From NCBI GenBank assembly GCA_010672925.1, contig JAAHFP010000002.1, positions 283,301 to 347,300 of the forward strand: DNA of 64,000 nt, written 5' to 3'. Numbering within the stretch: the stretch's first letter is position 1; every line of letters starts with the position of its first letter. The DNA is from Symploca sp. SIO1C2 (GTDB lineage: Bacteria; Cyanobacteriota; Cyanobacteriia; Cyanobacteriales; Coleofasciculaceae). Below, one piece after another: positions 1 to 64,000 of this stretch. The position numbers were made by a program, and so were the translations under genes. The notes under the pieces are model-generated. The model did not search any database, was not told the DNA's origin, and saw only the letters and a program-made list of their open reading frames with translations.

Positions 1-973
1 CAGAACTGTCATCATGAACACGCCAGATGGTTTCCCCTATCAGGTTAGCCACAGAAAGGATCTTGAGCTGTTCAAACTTTTGGGTTTCTGGAAGTGGAAT
101 AGTATTAGTAACAATCACTTCTTCAAATACCCCTTGAGAGAGGCGCTCTATTGCTGGTGGTGAAAACACAGCATGAGTGGCGCAGGCGTAAACTTGACGA
201 GCCCCTTCTTGACGCAGTATTCTGGCTGCTTCGCAAATGGTTCCGGCAGTGTCAATCATGTCATCTACTAGTACTGCTGTTTTACCAGCAACATCTCCAA
301 TGACATTCATCACTTCCGCCACATTGTGAGCCTGTCTACGCTTATCGATAATAGCTAAGGGGGCATCATTGAGCTTTTTGGCAAATGCTCTAGCCCTAGC
401 AACGCCACCAACATCTGGCGAAACCACCACTAGGTCGGGTAGTTGTTTAGAAGCCAGGTAATCTATCAATACTGGTGAACCATAAACATGATCCAAAGGA
501 ATATCAAAGTAGCCTTGAATTTGAGCTGAGTGCAAATCCATCGCCACAATTCGGTTGGCACCGGCTTCAGTCATGAGATTAGCAACCAGTTTTGCCGTAA
601 TCGATTCACGTCCAGCGGTTTTGCGGTCTGCCCGAGCATAACCATAGTAAGGTATGACAGCGGTAATTTGCCTTGCCGAGGCTCGACGGCAGGCATCAAT
701 CATAATTAGCAATTCCATTAGATGAGAGTTAACTGGGCGACAAGTTGGTTGTACCAGGTAAACATCGCAACCCCGAATTGATTCCTGGATTTGGATGTAT
801 AACTCACCATCAGCAAACTGCTTGCGCACCATCGGTCCTAAATCAATACCCAGGTAGCGAGCTACTTCCTGTGCAAGGGGCACATTAGCAGAACCGGAAA
901 ACAGTCGTAGACGATTACTTTCTGCAATTGTCGGCAGGATACGCTGAAGCGCTAAGGTGGCAGAACTGCTCAC
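1..973 (-). CDS. prs: Ribose-phosphate pyrophosphokinase (PRPP synthetase), 3' end cut by window edge
   Basis: It makes PRPP from ribose-5-phosphate and ATP for nucleotide, His and Trp synthesis in the cytoplasm. Translation of the minus strand from a GTG at 973 gives SSSATLALQRILPTIAESNR followed by the FSGSANVPLA start typical of cyanobacterial Prs, then the FADGE, DLHSAQIQGYF and VVVSPDVGGVARAR segments and the PRPP loop VLVDDMIDTAGT. 324 residues are visible and the reading frame leaves the window at VHDDSS, so only a few C-terminal residues should be missing. The only ATG upstream is followed at once by a stop, which supports the GTG start. The region between this gene and the divergent kinase gene at 1267 is 293 bp and G-rich, with no other gene seen. 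Confidence 0.95.
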   Translation of the reverse strand, partial: MSSSATLALQRILPTIAESNRLRLFSGSANVPLAQEVARYLGIDLGPMVRKQFADGELYIQIQESIRGCDVYLVQPTCRPVNSHLMELLIMIDACRRASARQITAVIPYYGYARADRKTAGRESITAKLVANLMTEAGANRIVAMDLHSAQIQGYFDIPLDHVYGSPVLIDYLASKQLPDLVVVSPDVGGVARARAFAKKLNDAPLAIIDKRRQAHNVAEVMNVIGDVAGKTAVLVDDMIDTAGTICEAARILRQEGARQVYACATHAVFSPPAIERLSQGVFEEVIVTNTIPLPETQKFEQLKILSVANLIGETIWRVHDDSS

Positions 974-1266
974 AGAATATACCCTCGAAGCTCATTTCAT
1001 CGCGATCTTACCATCCTGTACCTGGCCACATCATAAAATGTAACGAAAGTGTGGGAAGTGTGGGAGGTGTGAGAGGAGTGAGGAGTATAGGACTTCCAAA
1101 TAAAAAAATATTCCCTTGCTGGGAGAGCTGGGGGGGTGAAGGAGTAAGATAAAGGAGCCCTGCAAGTGAAACTCTTATCACCTGCGGGGGACAAGGAACC
1201 TTGCCTGGTCAATAAGACTTAAATATATAAGCTCTCTCTTGTTCGTAAAAACTGGTTGACAAGCTC

Positions 1267-3282
1267 ATGGAACCACCAATTGAACCTGGAACAATTTTGC
1301 AAGAACGCTACCGCTTACTCAATACTCTTGGTCAAGGCGGATTTGGCAGGACTTATCTAGCAGAAGATTTAAATCGCTTTGAAGAACGTTGTGTCCTCAA
1401 GGAATTTATTCCTACTCAGATGCAAGCTAACATGCTCGATAAGTCAAGGGAACTGTTTCAGAGAGAGGCAACCATTCTCTATCAAATTAAACATCCCCAA
1501 GTTCCGGAGTTCAAAGCAACATTTGAGCGAGATGGGCGATTATTTTTAGTGCAAGACTATGTAGAGGGCAAAACCTATCATGAATTGATCAACGAACGCA
1601 AATCTCAACAATTCAGAGATGCTGTCAATTCTTCAATCTTCTCAGAAGCAGAGGTCAGGCAGCTATTTGCTCAGTTGTTGCCGGTACTAGATTATCTTCA
1701 CCAACAAAGCATTATTCATCGGGATATTTCACCAGACAATATTATTCAACGCAGTACAGACAAGCTACCGGTATTGATTGACTTTGGTGTTGTTAAGGAA
1801 GTAGTAACTCGAATTCAAGGTCCTGAGACAGAAGCTTCCATTCCAGCTACAAGTGTAGGTAAATCTGGCTATGCACCCAGTGAGCAAGTTCAGATGGGTC
1901 AGGCTTTTCCCAGTAGTGATCTATATGCTCTAGCAGTTACAGGAGTAGTACTACTAACTGGCAAAGATCCTCAGACGCTTTTCGATCAAGATCAGATGAC
2001 TTGGAACTGGCGCCCCTGGGCTAATGTCAGTCAGCAGTTTGCCGACGTTTTGGACCGGATGCTGAGTTATCGACCAGGCGATCGCTACCAATCTGTAGCA
2101 CAAGTTCAAGAAGCATTGCAATCCCCACAGCCATCAGATAGTCCCCTGTCCAAGGTTGCCACAGTAGCGGTAGGAGGACGTCTTCCTCAGCCCAATAATT
2201 CCAGTGGTAGCCCTCCAACTCAATTGCGTCCCCCTGTAATTCCTGACAATCAATCATTGTGGGATAAACCTTGGATAGTTGTAGGAATTGGGGCAGGTTT
2301 AGCCCTACTATTAGCCCTTGCATCTTGGGCTGCTTACAATAATTTCTTTAGAGAAACCACAACAGACCCCAGTCCCACAGAACCAACGGAAGCTAAACGC
2401 TACAATAAAAGCCTAGAGCTTTTTCCTGGTCAACCGATTACAGAATCAGGAAATTTAGTAGCCAATTCTATTGTTGACTATTCCTTCCGGGGTGAAAAAG
2501 ACCAGAAGCTGAACGCATCTATTACGGAAGAAGGGGTCTTGATGACCATAATTGGACCAGATCAAAACACTGTTGGTAATGCAGCAAGGGTAAGGCAGTG
2601 GGAAGGACCTCTCCCTTCTTCTGGAGATTACACAATTCAATTGAGTCCCATTGAAGGTTTGCCAGATAGCAATTATGAGCTAAAACTTGACTTGGCAGAA
2701 GCACCACAGCCAACACCGTCACCATCGCCAACGCCAACGCCAACGCCATCGCCATCACCAACGCCAACACCAACGCCATCTCCCAAACCATCGCCAACAC
2801 CATCGCCAACACCATCGCCAACGCCAACGCCAACGCCATCGCCGTCACCATCGCCAACACCATCGCCAACACCAACGCCAACGCCAACGCCATCACCAAC
2901 GCCATCGCCGTCACCATCGCCAACACCATCTCCATCTCCATCTCCATCTCCCAAACCATCGCCGCCAATATTTGAAGAACAACCGGTAAACTTGTCCCCA
3001 GGCCAAGGCAGTCCTTTTAGTGGTAAAGTTAATCCCCAGAAGGTTAAGCGCTATTTGGTTGAGATTCCAGAAGGACAGCAACTGAGAGTAGAAGTTAAAG
3101 AGGGCAATGTAGGTTTGTATATCCTTGCTCCGGACGGTAAACCGATAGATGAAAATGCAACAAATGTCAAGTTTTGGGAGGCTCCTGTGCCCCTTCCTCC
3201 TGGAAAGTATAAGATTGACGTGGTTGCACCAGAGGAAACGGATTTTACGATAGATATCCAGTTGCCCGAATCTTTGGGCTGA
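1267..3282 (+). CDS. Membrane-anchored Ser/Thr protein kinase with Pro-Thr-Ser linker and PPC-like domains
   Basis: Eukaryotic-type (Hanks) protein kinase of 671 residues. The catalytic domain occupies about residues 14-280: glycine loop [14 protein letters not shown] (20-33), Lys45, HRD Asp153 and DFG Asp172-Gly174, so it should be active. One membrane helix follows at about 335-357. Two beta-rich segments resembling pre-peptidase C-terminal domains (about 375-478 and 570-671) are separated by an 85-residue low-complexity linker of PTP/PSP units (480-565), probably placing these domains in the periplasm. The linker is encoded by a simple-sequence tract and is likely to vary in length. The target is unknown. 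Starts with ATG at 1267; no partner gene is evident. Confidence 0.9.
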
Positions 3283-3286
3283 ATGA

Positions 3287-3510
3287 GGAGCTGGGGGGGC
3301 TGAGGGAGCTGAGGAAGCTGGGGGAGCTGAGGAAGCTGGGGAAGCTGGGGGAGCTGAGGGAGCTGAGGGAGCTGGGGGGGCTGAGGGAGCTGAGGGAGCT
3401 GAGGGAGCTGGGGGAGCTGAGGGAGCTGAGGGAGCTGGGGAAGCTGAGGGAGATATTCCCAATTCCCAAACAACCAACAACCAACAACCAACAACAAACA
3501 ACAAACAACA
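3287..3510. repeat. 9-bp minisatellite (GAGCTGAGG type) followed by AAC-rich string
   Basis: From about 3287 to 3449 the DNA is a near-perfect run of 9-bp units of the form GAGCTGAGG or AAGCTGGGG, roughly 18 copies. It is followed by ATTCCCAATTCCC and a run of CAACCAACAAC units that reaches the bioD start codon. The same minisatellite occurs at 13162-13241 and 36147-36265. Long open frames exist on the opposite strand only because the unit is a multiple of three and lacks stops; they are not genes. The AAC-rich string sits where a bioD ribosome binding site would be expected. Confidence 0.9.
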
Positions 3511-3512
3511 AT

Positions 3513-4205
3513 TTGAACGTATTACTGATTACTGGAACCAATACAGAGACGGGCAAAACCGTTCTAACCTCTGCCCTAGGAGCTTATTGGCAAACTTACC
3601 GTCAACCAGAGAGTTGGGGGATTTTGAAGCTAATGCAAACAGGTATTGGCGATCGCGAATTGTACCAAAAGATCTTTAATCTTGGCCAAAGTCCAGAAGA
3701 AATTGCTCCACTACAATTTAAAACCCCTGTCGCACCACCGGTGGCAGCGGAAAAGGAAGGGCGTTCCGTTGACCTAAAATTAGTTTGGGAGGCGCTTAAT
3801 TCCCTGGTACAGCAACGTCAGTGGGTAATAGTGGAAGCCCTCGGAGGACTAGGTTCTCCCGTAACTCACGAGTTGATTGTGGCTGATATTGCTAGGGATT
3901 GGAGTCTACCGGTAGTTTTAGTAGTACCGGTACAATTAGGTGCCATCGCCCAGGCAGTAGCTAATGTTGCCTTAGCACGCTCTTCCGGTGTTCATCTTAA
4001 AGGTATAGTTCTCAATTGTGTTAGTCCTTGTTCTGAGCAAGAAATTGCTGACTGGGCACCAATTGACCTACTTGAGTCTTTAACTAATGTTCCAGTTTTG
4101 GGAACTATACCTCATTTAACTGATCCAACTGACATTTCTCAACTAGCTCAGGTTGCCTCAGATTTAGAACTAGAGCGATTGATTACCTCTGCAGTACATT
4201 TTTGA
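3513..4205 (+). CDS. bioD: Dethiobiotin synthetase
   Basis: ATP-dependent closure of diaminopelargonate to dethiobiotin, the penultimate step of biotin synthesis. The 230-residue product begins LLITGTNTETGKT, the family P-loop (about residues 4-16), and has the VEALGGLGSPV segment and a VVLVVPVQLGAI strand typical of BioD. The start is a TTG at 3513, since the P-loop begins four codons later and no ATG lies in frame upstream. There is no recognisable Shine-Dalgarno; the leader is an AAC-rich repeat, so translation may be weak. No other bio gene is adjacent. A decayed copy of part of this gene lies at 4797-4958. Confidence 0.92.
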   Translation: MNVLLITGTNTETGKTVLTSALGAYWQTYRQPESWGILKLMQTGIGDRELYQKIFNLGQSPEEIAPLQFKTPVAPPVAAEKEGRSVDLKLVWEALNSLVQQRQWVIVEALGGLGSPVTHELIVADIARDWSLPVVLVVPVQLGAIAQAVANVALARSSGVHLKGIVLNCVSPCSEQEIADWAPIDLLESLTNVPVLGTIPHLTDPTDISQLAQVASDLELERLITSAVHF

Positions 4206-4270
4206 ACATTTTTCCGCTGCGCATTCCCCTTCCTATAGCGCAGCAGGGTGGGACATAACCATTTTTTGAA

Positions 4271-4297
4271 TTGTTTTGACTTTTTGAGTCAAAACAA
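4271..4297. repeat. 11-bp inverted repeat downstream of bioD
   Basis: TTGTTTTGACT (4271-4281) and AGTCAAAACAA (4287-4297) form a perfect 11-bp stem with a 5-nt loop. There is no T-run after it on either strand, so it is not a standard intrinsic terminator, although it could end or stabilise the bioD transcript. Confidence 0.6.
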
Positions 4298-4412
4298 TCA
4301 ACTTCATAAAGACTTAATTCAAGATTCAGGAAAAAGTCTTGAAGTTCAAGTTTTAACAGGAACTAAGATCGGCATCTAAGAAGAGGATGACTAAATTCTC
4401 AAGTTTATTATC

Positions 4413-4745
4413 ATGTTAAATATTAATCATCAACTTATCCTCATTTTTGAGAGGTTTATCATCGTATCATCAATTGGCACTGTCTTAGTAGCAACTTTAT
4501 TTTTTGTTTATAAAGATCAGAGAGATAAAGTAATAAAGTCTGGCAAAAAGCTGATTAATTTACTATCAATAATCTTACTTTTTTTTGTTACCGGATTAAT
4601 TGGGAAATGGGCAGTATTACCTGTTATTTTAGTTATAGGATTTTATGGTTGGGTAGAATTTATAAATGCCATTAAACATTATAAATCTAGTGAATCCAAT
4701 GAAACTTACCAAAATGCCTTAATAATTCCTGCTCAGAAACAATAA
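4413..4745 (+). CDS. Small hypothetical membrane protein
   Basis: 110 residues with about three hydrophobic segments: residues 18-32 (IVSSIGTVLVATLFFVY), 47-62 (LINLLSIILLFFVTGL) and 66-82. A basic stretch (KDQRDKVIKSGKKL) lies between the first two. I do not recognise the family. The gene is AT-rich compared with its neighbours and has no obvious ribosome binding site, so it may be recent or weakly expressed. It sits between bioD and a bioD relic. Confidence 0.5.
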   Translation: MLNINHQLILIFERFIIVSSIGTVLVATLFFVYKDQRDKVIKSGKKLINLLSIILLFFVTGLIGKWAVLPVILVIGFYGWVEFINAIKHYKSSESNETYQNALIIPAQKQ

Positions 4746-4796
4746 TATGGTGGTTCTTGTCGTTAACACTGCATCGATCAAATTGAAAGTAGTATC

Positions 4797-4958
4797 ATGT
4801 GCCCCACTAAGTCAATTAAAGGAAAGGAAGGGCGCTCCGTTGATCTCAAATTAGTGTGGGAGGCGCTTAATTCCTTGCAAAAGCAACACCAGTGGGTAAT
4901 ATTAGATCTAGAGCGATTGATTCCTTCTGTTTTATTTGACAACAGGATGATATCTTAG
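4797..4958 (+). pseudogene. Decayed, internally deleted fragment of a second bioD
   Basis: This stretch repeats pieces of bioD. 4822-4903 encodes KEGRSVDLKLVWEALNSL then QWVI, matching bioD codons at about 3752-3830 (KEGRSVDLKLVWEALNSL, QWVI). It then jumps directly to DLERLIPSV, matching bioD's last codons (DLELERLITSAV) near 4165-4200. Everything between is missing, and the reading frame just before KEGRS is shifted relative to the intact gene (APL...KE in another frame). A 53-codon open frame remains (ATG 4797 to TAG 4956-4958) but lacks the P-loop. It is best read as the relic of a duplicated or second bioD. Confidence 0.8.
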
Positions 4959-5006
4959 GGGGACAACAAGCAATGGAAATAAGCTGATTAAATCAGGCAG
5001 CTCCCC

Positions 5007-5210
5007 TTAAAACTTTTTTTTCCTGTTGCGGGAAAGCCTCCTTTGTTGCTTATGTCTGGCAATTTCTTTACGCTTACGTTTTTGAATAGGTGTTTCAAAA
5101 TAACGATGTTTCTTCATGTCAGGAAAAATTTCCGCTTTAGAAACTTCTCGCTTAAATCGACGTAGGGCTGATTCAATATCTTCATTTTCACCTACAGTCA
5201 CTTTGCTCAT
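5007..5210 (-). CDS. rpsU: 30S ribosomal protein S21
   Basis: 67-residue basic small-subunit protein: [19 protein letters not shown] at the start and an Arg/Lys-rich tail ([20 protein letters not shown]) as in bacterial S21, in the usual length range. Its ATG overlaps the TGA of the preceding truncated rbp gene (ATGA overlap at 5207-5210), so the two are translationally coupled. In several cyanobacteria rpsU follows a cold-regulated RNA-binding-protein gene; here that partner is broken. Confidence 0.95.
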
Positions 5211-5353
5211 TTTGTTTCCTCAATGGGGATTAACGAAGAAGTAAGGAGTTTAGAATGTAAGAAAAACGGGTTATTATCCCCTTCTTCTGTCAAGATCTCG
5301 CTAATATCCTCTATGGTGACTTGGTAAGCAAGGTTGCCAACATAAATTGACAT
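5207..5353 (-). pseudogene. Truncated RRM RNA-binding protein gene (rbp remnant) in front of rpsU
   Basis: A 48-codon frame starts MSIYVGNLAYQVTIEDISEI, which is the N-terminal beta1-alpha1 part of cyanobacterial Rbp proteins with the RNP2 motif IYVGNL. After EEG it continues with unrelated residues (DNNPFFLHSKLL...) and stops at the rpsU start codon. The RNP1 motif (RGFGFVE type) and the rest of the RRM, normally about 60 further residues, are absent. An internal deletion that kept the 5' end and the junction to rpsU explains this. The remaining frame may act only as a leader that couples translation to rpsU. Confidence 0.8.
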
Positions 5354-5528
5354 TATTTATCTCCGGAATTAATCAGGTATAGAGATTTAAATCCGGAGAG
5401 CTGCTTAATTAGCTGAAATACAAACTTTCCACCGAACTTAACGCTCACAGCATAGCATAAAACAGACATGGATTCAGCCAGATTTTCTGTTGTGGCAGAC
5501 TCCCATGAACTTTAACCTCACAACAAAG

Positions 5529-5591
5529 AATGAAAATCCCTCTCTCCGTGTCTGGTGCGTCCCCGCGTCCCCACGTCTATTTTCAGATTAG
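5529..5591 (-). repeat. Dispersed repeat copy (TGCATG / GACGCGGGG family)
   Basis: Shortened minus-strand copy of the family described at 17662-17766. It has CTCTCTCC, GTCCCCGCGTCC and CACGTCTATTTTCA as in the copy at 43821-43929. The rest of the 340-bp gap 5354-5693 contains no gene that I can see. Confidence 0.7.
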
Positions 5592-5693
5592 AATGCCAAA
5601 AACTTTTGGGTATGTTAGAGAAATAGGAGTAGAGTTCAATAATACTCGTATTGTTATCAGCTTTTCGGTAACTTTTTAGATCAGGAAGAAAAA

Positions 5694-6905
5694 ATGGTTT
5701 CTACTTTCCCCACCCCTAATTCTGTTAACCTCTCCCAGATTAGATTAGACATTCGCTCTATGCAGCCTCAGTTGGTTAATTGGCGAAGGCAGTTGCACCA
5801 AAGACCTGAACTCGGTTTTCAAGAACAAATAACATCTGAGTTTATTGCCCAAAAGTTACAGGAATGGGGTATTGAGCATCAAACTGGTATTGCCAAAACT
5901 GGTATTGTTGCTACAATTTCCGGTAATCGTCCAGGACCGGTGCTGGCAATTCGAGCTGATATGGATGCTTTGCCAATCCAGGAAGAGAATGATGTGCCTT
6001 ATCGGTCACTGCATGAAGGTAAAATGCACGCTTGTGGTCATGATGGCCATACTGCGATTGCTCTAGGAACTGCTTACTATCTTTCCCAGCATCCTGAAGA
6101 CTTTAGTGGAACTGTAAAAATTATCTTTCAACCTGCTGAAGAAGGACCAGGGGGAGCAAAACCGATGATTGAAGAGGGGGTTTTGAGTAATCCCGAAGTA
6201 GAAGCAATTATTGGTTTGCATCTGTGGAACAATCTACCCGTTGGTACAGTGGGAGTGCGCAGTGGTTCATTAATGGCAGCGGTGGAGCTTTTCCGTTGCA
6301 CGATTTTAGGTAAAGGTGGACATGGTGCTATGCCTCATCAGACTGTTGATTCAGTCGTTGTCAGCGCCCAAATTATTAATGCATTACAAACAATTATTGC
6401 TCGTAATGTCAACCCCCTAGAGTCAGCAGTTGTAACTGTCGGTGAACTCCATGCAGGGAAAGTTTACAATGTTATTGCTGATACAGCACGCATGAGTGGC
6501 ACAGTTAGGTATTTTAACCCAGAGTTGGAAGGGTATTTTGGCAAGCGCATTGAGCAATTAATCGCCGGTATTTGTCAGAGTTATGGTGCTAGTTACGACT
6601 TAAATTATTGGCGGCTTTATCCCCCAGTCATTAATGATGCCAAGATTGCTGAATTAGTACGTTCAGTGGCTACTGATGTGGTAGAAACACCAGTAGGAAT
6701 TGTCCCAGAATGCCAAACTATGGCTAGTGAAGATATGTCCTTTTTCCTGGAAGCTGTACCTGGTTGTTATTTTTTCCTTGGTTCAGCTAACTCTGCGGCA
6801 GGTTTGGCTTATCCCCATCATCATCCCCGATTTAATTTTGATGAAACAGCTTTAGGTATGGGAGTGGAAATTTTTGTCCGTTGTGTTGAAAAATTTTGCA
6901 GTTAA
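5694..6905 (+). CDS. M20-family metal-dependent amidohydrolase (N-acyl-amino-acid / IAA-amino acid hydrolase type)
   Basis: 403-residue M20D peptidase-like enzyme that probably removes acyl groups from N-acyl amino acids. Visible motifs are ADMDALP (88-94), the metal-binding HACGHDGHT (Cys114, His116), the catalytic and metal Glu pair in AEEGPGGA (Glu149-150), the dimerisation-domain GKGGHGAMPH and the C-terminal HHHPRFNFDE. Length is normal and all key residues are present, so it should be active. The ATG at 5694 follows AGGAAGAAAAA, a reasonable ribosome binding site. It is related to hippurate hydrolase and plant ILR1-type enzymes; the substrate cannot be told from sequence. Confidence 0.9.
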   Translation: MVSTFPTPNSVNLSQIRLDIRSMQPQLVNWRRQLHQRPELGFQEQITSEFIAQKLQEWGIEHQTGIAKTGIVATISGNRPGPVLAIRADMDALPIQEENDVPYRSLHEGKMHACGHDGHTAIALGTAYYLSQHPEDFSGTVKIIFQPAEEGPGGAKPMIEEGVLSNPEVEAIIGLHLWNNLPVGTVGVRSGSLMAAVELFRCTILGKGGHGAMPHQTVDSVVVSAQIINALQTIIARNVNPLESAVVTVGELHAGKVYNVIADTARMSGTVRYFNPELEGYFGKRIEQLIAGICQSYGASYDLNYWRLYPPVINDAKIAELVRSVATDVVETPVGIVPECQTMASEDMSFFLEAVPGCYFFLGSANSAAGLAYPHHHPRFNFDETALGMGVEIFVRCVEKFCS

Positions 6906-7094
6906 ATCGTACATTGCGATCATCTTCTCTACGAGACGCTTCGCGGTTTTCATGCTGCAGGCTGTACGCTGCTGCTATAGGCAATCGCATCTACTTTCAA
7001 GGCAGGAGTCAGGAGGAAAGAAAGAAGGTTGCAAGGTAGAAGGGAATTATAACTGTTGATCCGAACTTGATATAACCCCGTTATTCCCCACATT

Positions 7095-7122
7095 GTAGAG
7101 ACGTTGCCTGCAACGTCTCTAC
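7095..7122. repeat. Dispersed palindrome GTAGAGACGTTGC, 13-bp stem with 2-nt loop
   Basis: GTAGAGACGTTGC (7095-7107) and GCAACGTCTCTAC (7110-7122) are perfect inverted arms. Further copies are at 22585-22614 (30 bp) and 23497-23548 (longer loop), both next to RuBisCO genes. The family is a MITE- or REP-like hairpin. The rest of the gap 6906-7248 holds a GAACTTGATATAAC string shared with 18105-18165 and 55042-55074, but no gene that I can see. Confidence 0.85.
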
Positions 7123-7206
7123 TGGGTTTTCAGCCCATTAATCTCTTGAGTGATGGATATCACTTAAGGGATTGTGTCAAGTCACAAACACTTTTTGCAA
7201 TAATTC

Positions 7207-7236
7207 GTTACATTAGATGTAACAAAACGTTACACA
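7207..7236 (+). promoter_or_regulatory. Three GTTACA half-sites in front of psb34 (HLR1-like)
   Basis: GTTACAT (7207-7213) is followed after 3 nt by its exact inverse ATGTAAC (7217-7223) and then by GTTACACA (7229-7236), 13 nt before the ATG at 7249. The half-site fits the HLR1 core (G/T)TTACA(T/A)(T/A) bound by RpaB at high-light-responsive cyanobacterial promoters. The canonical HLR1 is a direct repeat with 2-nt spacing and this arrangement differs, so an RpaB link is an inference. Confidence 0.4.
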
Positions 7237-7248
7237 AGGCAATTGATT

Positions 7249-7416
7249 ATGTACACATCCAACGAACTAGGCGTTCTCAACAACTACGCGACAGAGCCTC
7301 AAATTTCCTACGCTGTCTATCCTTCTCCTGAACAGCAGCGTCGTTATGCCTTAATCGGTGCGATCGCTACTTTGTTTGTTACTTCCTTAGTATTAGTTGC
7401 CCTGGCTGTGAGCTAG
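7249..7416 (+). CDS. psb34: Photosystem II assembly protein Psb34 (Hlip-related N-terminus)
   Basis: 55 residues: MYTSNELGVLNNYATEPQIS, then YPSPEQQRRYALIGAIATLF and one C-terminal membrane helix (about 32-54). This layout matches Psb34 (Ssl1498 of Synechocystis), a single-helix thylakoid protein that binds the CP47-containing assembly intermediate and whose N-terminus resembles that of the high-light-inducible proteins. The frame is shorter than most gene finders report. The gene is followed 46 bp later by another small PSII-related gene on the same strand, and both probably end at the terminator at 7720-7749. Confidence 0.82.
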   Translation: MYTSNELGVLNNYATEPQISYAVYPSPEQQRRYALIGAIATLFVTSLVLVALAVS

Positions 7417-7462
7417 TTCTCATTGTTGCTTTATTCACTGAAATTACCTTGGAGCAAAGATC

Positions 7463-7693
7463 ATGACTATTGTTATTTCACTGTTGGTTGTTGGCTGGCT
7501 GGCTGCTTCTGTAATTGGTACTCAAGCTTACTTTCGGGGTGAGCAGTCCAAGCCTATCCATGAACGTAACTGGCGTTCAGCCTCTTTTGAGAAACTGGCA
7601 GAGTCGATCACCAGTACTGAGATGGACTACACCACTCGTGTTCCTGGTTATTCCATAGACAGCTACTTCAGCCGCTTGTTGCCTAACGAATAA
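7463..7693 (+). CDS. Small single-helix protein, Psb35-like
   Basis: 76 residues with an N-terminal membrane helix (about 1-20, MTIVISLLVVGWLAASVIGT) and a hydrophilic tail containing AYFRGEQSKPIHERNWRS. It resembles the family annotated as photosystem II protein Psb35 (Ssl2148-related), a thylakoid protein linked to CP47 stability. A GGAG sequence lies nine bases before the ATG. It is probably cotranscribed with psb34 upstream and is followed by an intrinsic terminator. The family name comes from memory and is less certain than the membrane topology. Confidence 0.65.
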   Translation: MTIVISLLVVGWLAASVIGTQAYFRGEQSKPIHERNWRSASFEKLAESITSTEMDYTTRVPGYSIDSYFSRLLPNE

Positions 7694-7719
7694 ATATTGT
7701 TGCAAAGGCTAATGTGTAA

Positions 7720-7749
7720 CCCCTGGTGTTCCTAGGGGAATTTTTTTTT
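7720..7749 (+). terminator. Intrinsic terminator after the psb34-psb35-like pair
   Basis: CCCCTGG (7720-7726) pairs with CCTAGGGG (7731-7738), with one G-T pair, and is followed within two bases by nine T residues (7741-7749). Confidence 0.85.
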
Positions 7750-7750
7750 G

Positions 7751-7850
7751 TAGTGGCGCGACACGACTAAAAATGTAGGTTGGGTTGAGGAAAGGAACGA
7801 AACTCAACAGACGTAGGTTGGGTGTAGCCGATAGCGTAACCCAACAGTAG
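7751..7850. repeat. MITE fragment with TAGTGG...CACGACTAAAAAT end and TAGGTTGGGT units
   Basis: The terminal sequence TAGTGGCGCGACACGACTA followed by TAGGTTGGGTTGAGG repeats the left end of the MITE at 36103-36432. Its partner end is not seen here, so this copy is truncated. Related end fragments lie near 11232-11245 and 44441-44460. The remaining stretch to 8039 contains CGGCGGTAAGCCG and TTAGTCATTAGTCATTGG-type strings but no gene. Confidence 0.7.
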
Positions 7851-8039
7851 AGAACATTTCGTTGTGTTTCACTAAAACATGCAAGGTAAAGAAATAGAAA
7901 GCGGCGGTAAGCCGTTTCCTCCTGGGAATAGGAGGGGTAGTTACCAGCCGCTTAGTCATTAGTCATTGGTCATTAAGTATATAGTAGAACTTTTGCACTC
8001 AACAAACCAACTACTCAAGCAGTCAATTTGAGCTTCAGA

Positions 8040-8450
8040 TTACTTCCACACTTCATCAATTGGTGGTGGTTCTGCACCTTGGTAACCAACACCCCATTCA
8101 TAGTTCGATGGTTCTGATACTATTGCTGGTGATGCCGTAGACTCTTCCGTAGCTTTAGGAGGATTAGTTGGGGGATTAGTTGGGGAGTTAGTCGAGGATG
8201 GAATTGGGTTAATAGTGCGAACACCATTGAGCCAACTAGGATTACTCCTTTGTGGTACTGGTAATGGAGTATGGTTTCCTTGCTCAAGAGACTGACTGAG
8301 ATAGTACAACCCTTCAGTCAATTTGTTCAAGTGAGAACATCGATAATCTGCTGCTTGCCAGTCTCCGGCTTCTAAAGCCTCAATATATCCCTTTTGTAGG
8401 GCTCCGATTAGTCTCAGATGGATTTCAATAAGTGGATGAGTACTAGTCAT
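8040..8450 (-). CDS. Conserved hypothetical protein with helical N-terminus and Pro/Thr-rich tail
   Basis: 136 residues from ATG 8450 (a GTG at 8477 is the alternative start). Residues 1-60 are predicted helical (PLIEIHLRLIGALQKGYIEA ... LNKLTEGLYYL). The middle is low complexity (PTNPPTNPP) and the end is YEWGVGYQGAEPPPIDEVWK. I recognise it only as a cyanobacterial protein of unknown function; no catalytic motif is visible. The Asn/Thr/Pro tract looks like an expanded simple repeat. No operon partner is evident. Confidence 0.6.
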   Translation of the reverse strand: MTSTHPLIEIHLRLIGALQKGYIEALEAGDWQAADYRCSHLNKLTEGLYYLSQSLEQGNHTPLPVPQRSNPSWLNGVRTINPIPSSTNSPTNPPTNPPKATEESTASPAIVSEPSNYEWGVGYQGAEPPPIDEVWK

Positions 8451-8666
8451 TGCTATTAGTTTTTTCTTTACCTGCACTCTATACCCTGCCTACTTTTGAA
8501 GAGCTTCTCACCCCTGATGTATTGAGGGCAATTGACACAAAGTGACTGCCACTGAGAAGGTATCTAGGACAGAAAGCAAGGGTGTTGCCTATATAAGCCT
8601 TTCAGTAACACCTCTTTTCAACAGAAAATTCTTTGACCAATTTTTTTCATTGGGACTGATTTGAAA

Positions 8667-8812
8667 GAGATGCTGGGACGCGGGGAGGCGGAGACACGAA
8701 GAGAGGGATTTTCATGCATGATGGTGAAAATTTTTTCATTGGGACTACCTTCTGCCTCCTGCCTTCTGCCTTCTGCCTCCTGCCTTCTGCCTTCTAGCTT
8801 CTGCCTGCTTAT
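8667..8812 (+). repeat. Dispersed repeat copy with TTTTCATGCATGATGG and TTCTGCCTCCTGCC tail
   Basis: The order is a GGGACGCGGGGAGGCGG string, GAGGGATTTTCATGCATGATG, a GTGAAAATTTTTTCATTGGG segment and then about eight CTTCTGC/CTCCTGC units. The same order occurs at 17662-17766, in reverse at 27879-27950 and 43821-43929, and in pieces inside the genes at 47579 and 55098. It ends next to the mnmE stop codon. Confidence 0.85.
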
Positions 8813-8817
8813 TCAAG

Positions 8818-10194
8818 CTACTTTCCAATACAAAAACGACTAAAAATCCGATCGAGTATTGATTCAGTGACCTCCTCTCCAGTAATTTCTCCTAAGGTTT
8901 GAATTGCTCCTCGTAGGTCAATTGTCCAAAAATCGAGAGGTAACTGTTGGGCAATTGTCTGTTGTACTTGCTCCAGAGAGGTTTTGGTTCTAGTTAAAGC
9001 AGCGGCTTGGCGTTGGTTAATTGCTAACTCCCAGTCAGCAGCGGTGAGATTATCAGTATGTACCGCTTGGAGAATTGCTGTTTCCAAATTGTTAATGCCT
9101 TGGTTTTGAGCCGCAGCAGTAGAAACCATCTGGTGAATTGTTTCAGGAAAAGAGACGGTATCCGCTGGGGTGAGGTCAGTTTTGTTAATTACCAGAATCA
9201 GAGGACGATGTTGCACCTGTTCGTAAATTTCTTGATCAGCAGTTGTCCAGCCAGTTACTGCCTCGATCACTAGTAAAACTAAGTCAGCAGTTTGGGCTGC
9301 ACTGCGCGATCGCTCGACTCCCAGCTTCTCTACTTTATCAGCCGTTTCCCTAATTCCCGCAGTATCCAACACTTGTATTGGTATTCCACCAACTACTAAC
9401 TGAGATTCCACCACATCGCGGGTAGTACCAGGTAACTCTGTAACGATCGCGCGATCGCTTTGACTCCAGGCATTGAGTAAACTGGATTTACCTACATTAG
9501 GACGCCCGACTATAGCTACCTTTAAGCCGGTGCGTAGTAGTTGACCCCGGTCTGCGGTGGACAGGATACTGGTAACTTGCTCCACTATCTGTTCAATTTG
9601 GGCAACTACCTCCCCTTCATCCAAGGGGGGCAAATCTTCTTCAAAATCAATCCGAGCTTCAATTTCAGCTAATATATCTAAACAGGTAGCTCGCAGTTGG
9701 TGAATTGGTGCGGCAAGTTTACCCTGTAAACCGGCAAGAGCAGCTTGAGCCGCAGCGGGGGAGCGAGAACCAACCAACTCAGCAATACTTTCGGCTTGAG
9801 TGAGATCCAGCCTACCATTCAAAAATGCCCGCAGGGTAAATTCTCCCGGCTGAGCTAACCTTGCCCCCTGTTCTATACATAACTGTAAGACTTGCTGGAC
9901 TGGTATAATACCACCGTGGCAGTGGAACTCTACCACATCTTCACGAGTGTAGGAGCGGGGAGCTTGCATAATCAGTAGCAGTGCTTCGTCTACCAATTGT
10001 TGGGTTTGGGGGTGGCGCAGATAGCCGTAGAGAATTCGGTGACTTGCCCAAACTTGCTTTCCTGGTGTCTGAAATAGGGTACGAGCGATCGCTAGTGCCT
10101 CTGAACCTGACAATCTGACAACACCGATGCTTCCTTGCTGAGGAACAACTGCTGTAGCGATCGCAACAATAGTTTCGCTTGGTACGAATTCCAT
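8818..10194 (-). CDS. mnmE: tRNA modification GTPase MnmE
   Basis: 458 residues, the normal length. With MnmG it makes 5-carboxymethylaminomethyl uridine at the wobble position of certain tRNAs. The N-terminal folate-binding domain (1-120) contains FHCHGG and [12 protein letters not shown]. The inserted G domain has G1 GRPNVGKS (230-237), G2/G3 PGTTRD and DTAGIRET, and G4 NKTD. The C-terminal helical domain ends in the family CIGK with the catalytic Cys455. Start is ATG at 10194. No partner gene is adjacent. Confidence 0.97.
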
Positions 10195-10251
10195 AAGGCT
10201 GTCTCTTGTACTTGATCAATCCAACTTACCAATGGATAATGGATACCGGTT

Positions 10252-10277
10252 TAACAAGGGGCTTAAGCCCCTTGTTA
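10252..10277. repeat. 26-bp perfect palindrome between mnmE and the next gene
   Basis: TAACAAGGGGCTT and its exact reverse complement form an uninterrupted 26-bp palindrome centred at 10264/10265. A diverged copy (ACAAGGGGCTTAAGCCTCTT) lies at about 62335, and ACAAGGGG...CCCCTTGT pairs form the centre of the MITEs at 15233 and 20416. It sits upstream of both divergent genes and has no T-run. Confidence 0.85.
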
Positions 10278-10345
10278 CTATATAGCTAGCATTTAATTGT
10301 CTTTAATTTTGAATTGATAATTTTTAATTTTGAATTGTTTTGACT

Positions 10346-11104
10346 ATGACTACAACAACTAATCCAGCTCAACTTAACTCTGATATTGGCGGGAACAAGA
10401 ATTTTTATACCTGGAATTGGCAAGGCAAACAATATCAAGTCGTTTACGAAACCATCGGCAAAGGTAACCCCATACTATTACTTCCTGCTTTTAGTACGGT
10501 TTCTAGTCGCACGGAAATGAAAGGTATTGCCAAGATACTGGCTACAAACTATCAAGTTACGGTGCTAGATTGGTTAGGATTTGGCGATTCTCAATGTCCT
10601 CCTGTAGATTACAATCCCCAATTATTTCAGCAGTTACTAGAAGATTTTATTAAATCTGTTTTTAATAGCTCAATTATCTTGATAGCTGCGGGTCATGCTT
10701 CGGGATATGCATTAAAGTTTGCTCAAAAGCATCCAGATATTGTTTCTCAACTAATTTTAGTTGCTCCTACTTGGCAAGGACCTTTACGAGTTATGGGTTT
10801 ACCGGAGACGGTGAGAGAGTTAGTCAAGAACCTAGTGCGATCGCCTAGAATCGGACAGGGGTTATACTATCTCAATACTACTCCTTCCTTTCTCCGCTTG
10901 ATGTACAAACGTCATGTGTATGTGGATGAAAGCAAATTAACCCCTGAATTTATTGCCCGAAAACATCAAATAACTGCCAAAGATGGTGGGAGATATGCCC
11001 CTGCTGCTTTTGTTACTGGCGCGATCGATTCTGTCGCTGACAGAGAGCAATTTTTGCAACTGTTAGACTCTACATCAATGCCTGTAGTAATAAGTAATAA
11101 GTAA
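10346..11104 (+). CDS. Alpha/beta-hydrolase-fold protein, no nucleophile and C-terminally truncated
   Basis: 252 residues with the fold's beta-strand and loop pattern (PILLLPAFSTVSSRTEMKGI, VTVLDWLGFGDS, IILIAAGHASGYAL, VSQLILVAPTW). The nucleophile elbow reads AGHASG, so the Ser/Cys/Asp position is Ala, and a hydrolase reaction is unlikely unless it uses another residue. The frame ends at MPVVISNK, inside a strand that normally precedes the catalytic His segment. The DNA there turns into an AGTAATAAGTAATAAG string, so the last 40 or so residues seem to have been lost to a repeat. ATG at 10346 is preferred over TTG at 10340. Confidence 0.75.
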   Translation: MTTTTNPAQLNSDIGGNKNFYTWNWQGKQYQVVYETIGKGNPILLLPAFSTVSSRTEMKGIAKILATNYQVTVLDWLGFGDSQCPPVDYNPQLFQQLLEDFIKSVFNSSIILIAAGHASGYALKFAQKHPDIVSQLILVAPTWQGPLRVMGLPETVRELVKNLVRSPRIGQGLYYLNTTPSFLRLMYKRHVYVDESKLTPEFIARKHQITAKDGGRYAPAAFVTGAIDSVADREQFLQLLDSTSMPVVISNK

Positions 11105-11253
11105 TAAGTAAGATACAAGGAGAACTTATGATATAGATCATAATGCCTATAAATCTAGATTTTTGGCCAAAAATCTCTTACACAGCTTTCGTTGTCAATT
11201 AGCAATTTGAGCCCAAATCTACTTCCTAATTTTAGGTGTGCCACGTAGGGGCG

Positions 11254-11358
11254 TTTACAGGCTGGAAGCCTGTTCCACTATTTCTCTATTTACAGGCTGG
11301 AAGCCTATTCCACTATTTTTCTATTTACAGGTTGGAAGCCTGTTCCACTATTTCTTTG
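11254..11358. repeat. Three tandem 35-bp repeats each with an ACAGGCT...AGCCTGT hairpin
   Basis: Units at 11254-11288, 11289-11323 and 11324-11358 read TTTACAGGCTGGAAGCCTGT then TCCACTATTT with a few changes. The ACAGGCT/AGCCTGT arms form a 7-bp stem with a 3-nt loop. Related AGGCTTCTAGCCTGT and GGCAAGATGCCAGTTCCAC strings lie at 19074-19143 and 47500-47525. Nothing else was identified in the gap 11105-11534 apart from a MITE-end fragment near 11235. Confidence 0.9.
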
Positions 11359-11534
11359 TGTGCTTTTGGGATCACTAAAGCTTTCTTCATTACCCAACTC
11401 TCTTAGGGGACTGTGTTGGGTATCCTTGTTTCTGGCTTCTTTTTGGACTGAAGTCCTACTACAGGCGCACACTTATTCCATTATTAATTAATCTTAGCAA
11501 AAAAAATAGTAAATGCAACATTCTACCCTACTAC

Positions 11535-11927
11535 CTAAAATGCACTTTTATAAGCTTGCCACACTTGATTAACAAAACTTCTCAATTGCTTAGGGGCATC
11601 TAGGTTGTTCACAGATGAGGTGTCTGGATTTTGCAACTGTCCTAACAGGGAAATTACTTCTGTATCCAGAGCTGGCCTAAATAAACTCGTCGGCCAAAGT
11701 AGATCTGAACCCTGACGTAAATCGTATAAAACTATGTCTTCTGATGAAGAAAAGGGTAAGGATTGATTGTTTGCTGGCGATACCAGCATTAAGGGACGCA
11801 CCCAACAAACCTGCCGCGCTGAGACAACTTCAATGACTTCTGCGTATAAACAGGTGTGCTCATGCTCTAAACAAACAATCTGGCGAGGCTGGAACTGTTG
11901 AGCCGAACCGATTGATACTTGCTTCAC
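11535..11927 (-). CDS. Conserved hypothetical cyanobacterial protein
   Basis: 130 residues from a GTG at 11927; no ATG is better placed. The first 75 residues look like a beta-barrel (QIVCLEHEHTCLYAEVIEVV, VCWVRPLMLV, IVLYDLRQGSDLLWP) and the last 30 are helical (LRSFVNQVWQAYKSAF). I do not recognise a named family. It is followed 33 bp upstream, on the same strand, by another small hypothetical gene, so the two may be cotranscribed. Confidence 0.6.
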   Translation of the reverse strand: MKQVSIGSAQQFQPRQIVCLEHEHTCLYAEVIEVVSARQVCWVRPLMLVSPANNQSLPFSSSEDIVLYDLRQGSDLLWPTSLFRPALDTEVISLLGQLQNPDTSSVNNLDAPKQLRSFVNQVWQAYKSAF

Positions 11928-11960
11928 TATAGAAAAAACTGGATTAGAACGAATTATTGT

Positions 11961-12161
11961 TTAGATACTAGGAACTAACTTAATTCTACCAGCATCCATC
12001 TCGTACATTAATAGTTCCAGGGCTTCGTAATCAACATCAGAGATGTAACCCAGGCGGGTCAGCTCATTGTTAATTTGATTTTCTATATCCGGAGTTAGTT
12101 TCCTAATATGGATGGTTTTCTCTACCAGTTGGCGGATTATACCTGTACTATTCATAATCAT
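11961..12161 (-). CDS. Small conserved hypothetical protein
   Basis: 66 residues, predicted all-helical (IIRQLVEKTIHIRKLTPDIE, INNELTRLGY, VDYEALELLMYEMDAGRIKL). No catalytic or membrane feature is seen. A later Met (codon 3) is an alternative start. It lies directly upstream of the hypothetical gene at 11535 on the same strand and could be its operon partner. Confidence 0.55.
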   Translation of the reverse strand: MIMNSTGIIRQLVEKTIHIRKLTPDIENQINNELTRLGYISDVDYEALELLMYEMDAGRIKLVPSI

Positions 12162-12436
12162 TTTACCTATAAAAGTTCATACTTTTCATTATCTACTCTA
12201 TCCCTAGATATTGTATTGACTGAAGTTCAATCAATGAAGTGATCTCCATCACTGTTGGGCTGGGGCTCAACTATTGGTTGAATTTTTCCTAATGATACGG
12301 AATATTATCAAAGCGTTAATTTATTTAACAAATTAAATTTCTTCCTGATGAGAGTTGGGAAAACTTGTAGATTAAGGTATAATCACTAATCTATCCTACG
12401 AGGTACTCTTGAGTAGTAAAAAACAAAGGAGTTGGA

Positions 12437-12589
12437 ATGTTCCCTGACTATAGTATTCAGGCGTTTGCGCCTTGGGAAAGTTCTCCAGAAATTCACTTAC
12501 TAAAAACTGAAATTATTGGTAAATGCTTACTAGGCGAGGTGGTCACCACTTCGCTAATTTATTCGACACCCAAAAACTGTAGCATTTAG
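12437..12589 (+). CDS. Possible small protein with strong ribosome binding site
   Basis: A 50-codon frame starts at ATG 12437 seven bases after AAAGGAG and encodes MFPDYSIQAFAPWESSPEIH and then about 30 residues ending in NCSI. There is no homology that I recognise. The strong Shine-Dalgarno is the main support; the frame could equally be the start of a longer gene that has been lost. The surrounding DNA (12162-12436 and 12590-12787) is AT-rich with no other gene seen. Confidence 0.35.
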   Translation: MFPDYSIQAFAPWESSPEIHLLKTEIIGKCLLGEVVTTSLIYSTPKNCSI

Positions 12590-12787
12590 CACAGAAAAAG
12601 CCAATAAAGTTCAGTACTCTTAGAGACATTTTTTAAATAAAAAAAACAAAAAATTAAAAAACTATAACTTATGGATGAATATGCAGCAAAATTATGCTAT
12701 CTGGGAACTTATTACGTAAATTCGCTTAGGCAATTTTCAGGTATTCCCTATCGATTATTTTTTAGCAAGTAAGTTTGAGGAGCCAAT

Positions 12788-13126
12788 ATGTCAAGTGCCA
12801 TCAGGGATTCACTAATAACCGTTATTCAACCTTCTGGTCATGTCAACGCTTCTAATGCCGTTGAATTTCAACATCAGCTGACAACTGCTGTAGCCTCAGA
12901 GGAGCATTCAGATTCAGCTTTGTTGGTTGACATGCACCAGGTAGAATCTCTCGACAGTGCTGGTTTGATGGCATTAGTTTCTGCTTTAAGTCTGTCTCAA
13001 CGCCTCAAACGTCGCTTCAGTCTCTGCTGTGTAGCTCCCCCAATTAGGATCATTTTCGAGTTAACTCAGTTGGATAAAGCCTTTGAGATTTTTGACAGCC
13101 GTGATGCCTTTGCTACCACCATGTAG
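12788..13126 (+). CDS. STAS-domain anti-sigma factor antagonist
   Basis: 112 residues of the SpoIIAA/STAS fold: beta start ITVIQPSGHVNASNAVEF, then ALLVDMHQVESLDSAGLMAL with the conserved DSAG whose Ser57 is the phosphorylation site, and the final VAPPIRIIFELTQLDKAFEI. Such proteins bind and release anti-sigma kinases in partner-switching control. A TTTGAGGAG ribosome binding site precedes the ATG. No kinase or phosphatase partner is adjacent. It is followed by a minisatellite. Confidence 0.88.
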   Translation: MSSAIRDSLITVIQPSGHVNASNAVEFQHQLTTAVASEEHSDSALLVDMHQVESLDSAGLMALVSALSLSQRLKRRFSLCCVAPPIRIIFELTQLDKAFEIFDSRDAFATTM

Positions 13127-13340
13127 GGAGATGGGGAGACTGGGGTGAGCGAAAAAAAGGGTGGGGAGCTGAGGAAGCTGAGGAAGCTGAGGGAGCTGAG
13201 GAAGCTGAGGGAGCTGAGGAAGCTGAGGAAGCTGGGGGAGAAGAGAGAACTTATAATTTTTGGACACAAAGCTCAAGAAATCCCACCCAAAATTTCGTTC
13301 ACCCGGGAGACTGGGAGATGGGGAGGTGGGGGGTGGATTT
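13127..13340. repeat. Composite repeat: 9-bp minisatellite plus conserved 75-bp flank
   Basis: 13162-13241 consists of GAGCTGAGGAA-type 9-bp units. It is followed by GAGAGAACTTATAA, ACAAAGCTCAAGAAATCCCA and CCCAAAATTTC...CACCCGGG. The same flank follows the same minisatellite at 36262-36330, so minisatellite and flank move or spread as one unit. A degenerate minus-strand version of the flank lies near 59428-59475. Confidence 0.85.
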
Positions 13341-13401
13341 TGCTTAAGGAACTATTTGTATGGGCAATTATTCAGATTTGGTGTAGCACGACAAAACAAA
13401 G

Positions 13402-13698
13402 ATGCCCCAAAATAATGATCGACGTGTTTTAGTCTGCCAGAATAGGTATTGTAAGGAAGCTGGATCGGCAGAGGTGCTTGCCGCCTTTGAAAAAGTTGAA
13501 GCTGAGGACTATAAGGTAATTGCTGCTGATTGTCAAAGCCAGTGCAGTTGTGGCCCCACAGTGCGGATTCTACCAGAAGAGACTTGGTACTGCCGAGTTC
13601 AACCAACTGATGTGCCGGTAATTGTCGAGCAACATCTCCAAGATGGTAAACCAGTAGAGGAAAAGCTAAATCCTCGCATTCATATGCGTTTTGGTTAA
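13402..13698 (+). CDS. Thioredoxin-like (2Fe-2S) ferredoxin
   Basis: 98 residues with the pattern of thioredoxin-fold 2Fe-2S ferredoxins. VLVCQNRYCKEAGSAEVL carries Cys12 and Cys17, and DCQSQCSCGPTVRI carries Cys44, Cys48 and Cys50, four of which should hold the cluster. It is probably an electron carrier in the cytoplasm; the partner is unknown. Length is typical of the short family members found in cyanobacteria. The ATG at 13402 fits the family N-terminus. Confidence 0.88.
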   Translation: MPQNNDRRVLVCQNRYCKEAGSAEVLAAFEKVEAEDYKVIAADCQSQCSCGPTVRILPEETWYCRVQPTDVPVIVEQHLQDGKPVEEKLNPRIHMRFG

Positions 13699-13772
13699 AT
13701 TGTTGGTCGTTGTTAGTTGTTGGTTGTTGGTTGTTTGTTATTGGTCAATTCCCCATTCGACCTTCTCCAAAA

Positions 13773-14447
13773 TCAGTCTCTTAATACATAACCTACTCCC
13801 CGCACCGTTTGCACAAGGCGTTTCTCGCTGTTAGCTTCGAGTTTCAGCCGCAAGTAGCGCACATAGACTTCGATAATATTGGAATCTCCCATAAAATCAT
13901 AACCCCACACCCGTTCTAGGATTTGGTCGCGGGTGAGGACTTGCCGGGGATGAGCCAGCAGGTATTCGAGTAAGTCAAATTCTTTGGCTGTAAGTTCAAT
14001 TAAGCGATCGCCTCGATAGACATCACGGGTGCTGCGGTTTAAACTTAAATCACCAAATTGTAAGATTTCCGGCCCTTCTTCCTGATGCCGTCGCAAATGT
14101 GCTCGCACTCGCGCCAAAAGTTCTTCTACACTAAAAGGCTTGACTACGTAGTCATCCGCACCAGCATCCAAACCAGCAACGCGGTCTCCCACTTCATCTT
14201 TAGCGGTTAATAAGATTACTGGTACTTGGTCCCCAGTAGTACGCAGGCGACGGCAAATTTCTGGTCCTGATATTCCTGGCAGCATCCAGTCAAGAATCAC
14301 CAAATCTGGCTGAGACTCTCGTACCGCAGCTAAACCCGCCAAACCATCGTGAGCAACGCTAACCCGATAACCTTCATACTTCAGTTCTAACTCAATGAAC
14401 TGTGCTAGTTTTGCTTCATCTTCTACGACTAATATATGGTTTGTCAT
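13773..14447 (-). CDS. OmpR/PhoB-family response regulator
   Basis: 224 residues. The receiver domain (1-120) has the acidic pair in VVEDE, phospho-acceptor Asp53 in [10 protein letters not shown] and Lys in VVKPFS. The winged-helix domain (about 130-222) has [20 protein letters not shown] and the recognition helix [14 protein letters not shown]. It is a DNA-binding transcription factor controlled by a histidine kinase that is not encoded next to it. It lies 131 bp downstream of fur on the same strand. The exact cyanobacterial orthologue cannot be named with confidence. Confidence 0.93.
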
Positions 14448-14577
14448 AGCTAGGGAGATCCTACTCAGGTAATCAGTTAGGCTGAAGTTGCCTCTAGTTA
14501 GGAATTTTAGCCGAAATTAAATAATGTTGACTATTTTTGACAAAAGAGCTTCTCAGTGGTATATTCACTGGTCGTTC

Positions 14578-15081
14578 CTATCTTTCATGAGCGATGGCTC
14601 TTGAGCAGCGCCAATTACTCGGTAGTGCCGAAGGCCATCCCATCCTTACTGCCTCTGGACAAATAGTATGGATTGTCAGTTGGCAGTCAATCAGCTGTAA
14701 GCCTTCCTTTTCTACTTGTTTCATACCTTGCTTCAAAATGGAGTCATTTTTGAATTCCACCGTTTGGTTGCACTGAATACAAACTAGGTGATGATGGTGA
14801 TGGGGGAAAGGCTGATTAAGTTCGTAATGTTTATGTCCTTCGGCTAACTCAAGTTCCCGTAGAATTCCCATGCGCGACATTAACTTGACGCTCCGGTATA
14901 TTGTAGATAAGCTGATTGGTTCCCCACGCTGCCCTAGTAGCTCATAGAGTTCCTCAGCACTGAGATGGTCTCCTCTGGGAAGATTTTGAAAGACATGCAA
15001 AATCGTTTCCCTTTGGGGCGTCAAACGCCACCCTCGGGAATTGAGTTCGGCTTTGAGTGAAGCGGCTGTGTAAGAAGCCAT
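14578..15081 (-). CDS. furA: Ferric uptake regulator FurA with 15-residue insertion in the second zinc motif
   Basis: Iron-responsive repressor of 167 residues, close to Anabaena FurA: a winged helix (LNSRGWRLTPQRETILHVF, SLSTIYRSVKLMSRMGILRE) and the HHHHHLVCIQCN metal site. Cys101, Cys104, Cys133 and Cys141 sit at the same positions as in FurA of Anabaena, but the expected Cys144 of the last CxxC is displaced to position 159 by AVRMGWPSALPSNWR. The extra 45 bp (14608-14652) keeps the frame and looks like an inserted repeat. It may weaken zinc or redox function of that motif. A Fur box lies just upstream of the start, which suggests self-regulation. Confidence 0.9.
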   Translation of the reverse strand: MASYTAASLKAELNSRGWRLTPQRETILHVFQNLPRGDHLSAEELYELLGQRGEPISLSTIYRSVKLMSRMGILRELELAEGHKHYELNQPFPHHHHHLVCIQCNQTVEFKNDSILKQGMKQVEKEGLQLIDCQLTIHTICPEAVRMGWPSALPSNWRCSRAIAHER

Positions 15082-15103
15082 AATAACCCTCTCAAAAAAA
15101 ACT

Positions 15104-15122
15104 CATTATTGATAATAATAAT
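15104..15122 (-). promoter_or_regulatory. Putative Fur box upstream of furA
   Basis: CATTATTGATAATAATAAT (15104-15122) fits overlapping NAT(A/T)AT hexamers of the 19-bp iron box (GATAATGATAATCATTATC), ending 23 bp before the furA ATG at 15081. Fur autoregulation is known in cyanobacteria; binding here is inferred. Confidence 0.6.
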
Positions 15123-15232
15123 TTCTTTTACTTCCCATTTGCAAGAAATTTATTAATTGAGAATAAATTTCAAAGTCGATGGTGAGCTCCTGAGGATCAG
15201 CGACCCTAGCGGTGCACCAGTCCCAACGAAGG

Positions 15233-15328
15233 TATAGCAAGCGCCCTGATGATTAGGACAAGGGGATGGTAGCCCCTTGTGAACTTGCCTTACCTAAGAA
15301 TGTCTTAACCGCCCTGGCGACTGCTATA
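15233..15328. repeat. MITE copy A with TATAGCA terminal inverted repeats
   Basis: 96 bp bounded by TATAGCAAGCGCCCTGATGA and, at the other end, CGCCCTGGCGACTGCTATA. The inner part has ACAAGGGGATGGTAGCCCCTTGT. The reverse complement of 20416-20500 aligns over the whole length. The terminal repeats are about 28 bp and imperfect. No transposase gene is present. The rest of 15123-15588 holds the 8-bp tandem repeat at 15372-15404 and the clpX leader. Confidence 0.85.
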
Positions 15329-15371
15329 AAAAACAAGTCAGCCTCCCTTGGAGTCTTAGGCTTGTATTAAT

Positions 15372-15404
15372 TAAATCTAAAATCTAAAATCTAAAATCTA
15401 AAAT
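15372..15404. repeat. Short tandem repeat TAAAATC
   Basis: Four consecutive AAATCTA/AAAATCTA units in the clpX upstream region. The reverse-complement motif is repeated at 43748-43786. Confidence 0.85.
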
Positions 15405-15588
15405 TGTTTCTTCAGAGTAGATAGAAAATCCTGCAGCTGCTCCAAGGACTTTGATATTACGCTTAGAATGGTAATGGTTAGCCATTACAAGCATCTAATT
15501 TCCATATCTCTAGTCAAAACCCTTTATTTCTTGCAGCGGCACCAACTATAAGTCAATCTCCTGACATACTCCAACACAAAACTTTAAT

Positions 15589-16932
15589 ATGTCTAAACAC
15601 GACCCCTATCTAAGATGTTCTTTTTGCGGTAAGTCCTCGGAGCAGGTCCGCAAATTGATTGCTGGTCCTGGCGTTTACATTTGTGACGAATGCGTAGAAC
15701 TGTGCAATGAAATTTTAGATGAGGAACTGCTCCACTCCTCGGCTAACTCTGGGATGCAAGCACACCAAAATACAGAGCCACCGCAGAAACCTTCAAAAAG
15801 CGTCAACCATCGTGCTTGGAATCAAATTCCTAAACCGACGGAAATTAAACAAACCTTGGATAATTACGTCATTGGTCAGTACCAAGCGAAAAAGGTTCTC
15901 TCAGTTGCTGTTTACAATCATTACAAGCGTCTCAGAATTAATCAAGGAGATGGCAGTGAACCAGTTGCAGATAATTCTGTAGAGTTGCAAAAATCGAACA
16001 TTCTCCTTATTGGCCCCACAGGTTGCGGCAAGACACTCTTGGCTCAAACCTTAGCCACCCAGTTAGATGTTCCCTTTGCTGTAGCTGATGCGACTACTCT
16101 GACAGAAGCTGGTTATGTTGGGGATGACGTAGAAAATATCTTGCTGCGATTACTGCAAGTAGCGGATTTTGATGTTGAGGTTGCTGAGCAAGGTATTATC
16201 TATATTGATGAAATCGATAAGATTTCCCGCAAGAGCGAAAGTGCTTCGATTACTCGTGATGTTTCTGGTGAAGGAGTGCAGCAAGCTTTACTAAAAATTT
16301 TGGAAGGGACAGTAGTGAATGTACCACCCCAAGGAGGGCGCAAACATCCCTACCAAGAGTGCATTCAAATCAACACCAGCAATATTCTGTTTATTTGCGG
16401 TGGAGCTTTCGTTGGATTAAATAACGTAATCGAGCAGCGTGTTGGAAAAAAATCCATTGGCTTTGTCAAGACAGGAGAAACGCTTTTTTCTCAGAATAAG
16501 TCCACAACGGAATCCTTGAAGGATTTGGAATCAGAAGATCTGGTGAAATTTGGCCTAATTCCTGAATTGATTGGCAGGTTGCCCATCGTTACTACCTTAG
16601 AGGCACTCAACGAAGAGGCTCTGATGATGATACTAACCAAACCTCGTAATGCTTTGGTTAAACAGTACCAAAAATTACTAACTATGGACAATGTCCGCCT
16701 GGAGTTTCATCCTGATGCTCTCAAAGCAATGGCTCATGAAGCATTACGCCGCAAAACCGGAGCCAGAGCACTGCGAGGTATTTTGGAAGAGGTGATGTTA
16801 GATGTGATGTATGAGTTACCTTCTTGTAAAAACATCACTCGCTGTACGATTACCAAAGAAATGGTAGAGAAACGTTCCACTGCTGAACTTATTGCTCATC
16901 CATCTTGGTTGCTCAAATCGGAATCAGCTTAA
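15589..16932 (+). CDS. clpX: ATP-dependent Clp protease ATP-binding subunit ClpX
   Basis: 447-residue AAA+ unfoldase that feeds substrates to ClpP. The N-terminal zinc-binding domain has Cys10, Cys13, Cys32 and Cys35 (CSFCGKS...CDECVELC). Walker A is GPTGCGKT (142-149), Walker B is [11 protein letters not shown], pore loop 1 is in [14 protein letters not shown], and the sensor-2 region [11 protein letters not shown] is present. Length is normal. In many cyanobacteria clpX follows tig and clpP; here it stands alone with a long upstream region containing a MITE and a tandem repeat, so its promoter must lie between these and 15589. Confidence 0.97.
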
Positions 16933-16963
16933 TGATGGGGAAGGTTTAAAATCTCAATCTAAA

Positions 16964-17539
16964 TCAAAAAGAGGAACCGGGCTGCCGGAGGAATTCTATC
17001 TCTTCCGGAGTGCTTTCTCTACCCAGAATTGTATTACGGTGAGGAAAACGTCCGAATCTCTCAACTACTTTGAGGTGGCGGTAAGCATAGTCAATTCCGG
17101 AAGCGCAATTAGGATCATCTTTGAGGCTAGAAAATAACTCTACCGACTGATACTGATGCTCCAGGTTTTCACTGTGTTCAAAAGGCATGTAGATAAACCA
17201 GCGCTGAACTGGCAGCAACTTTTGGTCAAAGCCCTGAGTAATAGCATACTGAGCAATACTCAGGGCTTGAGGATCACTAGCAAAGGCTTGGGGTTGAGAG
17301 CGAAAGAGATTGCGAGGGAACTGGTCAAGTACAATGATCAGTGCTAGACAGCTGTCAGGGGAAGTCCGCCATGTATCCAACTCACCCCCAGCAGCTTGTT
17401 GATAAACCCAGAGAAAACGTGATCGCAATTCTTGGTCAAATTTTGGGTTTTTGGTAAACCAAAATTTGCGAATCTTGCCATATTCAGGTTCCTCAGGCTT
17501 GCCGAACCAAAAATCTAAGATTTCTTTGACTTGCGACAT
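16964..17539 (-). CDS. DUF924 family protein
   Basis: 191 residues from ATG 17539 (MSQVKEILDFWFG), which is the usual family start; an open frame extends further upstream to 17647 but without family similarity. Typical DUF924 segments are visible: ALIIVLDQFPRNLFRSQPQA, WFIYMPFEHSENLEHQYQSV and VVERFGRFPHRNTILGR. The fold is all-helical and TPR-like. Function is unknown. The stop codon lies 32 bp beyond the clpX stop, in convergent orientation. Confidence 0.88.
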   Translation of the reverse strand: MSQVKEILDFWFGKPEEPEYGKIRKFWFTKNPKFDQELRSRFLWVYQQAAGGELDTWRTSPDSCLALIIVLDQFPRNLFRSQPQAFASDPQALSIAQYAITQGFDQKLLPVQRWFIYMPFEHSENLEHQYQSVELFSSLKDDPNCASGIDYAYRHLKVVERFGRFPHRNTILGRESTPEEIEFLRQPGSSF

Positions 17540-17661
17540 TATTTTCTTGGTCTCCTCTGATGACTGAAGGTGCGATCGCTTGCTAGGATAGCTGACGAGA
17601 GCAAGGGCAGCATGGTAGAAATAACCCACAAGGTTACTACTGTACAACCTTTATTCCCTCT

Positions 17662-17766
17662 TGACTTGAAAGAGACGCGGGGACGCGGGTAGAGGGATTT
17701 TCATGCATGATGGTGAAAAAATTTTTTCATCGGGACTGCTTCCTGCCTTGGAGCCTCCTGCCTTCA
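17662..17766 (+). repeat. Dispersed repeat copy (ATTTTCATGCATGATGG family)
   Basis: GACTTGAAAGAGACGCGGGG, GGGATTTTCATGCATGATGG, a TGAAAAAATTTTTTCATCGG segment and CTTCCTGCC...CTCCTGCC. It ends three bases before the first possible start codon of the next gene. Confidence 0.9.
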
Positions 17767-17768
17767 AA

Positions 17769-18047
17769 ATGTCAGTACTAACACCTATTATGGCCGAATC
17801 ACAGCAACCGTCGGTGAAATTCCTAACTCCAGAAGAGTCAGCAGATGTTGATCGAGCATTGATGTCGTCTTCTGAGAAATTTTTGACTAGGCTGACTATT
17901 TCTTCCCAGAAGCTTTTGCTCTACATTGCTAATGATCTTGGTATCTCTGTTGAGGAGTTAACTCACCAACAGATAATTGAGTGGATTGAGAAGGATTGCC
18001 AGATTCGGCGAGAGCAGGGAGTGGAAGCAGCGGTGTTGAAGTGGTAA
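17769..18047 (+). CDS. Conserved hypothetical protein
   Basis: 92 residues from ATG 17769; ATG 17790 (MAESQQPSV) is equally possible. The core KFLTPEESADVDRALMSSSE then FLTRLTISSQKLLLYIANDL is predicted helical and soluble. I recognise it only as a cyanobacterial protein of unknown role. It lies 161 bp upstream of an orphan parA gene on the same strand, with a palindrome-rich stretch (ATCCGGATAATTGC... near 18062) between them, so cotranscription is uncertain. Confidence 0.6.
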   Translation: MSVLTPIMAESQQPSVKFLTPEESADVDRALMSSSEKFLTRLTISSQKLLLYIANDLGISVEELTHQQIIEWIEKDCQIRREQGVEAAVLKW

Positions 18048-18208
18048 GGCTCTCATACAAAATCCGGATAATTGCTTATACCAATGGTTTTATAGGCAAT
18101 TATCAGTGATTATCCAAACTTGATATTACCAGAAATTATAACTATTCAATCGGATTTGGTATCAGGGGGCATTTACCTAGTTCACCTCAGCTAAGTCGGA
18201 GATGGTTA

Positions 18209-19069
18209 GTGACAGTAGTTATTTCTTTAATCAACCTCAAAGGAGGTGTAGGCAAGACCACAACAACTATCGCTGTAGCAGAAATGTTGGCTGGGGTTTT
18301 CTGTCAAAAGGTTTTGGTAATTGATCTTGACCCTCAAACTAATGCCACAGTCATGTTAATTGGAGAAGAAAGGTGGGAAGAACTTAACGATAATCACCAT
18401 ACCTTATCCCAACTATTTCTCGATGCGACGGATCCGGATAATCACCAGTTTGACTTGGCTCAAACCCTGCAATATCAAGTCTCAAATGTCACAGATGTAG
18501 AAACTCTAGATTTACTACCTTCGAGTCTAGATTTAGTTGATATTCAATATAAGCTAGCAACTATTCCTACGGGCAAATTCTATGCTCTGTGTCCCATAGA
18601 CATACTGCGCCGAGGGATTCAACCAATTATTGAGCATTACGACTATATATTAATTGACTGTCCCCCTAATTTAGGTATTATTACTCTTAATGGGCTACAA
18701 ATTTCCCAACGTTACATTATTCCCGCTATTCCTGATTTACTCTCAACTTATTGCATTCCCCACGTAATTGCTACGGTTCATGATTTTGCAGAAACTATTG
18801 GTCAGTCTATTGAACCTTTGGGGATTGTAATTTCTAAGTATCAAGCAGATATGACTCTCCACGAGCGAGTCATCAAAGATTTACGTCGCTATAGTAAGGA
18901 TGCTCCCGTATTTGATGCTCAAATACCTCAAAGACAGCAAATTGCTGAAGCAGCTGAGTTTTTAAAACCTCATCAGTTTTCGACCCTCAAGCAAAAATGG
19001 GGCAGTCTTGGTCAATTTCAAAGTTACTTGAGTTTAACTAAAGAGATTATGAAAAGGGTAGTTGTATGA
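18209..19069 (+). CDS. ParA-family ATPase, orphan
   Basis: 286 residues. The deviant Walker A motif [11 protein letters not shown] near the N-terminus has the signature lysine, followed by VLVIDLDPQTNATVML and the Walker B-like YILIDCPPNLGIITL. ParA proteins use ATP-dependent binding to the nucleoid to position plasmids, chromosomes or protein cargo. There is no ParB or parS-like array next to it. It is longer than the ParA at 32896 (210 residues) and belongs to another subgroup. The start is a GTG at 18209; the ATG at 18202 is out of frame. Confidence 0.85.
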   Translation: MTVVISLINLKGGVGKTTTTIAVAEMLAGVFCQKVLVIDLDPQTNATVMLIGEERWEELNDNHHTLSQLFLDATDPDNHQFDLAQTLQYQVSNVTDVETLDLLPSSLDLVDIQYKLATIPTGKFYALCPIDILRRGIQPIIEHYDYILIDCPPNLGIITLNGLQISQRYIIPAIPDLLSTYCIPHVIATVHDFAETIGQSIEPLGIVISKYQADMTLHERVIKDLRRYSKDAPVFDAQIPQRQQIAEAAEFLKPHQFSTLKQKWGSLGQFQSYLSLTKEIMKRVVV

Positions 19070-19073
19070 AGAA

Positions 19074-19143
19074 ACTGGCAAGATGCCAGTTCCACAGGAG
19101 GAAAATTGAAAATTGATTTGTGGAACAGGCTTCTAGCCTGTGT
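19074..19143. repeat. Pair of hairpin repeats GGCAAGATGCC and AGGCTTCTAGCCT
   Basis: ACTGGCAAGATGCCAGTTCC (about 19074-19093) and AACAGGCTTCTAGCCTGTGT (about 19125-19143) each form a short hairpin; they are linked by AAATTGAAAATTGA. The first recurs at 47500-47525 and the second resembles the 35-bp tandem units at 11254-11358. Confidence 0.75.
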
Positions 19144-19299
19144 CAGACTCTTTATGAGCAAAATACCCTGACTGCACTCCTTATGTACGATATATACCGT
19201 ATTTTAGCCACAACATTAATAAAACTTAAAACTTGGATTGAGCAGATAGACCTAATCGAGTAGTACGCTTTAAAACTAGAGCGCAAGGAAAAAATTATT

Positions 19300-19530
19300 A
19301 TGGTTCAGCGTGGTTCAAAAGTTCGGATTCTCAGAAAAGAATCTTACTGGTACAAGGATGTTGGCACAGTCGCATCTGTCGATAAGAGCGGCATCAAATA
19401 TCCAGTGATTGTTCGCTTCGAGCGCAACAACTACACTGGCTATAGTGGTGGTGCTGGTGCCTATGGCGTTAACACCAATAACTTTAGTCTGGATGAAGTC
19501 GTAGAGGTTGAACCTCCGAAGAAAAAGTAA
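19300..19530 (+). CDS. psaE: Photosystem I subunit IV
   Basis: 76-residue peripheral PSI protein on the stromal side, which supports ferredoxin docking and cyclic electron flow. The SH3-like sequence [20 protein letters not shown]...[20 protein letters not shown] and NYSG-type loop (NYTGYSGG) followed by [11 protein letters not shown] are diagnostic. AAGGAAAAA before the ATG is a fair ribosome binding site. mutM follows 36 bp downstream on the same strand, an order common in cyanobacteria. Confidence 0.97.
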
Positions 19531-19566
19531 ATCAACCAGTACCACAAGTTAAGGAATAACGTTATT

Positions 19567-20412
19567 GTGCCAGAACTGCCTGAAGTTGAAACAGTCCGCC
19601 TGGGTCTAAATCAGGTATCTTTGGCGCAACCAATTAGGGGTGGGGATGTGTTGCTCTCTCGCAGCATCGCTCACCCCACTAGTATGGATGAGTTTTTAGA
19701 AGGGATTAAGCAAGTCTCCATTACCGATTGGCAGCGGCGCGGCAAGTACTTACTAGCTAAACTTACCAATTCCGAGGGTGATGCTGGTTGGTTAGGGGTG
19801 CACCTGCGGATGACTGGTCAGCTACTGTGGTTAAATCAGGAGGAACCATTACAAAAGCACACGCGAGTGCGATTGTTTTTTCCCGATAACAAAGAATTAC
19901 GCTTTGTAGACATCCGGACTTTTGGGAAAATCTGGTTAGTAAAGCCATCACAGTCCCTAGAAGGTATTATTACAGGTCTGACAAAACTTGGGCCAGAACC
20001 CTTTAGTGATGAGTTTTCGGTAGAATACTTGGCAAAAAAACTCCATCATCGTCAGCGAGCAATAAAAACCACATTGCTGGATCAGTCCCTAGTAGCAGGG
20101 TTGGGAAATATCTATGCAGATGAAGCCTTATTTTTGAGCGGTATTCGTCCAGAAACTCTCTGTAGTGCTTTGAGGAGAGAGCAAATAGCGGACTTACATC
20201 AGACAATTATCCAAGTCTTACAAACTGCTATTGAGTCTGGCGGCACAACTTTTAGTGATTTCCTCAATGTGCTGGGGGTAAATGGCAACTACAAAAGCAT
20301 TGCCTGGGTATATGGCCGTACAGGAGAACCGTGCCGGGTTTGTAGCACTCCTATTCAACGCCTCAAGTTAGCAGGACGCTCCTCTCATTTTTGCCCGAAT
20401 TGCCAAAAGTAA
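19567..20412 (+). CDS. mutM: Formamidopyrimidine-DNA glycosylase
   Basis: 281-residue base-excision repair enzyme that removes 8-oxoguanine and formamidopyrimidines and nicks abasic sites. The N-terminus after the initiator is PELPEVETV with catalytic Pro1 and Glu2. GGTTFSDFLNVLGVNG and the C-terminal zinc finger (CRVCSTPIQRLKLAGRSSHF then CPNC) are intact. It starts with GTG at 19567. It probably shares a transcript with psaE. A MITE begins four bases after its stop codon. Confidence 0.96.
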   Translation: MPELPEVETVRLGLNQVSLAQPIRGGDVLLSRSIAHPTSMDEFLEGIKQVSITDWQRRGKYLLAKLTNSEGDAGWLGVHLRMTGQLLWLNQEEPLQKHTRVRLFFPDNKELRFVDIRTFGKIWLVKPSQSLEGIITGLTKLGPEPFSDEFSVEYLAKKLHHRQRAIKTTLLDQSLVAGLGNIYADEALFLSGIRPETLCSALRREQIADLHQTIIQVLQTAIESGGTTFSDFLNVLGVNGNYKSIAWVYGRTGEPCRVCSTPIQRLKLAGRSSHFCPNCQK

Positions 20413-20415
20413 AGT

Positions 20416-20500
20416 TATAGCAGTCGCCAGGGCAGTTAAGACATTCTCAGTAACAAGGGGCTACCATCCCCTTGTCCTAATCGCCTTGGCGGTTGCGATA
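20416..20500. repeat. MITE copy B with TATAGCA/TGCGATA ends
   Basis: 85 bp, TATAGCAGTCGCCAGGGCAG to CGCCTTGGCGGTTGCGATA, with ACAAGGGGCTACCATCCCC in the middle. It is the inverse of 15233-15328. It starts immediately after the mutM stop and could serve as its terminator-like hairpin. The following stretch to 20820 holds GC-rich CGCTACGCTAACG strings and AAC-rich repeats but no gene. Confidence 0.88.
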
Positions 20501-20981
20501 AAAAGGGTTAACTCATCCCCCGGAAGACAGCACGGGGGATTGCACTGGGCTTCGCCCCGCTACGCTAACGTGCCGCTGCGCTAACGTGTTATTTGTTGTT
20601 GGTTGTTAGTTGTTTGTCAAAAAACAAAAAACAAAGAACAAACAATCTTTGCGTAGCATGGTGCGTAGCAGCAAAGCGGCGGGTGGCTATCCCTCCCATC
20701 CCTTAAGTAATGGGCTTCCCGCCGCTTTCGGTAAACGAAATTTGGTGTGGGATTTCCATTCTCTGTGTCCCGATGTCTAGAGCATCTGCTAACTCGTTTC
20801 CCCACTCATTTTTTCCCTCACCCGTTAAAAGGCAATAGCCTTTGGTAAGCTCGTTAGCAACAACTAAGATTGAAATCACTCAAAAATGCAGCTAAACTCA
20901 CTAGTTTTCATGACTGTTATCAAAGTGCACTACTAAAAAATCCCTGAAACTATAAATAGTTAAATACACCCCTGATCACAG

Positions 20982-21007
20982 CCCTCCGCCCAAAGCAGAG
21001 GGTTTTT
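20982..21007 (+). terminator. Terminator-like hairpin in gene-free region
   Basis: CCCTCCGC (20982-20989) pairs with GCAGAGGG (20995-21002) with one mismatch and is followed by five T residues. No gene ends here, so it may close an unannotated short transcript or be decayed. Confidence 0.5.
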
Positions 21008-21113
21008 GCTTAAATTCCTTCAACAAATAAATTGTGAAGATTATATGTTAATTTCATGAATTTAGCAAATTTACTCATGACAATTTCCCCCCTACATTTG
21101 CTATCATGGTTTT

Positions 21114-21190
21114 AGTATTAAAGCGACTGAAAAAATAAAGGATAGGTAACTTTGTTGCAGTGGTACTTTTCCCCTATCTTTGTTTTTTTT
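21114..21190 (+). ncRNA. Candidate small RNA of about 75 nt
   Basis: In the 1.06-kb gene-free region, TGACAA (21078-21083) and TATCAT (21102-21107), 18 bases apart, look like a sigma-70 promoter. Downstream, AAGGATAGG (21138-21146) pairs with CCTATCTT (21173-21180) and is followed by eight T residues (21183-21190), a good intrinsic terminator. No open frame or ribosome binding site was seen between them. This is a prediction by eye. An alternative is a decayed gene's promoter and terminator. Confidence 0.35.
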
Positions 21191-21472
21191 GTATATGTCT
21201 CCTGCCTAAATTAAAAATATGGCAGTTATAGTCTCAATTAATCCCTAAGATTTTACTGTTTGCTAACTGTCTCTGTCTTACTGAATATACATTGGTATGA
21301 CAAGTAAGACAAAAATAGAAAAAGTCAAACCATGAGATAATGCAAACTTATCTACAATTCTTATTGCTTCCGTTTGCTCTAACTCAAGAGACTAAATTTA
21401 ACTTTTAGACGGAAATCTAATAGAATTAGCACAATTTACCAACAAATCAACTCACAAATAACCAAGTACTTC

Positions 21473-22480
21473 ATGCTACCCAAACCTTCAGTCAAACTAC
21501 TCCAACCTTCCCTAACACTTCCAGATAAGTATCTCTGGGATTTCTGGTTAGTCCAAGAAAATTCTGACTATCATCTATTCTATCTACAATCTCCTAGGAG
21601 TATATGCCTTTTTGATCCGGAAAAACGACACTGGAATGTCTCAATTGGTCACGCCATTACTCAAGACTTTCAGCATTGGGAGCGTCTGCCAGATGCTTTG
21701 AGCCCTGGACTATCTGGTGGTCATGAAGAGCGTAGTACTTGGACTGGTAGTATCATTCGTCATGACAATTTATGGTACTTATTCTACACTTCTACCCACA
21801 AAGAAGAGAATGGCTGCATCCAAAGGATCAGTTTAGCTACTTCCACAGATTTGATTCACTGGAAAAAATACCCTAAAAACCCCCTATTTGAAGCCGATGA
21901 CCGCTATTATGAAAAGCTGGACTTTGACTTATGGTGTGATCGGGCTTGGCGAGACCCTTGGGTATTTAAACATCCAGAAACAGGTGAATTTCATGCTTTT
22001 ATTACTGCTCGTGCCAACTATGGTCCGAGTAACTGTCGAGGCGTGATTGCTCATGCTACTTCCCAAAATTTAATTGACTGGCAAGTACAACCACCCCTAA
22101 CTGAACCGGGATATTTTTCCAATATGGAATGTCCTCATTTAACCAAAATTGGCAACCGTTACTACCTACTCTTTTCAGTTCCTCCAGGTCAAGTTGTTGG
22201 TACTAAAATGACTGGTACTTGTTACATGGTTGCTGACAATCCATTAGGGCCATTTTCGCCTCCCAAAAATTTCATGGCTAACCCCTACGAACAACTCTTT
22301 GCCGGAAAACTAATGCAAGGTCCAGATGAGCAATGGTATTGTCTGACGTGGCGTAATCTTAATCCAGACGGAAGCTTTATAGGAGATCTGGCGGAACCTT
22401 TACCGATAATGGTTGATTACAAAGGTGATTTAGAAGTAAAGTCACCCCGTAATTTTTCTGAACTGAAGTTGGTGGCTTGA
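21473..22480 (+). CDS. GH32-like five-blade propeller glycosidase (beta-fructosidase type)
   Basis: 335 residues, a single beta-propeller domain. The three acidic signature motifs of clan GH-J are recognisable: the nucleophile region LWDFWLVQ (Asp23), the RDP motif in WRDPWVF (about residues 160-162), and the EC motif in NMECPHL (about 218-220). It probably splits fructosides such as sucrose, although GH43-like activity is possible. The C-terminal beta-sandwich common in GH32 enzymes is missing. There is no signal peptide, so it should be cytoplasmic. The neighbours are unrelated. Confidence 0.75.
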   Translation: MLPKPSVKLLQPSLTLPDKYLWDFWLVQENSDYHLFYLQSPRSICLFDPEKRHWNVSIGHAITQDFQHWERLPDALSPGLSGGHEERSTWTGSIIRHDNLWYLFYTSTHKEENGCIQRISLATSTDLIHWKKYPKNPLFEADDRYYEKLDFDLWCDRAWRDPWVFKHPETGEFHAFITARANYGPSNCRGVIAHATSQNLIDWQVQPPLTEPGYFSNMECPHLTKIGNRYYLLFSVPPGQVVGTKMTGTCYMVADNPLGPFSPPKNFMANPYEQLFAGKLMQGPDEQWYCLTWRNLNPDGSFIGDLAEPLPIMVDYKGDLEVKSPRNFSELKLVA

Positions 22481-22584
22481 GTTGATATAGCGCTAAGCAA
22501 CAGGCAGCAGTTCATCTGGCGACAGTAAGTCATGCCAAAAATCCAATGTGGATATCCCCGTTTTGAGGCAACCACAAAAAAAAC

Positions 22585-22614
22585 TGTAGAGATGTTGCAT
22601 GCAACGTCTCTACA
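22585..22614. repeat. 30-bp palindrome of the GTAGAGACGTTGC family
   Basis: TGTAGAGATGTTGCA and TGCAACGTCTCTACA pair over 15 bp with a single G-T type difference. It is located 45 bp past the rbcS stop codon (rbcS is on the minus strand) and could act as a 3' hairpin of the rbc transcript. Confidence 0.85.
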
Positions 22615-22658
22615 GGGTGGGATATAAAAATGTCAGAGTATTAGATTACTGACGGATT

Positions 22659-22997
22659 TTAGTATCTACGGGTGGTACCTGGCTTGTAGACGATGAAGCT
22701 GAGAACTTGGCACTGCTTCACGTTATCAAAACCAACAACACGGATATAGCAGTCGCGGTATTCTGAACGACACTCATCTACTTCCCCTAAAACTTCTTTA
22801 GCAGTGCGAGCATGGAATAAGGGTAGTTTCCACATTGTCCAGTAATGATGCTCTGGTTCTGAAGACTCACTGAACTCAATAGCTGGGATAAAACCCTGCT
22901 CCAAAATGTACTCTACTTGTCGGATAATTTGATCATCGCTTAGGGGTGGCAAGTAGGAAAGGGTTTCGTAACGACGCTCTTTAGGTAAAGTTTGCAT
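22659..22997 (-). CDS. rbcS: RuBisCO small subunit
   Basis: 112 residues from ATG 22997 ([20 protein letters not shown]), the family start; an upstream in-frame extension to 23036 has no support. [25 protein letters not shown] and [10 protein letters not shown] are diagnostic for form IB small subunits. It forms the L8S8 holoenzyme with RbcL in the carboxysome. It is the last gene of rbcL-rbcX-rbcS, 72 bp behind rbcX. Confidence 0.97.
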
Positions 22998-23069
22998 AGT
23001 TAATGCTTGGATTTTGTTGAAGTAATAGGTGTGCAATTAGCGGTAATCATCCGCATCGGTTGTACCTTG

Positions 23070-23459
23070 TTAGGTTTCCGAATCAGTTTGCTGCTCAGGA
23101 TAGTTCGGGGGTTCCGGAATAGAGAGTTGCGTAATACGCTCTAGATGCCGACGCCGATGTTCCATGTTGGACTGCTGAATACCAGTGCAAACCATTTCTG
23201 GTAAGAAGTCAGTCACTTCCTCTGCCAAATTTTGCCGCACAGTCATGATCCGAAAAGCCAGATCTTGTTTTACCCGGAGTAATTCTTCCAGATAAGCATC
23301 TCCATCTTGGATACTGTGCTCAGAGGAAAAGGAATTCAACCAAAATGCTCGGGGAGGGTCTGTTTCTCTCAATTGATCTAGGACAACCCGCAATGCTTGA
23401 TAGGTGAAGTAACTAATTAACGTCTTGGCAGTGTCTTTAGCAACTCGTTTTAGATCCAT
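23070..23459 (-). CDS. rbcX: RuBisCO assembly chaperone RbcX
   Basis: 129 residues, an all-helical dimeric chaperone that holds the C-terminal tail of RbcL during L8 assembly. The family start MDLKRVAKDTAKTLISYFTY, followed by YQALRVVLDQLRETDPPRAF and FSSEHSIQDGDAYLEELL, is intact. It lies between rbcL and rbcS as in many cyanobacteria, separated from rbcL by 93 bp that carry a dispersed hairpin repeat. Confidence 0.96.
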   Translation of the reverse strand: MDLKRVAKDTAKTLISYFTYQALRVVLDQLRETDPPRAFWLNSFSSEHSIQDGDAYLEELLRVKQDLAFRIMTVRQNLAEEVTDFLPEMVCTGIQQSNMEHRRRHLERITQLSIPEPPNYPEQQTDSET

Positions 23460-23496
23460 CTTCCGACCCGATGCCCTTTGCTATATCAAGTATAGG

Positions 23497-23548
23497 GTAG
23501 AGACATGCCAACAGCCCTACGGTTACCCTTCGGTAGGCACGTCTCTAC
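23497..23548. repeat. Hairpin repeat of the GTAGAGACGTTGC family between rbcL and rbcX
   Basis: GTAGAGACATGCC (23497-23509) and GGCACGTCTCTAC (23536-23548) are inverted arms with one mismatch and a 26-nt inner region that itself contains CCCTACGG...CCTTCGGTA. It falls four bases after the rbcL stop, inside the operon. Confidence 0.85.
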
Positions 23549-23552
23549 TGCT

Positions 23553-24983
23553 TCAGACGGTATCAATCGCTTCAAACTCAAACTTGATTTCCTTCCAAAG
23601 TTCGCAAGCAACTGCCAAATCTGGGCTCCACTTGCAGGCTTCGCGGATAACATCGCCACCTTCGCGCATCAAGTCACGACCTTCGTTACGGGCTTGGACG
23701 CAAGCTTCCAAAGCAACGCGGTTAGCTGTAGCACCAGGAGCATTACCCCAAGGGTGACCTAAGGTTCCACCACCGAACTGTAAGCAGGAATCATCACCAA
23801 AAATCTCTACCAGCGCTGGCATATGCCAAACATGGATACCACCAGAAGCAACAGGCATTACACCAGGCATAGATGCCCAATCTTGGGTGAAGTAAATTCC
23901 CCGCTCGCGGTCTTGCTCAATGTGGTCTTCCCGCATCAGGTCTACAAAACCCATGGTGATACCTTTTTCACCTTCGAGCTTACCAACTACAGTACCGGAG
24001 TGGAGGTGGTCACCACCAGACATCCGCAAGCACTTAGCGAGAACCCGGAAGTGGATACCGTGGATCTTCTGACGGTCAATTACTGCGTGCATCGCGCGGT
24101 GGATGTGTAGTAGTACACCATTACTACGACACCACTTGGCCAAAGTTGTATTAGCAGTGAAACCACCGGTGAGGTAGTCGTGCATAATAATGGGAGTGCC
24201 AATTTCCTTGGCGAACTCTGCACGCTCCATCATTTGCTCACAGGTGGGAGCGGTTACATTGAGGTAGTGACCTTTGATTTCACCAGTTTCTGCCTGGGCT
24301 TTCTCAATAGCTTCTTGAACAAACAGGAAGCGATCGCGCCAACGCATAAAGGGCTGAGAGTTGATGTTCTCGTCGTCTTTGGTGAAGTCTAGACCACCCC
24401 GTAAGCACTCATAAACTGCACGACCATAGTTCTTAGCTGATAGACCAAGTTTTGGCTTAATTGTGCAACCTAGCAGAGGACGACCATACTTGTTCAACTT
24501 GTCCCGCTCTACAGTAATTCCGTGGGGTGGGCCTTGGAAGGTCTTGAGGTAAGCAATGGGAATCCGCATGTCTTCCAAACGCAGAGCACGCAGCGCTTTA
24601 AAACCAAACACGTTACCTACAATTGAGGTCAACATGTTGGTGACAGAACCTTCTTCAAACAGATCTAAAGGATAAGCAACAAAAGCGATGTATTGGTTGT
24701 CTTCTCCAGGTACTGACTCGATATCGTAGCAACGACCTTTGTAACGATCCAGGTCTGTCAGTAGGTCTGTCCATACTGTTGTCCAGGTACCAGTAGAAGA
24801 CTCAGCTGCCACAGCTGCACCAGCTTCTTCAGGAGGAACTCCAGGCTGTGGAGTCATGCGAAAAGCCGCGAGGATATCCGTATCCTTAGGGGTGTAATCC
24901 GGAGTCCAATAAGTTAATTTATAATCTTTTACCCCGGCCTCGTACCCAGATTTTGACTGAGTTTTGGTTGATGAATAAGCCAT
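23553..24983 (-). CDS. rbcL: RuBisCO large subunit, form IB
   Basis: 476-residue CO2-fixing subunit. [20 protein letters not shown] contains the carbamylated lysine and metal ligands; also present are [19 protein letters not shown], loop 6 [11 protein letters not shown] and [17 protein letters not shown]. Length and ends are normal. GGAAG lies six bases before the ATG at 24983. It is first in the rbcL-rbcX-rbcS operon, with a 404-bp divergent promoter region to the gene at 25388. Confidence 0.98.
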
Positions 24984-25387
24984 GCTTTTCTTCCTTGGAA
25001 ACTACCAAATGTTGCGACAGTTTAAGTCGATTTGCTTGTGTTGTAGATTTTTTTTACTCAGAACTAAAATCTTGTCAAAAGCTGCTACAATTAGCCTTTT
25101 ACTGGATGCAACACCACACCCCTCTTTCCCATTTCTTGGCTTTTGCCTGGGAATACCACGGACAGGTTTAATTGGCAACAAAAAAATCTAAAATAGATAA
25201 TTTTGCCGCTCATAAGCCTTGCGACCTCGGTAATACATTATTTCTTAATTATTTTGTTACTATATCAGGAATTCAATAAGTTCAACTTCAAATATTCTTG
25301 AGAATTGTATAAGTTTATTTTATTCAAAATTAACAATTGTAAGGCTTTGTTAAATTTTATTAAAAATAAGTAAAATTAGGAGAAATT
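24984..25387. other. Divergent regulatory region upstream of rbcL and a propeller-protein gene
   Basis: 404 bp, AT-rich, without a gene that I can support. It must contain the rbc promoter on the minus strand and the promoter of the gene at 25388 on the plus strand. I found no clear NtcA site (GTA-N8-TAC) by eye. Small open frames here (such as at 24953-25191) are overlaps with the rbcL 5' end. Confidence 0.6.
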
Positions 25388-26479
25388 ATGATTGCTTCTT
25401 GGAGTACCCGTATTGGTTTAGTTGTCAGTGTTACCCTGCTGTGGTGTAGCTTGCCAGTTTATAGAACTAATAGCCTTTTAGCCCAAAGTGAGGGCGACCA
25501 GGAGTTCCCTCAACCTAGATACGTAGGAGATCCACCACCTCCTGGAGGTGACCCATTGCCCCCCAACCGAATACGGCAGGACCTGGAACCCCTGCCCGCT
25601 GATTTTCGGGTAAGTGCCCTGCAACCGGACTATACCGGTAACCTCTGGATTGGTTCCTGGTTGGGTCTAGCAAGAATCAACCCCAATACAGGCAAAGTGT
25701 TAGCTCGTTTTAGTCTGCCTAACTACACAATTGGTGCTTTAGCTCAAGATAGAGTAGGAAGGATCTGGGTAGGAACTTATGAAGGACTGGTACGGGTAGA
25801 CCCCCGCAGCGATGAAGTTACTGCCTACAACTTCACCTTACCCTCCAACCGGGTGCTGTCCTTATTAACAGACCGTCGAGGTTATCTTTGGGTAGGAAGC
25901 GATCGCGGTTTGACTCTGATTAGTCCAGACCAAGGATTACTGATGACCACACTGCAAGAACTACCGGGAGTTAGCGCCAATGCTTTAACCTTAGATGATG
26001 AGGGACAACTATGGGTAGGCACTCTCCAAGGACTAGTAAGAGTAGATACTGCTAGTGCCCTAATTATCGGTCGTATCACTAATCTACCAGGTACTACAGT
26101 GCAAACCCTAGCCTTGGATCGACAAGGAATGCTTTGGGTAGGAACTCCCAACAGTTTACTAGTTATTGACCCTTTAACTAGGGAAGTGTTGCGCTCGGTT
26201 ACTCCCATGAGAGGGCGCAATGTGATGTCTATCAGCTTTGCTCAAGATAGTAGTGTGTGGGTTGGTACGGATAACGGCTTGTTCAAACTCAATCCCTACA
26301 ATGGAGCTGTTCTGGGTAAGGTTCCCAGTCTACCCTCTAATAATATCCTTGCCCTGTCTCCTGACACTGGCAACAAATTATGGGTAGGCACAATGGAAGG
26401 ATTAGCTTGGATAAGTATGACTAGTGGTCGTGTCAGACCCCATTTTGCTTTTGTCAAAGAGCCACCAGAGACTTTTTAG
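25388..26479 (+). CDS. Exported seven-blade beta-propeller protein (two-component-regulator propeller repeats)
   Basis: 363 residues. A signal peptide or membrane anchor spans 1-33, followed by a Pro-rich linker (PPPPGGDPLPPN). Seven propeller units then follow, each ending in the LW(I/V)G-x(5)-GL pattern: LWIGSWLGLARI, IWVGTYEGLVRV, LWVGSDRGLTLI, LWVGTLQGLVRV, LWVGTPNSLLVI, VWVGTDNGLFKL and LWVGTMEGLAWI. Such Reg_prop domains usually sense ligands on the periplasmic side of histidine kinases; here the propeller stands alone with no kinase domain. AGGAG precedes the ATG. The ligand is unknown. Confidence 0.85.
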   Translation: MIASWSTRIGLVVSVTLLWCSLPVYRTNSLLAQSEGDQEFPQPRYVGDPPPPGGDPLPPNRIRQDLEPLPADFRVSALQPDYTGNLWIGSWLGLARINPNTGKVLARFSLPNYTIGALAQDRVGRIWVGTYEGLVRVDPRSDEVTAYNFTLPSNRVLSLLTDRRGYLWVGSDRGLTLISPDQGLLMTTLQELPGVSANALTLDDEGQLWVGTLQGLVRVDTASALIIGRITNLPGTTVQTLALDRQGMLWVGTPNSLLVIDPLTREVLRSVTPMRGRNVMSISFAQDSSVWVGTDNGLFKLNPYNGAVLGKVPSLPSNNILALSPDTGNKLWVGTMEGLAWISMTSGRVRPHFAFVKEPPETF

Positions 26480-26502
26480 TTGGAAGGGGTGTGGGATTTG
26501 TC

Positions 26503-26561
26503 AAAAAACAAACAACCAACAACCAACAACAAATAACAAATAACAAATAACAAATAACCAC
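26503..26561. repeat. AAC/AAAT-rich tandem string
   Basis: CAACCAACAACCAACAAC followed by five AAATAAC units. The family recurs at 3455-3510, 13700-13745 (inverse), 20592-20646, 34308-34372 and, in frame, in the gene at 36659. Confidence 0.85.
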
Positions 26562-26650
26562 TTGACAAAGTTGCATATTTCTGTAAATCAAGCGGATTAG
26601 AGCTATTTACTATTGAAGTATTACATAGTAGAGCTAGAGCAATAATCCAT

Positions 26651-26932
26651 ATGTTACTTACACGGCAACAAATTAAAGCAAAAAAACGTCATGCCAAAAG
26701 ACTAGGGCAACTACTCAAAGAAGTTAGAGTAGAACTACAGCATAACATTGGTATGCTAGAGGATAGCTGCATTGAGCATGGTTCTTGGGAAAGTAGAGAT
26801 ATCTCTGGATCCCATGATACTTATTCAGTTATTGGGGACATTCTGGCAATAGCGAATGAATGGGAGAGACTCAACCATTTTGAGATTGAAGAAAGATTAT
26901 CCCAAGTTGAAGAAAAATTTTATCCAGACTAA
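26651..26932 (+). CDS. Hypothetical protein
   Basis: 93 residues, mostly helical with a basic start (QQIKAKKRHAKRLGQLLKEV) and an acidic end (FEIEERLSQVEEKFYPD). No family recognised. It is followed by a strong hairpin at 26967-26993, which supports it being a transcribed unit. The ATG lacks an obvious ribosome binding site. Confidence 0.5.
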   Translation: MLLTRQQIKAKKRHAKRLGQLLKEVRVELQHNIGMLEDSCIEHGSWESRDISGSHDTYSVIGDILAIANEWERLNHFEIEERLSQVEEKFYPD

Positions 26933-26966
26933 AAGTGTCAATGAAAAAGCAAGGGCAATATACTTG

Positions 26967-27000
26967 CCGTACCCATTGCCATAATGGGTACGGTATTTTG
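26967..27000 (+). terminator. Strong 11-bp hairpin, probable terminator
   Basis: CCGTACCCATT (26967-26977) and AATGGGTACGG (26983-26993) are perfect arms with a 5-nt loop, followed by TATTTTG. The T-run is short, so termination on the plus strand is likely but not certain. Beyond it, to 27166, there is only a copy of the CCAGATGAGCTGTTGCCTA repeat. Confidence 0.6.
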
Positions 27001-27166
27001 AATATATAGCACTACAAGTTTAGGTTAGAACATTCTTAAACCCTCCACTCCCCAGTTATGAATTACTGTTTCCAGATGAGCTGTTGCCTAGCGCTACGCG
27101 CTATCAATCATCCCTACCCTGAGAAAGATGAAAATTAACTGTTAGTTAAAAGATGATATCTAGCAG

Positions 27167-27577
27167 TTAATGCCAAACGGCAAAATAGTTGTAGACTATT
27201 GAATAGCGCTCTCCTCCGTGTTGTTTAATCAACACAGCTGCAGCTAACAGAAAATCGAGCCAGTGAGTGCCTCCAATCATAGACCTAATTCGTTTGACCC
27301 ATCCTCCCGTGGGCGTAATTAATAGTGTCATTCTAATCGGCAGATTTGGACAAAAAAAACGACACAGCAAATCTCTTAGCAGAGAAAAGCTAGTTCCATA
27401 ACCATGATATGAACGATATTTATGACCTACTTCATCGGCTAGTTTGGCTAATCCTAGGCAGAATGGCTTAATATCCTTAGAGTGGAATTTAGGAGAGAGT
27501 TGTTTAAGAAATTTCCATACTCCACCATCATCGGGGGCTTTATTTAATATTTCAGACTCTATAAAAGATGAGTTCAT
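27167..27577 (-). CDS. Hypothetical protein
   Basis: 136 residues from ATG 27577, chosen because GGCGGAGG lies six bases upstream; the open frame extends to 27667 without a comparable site. Features are a helical first half (DDGGVWKFLKQLSPKFHSKD, PFCLGLAKLADEVGHKYRSY), a Cys-containing RDLLCRFFCPN and a C-terminal HWLDFLLAAAVLIKQHGG. I do not recognise the family, and no membrane segment is certain. The gene is isolated, with 234 bp and 411 bp of repeat-bearing DNA on its sides. Confidence 0.55.
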   Translation of the reverse strand: MNSSFIESEILNKAPDDGGVWKFLKQLSPKFHSKDIKPFCLGLAKLADEVGHKYRSYHGYGTSFSLLRDLLCRFFCPNLPIRMTLLITPTGGWVKRIRSMIGGTHWLDFLLAAAVLIKQHGGERYSIVYNYFAVWH

Positions 27578-27878
27578 TTTTCCTCCGCCCACTTTTTCAA
27601 ACCCATTACCTCTATGGCAGTGGAATTTGACTTCCCTGTGTTTCGGGTAATTTTCTCCCATAAGCAAATTTACTCGTTTAATACTTTAGTCGCAAATTAT
27701 TGGCATAATTGCTGGATTTCCATAACCAAAAATGTGCAAACGCCAATGCACTTGCTCATTCCGACTATAATTCAGCTATTAGGTAAATGGCGACTTACTT
27801 TTCCAAGTCTTTAAAGTAGAATTTGGCTTAAACCCTTCTCGCTGTCTTACTTGTAAGTTTTTTGTGCAATAACTAAAA

Positions 27879-27950
27879 TTTTTTTTCACCACCATGCATG
27901 AAAATTCTTCTCTCCGCGTCCGGTGCATCTCCGCGTCTCTTTCAAGTCAG
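27879..27950 (-). repeat. Inverse copy of the ATGCATG / GACGCGG dispersed repeat
   Basis: TTTTTTTTCACCACCATGCATG, here on the minus strand relative to 17662-17766, followed by CTCTCCGCGTCC and CCGCGTCTCTTTCAAGTC. The rest of 27578-27988 has no gene that I can see. Confidence 0.85.
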
Positions 27951-27988
27951 AAAGATATGATATAAAAGTTTTTGCATTTACGAGAGTA

Positions 27989-30900
27989 TTACAGCCCATT
28001 ACCAATTAAAATAAACGGAGCCCAATAGTAGGGATGGTTGAGGTTCTTGCTTACGTCTGGGGGGAGTTGACTGCCAACATATTCCACAATCAGACTACCT
28101 CGATTGTCTCCTACCGCAGAGTAATCCCCTGTAATTAGGGCAATTTGGGCTTGTCGCAGGGCTTCAGCTTTGGTATGCTTCCCCGTTGTGAGTAGTCCGT
28201 AGAAGCTATTCATCAGTGCTTGAGTACCACCATCGGAAACTGACCATAGGGAAGCAATCGCTGCTCTTGCTCCAGCATTTTGCATTAGGTAGCCGAAACC
28301 GAGAATTTCCTCCCCGTTACCCATACCTCCGACTCCGGTGTCACAAGCACTCAAAACAATTAGGTCTACATTGGTAAAAAACCATTCTTCTCTGACTTCT
28401 CCTAAAGTGACGTAATCCCCATTACCGAACAAGATAAAGGAATCATCGGGACTCCCTGGTACAAAGGCGGCGTGGGTGGCAAAGTGAACTACAGAGTGGC
28501 TATCCATCTGGGGAAGGGTAGCAGCTTTGCTGAAGTCGTCATCTACCAATTTGGTGGTGCTGGGAATGGTGGTGGCGAGATTTTCTACTTCTTTTCCTGC
28601 AAAGGGTAAACCAGAGAAGGAGAATTGTTGTTTACCTGCTTGGATATTATATTTACCTTGAGCAAAGGCGGCAGCTAATAAGCTTAGTTCTGATTGAGGT
28701 TGGGTGTTGAGGTCATCAATGCTGGCAGCGGTGATATTATTAACACGGAAGCGTTCGATCAGCCATTGTTCGCCATCATGGAGTGCTGCTAAGGGAATAT
28801 AGCGCAGTTGACCATCCGGTGCATAGATAATGGTTTGAGCTTCAGCGGTAGTAAGGTCATTTTCTAGGGGCTTAATCAGCCAGTCGTAGAGTTGACGTGC
28901 TGGAGTAATAGCATCAGAGGTAGGTTTTTCTAAGGCTTGACGAAATTGGACGATTGTCCGGTTGAGTTCTTCTCGTTTGACTGGTACGGTGCGATTAATG
29001 GGAGGGGAGTTAGGGGTAGCGAGGACTAATTCTAAGCGGTCTTCTAGAATAAGAGGATAGAGAAGGACAGCATTTTGTTGCAGTTGCTGGAGATTATTGG
29101 AAAGTTTTCTAAGGTTTCCCAGTTGGAGACTCTGCTCTTTAGCAGTTGTACTCAGTTGCTTGACTAGAGCCACAATATCAGGACGTTGCTGAAATTTAGA
29201 GAAAAGTCGGGCAATTTGCCGTTGCTTGGCATCAAGTTCGGTTAGGCGCTGTTTTTGGTTAGGGGTTAATTGAGCTGAGGGAATTTGACGTAGTTGGGTA
29301 AGTTCTTTGCCAATGGCAATGGCTTGGTTTTGTAGTTGGGTGTATTTATCGATAATTTCCTGTTCTGGAGGCAGATTTTCTACTTTTTCATCAACTGTAC
29401 CCCGCACCCCCCGCAGGTAATCTTCTAATTCTTGGACTTTGAGTAAATCGAGGACTTGTTGAGCTTCAAGTACCCGATTTTGCTTGAGTAGTAAATCTGC
29501 TAGGCTACGGTAGGTGTGATCAACGGTCTCGGTATAGGATTGTTGTAGCTCTGTTGGTAGTGTTTTGATACCTTCCCGAATTGCTTCTCTAACATTGACA
29601 GATTGTTTGAAGAAAATAATTGCTAGCTCTGGTTGTTTCTGGGTTTCTAGGAGTAAACCAATGTTACTGAGAGTATTTCCTTCTCCTTCGCGATTGCCTA
29701 TTTCTTGCTTAATAGCCAAAGATTGCTGGTAGTAATCCAATGCCTTTTGATACTCTCCTAGATTTTGGTAAACTGTCCCAAGATTATTGAGGGTATTACC
29801 TTGACTTGAGCGATCGCCTATTGCCTGTGCTATAACCAAAGCTTGTTGGTAGTAGTCCAATGTCTGTTGATATTGACCTAGGTTATCGTAAACTGCCCCA
29901 AGATTATTGAAAGTTGTACCTTCCCCAGCACGATCACCGATTTCCTGCCTAATAGCCAAAGCTTGTTGGTAGTAATCCAATGCTTGTTGATATTGACCTA
30001 GGTTATCGTAAACAAGCCCAAGATTATTGAGATTTGTACCTTCACCTGCACGATCGCCTATTTCTTGCCTGATAAGCAAAGCTCTTTGGTAGTAATCCAA
30101 TGCTTGTTGATATTGACCTAGTTTATCGTAGACAAACCCAAGATTATTGAGAGTTGTACCTTCCCCAGCACGATCGCCTATTTCTTGCCTGATAGCTAAA
30201 GCCCTTTGGTAGTAATCCAGTGCCTGTTGATATTGACCTAAGTTACCGTAAACTATGCCAAAATTGTTGAGAGTTGTACCTTCACCTGCGCGATCACCTA
30301 TTTCTTGCCTGATAGCCAAAGCTCTTTGGTAATAATCTAATGCTTGTTGATATTCACCCAGGTTATCGTAAACAAACCCAAGATGGTTGAGAGTTGTCCC
30401 TTCACCTGCACGATCACCTGTTTCTTTCCTAATAGCCAAAGCTTTTTGGTCATAATCTAATGCTTGTTGATATTCACCCAAGTTATCGTAAATAAACCCA
30501 AGATTATTGAGGGTTGTCCCTTCACCTGCGCGATTGCCAATTTCCTGGTGGATAGCTAAAGCTTGTTGGTAGTAATCCAATGCTTGTTGATATTGTCCTA
30601 GGTTATGGTGAACTACGCCAAGATTGTTGAGAGTTGTACCTTCACCTGCACGATCACCGATTTCTTGCCTGATAAGCAAAGCTCTTTGGTAGTAATCCAA
30701 TGCTTGTTGATATTGACCTAGGTTATCGTAAACAAACCCAAGATTATTGAAAGTTGTCCCTTCCCCAGCACGATCGCCTATTTCTTGCCTGATAACCAAA
30801 GCTTGCTGGTGATAATTTAATGCTTGTTGATATTGACCTAAGTTACCGTAAACTACGCCGAAATTGTTGAGAGTTGTACCTTCACCTGCACGATCACCGA

Positions 30901-31504
30901 TTTCCTGAGCAATAGCCAAAGCCCTTTGGTAATAATCTAATGCTTGTTGATATTGACCTAATTTATCGTAAACTCGCCCAATTTGATTAAGAGCTAACCA
31001 TTCTCTTTTGCGATCGCTTATTTCTCTAACAATCACCAATACTTGCTCAAAAGTTGCCAATGCTTCTCTAAACTGTCCTCTATTGAGTTGCTCGGTTCCT
31101 TTTTGATATAGCTGCAACGCCTCATCTGCTCTATCTTGGTTAGCCTGCGCTTGAGCTACAAAAGTAAGCTGTGGGTTAGGTTGAGGTGAAAAATCCCACT
31201 TAGCTAAACTACTAATTGATACCGAGTTGCTTGCTAATATCTCATTGGCTCGACTTTGAGTTGTTTGCGTCTCCACTCTGACAGGTAAGTGCTCAGAAGC
31301 AATAGATAACAGAGGAGAAGTCACTACAGATAATGGGGTAGCAGCAGCTAGGATAAGGAGACTTTTTGCAAAAGTCGATAATTGCCTGTAGGGGCGTAGC
31401 ATTAGCGCTGGCATGTTGCCCATAAAATCAAGGTTTTTGTCCCCCAATGCTACGCCCTTCCGAGAGTTGTGCACAAGGTCTAGGTATTGGAGATAGCGGC
31501 GCAT
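27989..31504 (-). CDS. TPR-CHAT protein (12 forty-residue TPRs plus caspase-like CHAT domain)
   Basis: 1171 residues. After a hydrophobic segment (about 44-66), residues 165-644 are twelve 40-residue kinesin-light-chain-type TPRs (AGEGTTLNNLGxVYxNLGQY...), a linker with coiled coil follows, and the C-terminal CHAT domain has HFATHAAF (His1011) and VLSACDTGVGG (Cys1054), the caspase-like His-Cys pair. CHAT proteases with TPRs are known as effectors cut loose by a signal, as in gRAMP/TPR-CHAT (Craspase) and other immune or death systems; this protein lacks such a partner nearby. The first 40 or so codons contain an inverted repeat typical of dispersed elements, so the true start may be internal (Met28 or Met31). 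Confidence 0.88.
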   Translation of the reverse strand: MRRYLQYLDLVHNSRKGVALGDKNLDFMGNMPALMLRPYRQLSTFAKSLLILAAATPLSVVTSPLLSIASEHLPVRVETQTTQSRANEILASNSVSISSLAKWDFSPQPNPQLTFVAQAQANQDRADEALQLYQKGTEQLNRGQFREALATFEQVLVIVREISDRKREWLALNQIGRVYDKLGQYQQALDYYQRALAIAQEIGDRAGEGTTLNNFGVVYGNLGQYQQALNYHQQALVIRQEIGDRAGEGTTFNNLGFVYDNLGQYQQALDYYQRALLIRQEIGDRAGEGTTLNNLGVVHHNLGQYQQALDYYQQALAIHQEIGNRAGEGTTLNNLGFIYDNLGEYQQALDYDQKALAIRKETGDRAGEGTTLNHLGFVYDNLGEYQQALDYYQRALAIRQEIGDRAGEGTTLNNFGIVYGNLGQYQQALDYYQRALAIRQEIGDRAGEGTTLNNLGFVYDKLGQYQQALDYYQRALLIRQEIGDRAGEGTNLNNLGLVYDNLGQYQQALDYYQQALAIRQEIGDRAGEGTTFNNLGAVYDNLGQYQQTLDYYQQALVIAQAIGDRSSQGNTLNNLGTVYQNLGEYQKALDYYQQSLAIKQEIGNREGEGNTLSNIGLLLETQKQPELAIIFFKQSVNVREAIREGIKTLPTELQQSYTETVDHTYRSLADLLLKQNRVLEAQQVLDLLKVQELEDYLRGVRGTVDEKVENLPPEQEIIDKYTQLQNQAIAIGKELTQLRQIPSAQLTPNQKQRLTELDAKQRQIARLFSKFQQRPDIVALVKQLSTTAKEQSLQLGNLRKLSNNLQQLQQNAVLLYPLILEDRLELVLATPNSPPINRTVPVKREELNRTIVQFRQALEKPTSDAITPARQLYDWLIKPLENDLTTAEAQTIIYAPDGQLRYIPLAALHDGEQWLIERFRVNNITAASIDDLNTQPQSELSLLAAAFAQGKYNIQAGKQQFSFSGLPFAGKEVENLATTIPSTTKLVDDDFSKAATLPQMDSHSVVHFATHAAFVPGSPDDSFILFGNGDYVTLGEVREEWFFTNVDLIVLSACDTGVGGMGNGEEILGFGYLMQNAGARAAIASLWSVSDGGTQALMNSFYGLLTTGKHTKAEALRQAQIALITGDYSAVGDNRGSLIVEYVGSQLPPDVSKNLNHPYYWAPFILIGNGL

Positions 31505-31565
31505 TTTAAGAAGGGAAAAGGTTCAAGATTTAAGGCAGCTCTAGGAAACAGTTTAAACATTCTCA

Positions 31566-31941
31566 TCGAAAAAATTGGGACTGAAACCCCGTCCTTCTAG
31601 GACGGCTTTAAAGTCTGCTACAATACTAGCTACTGGGAACGAAAATCAAGTTTCCAGTAACTGCACCTTGAAAACTGGATATATGGGGTTCTGTACGGAA
31701 AAGCTTGTACAGGTAAAATATCCAAGCAGCAAGTACTAGTCTTGTAACGACACCGTACCGCAGGGCTTGCGGAATCGAGACTCTGCAATGGGTTGAAAGT
31801 CTGTGGACTCTGTGTAAGACAGTACACGGTTTTAACTGTGGTATGCGACGGTGAATGAAGCAGAAACCTAAATCGCGTTAGCGCAGCGGTGCGTAGCACG
31901 GTTTGGGAATCTCCGTGCCTTTAGGCCGGAGAGGATGTCAA
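31566..31941 (+). mobile_element. Miniature IS200/IS605-derived element without transposase
   Basis: No gene is encoded (a 89-codon frame here is incidental). The left part has the hairpin CCGTCCTTCTAGGACGG (31591-31607). The right end has GGGAATCTCCG...CGGAGAGGATGTCAA (31916-31941), which parallels the right end of the intact IS605-type element (41318-41350, read from the minus strand as GAATCCCCCGG...GGGGAGTGTCAA). In between is about 300 bp without coding potential but with several short hairpins, such as TTACTGG/CCAGTAA. It looks like a deletion derivative that kept the ends and possibly the omega-RNA region of a tnpB element. Confidence 0.55.
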
Positions 31942-32062
31942 CTTATCTATCTGCCAATAGCAGAGAAATTACGCAAAGATTTACCGAACCTTTTTATATA
32001 TATCAATCTGTAGAGGGAATATGTCAGAATTAAGGATAGTTGAAAAAAGGCTATGCTCTATC

Positions 32063-32398
32063 TCAAGCTACACCATAGTCGGTGTACTGCCGCTTGTAGG
32101 GAGGCTGCAAACCTAAAACAATATCCTCTCGTGGAACCCCCATTTCAACTAAATCCTCAGCAGGATTGAGCTCCGTCAGATTTTGTTGAAGCCAAATTTT
32201 GCCGTCTTTGATATCAAAATGAACAATACAACGGTAAATCCGGTGGAACTGTTGCCAACCGACATTCATCCACTGGTAATGATCCCGATAAGTGTCACAA
32301 ATCAGTTGTACTTCCACCTCATCATTAGAGATATCATCTTCAGTATACTGATTCAGTAATGTTTGAACGTACTCCCGGTATTTAGCTACTTTATCCAT
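32063..32398 (-). CDS. xisI: XisI family protein (fdxN-element excision controlling factor)
   Basis: 111 residues, near full length for the family: KYREYVQTLLNQYTEDDISN, EVQLICDTYRDHYQWMNVGW, then RIYRCIVHFDIKDGKIWLQQ and the C-terminal EDIVLGLQPPYKR. XisI with XisH was described as needed for excision of the fdxN element in Anabaena, but many copies lie outside such elements as XisH-XisI pairs. XisH is missing here; its place is taken by a short XRE gene seven bases upstream, so the pair may be an abnormal toxin-antitoxin-like unit. Confidence 0.92.
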   Translation of the reverse strand: MDKVAKYREYVQTLLNQYTEDDISNDEVEVQLICDTYRDHYQWMNVGWQQFHRIYRCIVHFDIKDGKIWLQQNLTELNPAEDLVEMGVPREDIVLGLQPPYKRQYTDYGVA

Positions 32399-32405
32399 TG
32401 AACAA

Positions 32406-32618
32406 TCACCTCATTTTATCACGATTTTCCAGTCGCGATACAACAGGCTGTTTGATGTTCAGCCCTTGAGCAAGCTCCTCTTGAGATAATTCTAATGCCT
32501 GCCGCAACTCATTAAACGCCATTTCCTTTTTCAGATTTGCTACTTTTTCAGCAATCTTTGCTTGGCGTTGCGGTGTAAAATCTTTGGTAAGCTCAGAAAA
32601 TTTGCGATGTCTACTCAT
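32406..32618 (-). CDS. Truncated XRE-family (HTH) regulator
   Basis: 70 residues from ATG 32618 (MSRHRKFSELTKDF). It has the HTH core LRQALELSQEELAQGLNIKQ and PVVSRLENR, as in HigA-type antitoxins, then ends abruptly at DKMR; family members continue for about 25-30 residues (a TDMYISTL-type segment). The frame also extends upstream to 32666 through a repeat. The stop is seven bases before the xisI start, implying one transcript. A partial deletion at the gene's 3' end is likely. Confidence 0.8.
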   Translation of the reverse strand: MSRHRKFSELTKDFTPQRQAKIAEKVANLKKEMAFNELRQALELSQEELAQGLNIKQPVVSRLENRDKMR

Positions 32619-32895
32619 AACAAGCCTTCCTTTAGAGGGTGACCCTAAACCCGCCCCTACAGACAATTATCGACTTTTGCAAGATATTGTAATGGGCGTA
32701 TGCAATACGCCCCTACGTACATATCATCACGTTTACAGCTTGCATTTGCCACCATAGACTGGCATTCTAACCAATAGAGATAAATTACAGACGAATAGTA
32801 TAAAAGTCCTATTGGCAGTAAACTTAACTTATAGTGCCGGATAACAATCTTATTTTCGCTTTCAATGTTAATCCCCTGAATCTGAGGGATGAGCC

Positions 32896-33528
32896 GTGCC
32901 CAGCATAATTGCGATTATTAATGGTAAAGGAGGTGTGGGGAAAACCACTACCTCGGTAAACCTGTCTGCTGCTCTTGCAGATAAAAAAAGAGTTCTTCTC
33001 GTTGATGCTGACCCTCAAGGTTCTGCAACCTGGTGGGTTGAGCGGGGTGGTACAAATATGGGATTTGACCTTGCTCAAGAGACAGAACCCACTCTCTTGA
33101 GTAGTTTACAAAAAATAGAAGGTTACGAGTTAGCAGTGGTGGACACTCCTCCAGCCTTACGCTCCGAAGCCTTGGAGGTAGTGGTTTCAGTCGCTGATTA
33201 TCTAATTTTGCCCACACCCCCTGCTCCGATGGATTTAGCTGTACTTATTGAAACTTTAAGGGAAGCGATCGCACCAGTGGGAGTAGCTCATCGAGTACTT
33301 CTGACACGGGTAGACTCCCGCAGTCGCAAGGAAGCGGTTGAGGCGCAAAAGACTCTCAGGGAATTGGGAGTGCCAGCATTCCATACCTTTATCCGAGCAT
33401 ATAAAGCTCACGAAAGAGCTGCCCTTGAAGGGATGTCAATTAATCAACTGCGGGGAGAAAATGCCCGTGAAGCTAAGGCAGACTATTGTCGTGTAGCAGA
33501 TGAATTACAGCGTGATTGGAGAAGCTAA
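32896..33528 (+). CDS. mcdA: ParA-type ATPase, McdA-like
   Basis: 210 residues. Deviant Walker [12 protein letters not shown] (9-19) carries the signature Lys11 and Lys16; [15 protein letters not shown] and [15 protein letters not shown] are the A' and B motifs. It begins with a GTG at 32896. It overlaps the next gene by one base (TAATG at 33526-33530). A short ParA with classical signature lysine translationally coupled to a coiled-coil protein with a near-terminal Trp is the layout of type 2 McdA-McdB, which spaces carboxysomes along the nucleoid. A plasmid-like partition pair is the alternative. Confidence 0.65.
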
Positions 33529-34157
33529 TGGCTAAGAAAAATTTAACAGATTTGCTGCGTCAAGAAGTGGAAAAATCGCCACAGCCAGCGGCGGAAACAG
33601 TTCAAGAAACGATTGATGATGAACAGAATGCTGAAACAGCAGAACAATTACCAATGAGTACTAATAAATCCAATGCCACGGGTTCAAATCTTACTAAAGC
33701 TCAATTACAAACAACTGTGACTGAGTTAAAAGCCACTTTGCAGAAAACTCAAGAGGCTCTAGAGAAAGCCCAAAAGCAGCCAGAAGCTTTAACTAATTTG
33801 CAAACAGCCCTCCAAGAGTCACAACAAAAAGAAGCCTCTCTTCAAAAAGAGATTACTGAGTTGCAAGCAAGCTTAGAACAAAAGACAAAATCTGTAAAGG
33901 AGCTTGAGAAAGAACTCCAGAAAATGCATCAAATTAAGAACGAATTGGAGGAAGCCAAAAAAGCGGCTATTCAACTAGCAGAAAGCAATGAAAAATTGAC
34001 TCATGAAGTTAATAGCCTGAAACAAAACAACAAAGATACTAAACCACAGACTCACAAACCATCTAACCGGAGCTTAGTCGCTCATCAACCAGTAAGACCA
34101 ATTCAAAAGGAGTCAGATACGCCTGCTGATTTTGCTAGGAATACTTGGTTACTTTAA
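33528..34157 (+). CDS. mcdB: Coiled-coil partner of ParA, McdB-like
   Basis: 209 residues from ATG 33528, overlapping the ParA stop. The N-terminus is charged and probably disordered (1-55), the centre is a Gln/Glu/Lys-rich coiled coil (about 60-170: LQTTVTELKATLQKTQEALE, LQKEITELQASLEQKTKSVK), and the tail ends FARNTWLL with a Trp three residues from the end. McdB proteins are described as having a disordered start, a Gln-rich coiled coil and an invariant C-terminal Trp that links them to carboxysomes, which this fits. There is no Zn or HTH domain, so it is not a ParB. Confidence 0.55.
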   Translation: MAKKNLTDLLRQEVEKSPQPAAETVQETIDDEQNAETAEQLPMSTNKSNATGSNLTKAQLQTTVTELKATLQKTQEALEKAQKQPEALTNLQTALQESQQKEASLQKEITELQASLEQKTKSVKELEKELQKMHQIKNELEEAKKAAIQLAESNEKLTHEVNSLKQNNKDTKPQTHKPSNRSLVAHQPVRPIQKESDTPADFARNTWLL

Positions 34158-34307
34158 TGAGCGCCTGAAGATGTACTTCGGGGAGGGGGTCGTTAAAATC
34201 ATCAGGAACAATAAATTCACCCTCACATAAACCTATAGGACATTGAAGTTATGGTTCTAGATGATGGGAAAGGTGCATCTAATTTTTTCAAATATAGTAA
34301 GGAATAT

Positions 34308-34372
34308 ATTCCCAATTCCCCATCCCCAATTCCCCATCCCCCAAACGACAAACGACAAACAACAAACAACAA
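34308..34372. repeat. ATTCCCAATTCCCC plus AAACGACAAAC string
   Basis: Repeated ATTCCC/ATCCCC units followed by AAACGACAAACAACAAACAA, ending at the dnaJ-like stop. The same order (ATTCCC units then AAC units) occurs at 3455-3510 and inside the gene at 36659. Confidence 0.85.
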
Positions 34373-35074
34373 TTAAACAAAATCCTTAATCGCACTATTA
34401 GCTTCAGAAAGTAAGCCAGTAGCAATTCTGAAAAGTTCTTGACCAATGTGTAGGTAGTGGTCGTCATAATTAAGAGTAAACAGCTCTAAATCTTCTATGC
34501 CATCCCCTATTTGATTAAGACAGTAGTAGAGACTAGCAGCTACACTAGCAATATTAGCAGGATTGGGTTGAGAGCTAAATAAGAGCTGAGCTTGATTGAG
34601 GTAGTTACGACACTCTTCTAGATAAGCTTGAAATTCTGCCATAAGTTCATCATCAAAAGGATCAGCAGCCAACTCCTCAATTTGCTCGTCTAAGGGACTA
34701 AGGATACAACTAATCAAATGGTTGACAGGTCTATATACTTGCTGCAACCAATTACTGAGTTGATCATCGGCAGATTGTGAAGTTTGCCGATAACGTTGGT
34801 AAGATTGCTGAGCTTGAGCCGCTTGGTTTTGTTGCCGACGGGACTTGGTTTGAGACTGTTGGTATCGTAGTTGTCGATCATAAGATTGGCGGCGCTGGAC
34901 ATCACTGAGTACCTCGTAGGCAGCATTCACTTGTACGATTTTTTCTGAGTCTGCCGTTTCACGCTGGGTATCGGGATGAAAGAGTTTAGCTAGATGCCGA
35001 TAGGCTTGTTTGATTTCTGCCAGGGTTGCACTATGGCTAACATTCAGGGTGTCGTAGTGATTGGGGTCTGACAT
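34373..35074 (-). CDS. J-domain (DnaJ-like) protein
   Basis: 233 residues. The J domain covers 5-70 (NHYDTLNVSHSATLAEIKQA, HPD at 33-35, AAYEVLSDVQRRQSYD). There is then a Gln-rich stretch (RRQQNQAAQAQQSYQRYRQT) and a helical C-terminal domain of unknown type (about 105-233). The Gly/Phe and zinc-finger regions of true DnaJ are absent, so it is a dedicated DnaK co-chaperone (type III). It is transcribed towards the mcdAB-like pair. Confidence 0.88.
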   Translation of the reverse strand: MSDPNHYDTLNVSHSATLAEIKQAYRHLAKLFHPDTQRETADSEKIVQVNAAYEVLSDVQRRQSYDRQLRYQQSQTKSRRQQNQAAQAQQSYQRYRQTSQSADDQLSNWLQQVYRPVNHLISCILSPLDEQIEELAADPFDDELMAEFQAYLEECRNYLNQAQLLFSSQPNPANIASVAASLYYCLNQIGDGIEDLELFTLNYDDHYLHIGQELFRIATGLLSEANSAIKDFV

Positions 35075-35327
35075 TTATTGGGAATTGGGAATTGGGAATT
35101 CATGTCTCATGTGAATGAATTTGTACATATTGTAGGGGCAATTTTAACGACAATCTAGGCCAAAGCGTGAAAGTGTGCACACATACTATAGGGTTTGCTG
35201 TATAGAGGTGCTGATAGCTAATGACTTATTCTCCCATTCTCCATTCCCAAAAACCAATCTTGTTCTTAAATTATCGCCAACATGCTACTCTTCGAGAACG
35301 CTATAGCTATGATTTTTTATAAAGTTC

Positions 35328-36104
35328 ATGACTGTTCCTCTACAAGTGCTCGTGACAGGTGCCACCGGACGCACCGGTTCTCTCGTGGCGAGGGAGCTAC
35401 AACAACGCCCCAATCAATTCATTTTTCGGGGTTTCGCCCGTTCTCGTGAGAAAGTTGAGCAACTATTCGGCACAACTGAAGGCTTTTATATCGGTGATAT
35501 TCGCGAACCATCAACCCTAACATCAGCCTTAGCAGACTGCCAAGCCTTGGTGATTTTGACTAGCGCTGTTCCACAGATGAAAGGTGTTCCTCAACCGGGA
35601 GAGCGACCTGAATTTACTTTTCCTGATGGTGAAATGCCCGAAGTTATTGACTATCAGGGACAAGTTAATCAAATTGAGGCTGCCAAAGCCGCAGGGGTAA
35701 AGCATATTGTGCTAGTGGGTTCGATGGGTGGCACAGATGAAAATCATCCTCTCAACCGTATTAGCAATGGCAACATCTTAATTTGGAAGCGCAAGGCGGA
35801 ACAAGAGTTAATCGATTCTGGTATTGATTACACGATTATTCGTGCTGGTGGATTGTTGGACGAACCGGGGGGTAAACGAGAACTGCTTGTTGGTAAAGAT
35901 GATACTCTGCGGATAAATCCACCAGGCGGGATTCCCACATTGATTCCTCGTGCTGATGTGGCTCAATTAGTGATGCAGGCACTATTAGAACCGAATGCCA
36001 GGAATAAGGCATTTGATACCATCTCTAAACCGGAAAATGCGCCGGATGCCTTGGTAACAAAGGATTTTGCTGCTGTTTTTGCACAAACGACACCGGGATT
36101 GTAG
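35328..36104 (+). CDS. Atypical short-chain dehydrogenase (NAD(P)-binding, SDR_a5-like)
   Basis: 258 residues. The nucleotide-binding motif VTGATGRTG (9-17) is close to the N-terminus, followed by YIGDIREPSTL, VLVGSMGGTDENHPLNR and YTIIRAGGLLDEPGG. There is no Tyr-x3-Lys catalytic pair in the usual place, as in the atypical SDR group of plant At5g02240/TIC62-like proteins. Probably a redox-sensing or oxidoreductase protein; the substrate is unknown. The last bases of the gene overlap the end of a MITE. Confidence 0.87.
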   Translation: MTVPLQVLVTGATGRTGSLVARELQQRPNQFIFRGFARSREKVEQLFGTTEGFYIGDIREPSTLTSALADCQALVILTSAVPQMKGVPQPGERPEFTFPDGEMPEVIDYQGQVNQIEAAKAAGVKHIVLVGSMGGTDENHPLNRISNGNILIWKRKAEQELIDSGIDYTIIRAGGLLDEPGGKRELLVGKDDTLRINPPGGIPTLIPRADVAQLVMQALLEPNARNKAFDTISKPENAPDALVTKDFAAVFAQTTPGL

Positions 36105-36432
36105 TGGTGTGGCACGACTAAAAATGTCGGTTGGGTCGAGGGGGTGAGCTGAGGAAGCTGAGGGAGCTGAGGGAGCTGAGGGAGCTGAGGAAGCTGAGGG
36201 AGCTGAGGGAGCTGAGGAAGCTGAGGGAGCTGAGGAAGCTGGGGGAGCTGAGGAAGCTGGGGGACAAGAGAGAACTTATAGCTATTGGATACAAAGCTCA
36301 AGAAATCCCACCCAAAATTTCACCTCACCCGGGTCGAGGCAACGAGACCCAACACAGCTCCCTCCCTTGTTGGGTTTCACTCCGTTTCACCCAACCTACT
36401 TATTCCCTTATTTTAGGTGTGTCACACCAGTA
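36103..36432. repeat. MITE with GTGGTGTG...CACACCA ends interrupted by a 9-bp minisatellite
   Basis: Left end TAGTGGTGTGGCACGACTA (36103 on) with GGTTGGGT. Right end TAGGTGTGTCACACCAGTA (36413-36431), the inverted partner of the left one, preceded inward by CCCAACCTACT. Between the two is the composite minisatellite unit (36138-36330) identical in layout to 13127-13340. The insertion is therefore nested. Its left end overlaps the stop codon of the SDR gene by two bases. Confidence 0.85.
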
Positions 36433-36539
36433 ATCATGGCAGTGAATTAAGTATTGGTGGAAAAAATTTTATTAAAGGGGGTGACACCCCCCATCCCCAT
36501 GCGTTAGTATTAAGTTAAGTAGATGCACCCTGATAAGCC

Positions 36540-36574
36540 GGAGAGCCACCTAGCGTGACTCTCTCTATTTTTTT
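36540..36574 (+). terminator. Terminator-like hairpin upstream of the M48-like gene
   Basis: GAGAGCCAC (36541-36549) pairs with GTGACTCTC (36555-36563) with one mismatch, then TCTATTTTTTTA. It may close the transcript of the SDR gene at a distance or form part of a leader of the gene at 36659. Confidence 0.55.
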
Positions 36575-36658
36575 ATCCTAAGCCTTAAGTATCTAGATTT
36601 TTTGTGTAGCAGATTGCTTTAACAAGGGTATCGTTAAAATCAGAGTGAAAGAAAATTC

Positions 36659-39235
36659 ATGTCCTCTGTTCCTGAACCCTCCCTTGATACTGGTAAACAT
36701 GCCCTGAAACAGGGAAATTACTCAGTTGCGATCGCTAATTTTGAAGGTATCCGTGAGACGGAGTTAGATGAAGTCCTAGTAACTAAGGCTTCTCTAAAAC
36801 TGGTGCAAGCTTATCGTGAAGTCGGAGAACTTCCAAAAGCGATCGCTCTTTGTCAAGAACTTACCCAACACCACAGTCCTAAAGTGAAGCAATGGGCAAC
36901 GAATATCCTGCCCAAACTGCTTTCTGAGCAACCAGCCCCCTCGGATTCGACGGGGTTTGTTCCCTTGGAGGAGGGGGGAAGACGCGGGGACGCGGGGACG
37001 CGGAGACGCGGAGATAAAGGAGACAAGGGAGGCAAGGGAGGCAAGGGAGACAAGGGAGACAAGGGGGACAAGGGAGACAAGAGGGACAAGGGAGACAAGG
37101 GGGACAAGGGAGACAAGGAAGATATTTCCAATTCCCCAATTTCCAATTCCCAATTTCCAATTCCCAATTCCCAATTCCCAAACAACCAACAACAAACAAC
37201 CAATTTACTACCTGTTCCCTACTCTCCTCCCTCTGCTCCCAGTTTATTTTCTCCTCGTCCTAGATGGCGTAACAGTGGACGTGCTAAGGAATGGCGTCCT
37301 CTCAAACCCCCTAAGTTCAGAAACTTTTGGTTAATACAAATTGGTAGTGCGATCGCTGGGTTTTGGTGGCTACGCTTCTTGGTAAGCTTCCTGATGGAAA
37401 CAACTAACCTTCTTCTGGTAGAGCTACCCATTGTACGACCCTTTCAACCATTCTACAGAGACCCAGCCCGTAGTCTTGGGGTTGTGCTGGTAATCCTGTT
37501 GCTTGCGTCTCCCTGGTTAATCGATTGGTTATTGAAATGGTTTCATGGTTTGGAACCCCTATCCCTCAACCAACTAGCATCCCGCAATCCAGAAGCTGCC
37601 AGGGTAGTACAGCGCTTTTGTAGGAAAAAACGCCTCCCTGCAATTAAGTTGGGCATTTTACCAACTGATGCCCCAGTAGCCATGGCTTATGGTAATCTAC
37701 CTCGTACTGCCCGCTTGGTGGTGAGTGAGGGTTTATTAGAACAGCTGGCAGATGACGAAGTTGCTACTATCTATGCTGGTCAATTAGGACATATTTTCCA
37801 CTGGGATTTTGTTTTGATGTCTTGGGGTGTCTTAATCCTCCAGCTACCTTATACGATTTATTGGCAAGTAGCGGAGTGGGGAGAGAGATTGCCACAGCTG
37901 ATGGAGAGCAAATTACCGGCTTATGAACAATGGCTTACACCAATCCTCTTGAACATAATGGGAGCAATTGCTGCGGTAAATTACGGTTGCTACTGGCTAC
38001 TGCGCCTACCTCTACTGTGGTTTTCCCGAATTAGGGTTTACTATAGCGATCGCGTCGCAGTAGAAACGACTGGTAATCCTAATGGGCTAACCCGTGCTTT
38101 GCTGAAAATTGGGCTAGGTATTAGCGACCATATCCAAGATAGCCGCCAAACTAGTAGATTGTTGGAAGGTTTTGATTTATTGTTGCCCGTCGGATATCAA
38201 CAGTCCATCATCCTCAGTAGTTGTTCTCCCCAAACCTCTTTTGAAGCCGTTTTAAACTGGGACTGCACAAATTATTACAGGCACTGGCTAATTATCAATG
38301 CTTCCCACCCTCTCCTAGGGGAGCGCTTGCATCTGTGTTCTCGCTATGTTCGCTACTGGATGCTTAATCCTGAATTGGATCTGCCAACTCCTACGCCTCC
38401 TATTCGTGATAACGCTCAACAACTGTCTAAACTAAAAAATAGTTACCAAGCTTTTCCTTTACTGCAAAGTGCCCTCTTATCAGGATTGGTTTTGGGTATT
38501 CTGCTAAGGGTAATATTTTGGTTAATTGGGAAAATTGCCGACTTGCTCAATATTTGGCAGCTAATTTGGTTACACAATGCTCAACCCTTTCTCGATGCTT
38601 GCGTATTAGTCGCCTTTAGCCTCAGTATCTTTATTTGGTTCAATCGCTACTTTCCCGAAATTAAATCTACTAATTTACATAACGAACCAAACTTAGGAGA
38701 CTATTTAGCTACCACCAACCTCTTGCCTCCAGACAGTAAGCCGGTTAGATTAGTTGGCAAACTTTTGGGACGTCCTGGCTTACTCAACTGGCTGGAGATG
38801 GATTTAATTTTGCAAACTTCCACTGGTTTGATTAAACTCCACTCCTTTTCCTATTTAGGGCCATTGGGTAATCTTTTACCCTTCTGCAAGCTCTGTAGTT
38901 TAGTTTACTTTGTGATTTATCTAGGACAATTAACTAATACAGCTGTATCCAGAAATCAGTTAGGGAGTATTTTCTCCTGGAATTTACTCTTAGTAGCTGT
39001 AGGTATACTCATTCTCTGTTTTCTACCTCAACCTTCTAGTGCCAAAAACTTGGTAGATAAGGAAGTCACGGTTACCGGTTGGTTTCGTCGGGGAGTGACT
39101 CCTTGGATTGATGTGGAAACTCTCCACACCGCTGATGGGGAAGTTATTCGAGGAAACTATCCTATTTGGTTAATGATACTTGCTGTGGTTGCTGTACTCT
39201 GGGGAGTCTATCTCATTTCACAAGTAGGAGCATAA
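36659..39235 (+). CDS. M48-like multispan membrane protein with lost HExxH and repeat-derived GDK linker
   Basis: 858 residues. The N-terminal TPR-like helices span about 5-92. Residues 100-182 are low complexity (RRGDKGDKGGKGG..., then NSPISNSQFPIPNSQF), encoded exactly by dispersed DNA repeats. Then come several membrane helices and the M48 metalloprotease region DDEVATIYAGQLGHIFHWDF (365-384), in which the HExxH motif reads GQLGH, so zinc binding and peptidase activity are probably lost. The C-terminal half has further membrane helices. It may be a non-catalytic M48 relative in the plasma or thylakoid membrane. It overlaps the convergent gene by 28 bp. Confidence 0.8.
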   Translation: MSSVPEPSLDTGKHALKQGNYSVAIANFEGIRETELDEVLVTKASLKLVQAYREVGELPKAIALCQELTQHHSPKVKQWATNILPKLLSEQPAPSDSTGFVPLEEGGRRGDAGTRRRGDKGDKGGKGGKGDKGDKGDKGDKRDKGDKGDKGDKEDISNSPISNSQFPIPNSQFPNNQQQTTNLLPVPYSPPSAPSLFSPRPRWRNSGRAKEWRPLKPPKFRNFWLIQIGSAIAGFWWLRFLVSFLMETTNLLLVELPIVRPFQPFYRDPARSLGVVLVILLLASPWLIDWLLKWFHGLEPLSLNQLASRNPEAARVVQRFCRKKRLPAIKLGILPTDAPVAMAYGNLPRTARLVVSEGLLEQLADDEVATIYAGQLGHIFHWDFVLMSWGVLILQLPYTIYWQVAEWGERLPQLMESKLPAYEQWLTPILLNIMGAIAAVNYGCYWLLRLPLLWFSRIRVYYSDRVAVETTGNPNGLTRALLKIGLGISDHIQDSRQTSRLLEGFDLLLPVGYQQSIILSSCSPQTSFEAVLNWDCTNYYRHWLIINASHPLLGERLHLCSRYVRYWMLNPELDLPTPTPPIRDNAQQLSKLKNSYQAFPLLQSALLSGLVLGILLRVIFWLIGKIADLLNIWQLIWLHNAQPFLDACVLVAFSLSIFIWFNRYFPEIKSTNLHNEPNLGDYLATTNLLPPDSKPVRLVGKLLGRPGLLNWLEMDLILQTSTGLIKLHSFSYLGPLGNLLPFCKLCSLVYFVIYLGQLTNTAVSRNQLGSIFSWNLLLVAVGILILCFLPQPSSAKNLVDKEVTVTGWFRRGVTPWIDVETLHTADGEVIRGNYPIWLMILAVVAVLWGVYLISQVGA

Positions 39236-39972
39236 AAACACAACATTTGTGTGGTGTCGAGAGTATCGTGATAAAGGCACTCTTTTCTAGTAAAGCCGTG
39301 CTTAGTAGCTAATGAATAGAAGATTGACTGAGTTTCAGGAAAATCACTCTTCCTAATATGCTCTTCAACTAGCGAATACTCTTGATGGGTCAGCTGAGAC
39401 CAGTTTTTGTGTACATCTTCCAGGTAACGTTTAAGATAATCTTCTCGCTTTTCATTTTCAGAACGAAATACATCTATGAGGAGAAAAATGCCCCCATTTT
39501 TGAGGAGATGCAGAAGTTTACCCATGACAAAATCCTTTTGCTCAAAACTCAAGTGATGTAGCGCAAAAGAACTGAGAATCAAATCGAAGTTTTCCTGTTG
39601 CTTCTGTACCAACTCTACAACATATTCTAAGAGTTCTCCTTGAGTGAAGGTTGCCCTACAAGGAAGAGGCTCCATGTTACTTTGAGCAATTAGAAGAGCT
39701 GCTTCGGAAAGGTCGATACCCTGGTAAGAAGCAATGGTAGTATTTGACAAAGCCTGAGCCGTAAAACTGGCATCACCGCATCCCAGCTCAAGCATTGAAA
39801 ATGGCTTTTGAAAGTTGTTGACTAGCCATTGATGTAAAATACCGTAAATCTCCTGGTGCTTCATGTAGCTATTGAGGAGAATTTTTTGATAAAGTTGCCA
39901 CTGTTCATTGAACAACTCATTGGAGTAGCTAGATGGTTCTCTACTTTTGTTAAGGTTGTCTATAACCGACAT
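39208..39972 (-). CDS. Class I SAM-dependent methyltransferase
   Basis: 254 residues with the Rossmann methyltransferase core: motif I MLELGCGDASFTAQAL, acidic loop in YQGIDLSEAALLIA, motif post-I FDLILSSFALHHLS and LLKNGGIFLLIDVF. The substrate is unknown; small-molecule methylation is likely. Its last 28 bases overlap the end of the M48-like gene on the other strand, a tight convergent arrangement. Confidence 0.88.
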   Translation of the reverse strand: MSVIDNLNKSREPSSYSNELFNEQWQLYQKILLNSYMKHQEIYGILHQWLVNNFQKPFSMLELGCGDASFTAQALSNTTIASYQGIDLSEAALLIAQSNMEPLPCRATFTQGELLEYVVELVQKQQENFDLILSSFALHHLSFEQKDFVMGKLLHLLKNGGIFLLIDVFRSENEKREDYLKRYLEDVHKNWSQLTHQEYSLVEEHIRKSDFPETQSIFYSLATKHGFTRKECLYHDTLDTTQMLCFYAPTCEMR

Positions 39973-40079
39973 AAATTTTCTCTCAGCTCAGTAAAAACCG
40001 CAGACTAATTCTAGACATACCCTAATTGATTGGATAACTATCTGTATTAATCTGCGAACAATGCTTAATTACGGTGTTT

Positions 40080-41138
40080 TCAAGCAAGAACAACTGCTGG
40101 TTCTAACCAACGTCCTACTGCTTTACCAATCACCGCCATTTCTTGCATCAAGTCATCAAACCCATCTGGTGTCAAAGATTGAGGGCCATCGGATAAAGCT
40201 TTAGTCGGATTGGGATGAACTTCAATCATTAAAGAATCTGTACCAGCGGCAATCGCAGCTTTAGCCATAGCTGGGACATACTCAGATTTACCTGTACCAT
40301 GACTGGGGTCAATCATAATTGGCAAGTGAGTAAGCGATCGCAATACAGGCAACACTGACAAGTCTAGGGTATTTCTAGCATACTGCCGATCAAAAGTGCG
40401 GATGCCTCGTTCACAGAGAATTACCTTCGAGTTACCCGCTGCCAAAATATACTCTGCTGCCATCAACCATTCATCAATCGTTGCTGACATTCCTCGCTTC
40501 AAGAGTACAGGCTTATCTTGAGCACCAACTTTTTTGAGTAAGGCAAAATTTTGCATATTGCGAGCACCCACTTGGAGGACATCTGCCACCTCAGCAATCT
40601 TTTCGACATCGGCAGTGTCCATCACTTCTGTAATGATTCCCAAGCCTGAGGCTGAACGTGCTGCGGCTAATAGCTGTAGAGCACTTTCCCCATGACCCTG
40701 GAAAGCATAGGGGGAAGTCCGGGGTTTATAAGCTCCTCCCCGCAAAAACTGAGCACCAGCTGCCTTGACTCGAAGCGCCGTTTCAATAATCATGGCTTCG
40801 TTTTCTACCGAACAAGGACCGGCAACTACTACCAAAGGATGATGCTCACCAAAAGTAACTGATCCAGAGGGGGTTGAAACAACCACCTCACTGGGTTCTC
40901 CGTGGCGAAACTGGCGACTGGCACGTTTAAAGGGTTTCTCAACCCTTAGTACTTGTTCAATCCAGGGACTAATTTCCTGAATTTGGAGTGGATCTAAATC
41001 AACAGTATCGCCAACCAAACCCAGCACAACCTTGTGCTTACCCACAATTTTTTCTGGATTTAGACCCAATTGCTTCAATTCCTGGCTGATGCGAGATAAC
41101 TCGACTTCTGGAGAGCCGACTTTCATTACTACAATCAT
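40080..41138 (-). CDS. aroF: 3-deoxy-7-phosphoheptulonate synthase (DAHP synthase)
   Basis: 352 residues. It catalyses the first step of the shikimate pathway (PEP + erythrose-4-phosphate). It is the type I beta class with an N-terminal ferredoxin-like domain (1-70), then VVVAGPCSVENEAMIIETAL, FLRGGAYKPRTSPYAFQGHG, VLLKRGMSATIDEWLMAAEY and IDPSHGTGKSEYV. All active-site segments are visible. The start at 41138 or four codons later (MKVGS) is possible. No other aromatic pathway gene is adjacent. Confidence 0.95.
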   Translation of the reverse strand: MIVVMKVGSPEVELSRISQELKQLGLNPEKIVGKHKVVLGLVGDTVDLDPLQIQEISPWIEQVLRVEKPFKRASRQFRHGEPSEVVVSTPSGSVTFGEHHPLVVVAGPCSVENEAMIIETALRVKAAGAQFLRGGAYKPRTSPYAFQGHGESALQLLAAARSASGLGIITEVMDTADVEKIAEVADVLQVGARNMQNFALLKKVGAQDKPVLLKRGMSATIDEWLMAAEYILAAGNSKVILCERGIRTFDRQYARNTLDLSVLPVLRSLTHLPIMIDPSHGTGKSEYVPAMAKAAIAAGTDSLMIEVHPNPTKALSDGPQSLTPDGFDDLMQEMAVIGKAVGRWLEPAVVLA

Positions 41139-41349
41139 GGTTGCAAAGACCCTGCCAAATTATTTAATTGAATGCTACTTTATCTATAGCATTTCTGATT
41201 TAAATGAGGTGTAGATCTTTTTGCAATGGGGAATGGGGAATAGGGAATAGGAGATGTACTTCAGGGATTAGAGAAATGCGAAAAGTAAAACCCACCGTTC
41301 ACTCATTGGAAAACGATTGACACTCCCCACGGCTAGAAGCCGGGGGATT

Positions 41350-42561
41350 CTAGCTTCGGCGACGTTTCTTGCTTTGACAGGTCTTGCGACCAACCAAAGT
41401 AGAGGACACATCTCCACTAGCGTTACTTCCCGGGTGACCCCCGGTAGTTGCACGACTTAAAATTACTTTGGCAGCGTTCACATCACGTTGCTCGACGTGT
41501 CCGCAATGTGGACACGAATGAGTACGAGTACTCAAAGACTTTTGTACTTTTGCACCACAATTACTGCACTCTTGGCTAGTATAATGCGGTGGTACTGCGA
41601 TGATTTCCCTGCCAAATTTTTTGCCAAAGTATTCAAGCCATTGACGGAAGTTGTACCAAGAAGCATCAACAATACTCTTAGCTAGCTTGTGGTTTCTCAC
41701 CAAGCCGCTTACATTTAAGTCTTCCAAAACGACCTTAGCGTTAACTAGGCATAAGTTACGCGCAAGTCTCTTTGCGTGTTCGTTCCTTTGTCTTGTTACT
41801 CTCAAATGTTTACGGGCATAAATACCACGAGCTTTCCTTCTGCCAGTTGAACCCTTTTTCTTTTTGTAGATATTGCGTTGAGAACGTTTTATGTCCTGTT
41901 CAGCAAAACGTAAAAATCTAGGATTAGGTTCATGGTTGCCGTTGCTATCCGAGTAGAAATACTCAAGTCCCACATCAATGCCTACTTGTGCATCAGTAGG
42001 AGGTGATGATTGAGCATGAGCAACTTTGACACAAAACTGAACATAAAAACCATCGGCACGCTTAACAATACGTACTCTTTTAATTAGCTTTTTATCAAAG
42101 GTGTGAATATCCCATTTACCCAAAAGCTTGACTTCCCCGATACCTTTTTTGTCGGTGAAAGTAATACGTCTTTTAGTTGGATGTAGTTTCCAGCCTGATT
42201 GTTTGTATTCGACTGAACGGCTATGTTTCTTAAAACGCGGGTATCCTTTTTTGCCAGGTTTACCCTTTTTACAGTTATCAAAGAAACGATGAATGGCACG
42301 TTCTACGTTTTCTACAGATGCTTGACAAGCATGACTATTCAAATCTTTGACAAACTTGAATTCATCTCTTATCTGAGTGTTGTAACGATAAAGCTCTTTT
42401 TTACCAACACCACGATAGCCGGAGGCGGACGCAGCGCAGCGAGTATTATCCATCCAGTAGCGTAATACTTTATTGCGAACAAACTGTGATGTACGGATAG
42501 CTTCGTTGATAGCTGTTTCCTGGATTGTGTTGATTACTGCTTTATATTCCATTACAAGCAC
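41350..42561 (-). CDS. tnpB: TnpB RNA-guided nuclease of IS605-type element
   Basis: 403 residues. RuvC catalytic residues Asp196 (VGIDVGLEY), Glu280 (VVLEDLNV) and Asp360 (QRDVNAAKVI) are present, as is the zinc finger Cys332-Cys335...Cys350-Cys353. TnpB is an omega-RNA-guided DNA endonuclease that keeps the element at its donor site. The start is GTG 42561, ten bases after GGAGG; ATG 42552 is the alternative. Residues 40-51 (TRCAASASGYRG) are encoded by a GC-rich palindromic string that looks like a small in-frame insertion (42409-42446). The omega-RNA should overlap the 3' end and element end near 41318-41450. Confidence 0.93.
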   Translation of the reverse strand: MLVMEYKAVINTIQETAINEAIRTSQFVRNKVLRYWMDNTRCAASASGYRGVGKKELYRYNTQIRDEFKFVKDLNSHACQASVENVERAIHRFFDNCKKGKPGKKGYPRFKKHSRSVEYKQSGWKLHPTKRRITFTDKKGIGEVKLLGKWDIHTFDKKLIKRVRIVKRADGFYVQFCVKVAHAQSSPPTDAQVGIDVGLEYFYSDSNGNHEPNPRFLRFAEQDIKRSQRNIYKKKKGSTGRRKARGIYARKHLRVTRQRNEHAKRLARNLCLVNAKVVLEDLNVSGLVRNHKLAKSIVDASWYNFRQWLEYFGKKFGREIIAVPPHYTSQECSNCGAKVQKSLSTRTHSCPHCGHVEQRDVNAAKVILSRATTGGHPGSNASGDVSSTLVGRKTCQSKKRRRS

Positions 42562-42638
42562 TCTTCAATCACCTCCTTGTTATTTTACTCGCTTCTATAT
42601 ATTATAAACGTGCTATCTATATAATTGCAACTAAAATA

Positions 42639-43034
42639 ATGAATAAGTTCAAATCAAACAAAAATGTTGTTTACTCCTGCAAGTATCATGTTGTCTGGTG
42701 TCCCAAATATCGCCGTCCTGTACTGGTTGATGAAGTAGAAAAACGACTAAAAGAGTTATTATTTGAGATTGCGGAACAAATTCAAGTAGAAATAATCGAA
42801 CTTGAAACTATGCCCGACCATGTTCATATTTTATTTGAGTGTGACCCACAATTCGGAGTACACAAAGTAGTCAAAAGATTCAAAGGAGCAACCAGTCGAT
42901 ATTTACGACAAGAATTTCCACATCTGAAAAGTCGTATTCCTACTTTGTGGACTAACTCTTACTTTGTCTCGACTGTTGGCGGTGCTCCATTGGAAGTTAT
43001 TAAGCAATATGTAGCCAACCAAAAAGAAGTCTAA
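42639..43034 (+). CDS. tnpA: TnpA Y1 transposase of IS200/IS605 family
   Basis: 131 residues. The HUH motif is His61-Val-His63 in MPDHVHILFECD, and the catalytic tyrosine is Tyr124 in EVIKQYVANQ. The N-terminal VYSCKYHVVWCPKYRRPVL is family-typical. It cuts and rejoins single-stranded element ends. It is full length with intact active site, divergent from tnpB. Confidence 0.95.
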   Translation: MNKFKSNKNVVYSCKYHVVWCPKYRRPVLVDEVEKRLKELLFEIAEQIQVEIIELETMPDHVHILFECDPQFGVHKVVKRFKGATSRYLRQEFPHLKSRIPTLWTNSYFVSTVGGAPLEVIKQYVANQKEV

Positions 43035-43167
43035 CGGGGAATAAATTCCCCACGGGCTTATCCCCACGAATAGAATTCGGGGGCTTGCGCCCTCCGATTT
43101 TTGGTCAGATAATGGGGATAAAGCAGATGGCAAATGGCATAACCCCTACCACCTACCACCTACCACC

Positions 43168-43728
43168 TTATTCCTTTTGCCTAGCAGAACGCCAAGCCGA
43201 GGTAGTCCTTCTCAGGTTAGTTGTGAACTCTTGCCAACCGAGGATACTCCCTGGTGAATCTTCATCCCAAGAGGCAGAGAATAGACCATAGCTTAACCCC
43301 AACACTCCTAAACCAAAAAATCCCAGACTGACGAGGAGTACCACCACATGGGGAAACTCTAATCCTACCTTAGCAACCAAAAAATAGCTCACAACAAAGG
43401 TAGCCATTCCCAACACTGAAGGAATTCCACAAAGCACAGCCATTCGACGCACCATGCGTTTACTGACTACATCAGGAATCGTCATCGATTCTTGAGACCC
43501 ACTGCCAGAGGTCTTTTTTTCTCGCTTAGTCTTACCCAATTGTGGTTGTTGAGGTTGGGTTTTAGTATTTTTTTTACTCTTCTGGGTTAATTCCCCTACA
43601 GCTTTTGCGGAGCTGTTTTGTGGAGAAGCCGCTTTACTAGATTGAGAGTCTGGTTGTTTTTTAGCGTTTTTCTTACTCTTTTGACGCGGTTCAAATGGTA
43701 AAGGACTACGGGATGGTTCAGTAGACAT
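43168..43728 (-). CDS. pam68: PAM68 family protein (photosystem II assembly)
   Basis: 186 residues. A Lys/Gln/Ser-rich, probably disordered first half (1-95) contains KSKKNAKK- and KSKKNTKT-type basic clusters. It is followed by MVRRMAVLCGIPSVLGMATF and VVVLLVSLGFFGLGVLGLSY, two membrane helices, and a tail SASWDEDSPGSILGWQEF typical of PAM68. The protein helps CP47 assembly into PSII. The next gene upstream on the same strand is rpsO (the order rpsO-pam68 is frequent in cyanobacteria), with a repeat-rich 371-bp gap. Confidence 0.9.
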   Translation of the reverse strand: MSTEPSRSPLPFEPRQKSKKNAKKQPDSQSSKAASPQNSSAKAVGELTQKSKKNTKTQPQQPQLGKTKREKKTSGSGSQESMTIPDVVSKRMVRRMAVLCGIPSVLGMATFVVSYFLVAKVGLEFPHVVVLLVSLGFFGLGVLGLSYGLFSASWDEDSPGSILGWQEFTTNLRRTTSAWRSARQKE

Positions 43729-43747
43729 AGACTTAAATGCTCTTGAG

Positions 43748-43786
43748 ATTTTAGATTTTAGATTTTAGATTTTAGATTTTAGATTG
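43748..43786. repeat. Short tandem repeat TTTTAGA
   Basis: Five GATTTTA/TTTTAGA units upstream of pam68; the inverse of 15372-15404. Confidence 0.85.
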
Positions 43787-43820
43787 AATAAATCTAAGCT
43801 CAAGTCTTTCAAGAAACAAG

Positions 43821-43929
43821 GAAGGAGGCTCCGAGGCAGTCTCGACGAAAAATTTTTACCAACATGCATGACAGTCCTTCTCTCCGCCTCCCCACGTCTG
43901 GTGTGTCTCCACGTCTATTTTCAAATTAG
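43821..43929 (-). repeat. Dispersed repeat copy (ATGCATG / CTCCGCCTCC family)
   Basis: GGAAGGAGGCTCCGAGGCAG, a segment with AAAAATTTTTACC, ACATGCATGACAG, then CTCTCCGCCTCCCCACGTC and a CACGTCTATTTTCA end. No gene in 43729-44099. Confidence 0.8.
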
Positions 43930-44099
43930 GAGGTGAGGGAGGAAGCAGGAAATGGTTTCTCCCATGCAATTGGGGTCGCGAAGCTCTCTTGGGGAACTCT
44001 CTAGTGCAGGGCCGCGGAAATAAGTGACCAGTTTGAGTAGATAGAATCCTTATTCTATAAGCATTCTTAATTCTTAATTCTTAATTCCGCGCAGCGGCA

Positions 44100-44369
44100 C
44101 TAGCCGCGAATACCTAGGCGTTGAATTAAGGATTGGTAGTGGTCTGAATTTCCTTTACGAAGATAGCTCAGCAAACGCTTCCGCTGACCAATCATTTTCA
44201 ACAATCCTCGTCGGGAAGAGTGGTCTTTTTTATTTTTTTGCAGGTGGGTACTCAACCGATTGATGCGTTCAGTGAGCATGGCAATTTGGACATCTGTTGA
44301 GCCAGTATCGGTTTCATGTAACTGGTAGCCGTTAATAATTTCGTGTTTGCTTTCTTGCGTCAGACTCAT
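44100..44369 (-). CDS. rpsO: 30S ribosomal protein S15
   Basis: 89 residues from ATG 44369 ([20 protein letters not shown]); an upstream in-frame Met at 44399 gives an unlikely extension. The helical S15 signature [20 protein letters not shown], then [20 protein letters not shown] is clear. It binds 16S rRNA. The gene is followed on its strand by pam68. Confidence 0.97.
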
Positions 44370-44524
44370 GAACAGGGGGAATTCGTATAAATACAGCAAC
44401 TTCCCATAGTATCACAAATTTATTGTTGTTTGTTATTTGTCTTTAGTCGTGCCACGCCACTGCTCTGGCTGATTGCGTAAATCCTGAGCTTATTTACCAA
44501 TGACCAATGACAAACAACAAATAA

Positions 44525-44947
44525 CTAACGACGATTATCCAACCACTGTTGCAAAATTATCGCAGCAGCCTTGCGGTCAATCAGAGCTTTATTGCGAGAA
44601 GGAGAGTAATTTTGAGCTTTTAGTAACTCTTCGGCAGCAAAAGATGTCAGGCGCTCATCTACATACTCTATCGGTAGTTCCAGGTTTTTTGACAGCCTCC
44701 GAGCAAACTTCTGTACTTTGCGTGCCTGGGAGCCCAGGTCTCCCTCCATTGTATAAGGTAAGCCAACTACCAACAGCTGTGCTTGCCTTTGTTCAACTAA
44801 CTCTCGCAATTGCTCAACATCTCGGACAAAGGAAGTTCGTTTAATGGTTGTCAATCCTGTGGCAATCAGTCCAGTGCCATCACATCCTGCCACGCCGATG
44901 CGCTTGCTTCCGACATCTAACCCTAGAGCCGAGATTCTTTCCATCAC
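44525..44947 (-). CDS. ruvX: Holliday junction resolvase-like protein RuvX/YqgF
   Basis: 140 residues with RNase H-like fold: LGLDVGSKRIGVAGCD (catalytic Asp11), VGLPYTMEGDLGSQARKV and the end YVDERLTSFAAEELL then IDRKAAAIILQQWL. It acts in pre-16S rRNA 5' processing and possibly recombination. ATG at 44944 (second codon) is an alternative start. It lies 34 bp after the GNAT gene's stop on the same strand, so the two may be one transcript. Confidence 0.94.
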   Translation of the reverse strand: MMERISALGLDVGSKRIGVAGCDGTGLIATGLTTIKRTSFVRDVEQLRELVEQRQAQLLVVGLPYTMEGDLGSQARKVQKFARRLSKNLELPIEYVDERLTSFAAEELLKAQNYSPSRNKALIDRKAAAIILQQWLDNRR

Positions 44948-44980
44948 CTACCACCTACCACCTAACACCTACCACCTCCA

Positions 44981-46225
44981 CTAATTCCAAGTTTCTGGAG
45001 ACTCAGAAGGTGATTTTACCTCTTGAGGTAGCGCTCCGGGAGGTATCGAGACAGAATTAGCTCCATCAGTAGTTGATGTATGGGGTAACTTGGTAAAGGA
45101 ATGCCACCAAGAAAAACGACTGGGTATTGGGGTGCGGGCTCTTTGTAGTCCCTGTAGTACTTCAGATAGCTGTAACCCTTCTAAAGGTTTGGCTTCCCTC
45201 AACTTGTGCCAAACAGAACGAGACATCAGTAGTGTATGCTCAATCCGTTCTGCTCCCAGTTTTTCCAAATATTCTTCCCTTTCTGGTTGATAGTCAGCGG
45301 AAGCCAAATGCAGTGATTGGATAGGCAAACTTTGAACAATCCGTGCCATTTGAGAGAGTAGCTCTGGATACAACCAAGTGTAAGCCGGATGAACAGTTAG
45401 CTCAGCTTCATGGGGTTGGTCGCCATTGTTGCGCAGTTTGAGCCTAAAGTAGCCGATTGCTGCCTTACGCTGGGGTTCAAATACATAGCCACTGACTATC
45501 TCAGTATGATGGAACCATTGCTGAAAATTTTCCACTAATCCGTTGAGGAAACTCGTCTTAAAGTCCTGAAGATGACGATCAAAAACCTGTCGCACTAGGG
45601 GAGGAGTTGCCCAGGTATCCAACTGATAAAGCAGCTGAGCATCGGCATTACTCACTGGTAGGAGATTCGGTAAGTCTGGTTCCCTAGTCGCAAGGGGCTC
45701 AAGTAATTCAGGCGCAATCGCCCAATAAGTCATTTGCGCTAGAGGCTGGAATCCATTCTGACGATAAAGTGCTAATGCTGTTTTGTGATGAATATTGGCT
45801 TCTAGTATCCAAGTTCTGGCCTCCCAAATAGTCTCGAAGCAATGTCGCAATAATCTGGAGCCAAGATCTTGGGTAGTAGACAAATTTTCTTGCTGTGGGA
45901 CATTGGCATCGACTAAAACCTGTTCTACTCGCCAGGTACTACGGGTACGATTAAACGGAGCAACTTTGATCAATCCGTGAATTTGTTGGCAGGCTTGAAC
46001 CACATAAACACAAAATCTGTATTGGGAAGGGTTGGGAAACCAACTTAAAAACTTCAGCAACCAATACCAGCGCCTAACTTGCTGTAGTTGAGGAATCAAG
46101 GCAGCTGAGCAACTTTGACAATCATTGTTAGATGCTTTTTGAGCAAGCTGTTCGATGGCCTCCCAATCACTACTTTGGAAGGGACGAATCACATTGTTCG
46201 CTTTTTCTGGGAGAGGTGAAGTCAT
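44981..46225 (-). CDS. GNAT-family N-acetyltransferase-like protein
   Basis: 414 residues from ATG 46225 (MTSPLPEKANNVIRPF); the open frame extends to 46315 without family support. The first half is a GNAT-like fold (VIRPFQSSDWEAIEQLAQKA, SRLLRHCFETIWEARTWILE, ALALYRQNGFQPLAQMTYWA with the LYRxxGF acyl-CoA region). The second half (about 230-410) is a second, diverged GNAT-like domain ending with a Pro/Thr tail. The substrate is unknown. It is upstream of ruvX on the same strand. Confidence 0.75.
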   Translation of the reverse strand: MTSPLPEKANNVIRPFQSSDWEAIEQLAQKASNNDCQSCSAALIPQLQQVRRWYWLLKFLSWFPNPSQYRFCVYVVQACQQIHGLIKVAPFNRTRSTWRVEQVLVDANVPQQENLSTTQDLGSRLLRHCFETIWEARTWILEANIHHKTALALYRQNGFQPLAQMTYWAIAPELLEPLATREPDLPNLLPVSNADAQLLYQLDTWATPPLVRQVFDRHLQDFKTSFLNGLVENFQQWFHHTEIVSGYVFEPQRKAAIGYFRLKLRNNGDQPHEAELTVHPAYTWLYPELLSQMARIVQSLPIQSLHLASADYQPEREEYLEKLGAERIEHTLLMSRSVWHKLREAKPLEGLQLSEVLQGLQRARTPIPSRFSWWHSFTKLPHTSTTDGANSVSIPPGALPQEVKSPSESPETWN

Positions 46226-46349
46226 TTTGAATACAGGTGCCATGAAGCCAATAATCGAGGCAACCGAGTCCTCTTGTACTGTAACAGGCAACAGCAAGAA
46301 GGAGGCTACTGCCAATATATTAACGATTATCTCACTCTACTAGTGCAAG

Positions 46350-46590
46350 AAGGCAGGTATTAGGTGGTAAGAGGCAGGAGGCAGAAGGCAGGAGGTAGTT
46401 AAGATGAAAAAATTTTTTTCACCACCAGGTGATGAAAGTCGCTTCTGCCTTGTTGCCAGATGAGCTGTTGCCTATTGCCCATTGGTGACAAGTTACAGGG
46501 TCGTGCATGAGTATCAACCCCCATATATAGCGTTTGAGGGCTAAAAAAACACGCTTATATGGAAAGACCCAAGGGGTCTCCAAAATTGTA
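46350..46590. repeat. Two dispersed repeats side by side
   Basis: 46350-46440 has AGGCAGGAGGCAGAAGGCAG and AAAAATTTTTTTCACCACC, as in the ATGCATG family but with GGTGAT in place of GCATG. 46437-46590 has GCCAGATGAGCTGTTGCCTA, TGCCCATTGGTGACAAGTTA and TATATAGCGTTTGAGGGC, matching 57471-57590 at reduced identity. The remaining bases up to 46713 have no gene. Confidence 0.75.
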
Positions 46591-46713
46591 TTCCACTTCC
46601 TCAGCTTCCCCAGCTCCCTTGACAACGACATCTTTACCTGAACTTGTCACTAATGCCTATTGCTTTGTGTCGGGTGAATCCTTAAGGAGTTCCAAAAACC
46701 TAACACCTAACAC

Positions 46714-47346
46714 CTAATCCCTTAACACCGCTGAAGCTTTAGTCGCTACTCCTTTATACATATATCCGTGAGTTTTCGGTAATTTAGGAGTATAAAACTG
46801 ATCTAATGTAACCAGTTGTAAATGATGCTCCACTAACTGTTTGATGTTACGATTGAGGTTGCAGCCATCACCAATAATTTTTTGTAGGGGATTCAAGCGA
46901 TTTTGCCAGATTTGGACTTGGGGTTGAGCACTGAGTCCATGTTCAATGAAAAAAAACTTGCCTCCAGGTTTGAGAACTCGATGAATTTCCTGAAGAGCTT
47001 TGTCTACATTAGTAATACTACACAGAGTCCAGGTGCTAACAATACTATCAAAGCTATTGTCAGCCATCGGCAAACTCTCACCATTAAGAATTCGACTATC
47101 TACAGTAATCGAGGAATTTTTGATGCGTTTTTTAGCAAATCTATTCATCCCAGGATTGACGTCAACTATTGTTAGCGTTGTTAGACTTTGAGGATAATAA
47201 GATAAATTTAATCCTGTCCCAAAGCCGATTTCTAAAACTTCTCCAGATACCTCAGATAAAACTTCTTGACGGTAACTAGCTAGTTGGGGGCTGGACATAG
47301 TCCAGTCTAGACAACAGGGAAGAATAAATTCTGAATAAAAACCCAT
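46714..47346 (-). CDS. Class I SAM-dependent methyltransferase (UbiE/METTL7-like)
   Basis: 210 residues. Motif I VLEIGFGTGLNLSYYP, acidic loop TIVDVNPGMNRFA, SLPMADNSFDSIVSTWTLCS, HRVLKPGGKFFFIEHG. After PQVQIWQNRLNPLQKIIGDG the C-terminus resembles the METTL7/phosphatidylethanolamine-type group. The substrate is unknown. The isolated gene is divergent from the giant kinase at 47579. Confidence 0.88.
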   Translation of the reverse strand: MGFYSEFILPCCLDWTMSSPQLASYRQEVLSEVSGEVLEIGFGTGLNLSYYPQSLTTLTIVDVNPGMNRFAKKRIKNSSITVDSRILNGESLPMADNSFDSIVSTWTLCSITNVDKALQEIHRVLKPGGKFFFIEHGLSAQPQVQIWQNRLNPLQKIIGDGCNLNRNIKQLVEHHLQLVTLDQFYTPKLPKTHGYMYKGVATKASAVLRD

Positions 47347-47578
47347 TTGTTTAATTTACCTGTTTTGAAAATTGACAATTGTAATTTAGCTCAACAGTTT
47401 TTTGTGGGATGGGTGTATCGTGGGATTGGCGTCTTGCCTGTCTATTTTGCCCTATTTTAGTTAAATCAGTCTACTATAAACTCTGCGATCGCACACAGGT
47501 AACTGGCAAGATGCCAGTTCCACGAAAGAGTTGAAGCCATCTATATTTTGTATTGGATTTCACCCCTATGGAGTTTAA

Positions 47579-50500
47579 ATGCACAGCAGCTTTACAATTC
47601 CCGGCTATCAAATTCTTCAGCTGATCTACGAAGGATCAAAAACCTTGATTTATCAAGGGCTTTGTCAAACTAATCAACAGTTTGTCATTATCAAAGTCCT
47701 CAAAAGAGAGTATCCCACCCTCTCAGAACTTGTACGCTTTCGTAATCAGTACACCATTACCAAAAACCTTAACCTGCCTGGAATTGTCCAACCCCAAGCC
47801 TTGGTCAAATACCACAATGGCTTTGCTCTAGTGATGGAAGATTTTGGTGGGATTTCCTTGTTTGACTATCTCAGGGGCTCTAATGAGAACTGGGAAGAGG
47901 AAGAGATGGGGGGATGGGGAGATGGAGGAGACAAGAAAGATGGAGAAGATAAGGGAAGTATTTATACTCACCAATTCCCACTTCCCAGGGGACAAAGGAC
48001 AAAGGACAAAAGACACAAGATAAATTTAACTGAATTTCTCCAGATCGCTATCCAAATTGCCCAAATCTTAGAACAGCTTTCTCAACACTGCATTATTCAT
48101 AAAGATATTAAGCCTCAGAATATTCTGATTAATCCCCACACCAAACAAGTCAAACTGATTGACTTTAGTATCGCTTCTCTTTTACCCAGAGAAAAGCAAT
48201 TTTTGCACAATCATAACGTTTTAGAAGGAACTCTAGCTTACCTGTCTCCCGAGCAAACTGGACGAATGAATCGGGGTATCGACTACCGCAGTGACTTTTA
48301 TTCGTTGGGAGTAACCTTTTACCAAATGTTAACAGGACAACTCCCGTTTTTATCTAGCAATGCTATGGAGTTCATCCACTCTCATATTGCCAAACAACCG
48401 CCTTGCCCAAGCCAACTTAATCCAGAAATTCCTCAAATACTGGGTGATATTACTCTCAAATTGATGGAGAAAACTGCGGAAAAACGCTATCAAACAGCTT
48501 TCGGACTGAAGTATGATTTAGAAATTTGTTTGGGGCAATGGAAGTCAATTGGGTCTATTGTCTCTTTTGAGTTAGGAATTCGAGATATTTCTGAGCGTTT
48601 TATCATTTCTGAAAAACTTTATGGTAGAGAAGCCGAAGTAGGAATGCTGTTAGCTGCTTTTGAACGTGTTGCAGGTCATTCATCTTTCAATCAAGGTTAT
48701 TTGCATTCTAAAGCAGAGAACCAAGGACAAAGAATCAAGGATAAAGAAGCAAGGACAAAGAATCAAGGACAAATAGAAATGTTCTTGGTAGCTGGCTTTT
48801 CTGGTATTGGGAAAACTTCCTTAGTCAATGAAGTGCACAAACATATTGTGCGGCAAAGAGGTTACTTCATTAAAGGGAAATTTGAGCAGTTCAGGCGCAA
48901 TATTCCTTTTTGGGCTTGGTTGCAGGCATTCCGGGATTTGATAGAACAACTTTTGAGTGAAAAATCAGTTCAAGTTCAAAAATGGAAAAGCCAAATTTTG
49001 TCTGCTTTGGGAAATAATGGACAAGTTATTATTGATGTTATCCCGGAGCTAGAACTGCTGATTGGCAAACAACCTCCGGTTCCGGAACTCTCAACTACAG
49101 CGGCTCAAAATCGCTTTAATCTTTTATTGAGCAAATTCATTCAAGTTTTTCCCACTACTGAACATCCCCTAGTCATTTTTCTGGATGACTTGCAGTGGGC
49201 AGACTCAGCTTCTTTAGAATTAATGCAATTATTAATGAGGAAGGCTTCTGGTTCACTGTTGTTGATTGGAGCCTATCGAGATAACGAAGTCAGTCGAGTT
49301 CATCCATTAATGTTGAGTTTGGCACAAATTCACCAAGCAATGGAGAGTAGGCAAGACAGTTCTCCTAAAATTAATCAAATTACTCTAACATCTCTCAGAC
49401 AGTCCGCACAGAATTGTTTGATTGCTGATACTCTCTATTGTCCTCCTTCAAGAGCTCTGACTCTCTCAGAATTAGTTTATCAGAAAACAGGAGGCAACCC
49501 ATTTTTTAGCAATCAATTTCTGAAATACCTGCATCAAGAAGGATTAATCTGGTTTGATCGTCGCTGTTGCTACTGGCAATGTGATCTGGCTAAGGTCAAG
49601 GCACTTGCTGTTAGTGAAGAGGTCGTAGAATTTATGGCATCTCAATTACAAAAATTGCCTAAATCAACCCAAGAAGTTTTGCAAATAGCAGCTTGTATAG
49701 GTAATCAATTTAATCTAAGTACGCTGTCAATTGTTCAGGAAAAATCTTCAACAGAAACAGCAAATCAACTATGGCCAGCACTGCAAGCAGAACTAATTAT
49801 TCCCATCAGCGATATCTATAAATTTTACCAAGATGAAGGAGCTGAATTATCCAGCACAACTCCCAATTACCAATTCTCAATTCCCCATTCTCCATCTCCA
49901 GATTATAAATTTATCCATGACAGAGTACAACAAGCAGCATATTTTCTGATTAAGCCAGAACAAAGACTCTTAACCCACCTGAAAATTGGACAATTGCTCT
50001 TAAAAGATACTCCCAAACAACAACTTGAAGAAAAGATTTTTGAAATTGTCAACCAGTTGAATATTGGGTTAGAGTTAATCATTGACCAAGCACAACGGCA
50101 GGAACTAGCTCAGTTAAATCTGCTAGCTGGACGTAAAGCTAAGAGTGCTACTGCTTTTGTTGCGGCTTCTGACTATTTAACTACAGGAATCCAATTACTC
50201 GCAGCAAATAGTTGGTTGAACTCTTATGAGCTCACCTTGGCTTTGCACGAGCAAGCAGTAGAAGCATACTATCTAAGTGGTAAGTTTGAGCAGATGGAGC
50301 AGTTGGCTGTTACTGTCTTAACACAAGCTAAGACATTGTTGGACAAAGTTAAAGTTTATGAAGCCAAGTTACAAGCTAATATTGCTCAACAAAAACAACT
50401 TGAAGCTGTCCATACTGGATTAACGGTGCTGCAACTTTTGGGGGTAACTTTTCCCCGAGAGCCTACTCAAACAGATATTGATAGGGAATTGCAGGCGCTA

Positions 50501-53500
50501 CAAACGGCATTGACTGAAAGGTGGCAGAAGGCAGGAGGCAGGAGGCAGGAGGCAGAACCCACCCCTAACCCCTCCCAGGAGGGGAACTGGAGGCAGGGAA
50601 GGGACGCGGAGACGCCAGAGTTTGAATCTTTTGTTGCAAACGAAAGTTTACCAGAGTCTGACTTACAAGACAAAAGCTTGGTTGAGGAATTGCTCCAATT
50701 GCCACCAATGACTGATCTCGATAAGTTGGCAGCAATGAAGCTTTTAACAATTTTAAGTTCCGCTGTTTATGTAGCGGATCCGATGTTGTACCCGCTGATT
50801 ATTTTGAAGCAGGTGCAGTTATCTCTCGAATACGGCAATACTTCTACCTCTGCTTTTGCTTATGCTACTTATGGGTTAATTTTGTGTGGGATAGTAGAAG
50901 ATATTGAAGCAGGCTCTAAATTTGGTCAACTAGCACTCAGTCTGCTCAACAAAGTCCATACCAGAGAGATCAAATGCAGAACCTTAGTTATGGTTCATAC
51001 TTTTGTTACCCATTGGCAACAATCAGTTAAAGAGACCTTACAACCTTTATTGAAGGCTTATCAAACTGGATTAGAAACAGGGGATTTAGAATTTGCTGTA
51101 TTGGCTACCTTTGCTCACTCCTACCATTCTTATCTTATGGGTAAAGAACTGGGAGAGCTGGAAGAGGAAATGGCATCTTATGGTAAGCTGATGAGCCAAC
51201 TTCAGCAAGAAACAGCTCTGAATTGGAATCAAATTTTTCAACAAACTGTATTGAACTTGCAGGGGAAAGCTGGAGGAGATACTAGGACGCGGGGACACGG
51301 AGACGCGGAGACACAGATATTGTCGTCCTACTCCTACAGAGAACATTGCGGGAATGTTGTGAACAGAAGTTTATGGGAGTCTGATTACAATCCATGCCTA
51401 TTAATCGGAGATGCCTATAATGAGCAGATAAAGCTGGAGCAGCATCAATCAACTAACGATCGCACAGGACTTTACTATTTATATTTAAATAAACTGACCC
51501 TCTGTTATTGCTTCGGAGATTACCAACAAGCACTCAAAAATGCTGAGGCAGCTCAACAGTATCTAGATGGAGTGGCTGGTTCACTCCTCATTCCCCTATT
51601 CTACTTTTATGATTCTCTTGCTCGGTTAGCACTGTATCCGGATATTTCTGAATCAGAGCAAGAAGCAATTATTAGCAAGGTAGCTGCTAATCAGCAAAAA
51701 ATGCAGCAATGGGCAAAATCTGCCCCCATGAATTTTTTACATAAATTTGATTTAGTTGAGGCAGAGTGGTGTCGCATCAGAGGTGAGCGAATTGAGGCAA
51801 TCGAGTATTATGACTGTGCTATTGCCGGTGCTGCTACGAATGAATACCTTCAAGAGGAAGCTCTAGCTAACGAACTAGCAGCTAAATTTTACTTGGCATG
51901 GGGTAAGACCAAGATTGCTCAAGTTTATTTTACAGATGCTTACTACGGCTATGCTCGTTGGGGAGCTACAGCAAAAGTTGAGCAGTTAGAACAATACTAT
52001 CCTCAATTTATGTCCCCCATAATTACTAGAGAAAGGAGTAGTCTGATAGGGGAGAATTTTTCCAACTTAGCTACTGAGACAGTTACTTCTAGTACCAGGA
52101 CTGGCTCAGTAATTTTAGACTTGGCAACCGTACTCAAAACTTCCCAACTCCTCTCTGGGGAAATTCATTTGACTCGCTTTATTTCCACTTTACTGGAAGT
52201 AATGATGGAAAATGCCGGAGCACAAAAAGGTGCTCTACTCTTGCTGGAAGAGGATAACCTGGTTATTGCAGCTCAATGCGTGGTTGGTCAACAGTGTAAC
52301 TTAAAATCAATCCCCTTAGAATCTAGCAGTGAGATTCCCCTAGCTGCAATTAACTATGTTTGGCATACTCAACAAATTGTAGTGAGCAACGAGGCCACAA
52401 CAGAAACACTCTTGGCAACTGATCCCTATATCATCCGAGTGCAACCCAAATCTTTGTTGTCTCTGCCCATTATCCAACAAAGTAAACTAGTGGGTATCCT
52501 TTACTTGGAAAATCACCTAACGGCAGAAGCATTTACCAAAGATCGCTTAGAAATTTTACAACTTCTCTGTGCTCAAGCTGCCATTGCCTTGGAAAATGCC
52601 CAACTTTACCAACAACTAGAGGAATATTCTCACACTTTAGAGAAAAAGTTCTACAAACGTACTCAGCAATTGCAACAGGAAATTAGGGAGCGGCAGCAAG
52701 TAGAAGCAACCCTCAAACAAGTTAATCAAAAGCTAAAAACCAAATTTGAGGAACTTGGGCAAATGAATTTGGCTCTGGCAAACGCTATGCCAGGAATTGC
52801 CAAACTTAGTACCGAAGGTTGCTATTTAGAAGTTAATCACTCCTATGCCCAAATAGTTGGTTACAAACCGGAGGAAATGCTGGGAATGAATTGGGAGCTC
52901 ACCGTTCATCCTCCGGATATACCAATCGCTATTGCAGCCTACCAAAAGATGCTGATTGAAGGAAAAGGAGAGTTTGAAGCGAGGGGAATTCGCCGGGATG
53001 GTTCTATCTTCTACAAACAAGTGCTTATGGTAAAAGCTGATTTAAACCTTGCTGGTTTTGAGGGCCACTACTGTTTTTTTAAAGATATTAGCGAACGCAA
53101 ACAGGCAGAGGAAGCATTACGAAAGAGCGAAGAACGCTATCGTTATCTTTATGAACATACCCCAGTTATGCTGCATTCCATTGACCTGATGGGTAGACTC
53201 ATCAGTGTCAGCAACTATTGGTTAGAAAAGCTAGGTTATGAGCGCTCCGAAGTCATGGGAAAAAAATCTACGGAGTTTTTGACAGAAGAGTCTCGCCGTT
53301 ATGCCATAGAAGTTGCGATGCCTCAATTTTTGCAGGCAGGAAGTTGTTCAGATATTCCCTATCAGTTTATCTGCAAGAATGGTATAATTATTGATGTGCT
53401 TCTTTCTGGCATTGTTGAAAAAGATAAATCTGGTCAGATTGTTCGTTCCCTAGCAGTTTTAGTGGATGTAACCGAAAGGATGCAAGCCGAGAAAGCACTG

Positions 53501-54967
53501 CAACAAGCAAAAGAAGCAGCAGAAGTAGCGAACCACGCAAAAAGCCAATTTTTGGCTAATATGAGCCATGAATTGCGCACTCCTCTCAATGGCATTCTTG
53601 GCTATACTCAAATTATGCAACGCTCTTCAGAATTTACCCTTCAGCAACAACAAGGGATTAACACTATCCATGCCTGTGGCAGCCACCTGCTCACTTTAAT
53701 TAATGATATCTTAGATATCTCCAAAATTGAAGCGGGGAAAATGGAACTTGAACCTTACAATTTTCCTTTTCCTGACTTTCTGCGCAGTGTTATCGAAATC
53801 TGTCGCATCCGTGCTCAACAAAAAGAACTTACTTTCACTTACCAATTCTACAATCAACTACCTACCATTGTTCATGCCGATGAAAAACGATTAAGACAAG
53901 TTTTGATTAATCTGTTGGGCAATGCTATTAAATTTACTGATACTGGCAGCGTAACTTTTCAAGTGGGTGTCGTTAGTCAACAACCAAGGGCAAATGACAA
54001 AGGGCAAATGAGCAATAACAAAATACGGTTTGAAATTAAAGATACTGGTGTTGGTATAGCAGCAGAAGAACTAGAGAAAATTTTTGAACCCTTTGAACAA
54101 GTAGGACAAAGCAGCCACAAAGCAGAAGGCACTGGACTCGGATTAACCATCACCCAGAAAATAATCTCTGAGATGGGGAGCCAACTCCAAGTGCAAAGTA
54201 CCTTGGAAGTTGGTAGTACTTTTTGGTTTGAGCTAGAATTGCCCCAAGCTTCAAAACCAATTGAACCAGAGAGCATCAATTACTCTAACGAAATCATTGG
54301 CTATCAGGGTGACAAGAAAAAAATTCTCGTGGTAGACGATTCTTGGGAAAATCGTGCAGTTCTCGTTAATTTGCTCGAACCTATTGGCTTTATCATGAGA
54401 GAGGCATCAACGGGACTAGAAGGCTTAAATCAAGCTAGAGAATTTGAACCAGATTTAATGATCATTGATCTTGTGATGCCGGTAATGGATGGCTTGGAGT
54501 TAACCCGCCGCCTGCGACAGTTACCAGAGTTTCAACAAACTATTTTGATTGCTTCTTCGGCAAGTGTATCTAATTTTTATCAGCATAAAAGTAGAGAGAT
54601 AGGTTGCGACTATTTTCTACCTAAACCGATACAAGTAGAAGAGCTACTGACTCAAATTAGAGATTTATTAAAATTAGTTTGGATGTATCGTCATACCCAA
54701 GAATTAGCATCTCAACAACAATCTGCTGAAGATAATGCAGCTCCAAAATTGCAACTAACGGAAATGATACCTCCTCCTGCTGAGGAACTCGATGTTTTGT
54801 GTGAATTGGCAAAAAGAGGTTTGATTTATAGTCTCATTGAGCATGGTGATCAATTAAAAAATATTGATCAGAAATATGTGCCTTTTGCTCAAGAACTTCA
54901 AGAATTAGCTAAAGAATTTCAAATTAATAAAATTCGAGAATTGCTTCAAACTCTAAAATCTCGATAG
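47579..54967 (+). CDS. Giant hybrid kinase: Ser/Thr kinase + AAA ATPase + GAF + 2 PAS + His kinase + receiver (HstK type)
   Basis: 2462 residues. Order: Ser/Thr kinase domain (1-330; Lys39, HKD Asp176, DFS Asp195 instead of DFG), AAA/ORC-like ATPase (about 350-700; P-loop GFSGIGKT 406-413), helical TPR-like region (about 760-1490), GAF (about 1515-1675), two PAS (about 1730-1965), HisKA with SHELRTP His1997, HATPase (about 2090-2225) and receiver with Asp2297, then a helical tail. This is the two-function kinase class known from heterocystous cyanobacteria (HstK). At least six low-complexity inserts, each encoded by a dispersed DNA repeat, are in frame at inter-domain positions (about 104-147, 378-400, 758-770, 980-1015, 1229-1246, 2134-2150). 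Confidence 0.92.
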
Positions 54968-55097
54968 GAAGAAGGTAGGAGACAGAAACCCACCCCTAAC
55001 CCCTCCCAGGAGGGGAATAGGAGGGAAAGAGAAAGTTGAAAGGAAATAATAACTGTTTATCCGAACTTGATATGACTTATTACTTGTTACTTGTTAG

Positions 55098-56912
55098 TTA
55101 ATTTGCCCATCCTCCACAACGGTACAACTGATAGGGGACACCAATACGGTGGTGCTGAGTAGGATCCAGAGTGCAAGTTGTTTGATTGGCAACCAGAAGC
55201 TGGGGGGGATAGGCTGGTAGGATTAGTCCAGGGCCTACTACCCAAAGATTCTGAGGTGGCACTGGCAACTTGGGTAACTCAGATAATTTTTGCCAGACTA
55301 AATGATACCCTGGCTCTATCTTGAGGAAGGCAAAGTAAGTATCGGCATTAACTTCAGAAACAGTAGATTGCTGTCGCTCAATTGCCAGGGAAAAGCTCAA
55401 GCCTAAAGCAACCTCCTGCAAATTATGGTATCCCATCACCATCATCAGAGGAGCAGCTGGTTCTAGGTTCATATTCTGTGCTACTTGCTGGGGATGGAAG
55501 GGTTTGATAAACACCAAATTAGCGACTACTAAGCTACTACTCAATAAAGCAACACCCACCGGGATTAATTGTTTCCAGCTTCTGACTTGAAAGTAGGGAA
55601 CAGGGAACAGGGAATAGGGAACAGGAGTGCTCTTACTTTCATCACCTGGTAGTGAAAATTTTTTGTCATCGGGACTGCTTTCTGCCTTCTGCCTTCTGTC
55701 TTCTGCCTTCTGCCTCCTGCCTTCTGCCTCCTGCCTCTTGCCTTCTTGCACTAGACTGGCTCCTAGCAAAGCACAAACTGCTGGATAATAAACAAAATGA
55801 TACCTAAGTGCGATCGTAATATCCTTACCCAAGAAGTAGATAATCGCTACAAATTGTAATAGTACACAGAAAATAAAACCTAAAAGAGTAAGGGTAGCCA
55901 GATGAGTTTGAGGTTGCTGCCAGAGTTGCTTTACTCCCCGAAAAAATCTCCAGCCTAACCAACTACCAAACGCGAGGGTTAATAAAACAGAGGGTATCTG
56001 AATCCACAATGGCTGATTTTCTACCGGTAGAACAATCGCCATTGTCAGCCAAGCTACCAGGGTTTGGTAGAGAGGTACAACATGTTCCGGTTGTGGAAGC
56101 CAACTGGTTACTGGACTTCTGAAATCCTCCAACAAAATTGGCAGCCAAGGCAAATAGCTCACTACGACTCCTACTACCACTAACATTACCGACAACAAAC
56201 TACCCCTAGGTAACAATTTTCGTCGCCAGTACATAAGTCCGAGAAGAGTTAGTAACTGGGCAATAAAAGCTAGGAGAAAAAAATAGTGGACATAGCAACC
56301 AATGCTATTGAGCATTCCCCAAGACAACCAAATCAGCAATGGGGGCGGTTGCCGTCGGTAATAGAGATAATGCTGAATTAGCAATAATGCCAACAACGCC
56401 AAGGTAATTAATAGTACTGGTAGGGTATAGTGACGTGCTTCTTGGGAAAGATAAACGGCAAAAGGAGAAACTGCCATAAAAGCAGCTCCCATTAATCCCG
56501 CAGCTGGAGAAAATCCAAGGCGATTGAGACAGTAAATCCCTGGTATTACCATCACTCCGATTAAAGCTGGTAGCGATCGCATCTTCCAACTGAGGGATAT
56601 ATCTAATGGTTGAACCCAACTCAACCACTGATGCATTAAGCAAAAAAACAGAGGAGGATGGGTTGATTGAGTGGCAAGATTTTCCGCAATTGCAGTACAA
56701 TTGATATTTGGTTTGAAGGTAAAAATTGTCTCTAACATAGAGGGGGAAAATATTACCTCTAGAGGCAAATTATCATAACTCTGTCCTAGACTGAATAAAG
56801 TCGAAATTACTTCGTCTAACCAGAGTGGTTTCAAGTCCAGATGCCAAAATCTTAAGACTGCTCCCAAGGCAATCACGCTAATTAGCGTTAAGTAATGTTG
56901 GTATGGTTTCAT
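55098..56912 (-). CDS. Multispan glycosyltransferase (GT-C/PMT-like)
   Basis: 604 residues with about ten membrane helices. The N-terminal LRFWHLDLKPLWLDEVISTL has the Asp33-Glu34 pair in the first outer loop typical of GT-C enzymes such as GT39/GT83, which use polyprenyl-linked sugars. A low-complexity insert (EGKRQEAEGRRQKAEDRRQK, then KKFSLPGDESKSTPVPYSLF) near 55588-55750 is encoded by the dispersed repeat family and falls in a loop between two membrane segments. The sugar and acceptor are unknown. Start ATG 56912. Confidence 0.85.
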   Translation of the reverse strand: MKPYQHYLTLISVIALGAVLRFWHLDLKPLWLDEVISTLFSLGQSYDNLPLEVIFSPSMLETIFTFKPNINCTAIAENLATQSTHPPLFFCLMHQWLSWVQPLDISLSWKMRSLPALIGVMVIPGIYCLNRLGFSPAAGLMGAAFMAVSPFAVYLSQEARHYTLPVLLITLALLALLLIQHYLYYRRQPPPLLIWLSWGMLNSIGCYVHYFFLLAFIAQLLTLLGLMYWRRKLLPRGSLLSVMLVVVGVVVSYLPWLPILLEDFRSPVTSWLPQPEHVVPLYQTLVAWLTMAIVLPVENQPLWIQIPSVLLTLAFGSWLGWRFFRGVKQLWQQPQTHLATLTLLGFIFCVLLQFVAIIYFLGKDITIALRYHFVYYPAVCALLGASLVQEGKRQEAEGRRQKAEDRRQKAESSPDDKKFSLPGDESKSTPVPYSLFPVPYFQVRSWKQLIPVGVALLSSSLVVANLVFIKPFHPQQVAQNMNLEPAAPLMMVMGYHNLQEVALGLSFSLAIERQQSTVSEVNADTYFAFLKIEPGYHLVWQKLSELPKLPVPPQNLWVVGPGLILPAYPPQLLVANQTTCTLDPTQHHRIGVPYQLYRCGGWAN

Positions 56913-57164
56913 TGAGAAGGTCGAATGGGGAATGGGGAATGAGGAATAGAGAATAGGGAATTAATCCCAGTAATTCTGTGAAAAATCTTCTTTGTCCACT
57001 TTCTCACTTTCCTCCCTTGTCTTATCTTCACGGAAGTATTACAAACCTAAACCTCTTATGCTTCCTCGACTCTCTCTACTTGTGGGGTGTGACCCCACAC
57101 CCCGAAAAACGTAAAGGAAAATATTATTTCTTTACAGTAGATAAATTAAATTTGTTTTTATTCA

Positions 57165-57383
57165 ATGCAAGCTACAGTAAGTCTTATACCGGGCGCAATA
57201 TCCGAGCTATTTGCTCAAACCAGTAGTTCCGGTTGTATCACCCGTGCCGATCAATATGGATTAATGGCAGCAATGCTCGATGACTCCCTGACAGAAGACG
57301 AGAGAGCTGCTATAGATAGATTATTACGTGCTTGTCGCAGAGGGCGGATGAAGGTAGTTAATGAGCTTTCTACACTCTCTTGA
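57165..57383 (+). CDS. Small conserved cyanobacterial protein
   Basis: 72 residues; the pattern CITRADQYGLMAAMLDDSLT then EDERAAIDRLLRACRRGRMK is a conserved cyanobacterial small protein of unknown function, predicted helical and soluble. A GGTGTGACCCCACACCCC hairpin lies 65 bp upstream. The repeats after its stop codon are unrelated. No partner gene is evident. Confidence 0.8.
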   Translation: MQATVSLIPGAISELFAQTSSSGCITRADQYGLMAAMLDDSLTEDERAAIDRLLRACRRGRMKVVNELSTLS

Positions 57384-57470
57384 GTTGGCCGCGGTTTATC
57401 TGGAATAGCATTTACTGAATTAAGCTCTACTGAGGAGTGCTTCGTACCCCCCAATTAGATGGAAGAAACA

Positions 57471-57600
57471 ATTCTGTTGCCTGTTGCCCAATGGTGACAA
57501 GTTAAGAGCTTATGTGTTTGGTCAAATACTATATGTAGTGTTTGATAACTCAAAAAACCCTATGTAAGGAAAAGCCAAAGGGCAAAAAAAATTTATATTC
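57471..57600. repeat. Dispersed repeat GTTGCCTGTTGCCCAATGG family
   Basis: TGCCCAATGGTGACAAGTTA, TATGTAGTGTTTGATAAC and CCTATGTAAGGAAAAGCC match 46450-46590 in the same order at reduced identity. It is followed by three ATTCTCA units that run into the 3' end of the PfkB gene. Confidence 0.7.
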
Positions 57601-58479
57601 TCAATTCTCAATTCTCAATTCTCCATTTCCTTGCATCCACTGGCGAGTACCGAAAAATTGGCAGGAACGAGAAGCAACTTTGGTTGCAGCAATCAATGCG
57701 CTAGTAAAATTCTCCTCCAGAATGTAGTGGCAGAAAGCACCATGGAAAACGTCCCCCGCACCTAGGGTATCGACTGTAGTAATCGGAGGTATGGGTAACT
57801 CACCCGATTCTCCAAGGCTATAGTATCTAATCGGTTTATCCCCCTGAGTGATGGCAATATGAGGGATTCCAGCAGCGGTAAGATAACTAATTACCTCATC
57901 AGTGTTGTTACAACCCGGTGGATAAAAGTTAGCAGAGCAAATTGCGTAATCAACAAAAGGCAATACGGTATCAAATCCGGACTTCCAGCTGCCGCCATCA
58001 ATGACTACTGCAATCTTCTTGCTTTTCGCTAGCTGAGCGATCGCTTGTCCGACTGCCATTTGGTGGCCGTCAATCATTATTACATCAATTCCCGAGAGAA
58101 TGTCAAGAGGTAGTTGGTCACTGCCGACTTGGATTCTGGTAGCATTAAGGGAAATTACTGCGCGATCACCACTGCCTTGAGTCACCATAATTGAAGAGAC
58201 TGGGGGGGGTTCAGGGATAGTGGAGTCAAGGTCTACAATTCCCACCCGGTAAGTTGCCAAATCTTTTCTAATTAGTTCAGTGATTGGGTGATTGCCCACA
58301 ACTCCTACAATAGTTGCTGGATTACCCAAGTAACTAAAGGTTACTGCCGCATTGGTTGCCGGACCCCCTGCAGCGACTGTATAGTCAGAAGCTACTATCT
58401 TTTGGTTACTGCTGGGTAATTGGTCAGTGAGGTAAACCAAATCTAAGGTAACCATACCGACAAATAGACCATTATTCAT
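57601..58479 (-). CDS. PfkB-family sugar kinase
   Basis: 292 residues. N-terminal FVGMVTLDLVYLTDQLPSSN and the substrate-binding AGGPATNAAVTFSYLG; the PfkB signature 2 VDTLGAGDVFHGAFCHYI carries the catalytic Asp and the anion hole GAGD. It phosphorylates a sugar or nucleoside; substrate is unknown. The last dozen residues (GNGELRIEN) are encoded by the ATTCTCA repeat, so the natural stop seems to have been replaced. Confidence 0.9.
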   Translation of the reverse strand: MNNGLFVGMVTLDLVYLTDQLPSSNQKIVASDYTVAAGGPATNAAVTFSYLGNPATIVGVVGNHPITELIRKDLATYRVGIVDLDSTIPEPPPVSSIMVTQGSGDRAVISLNATRIQVGSDQLPLDILSGIDVIMIDGHQMAVGQAIAQLAKSKKIAVVIDGGSWKSGFDTVLPFVDYAICSANFYPPGCNNTDEVISYLTAAGIPHIAITQGDKPIRYYSLGESGELPIPPITTVDTLGAGDVFHGAFCHYILEENFTSALIAATKVASRSCQFFGTRQWMQGNGELRIEN

Positions 58480-58591
58480 CCAATCTTCTCACCGAGACAA
58501 CCCCAATTGAGTTGGGTGGGTTTTGATAGGGATATTTTGTTTACAATGGCTTAAATTATCCCTAAACCCGCCCCTACGATATGTGAATTCT

Positions 58592-58789
58592 CTATTCAGC
58601 TGTATGACCAACAGAGGTAACCATCTGTTTGATTGCCTCTTCAGATGCTTCAGTTTTAACGCTAATTACTTTTGTTGTTACATCCACTTCTACTTGAGCT
58701 TCCGGTTCCTTACTGAGGATTCCTTCAGTAATCGTCTTAGCACAGCCATCACAGGCAATACTAGGAACCTTGAATGTTATCGTTGCCAT
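58592..58789 (-). CDS. Heavy-metal-associated (HMA) domain protein
   Basis: 65 residues from ATG 58789 (MATITFKVPSIACDGCAKTI). The IACDGC site is a CxxC metal motif and the rest, EVDVTTKVISVKTEASEEAI, fits the ferredoxin-like HMA fold. Typical of copper chaperones (CopZ/Atx1). No P-type ATPase is adjacent; it sits 22 bp past the HNH gene stop on the same strand, so it may be cotranscribed. Confidence 0.9.
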   Translation of the reverse strand: MATITFKVPSIACDGCAKTITEGILSKEPEAQVEVDVTTKVISVKTEASEEAIKQMVTSVGHTAE

Positions 58790-58811
58790 AGTTAAATTTA
58801 TTCCCTTTACT

Positions 58812-59309
58812 TTAAACACCAATAACATACTTGCGCCATTCCTGATGTAGTCCACCTTTGACATGCTTAGCAACTTCAAAGTGGAGACTACTGTAAGGTT
58901 TACGGGGTTGAGTCCGTAGCATCATATCCGCCTCCTTAGGAGTGCGGTTACCTTTTTTTACATTACAGCGTACACAAGCAGTGACCATATTTTCCCAGGA
59001 ATCTCCCCCTTGGCGAGAACGAGGAATCACATGATCTAGGGTTAAATCATCACCGGTGTAACCACAGTATTGACAAGAGTGACCATCACGGTGGAGGATA
59101 TTTCTACGAGTAAGGGGAATTTCTTTGTAAGGCACTCGAACGTAGTGTCGCAGTCGTATGACTGTGGGCAGCGGAAACTCAGGATAGATATACTTCCCGT
59201 TGTGTTCAACATGCTCCGCCTTCCCTTTAAGCAACAAGACAACTGCTCGTCGCCAATTGGTAATATTTAGCGGTTCATAGGAAGCGTTTAATACCAAAAC
59301 CTTACCCAT
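58812..59309 (-). CDS. HNH endonuclease family protein
   Basis: 165 residues from ATG 59309 (MGKVLVLNASYEPLNITNWR), a family-typical start. The zinc/metal site is CQYCGYTGDDLTLDHVIPRS with HNH residues and a second CxxC in TACVRCNVKKGNRTP. The family is widespread in cyanobacteria as a single conserved gene; its substrate is unknown. Probably in one transcript with the HMA gene. Confidence 0.92.
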   Translation of the reverse strand: MGKVLVLNASYEPLNITNWRRAVVLLLKGKAEHVEHNGKYIYPEFPLPTVIRLRHYVRVPYKEIPLTRRNILHRDGHSCQYCGYTGDDLTLDHVIPRSRQGGDSWENMVTACVRCNVKKGNRTPKEADMMLRTQPRKPYSSLHFEVAKHVKGGLHQEWRKYVIGV

Positions 59310-59504
59310 GGTGCTCGCAATGATGAGAATCTTCCCAGATGGTAGCACAGTTAATTAAATCTCGCTGAGCTAGAGCTAGGGAGGAGGCTCTTTTGGTGAT
59401 GCGACCCAAGGGGTAAGGTGCAATATGAGGTGGGATTTATAGCCCATTGTTCAAAAAATTATAAGTACTCCTTTGTCTCTCTATCTCCCCACACTGCCTA
59501 CACC

Positions 59505-60146
59505 CTACCCCCTACTCCGCAAAGGTTCAGAAAGGGCTGCTGCTACTGCCTGAAGACATCTGTTATCTTTAAGCATCCAGGGATGGAGAAGAACCGGAAT
59601 CTCTACTTCTTTCCCTACCGGCATCTGAGAACTACTGGCGGGGAAAATCATCAAATCAAATCGAGTCCACATTCTAGTGAAGTTCAAACGTTCTAGCATT
59701 TGGTAGTCTCGATTCAAGTCCTGGAGAAATTCACTACCTGGGCGCATTTGCAGGCAGCCGATACGTGATAAGAGATAGGCTGTCCAAGTCCCATTATTGG
59801 GAGCAGAAATATTAATGTAGCGTTGTACTCGTTCAATACCCCCTAATCGTTGGATGTAGTAACGTGATACTAAAGCTCCCATACTAAAACCAACTAGATC
59901 TAGGGGTTGTTCAGGGTCAAAATTCCCAGCAATATAATCTGCTACTTGTTTGGCCAATTGGTCAAGACCTAGAGTGGCATCATTGGGGATTAAGTTTAAG
60001 CCATGTACGGACCAACCTCGCTCCTCTAGATAGGTAGACATCTTGCGAAAAACAGCTTTTGTGTTGCCAATACCATGAATCAGCAACACTTGATTGCGAT
60101 CGCTCTTGGTATCCCAACTGTTTTCGATTAGTCCTGGGTTAGACAT
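59505..60146 (-). CDS. Lipase/esterase-like alpha/beta hydrolase
   Basis: 213 residues: oxyanion region VLLIHGIGNTKAVFRKM, then the nucleophile elbow LVGFSMGALVSRYYIQRLGG. PNNGTWTAYLLSRIGCLQMR-like residues follow. Resembles the triacylglycerol-lipase/PGAP1-like group; substrate unknown. Most of the fold is present. The catalytic acid and His cannot be fixed by eye. Confidence 0.85.
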   Translation of the reverse strand: MSNPGLIENSWDTKSDRNQVLLIHGIGNTKAVFRKMSTYLEERGWSVHGLNLIPNDATLGLDQLAKQVADYIAGNFDPEQPLDLVGFSMGALVSRYYIQRLGGIERVQRYINISAPNNGTWTAYLLSRIGCLQMRPGSEFLQDLNRDYQMLERLNFTRMWTRFDLMIFPASSSQMPVGKEVEIPVLLHPWMLKDNRCLQAVAAALSEPLRSRG

Positions 60147-60465
60147 GGGCTTAGCGCTAAATATGAGATAATTGTTAATTAAGATAAATCATCTTTTGAG
60201 TTTTACTATCCTCACGAAGATAAATCATGCTATCCAAGGACTAATTATTAAAAAATATTAAGAATCATCTCTGAATCTTGCAATGAGCCGCAGTAAAAAA
60301 TCATAATTCAATCTGTCTATCAGTTTTGGAGCAGCTCGATCACACCTAAGCGGTCGTAGAAAAGTCCACCTCATAAATAACAGTCTTGTATCAAAGTTGG
60401 CATAACCCACTCCCATCTTTGGTGACCCAGTTAAACTTATCTAACAGTGCAGGAGTATTTTATCA
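60147..60465. other. AT-rich intergenic region without a gene
   Basis: 319 bp. Two direct copies of AAGATAAATCAT (about 60181 and 60219). Otherwise AT-rich with no gene, hairpin or terminator that I could support. Confidence 0.6.
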
Positions 60466-60957
60466 ATGCTTAATCCTCTTAAAAAGATTTTTAAAAAGCA
60501 GGAATTCTACTTAGAACTAGACGAATCTGAAACTGGAAAAGCTCAGTCTGAGGCTCCAGCTAAGCAGCCAGAAGCAGTTCAAGCTAAAGCTGTCAAACCT
60601 GCTAAGCAGCCAGAAGCAGTTCAAGCTAAAGCGGCTGAACCTGCTAAGCAGCCAGAAGCAGTTCAAGCTAAAGCGGTCAAACCTGCTAAGAAGAAAAAGC
60701 CATCGAAAGCCAAAGCTAAGGCTGCCGAACCGGTTAAGCAGCCAGAACCAGTTCAAGCAGTATTGACCCCAGAACAGCTAATTCAGGCAGCAGTAGCTTC
60801 TACAAATGGTAAGCCTAAAGTTGAGCCAGAACCGGAACAAACCTTTGCTGACCAAAATTTGCTTCCTCTGCCTACCAGTCCCCGTCGTCCTGGTCCTAGC
60901 ATGAATATGTTCCGGGATATGGCTCGTGGAGCTAAGATTCCTAAAACTGTTAAATAG
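60466..60957 (+). CDS. Hypothetical protein with 42-bp tandem repeats
   Basis: 163 residues. A conserved-looking start (MLNPLKKIFKKQEFYLELDE) and end (LLPLPTSPRRPGPSMNMF, ARGAKIPKTVK) flank a Lys/Ala/Glu/Pro-rich centre. In the DNA, three perfect-length 42-bp units (60559-60600, 60601-60642, 60643-60684) encode AKQPEAVQAKA(V/A)(K/E)P. It is predicted disordered and basic; I do not recognise a named family. Possibly nucleic-acid- or membrane-associated, but this is a guess. Confidence 0.7.
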   Translation: MLNPLKKIFKKQEFYLELDESETGKAQSEAPAKQPEAVQAKAVKPAKQPEAVQAKAAEPAKQPEAVQAKAVKPAKKKKPSKAKAKAAEPVKQPEPVQAVLTPEQLIQAAVASTNGKPKVEPEPEQTFADQNLLPLPTSPRRPGPSMNMFRDMARGAKIPKTVK

Positions 60958-61104
60958 GTGTTAGGTGTTAGGTAATGGTTTTGGGTAATTTTCCTTCTGG
61001 ACTTTCTACCTTCATTTCCATTGTGGCACTGGCATCCCCTGACAGTTTGCAACCTCAACCTTCTTAAAGTATTACCCTATCTGGGTTTGAAGGCTATTGT
61101 TTGA

Positions 61105-61291
61105 CTTTCATCTACACACCTCGGCAAATCGCTGAAACCCTATATTTTTCGTTGAGGTGTGTCGATGCCTTGCTGGGAGAAGGTTTGAGGAGTGTATTTT
61201 TTCTATTTTTGGGCAGGATTTGTTACTATAATGAGAGGTGTGTAGATTTGGTAGCTGAAACCCTTATTGGGTAAGGCTCCTCAGACGAACT
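61105..61291 (+). promoter_or_regulatory. CRISPR leader
   Basis: The stretch directly before the first CRISPR repeat contains paired GAGGTGTGT elements (about 61155 and 61234), an inverse ACACACCTC (about 61114), two GCTGAAACCCT copies (about 61130 and 61253) and a TATAAT at 61227-61232, some 60 bp before the array. This layout fits a cyanobacterial leader with promoter. The rest of 60958-61104 has TAGGTGT-type strings only. Confidence 0.6.
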
Positions 61292-61401
61292 CCCTACCGA
61301 CTGGGTTAAATCGGATTAGTTGGAAACACTAAGCAACATGCCGTATCTGCCTCTACATTGATAGACCCTACCGACTGGGTTAAATCGGATTAGTTGGAAA
61401 C
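61292..61401 (+). CRISPR. CRISPR array part 1: two identical 36-bp repeats
   Basis: Repeats at 61292-61327 and 61366-61401 are identical (CCCTACCGACTGGGTTAAAT, then CGGATTAGTTGGAAAC) with a 38-bp spacer at 61328-61365. A candidate second spacer of about 38 bp (61402-61440) follows and then the DUF4926 gene begins (its stop codon lies at 61442). No cas gene is in the window. The type cannot be fixed from the repeat alone. Confidence 0.8.
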
Positions 61402-61441
61402 TTCACGGCTTGTTCGGCTTCTTCATCGGAAACTTTGAAGC

Positions 61442-61702
61442 TTAACTTGCCATATCCAGTTCATAATGAACCGCCAAGATCTCATGAGCTTGTACAATTG
61501 CCATGGCATACTCACGCCCCTGCAAATCAGCAAATTCTACTAAATAGCTAGGCGACGTTCCCTCATAGATTTCTACAATAGTTCCAACCTGACCAATCGG
61601 TAACTGTTGAAGAGATTGATACTCAGACTCTAGAAGAGTTAATTTGTTGCTTGGAATTGGTTTCAAGTTAACAATGGTATCCAAGATGGTTAATTTTTCC
61701 AT
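61442..61702 (-). CDS. DUF4926 domain protein
   Basis: 86 residues: LTILDTIVNLKPIPSNKLTL, LPIGQVGTIVEIYEGTSPSY, LVEFADLQGREYAMAIVQAH and the end LAVHYELDMAS, the DUF4926 pattern (small beta-rich protein). It follows the DUF6883 gene on the same strand with a 5-bp gap, the common order of this pair. The family has been seen next to small toxin-like proteins; an antitoxin or immunity role is possible but not shown. The stop lies about 40 bp from a CRISPR repeat. Confidence 0.85.
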   Translation of the reverse strand: MEKLTILDTIVNLKPIPSNKLTLLESEYQSLQQLPIGQVGTIVEIYEGTSPSYLVEFADLQGREYAMAIVQAHEILAVHYELDMAS

Positions 61703-61707
61703 TTGCT

Positions 61708-62037
61708 TTATTTGATAAACGCTGAAACTAAACGAGGGTAGGGCCGGTTAGAGGTAATTTCCCAAAGGCTACGAAGAATAATGTCTTCATCGCTAGGAAC
61801 CGCCCAATCAACTTTGAATACTTGTCCAAACGCTGTATTATCTTGCTGAACGACTTCCCCTTCAATGGCAGATCTTGTGAGTAAGTCGTGCAACTCTTCA
61901 ACATTTTGAGCCGTAATCCCTAAAGCAGAAGCAAATACTCTGGCTTTATGCTTGCCAGAAGGGTGTTCGGGGTTCAAACAATAGCCAATCAGCTTCTCTA
62001 TAGGAATGATAGCGCGATCGCCATTTGGCAATTTCAT
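61708..62037 (-). CDS. DUF6883 domain protein
   Basis: 109 residues: MKLPNGDRAIIPIEKLIGYC, LNPEHPSGKHKARVFASALG, ITAQNVEELHDLLTRSAIEG, then QVFKVDWAV and SLWEITSNRPYPRL, fitting DUF6883. The KHKARVF segment is the conserved core. Members occur as small operons with DUF4926 and in polymorphic-toxin contexts, so a toxin-like role is possible. It is the first gene of the pair. The ATG at 62037 has HIP1-like GCGCGATCGCC nearby. Confidence 0.82.
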   Translation of the reverse strand: MKLPNGDRAIIPIEKLIGYCLNPEHPSGKHKARVFASALGITAQNVEELHDLLTRSAIEGEVVQQDNTAFGQVFKVDWAVPSDEDIILRSLWEITSNRPYPRLVSAFIK

Positions 62038-62091
62038 ATGTCCAATTGTTTAGCCAGTGGTCAATCTTATTTTCTATCTCTACCCATCTTA

Positions 62092-62119
62092 TATAGCAAT
62101 CGCCAAGGCGGTTAGGACA
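62092..62119. repeat. Solo end of the TATAGCA MITE
   Basis: TATAGCAATCGCCAAGGCGG and TTAGGACA match the 28-bp terminal inverted repeat of the MITEs at 15233 and 20416. The partner end is missing. GGAGCCTTGGAGCCTTCTGC strings follow. Confidence 0.8.
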
Positions 62120-62221
62120 ATAACCAAATGCTGAAACCTTTAACTGTAAACCTCTTCCCTTGGAGCCTTGGAGCCTTCTGCCCTCTGCCTTTTGCTATAA
62201 ATAAAAGAAGCACTTCCAACC

Positions 62222-62327
62222 CCCTACCGATAGGGTTAAATCAGATTAGTTGGAAACATTTGAGTTGCTTTCATCCCATCAAAGTTGTCCACCCTACCGA
62301 TAAGGTTAAATTAGATTAGCTGGAAAC
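62222..62327 (+). CRISPR. CRISPR array part 2: two diverged 36-bp repeats
   Basis: Repeats at 62222-62257 and 62292-62327 have the same length and ends (CCCTACCGAT and TTAG-TGGAAAC) as part 1 but differ from it and from each other at several positions, as is usual at the leader-far end of an array. Spacer 62258-62291 (34 bp). Together with part 1 this suggests one array split by about 0.8 kb. Following it to 62418 are AACAAGGGGCTTAAGC-like and GGCAAGATATTAGTACCAC strings but no gene. Confidence 0.7.
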
Positions 62328-62418
62328 CGGTGAAACAAGGGGCTTAAGCCTCTTGCCTTGTGCTAATAGTAAACCTGTACTGGCAAGATATTAGTACCAC
62401 AATTGATGCATTTAGAAT

Positions 62419-63537
62419 TCACCCAGGACTATTTTTGAGGAAAACCAACCCACTGTATAACTGAAATGCCGGGTCCCAAGGTGTTGGTTCCCAGCGAGAC
62501 AAGTTGATGCAGGATGGCAGATGTCCTAACATATCCGGGTAGTCGATCGCAGTATTAGCAAAAGTAGTAAAATCAGACCAAATGGGGAGATCCGGTAATT
62601 TACTGTTAAGGAACTCTAGTAAACTGTTCCATTTGCTTCTAGTAGTTCCTTGCTTGAGAGTAAGTTCCGGTAAACCCTTAGCCTGAGAGTGGGAATGTAG
62701 GGAGTCAAGAGCAATTCCCTGCTGAAATTGATAGTGGCGATCGCATAAGCGAATAATACAGTTTCTAGAGGACAAATGTAAGTCACAAAACTGGGCATAG
62801 TCCAGGGTTTTGGTTTTCCGCTGTAATTTGCGACGCACATCCATATCAACAACTTCTTCAAACAGCGGCAGTAATCCTTCCACTCTTTGAGAAACTTCAG
62901 ACCAATCAAAAGTCAGGGAACCCAACTGTTCTTGGGAGTTACGGCAAACAACAGTAGTTCCTTCGTAACTGATTTCCGAAAAATAATTGAGGCTAAAAAC
63001 ATTAATTTTCCGAATATCCGCTAAAGCAGCACAAAAGCAGGGAATCTCTGCCTGACGCAGCGACGAGGCATAAAATTCTAATTTTCCCACAGCCCCTGTA
63101 CGATACAGACGCCAACCCCTACTAGGTAGCTGCAAGCGAGCACTGTAAGGATCTAGCTGCATGATCTGGGCAAATTTTTGAGCCGCAGCCTGTTTGACTT
63201 CCGCAGCAACAGCTTCCAGAACAAAAACCCCTAATTCCTGACTGCCGGGAGTAGCAGTTGCCTGAGCAAGGGCTTGCTGGCGTTGTTCTTGCTCTCTTGC
63301 TTGCAAGCGCCCTAATCCCTGACGTGCCTGGGACATAATCTTAGGATTAGTCGTATTTTTGAGTAACTGTCGATAGTTCTCTTCCGCTGCTTCCAGCTTA
63401 TTAGTTTCCTCATATAAGCGTCCCAGATAGAGCCTCACCCAAGGGTTATCTGGCTCATCTCGCAGCAGCTGTTTAAGTAATCGAGCAGCTGTTTTATACT
63501 CCTTGCGCTTCAAAGCATCCGCAACTTCGTCAATCAT
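62419..63537 (-). CDS. Tetratricopeptide-repeat protein
   Basis: 372 residues. N-terminal TPR-like helices (5-80: ALKRKEYKTAARLLKQLLRD, PDNPWVRLYLGRLYEETNKL, EAAEENYRQLLKNT), a Gln/Arg-rich segment, then about 280 residues of a conserved cyanobacterial domain (YSARLQLPSRGWRLYRTGAV, IPCFCAALADIRKINVFSLN, SSRNCIIRLCDRHYQFQQGI) with unknown role. No membrane segment. It lies 37 bp downstream of rsmE on the same strand and may share its transcript. Confidence 0.8.
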   Translation of the reverse strand: MIDEVADALKRKEYKTAARLLKQLLRDEPDNPWVRLYLGRLYEETNKLEAAEENYRQLLKNTTNPKIMSQARQGLGRLQAREQEQRQQALAQATATPGSQELGVFVLEAVAAEVKQAAAQKFAQIMQLDPYSARLQLPSRGWRLYRTGAVGKLEFYASSLRQAEIPCFCAALADIRKINVFSLNYFSEISYEGTTVVCRNSQEQLGSLTFDWSEVSQRVEGLLPLFEEVVDMDVRRKLQRKTKTLDYAQFCDLHLSSRNCIIRLCDRHYQFQQGIALDSLHSHSQAKGLPELTLKQGTTRSKWNSLLEFLNSKLPDLPIWSDFTTFANTAIDYPDMLGHLPSCINLSRWEPTPWDPAFQLYSGLVFLKNSPG

Positions 63538-63573
63538 GTTATTTGTTATTTGTTGTTTGTTATTTGTTATTTG

Positions 63574-64000
63574 TTATTGGTTGTTTAATGCAGAAACTAA
63601 GGACATAGCAACAATAGGAGCGGTAATAGCTCGAAGAATGCGATTGCCTAGAGAAACTGGCTGGAATTTAGCTGCGGTGGCTTGCTCTACCTCCGCTACT
63701 GTCCAACCACCTTCAGGTCCTGTAGCCACTACTATTGATAGAGGCTGATGGTGGTGAGGTGGAACAGTTTCCCTATTTAATAAACAATTTAGGAGATCAG
63801 GAGCATCGCCACGGGCTACACAAATATAACGATAAGCATTGGGAGTATCCGTTAGTTGGATAGCAGTAGTAAAGTCCACTGGCTCCCAAACCGTTGGTAC
63901 TATTTGACGCTCCGATTGCTCTGCTGCTTCTTGAGTGAGCCGTCGCCAACGTTCAAGCTTCCGGTGACTGGGATTAAGTAAGGTGTGATCGCTCTTCACT
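63574..64000 (-). CDS. rsmE: 16S rRNA (uracil-N3)-methyltransferase RsmE, N-terminus off the window
   Basis: The visible 142 codons hold the SPOUT-knot domain: RRLTQEAAEQSERQIVPTVW, VVATGPEGGWTVAEVEQATA and the knot SLGNRILRAITAPIVAMSLV. RsmE methylates U1498 of 16S rRNA. The N-terminal PUA-like domain lies beyond the right edge, so a Met near 63999 is not the start. The C-terminus is complete. The TPR gene follows 37 bp downstream, separated by an AAC-type string. Confidence 0.9.
   Translation of the reverse strand, partial: VKSDHTLLNPSHRKLERWRRLTQEAAEQSERQIVPTVWEPVDFTTAIQLTDTPNAYRYICVARGDAPDLLNCLLNRETVPPHHHQPLSIVVATGPEGGWTVAEVEQATAAKFQPVSLGNRILRAITAPIVAMSLVSALNNQ

Follow-up and report, generated by a model that had tools for sequence, protein, structure and literature searches.

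An orphan CRISPR array split by a DUF6883-DUF4926 gene pair in Symploca sp. SIO1C2

How a CRISPR array without cas genes came to be divided by two small protein-coding genes, and whether those genes have anything to do with CRISPR, are the questions raised by a locus of Symploca sp. SIO1C2. The locus lies in the window, which is the whole 64,000-nucleotide stretch of DNA that was analyzed. The original prediction for this region had described two repeats with a leader and two diverged repeats flanking a pair of small genes on the opposite strand, and the coordinates, the Pfam matches and the leader family all confirm that description. The CRISPR locus is real, and so is its division by a DUF6883-DUF4926 operon encoded on the other strand. 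It is fairly probable that the arrangement came about when a toxin-antitoxin-like cassette entered an orphan type III-B-like array that had been gained in this organism's own lineage, and that the pair is an ordinary module of the toxin-antitoxin (TA) type.

All four repeats are of one kind and share one orientation, on the plus strand, on both sides of the gene pair. Repeat R1 (61292-61327, 36 nt) and repeat R2 (61366-61401) are identical, and the diverged repeats R3 (62222-62257) and R4 (62292-62327) show three and six differences from R1, respectively. Spacer S1 (61328-61365, 38 nt) separates R1 from R2, and spacer S3 (62258-62291, 34 nt) separates R3 from R4, such that there are two units, each made of two near-identical repeats around a unique spacer, and the two spacers are alike in length. 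A control search of the same genome with the reversed repeat pattern returned no matches. Between R2 and the stop codon of DUF4926 lie 40 nt (61402-61441, plus strand), which would mark the left edge of the inserted stretch and are probably a third spacer, S2, or a remnant of one, given a length similar to the 38 and 34 nt of the other two.

The two genes follow on the minus strand. The gene for the DUF4926 protein (61442-61702, 86 aa) matches its Pfam family above the cut-off with E 5.7e-12, and the gene for the DUF6883 protein (61708-62037, 109 aa) does so with E 3.4e-25. Between the start of the DUF6883 gene and R3 lies an interspersed, MITE-like repeat of about 113 bp (62090-62202) with further copies in the same genome. 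Among the best 40 of 347 candidates scored, and leaving aside the element itself, these copies are 81-94% identical to it over most or part of its length. A search with Rfam over positions 56000-64000 gave no match. A five-base direct repeat was seen by eye at the possible edges of the insertion, for which chance suffices as an explanation.

Two further observations concern the surroundings and the repeat itself. The neighboring gene at 60466-60957, for which there is no Pfam match, contains imperfect 42-bp tandem repeats encoding a stretch rich in Ala, Lys, Pro, Gln and Glu. Also, lone copies or 3' parts of the R1-type repeat occur without a leader at three other places in the genome (L003 1501-1525 on C169, L005 1490-1525 on C235, and L006 near 1500-1536 on C157), and at L003 a small open reading frame (ORF) beginning MIISNVKISPDSQEILLKAAAKK follows within 150 bp of the lone repeat.

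The array begins behind a CRISPR leader on the plus strand (about 61060-61291, with an approximate upstream limit), which belongs to a conserved family with strongly conserved blocks. This family is represented by 35 distinct copies in the fetched loci, the one in the window included. Thirty of the copies meet a repeat, 29 of them at exactly the same base and one displaced by a single base, and the other five meet none. The repeat is of the window type in 16 of these 30 cases, of a second family (CTTCCCACT...) in 12, and of a third in two, and one genome (G003, locus L045) has two leaders about 580 bp apart, one for the first and one for the second repeat family. A promoter in the leader, which the original prediction had assumed, was not confirmed, in that a scan of 61000-62450 for the sigma-70 consensus found two sites, neither within the leader, against 3.2 expected. 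Elsewhere in the same genome there is a leader fragment without repeats (C1:122758-122901, L253), which is presumably a relic of another array. In a genome of the same genus (G002), short arrays of the window repeat are numerous; they lie on different contigs (C1273, C499, C506, C1150, C1217 and C1350), and every one of them follows a leader of this family.

The repeat also forms much longer arrays in the family. A pattern search found it within two mismatches in nine of 20 family genomes, including the present one, and arrays of 13, 23, 21, 9, 12, 19, 8, 9, 16 and 14 copies were seen in loci from six genomes (G013, G014, G003, G012, G005 and G011). The stretches fetched around window-repeat arrays contain a Cmr4-like gene in G013, G012 and G005, and cas1 in G013, G005 and G011. 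With arrays of up to 23 copies, and cmr4-like or cas1 genes near them in four genomes, the repeats do have the CRISPR relatives on which the original prediction depended. In the module of G013, Cas1 scores above its NCBIfam cut-off, Cmr4 (E 8.6e-24) just below and Cmr6 weaker still, and because of these scores the repeat family is called only type III-B-like here. A gene for a group II-type reverse transcriptase adjoins cas1 in that module, and three more of its ORFs (148, 359 and 560 aa) have no NCBIfam match.

As far as the assembly shows (97.9% complete, in 245 contigs), the array in the window is an orphan. Neither Cas1 (PF01867) nor RAMP proteins (PF03787) were matched within the window in genome-wide profile searches, which bears out the view of this as a CRISPR locus without cas1 or RAMP genes of its own. 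The check that the original prediction proposed, for cas genes with the same repeat elsewhere in the genome, turned up none by these two profiles. Cas1 occurs just twice, in a type I-D locus about 65 kb away on the same contig and beside a III-B module on contig C135, each with a repeat of its own that is unlike that of the window, and RAMP proteins occur only on C135 (III-B) and C172 (III-D). The III-D module (C172:39706-47994, or L252 5706-13994) consists of Csx10, Csx7 and a Cmr2-like Cas10, and no array was found in the 19 kb around it. The Cas1 of C135 is 36% identical to that of G013, the cas ORFs of G013 have no match on C172, and a cas1 gene or cmr set matching those of the window repeat's relatives was not found in the genome. 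The arrays on C135 have a leader of the same family as the window array and a different repeat, and thus help in trans would be conceivable for adaptation and less so for processing. Overall, the window array shares its 36-nt repeat and its leader with the relatives' arrays near cmr4-like and cas1 genes, and differs from other orphan type III-B-like cyanobacterial arrays in having only two plus two repeats, split by two genes, with no matching cas1 or cmr set found in the genome.

Useful clues regarding the origin of the block come from its flanks. Clear orthologues of the TPR gene downstream (62419-63537) exist in seven family genomes, and the sequence around each of them was examined. In five of these (G001, of the same genus, G011, G005, G010 and G008), the orthologue is adjoined, at about 30-200 bp, by the gene that lies upstream of the locus in the window (60466-60957). 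Another gene stands beside the TPR gene in the nearest-related genome (G002) and in G009, which makes these two uninformative. Neither the leader nor the pair has a match in any of the seven stretches, and every word of theirs differs from the repeat at 15 or more of its 36 positions. Because the two neighbors are adjacent in five of the seven relatives without leader, repeat or pair, the block from the leader to R4 is most likely a gain in the present lineage; the alternative is that it was lost in five lineages instead of gained in one. Among the genomes searched, no strain was found in which the array is intact and the pair is absent, so the order in which array and pair arrived can only be proposed.

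The pair itself is a conserved two-gene unit. The eighty best of 255 confirmed relatives were fetched, and two of them (L183 and L223) were too short for gene order to be evaluated. A DUF6883 gene followed by a DUF4926 gene on the same strand was found in 77 of the remaining 78, the exception being L207, and this order is maintained across distant genomes in the manner of a toxin-antitoxin or toxin-immunity unit. In one genome (G017, L119), a 433-aa protein ending in DUF6883 is followed by two DUF4926 genes, which by analogy is the layout of a polymorphic toxin with its immunity genes. The closest DUF6883 proteins of the genomes G001 and G002 in the genus are distant (36-44% identity for those compared), and for this reason the pair was likely acquired by transfer. 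DUF4926 fragments also occur near an intact pair, at L100 567-653 and L028 425-544 as well as in L194 and L204, and an additional DUF4926 match lies within 3 kb in seven of the 78 loci, three of which (L201, L209 and L210) have it at the edge of the pair, where it may be the same gene.

Existing resources offer few hints regarding function. PADLOC and PHROGs returned nothing for the pair, with weak PADLOC matches confined to the TPR protein, and no relatives of DUF6883 were found in viral contigs. No paper on DUF6883 was found in the literature searched, and DUF4926 is mentioned in one paper, among the domains listed for a viral contig in a study of Planktothrix phages (PMC10343443).

Structure prediction was more revealing. 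From six DUF6883 sequences, AlphaFold2 produced five models with mean pLDDT values of 86.5, 74.9, 72.2, 54.9 and 44.6, of which only one is good. The best four chains retrieved by Foldseek for the DUF6883 model all belong to 6CP9, a contact-dependent inhibition (CDI) toxin-immunity complex (E 0.002-0.006), and VIA-align 2 aligned the model with the CdiA-CT Kp342 toxin of that entry over 99 residues (Z 10.3, rmsd 2.6, 12% identity). The next matches were EC3006 CdiA (Z 6.3), BrnT (5.7), a Serratia CDI protein (5.2) and RelE (4.8). A comparison of the DUF6883 sequence profile with solved toxins gave no match. Many clades of BECR toxins have been described (PMC3482391), and Kp342 is a BECR tRNase with the residues K157, Y160, H170, R252 and T255 (PMC9086364). 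The alignment runs from residue 9 of DUF6883 (151 of Kp342) to residue 109 (259). Judged from these end points only, and if the ends are free of gaps, K15, R102 and S105 would be the counterparts of K157, R252 and T255, respectively. All six DUF6883 sequences have K15 and R102, and they carry S or T at position 105.

From this model, DUF6883 likely has the BECR ribonuclease fold and is probably a toxin, and catalysis as a ribonuclease is plausible. It would resemble the CDI tRNases Kp342 and EC3006 in predicted fold, with the same order of helices and then four strands, at 12% identity; unlike them, DUF6883 is a stand-alone gene of 109 aa rather than the tail of a secreted CdiA. The DUF4926 protein is predicted with good confidence (pLDDT 91.7) to be a small, SH3-like beta-barrel. 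Many similar barrels were retrieved and none stands out (best Z 7.8), so no function is drawn from this model; DUF4926 is presumed to be the antitoxin or immunity protein that neutralizes DUF6883. The pair parallels type II TA systems, of which BrnT and RelE are toxins matched by the DUF6883 model, in comprising two small genes of fixed order, but differs in that the toxin gene comes first and the presumed antitoxin is a predicted barrel rather than a DNA-binding protein. Thus, with a conserved gene order and a predicted BECR fold, the pair looks like a toxin and its neutralizer, which lends support to the original view that a toxin/antitoxin-like unit interrupts the array.

A bond between the pair and CRISPR would be expected to leave traces in other genomes. 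Of the fetched pair relatives, again the top-ranking 80 of 255, two have an array of at least three repeats: L168, at a distance of 736 nt from the pair, and L177, at 6.5 kb. This corresponds to two arrays in 1,072,400 bases, or about one per 536 kb, and a single close case among 80 is roughly what such a density yields, so there is no sign of CRISPR enrichment near the pair in these sequences. A second split array, with CRISPR-type repeats on both sides of the pair, was not found in any of the 78 loci where it could have been recognized. Direct repeats of 22-60 nt do lie on both sides in 15 of these 78; on inspection by eye they were taken for dispersed repeats, GCGATCGC-rich or otherwise, and in no case did they show CRISPR-like regular spacing. 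A search for DUF6883 in the family genomes listed 31 matches, one of which (L102) is the window itself; among the 30 loci fetched, only L100, which comes from the record of L168, contained a further array, and the k-mer signal of L116 came from a repeat of the GCGATCGC type.

The strongest point for a CRISPR link, as far as these comparisons go, is L168 (contig C1057 of G010, also L100 and L135). It holds the second closest homologue of the pair (65% and 58% identity), located 736 nt past the final repeat of an array that has a cas1 hit on its upstream side, and in the same relative orientation as in the window. The repeat of that array has a different sequence from the window repeat.

The spacers provide no clearer indication. 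Exact 22-nt cores of S1, S2 and S3 had no matches in viral contigs. In blastn searches against phages, the left repeat-spacer unit had no match and the right unit had one weak match (E 0.4) that covers the repeat end and part of S3. Against plasmids, the left unit matched arrays of other cyanobacteria by way of the repeat, and three Rhizobium plasmid records that share the same 22 bases of S2 (E 0.4) were taken as chance. The longest words common to the three spacers and the pair region (61442-62221) measure 8, 9 and 9 nt, lengths that 49%, 18% and 10% of shuffles also attain, and the stretch after R4 gives an ungapped score against that region that is reached by 5% of shuffles, one result among many tests. 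Words shared between the spacers and the leader flank or the I-D, III-B and III-D loci are within the range of shuffled spacers. Since the pair nearly always lies away from CRISPR arrays elsewhere (one of 80 relatives has an array within 1 kb, and the 78 loci hold no second split array), and the spacers show no match to the pair beyond chance, the proposal that the pair profits from, depends on or protects CRISPR gained no support, and the pair hardly belongs with CRISPR by these measures.

Several other histories might nevertheless be considered. The pair and the tail of the array could have traveled together, the middle of the array being replaced when repeats recombined or when an array end was transferred with the pair already next to it. 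The differences of R3 and R4 from R1 and R2 are what such an exchange would leave, and in G010 a close homologue of the pair lies near an array in the same orientation. However, decay of trailing repeats is common in CRISPR arrays, and would explain R3 and R4 without any exchange; furthermore, the array in G010 has another repeat and is the single such case among 80 relatives. Joint travel is possible on this evidence, but rather unlikely. It is far harder to accept that the 820 bp between R2 and R3 are one giant spacer integrated by Cas1-Cas2, an idea with almost no probability even though the two repeats bound the stretch directly. All spacers here measure 34-40 nt, the repeat is copied at integration whereas R2 and R3 differ, and the stretch also contains a dispersed repeat element.

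The remaining possibilities would give the pair a role in CRISPR. In CreTA, toxin and antitoxin are CRISPR-regulated RNAs that use Cascade and a linked locus, and one or two degenerate, ectopic repeats are involved (PMC9458426). A guard module of this kind would employ a crRNA-like RNA from the diverged repeats to restrain DUF6883, and loss of Cas would release the toxin. The window does resemble CreTA in placing a toxin-like element next to one or two diverged repeats that are not part of a full array, since R3 and R4, with the 34-nt spacer, stand immediately upstream of the two genes, and DUF6883 is probably a toxin by its predicted fold. But CreTA toxins are RNAs under Cascade control, whereas the window holds protein genes and a type III-like repeat. 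In addition, no spacer-like part matches the stretch with the toxin's promoter region (61442-62221) better than shuffles do, and no linked Cascade genes are present, the nearest Cas1 or RAMP gene found on the contig being that of the type I-D locus at about 65 kb, with another repeat. Elsewhere the pair also does without CRISPR and has its own DUF4926 partner. A guard function is thus improbable. A more adventurous version holds that the insertion was adaptive, and that type III machinery from another contig, guided by crRNA, restrains or senses the pair, which lies opposite the array strand and directly downstream of R3 and R4. The pair would then be a protein-toxin counterpart of CreTA with G010 as a second case, but the chances that this is correct are very small.

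Insertion of a TA-like cassette into a newly gained array is the reading that best accommodates these observations. A short orphan type III-B-like array, with an intact-looking leader of its own, would have been gained between two conserved genes. The DUF6883-DUF4926 cassette would have landed later inside this array, next to or within a spacer, with the dispersed element beside it. The first repeats near the leader would have stayed identical while the two distal repeats decayed. The pair might persist as a selfish or defensive TA-type module in which DUF6883, judging from fold and operon structure, would cut RNA, perhaps tRNA, whenever DUF4926 runs short. The array may still yield a few crRNAs for type III machinery elsewhere in the genome.

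In the titles and abstract openings of the literature on genes inside arrays, on orphan arrays and on TA systems in cyanobacteria, no such arrangement was found. Should the pair prove to be controlled by CRISPR after all, CRISPR addiction would be extended to protein toxins and to type III systems. A wider by-product of the analysis is the prediction, made from the structural model, that the widespread DUF6883 is a BECR-fold ribonuclease toxin and that DUF4926 is its partner. The locus would illustrate how, in the large genomes of cyanobacteria, orphan arrays that have a leader are acquired and later fragmented by small mobile cassettes.
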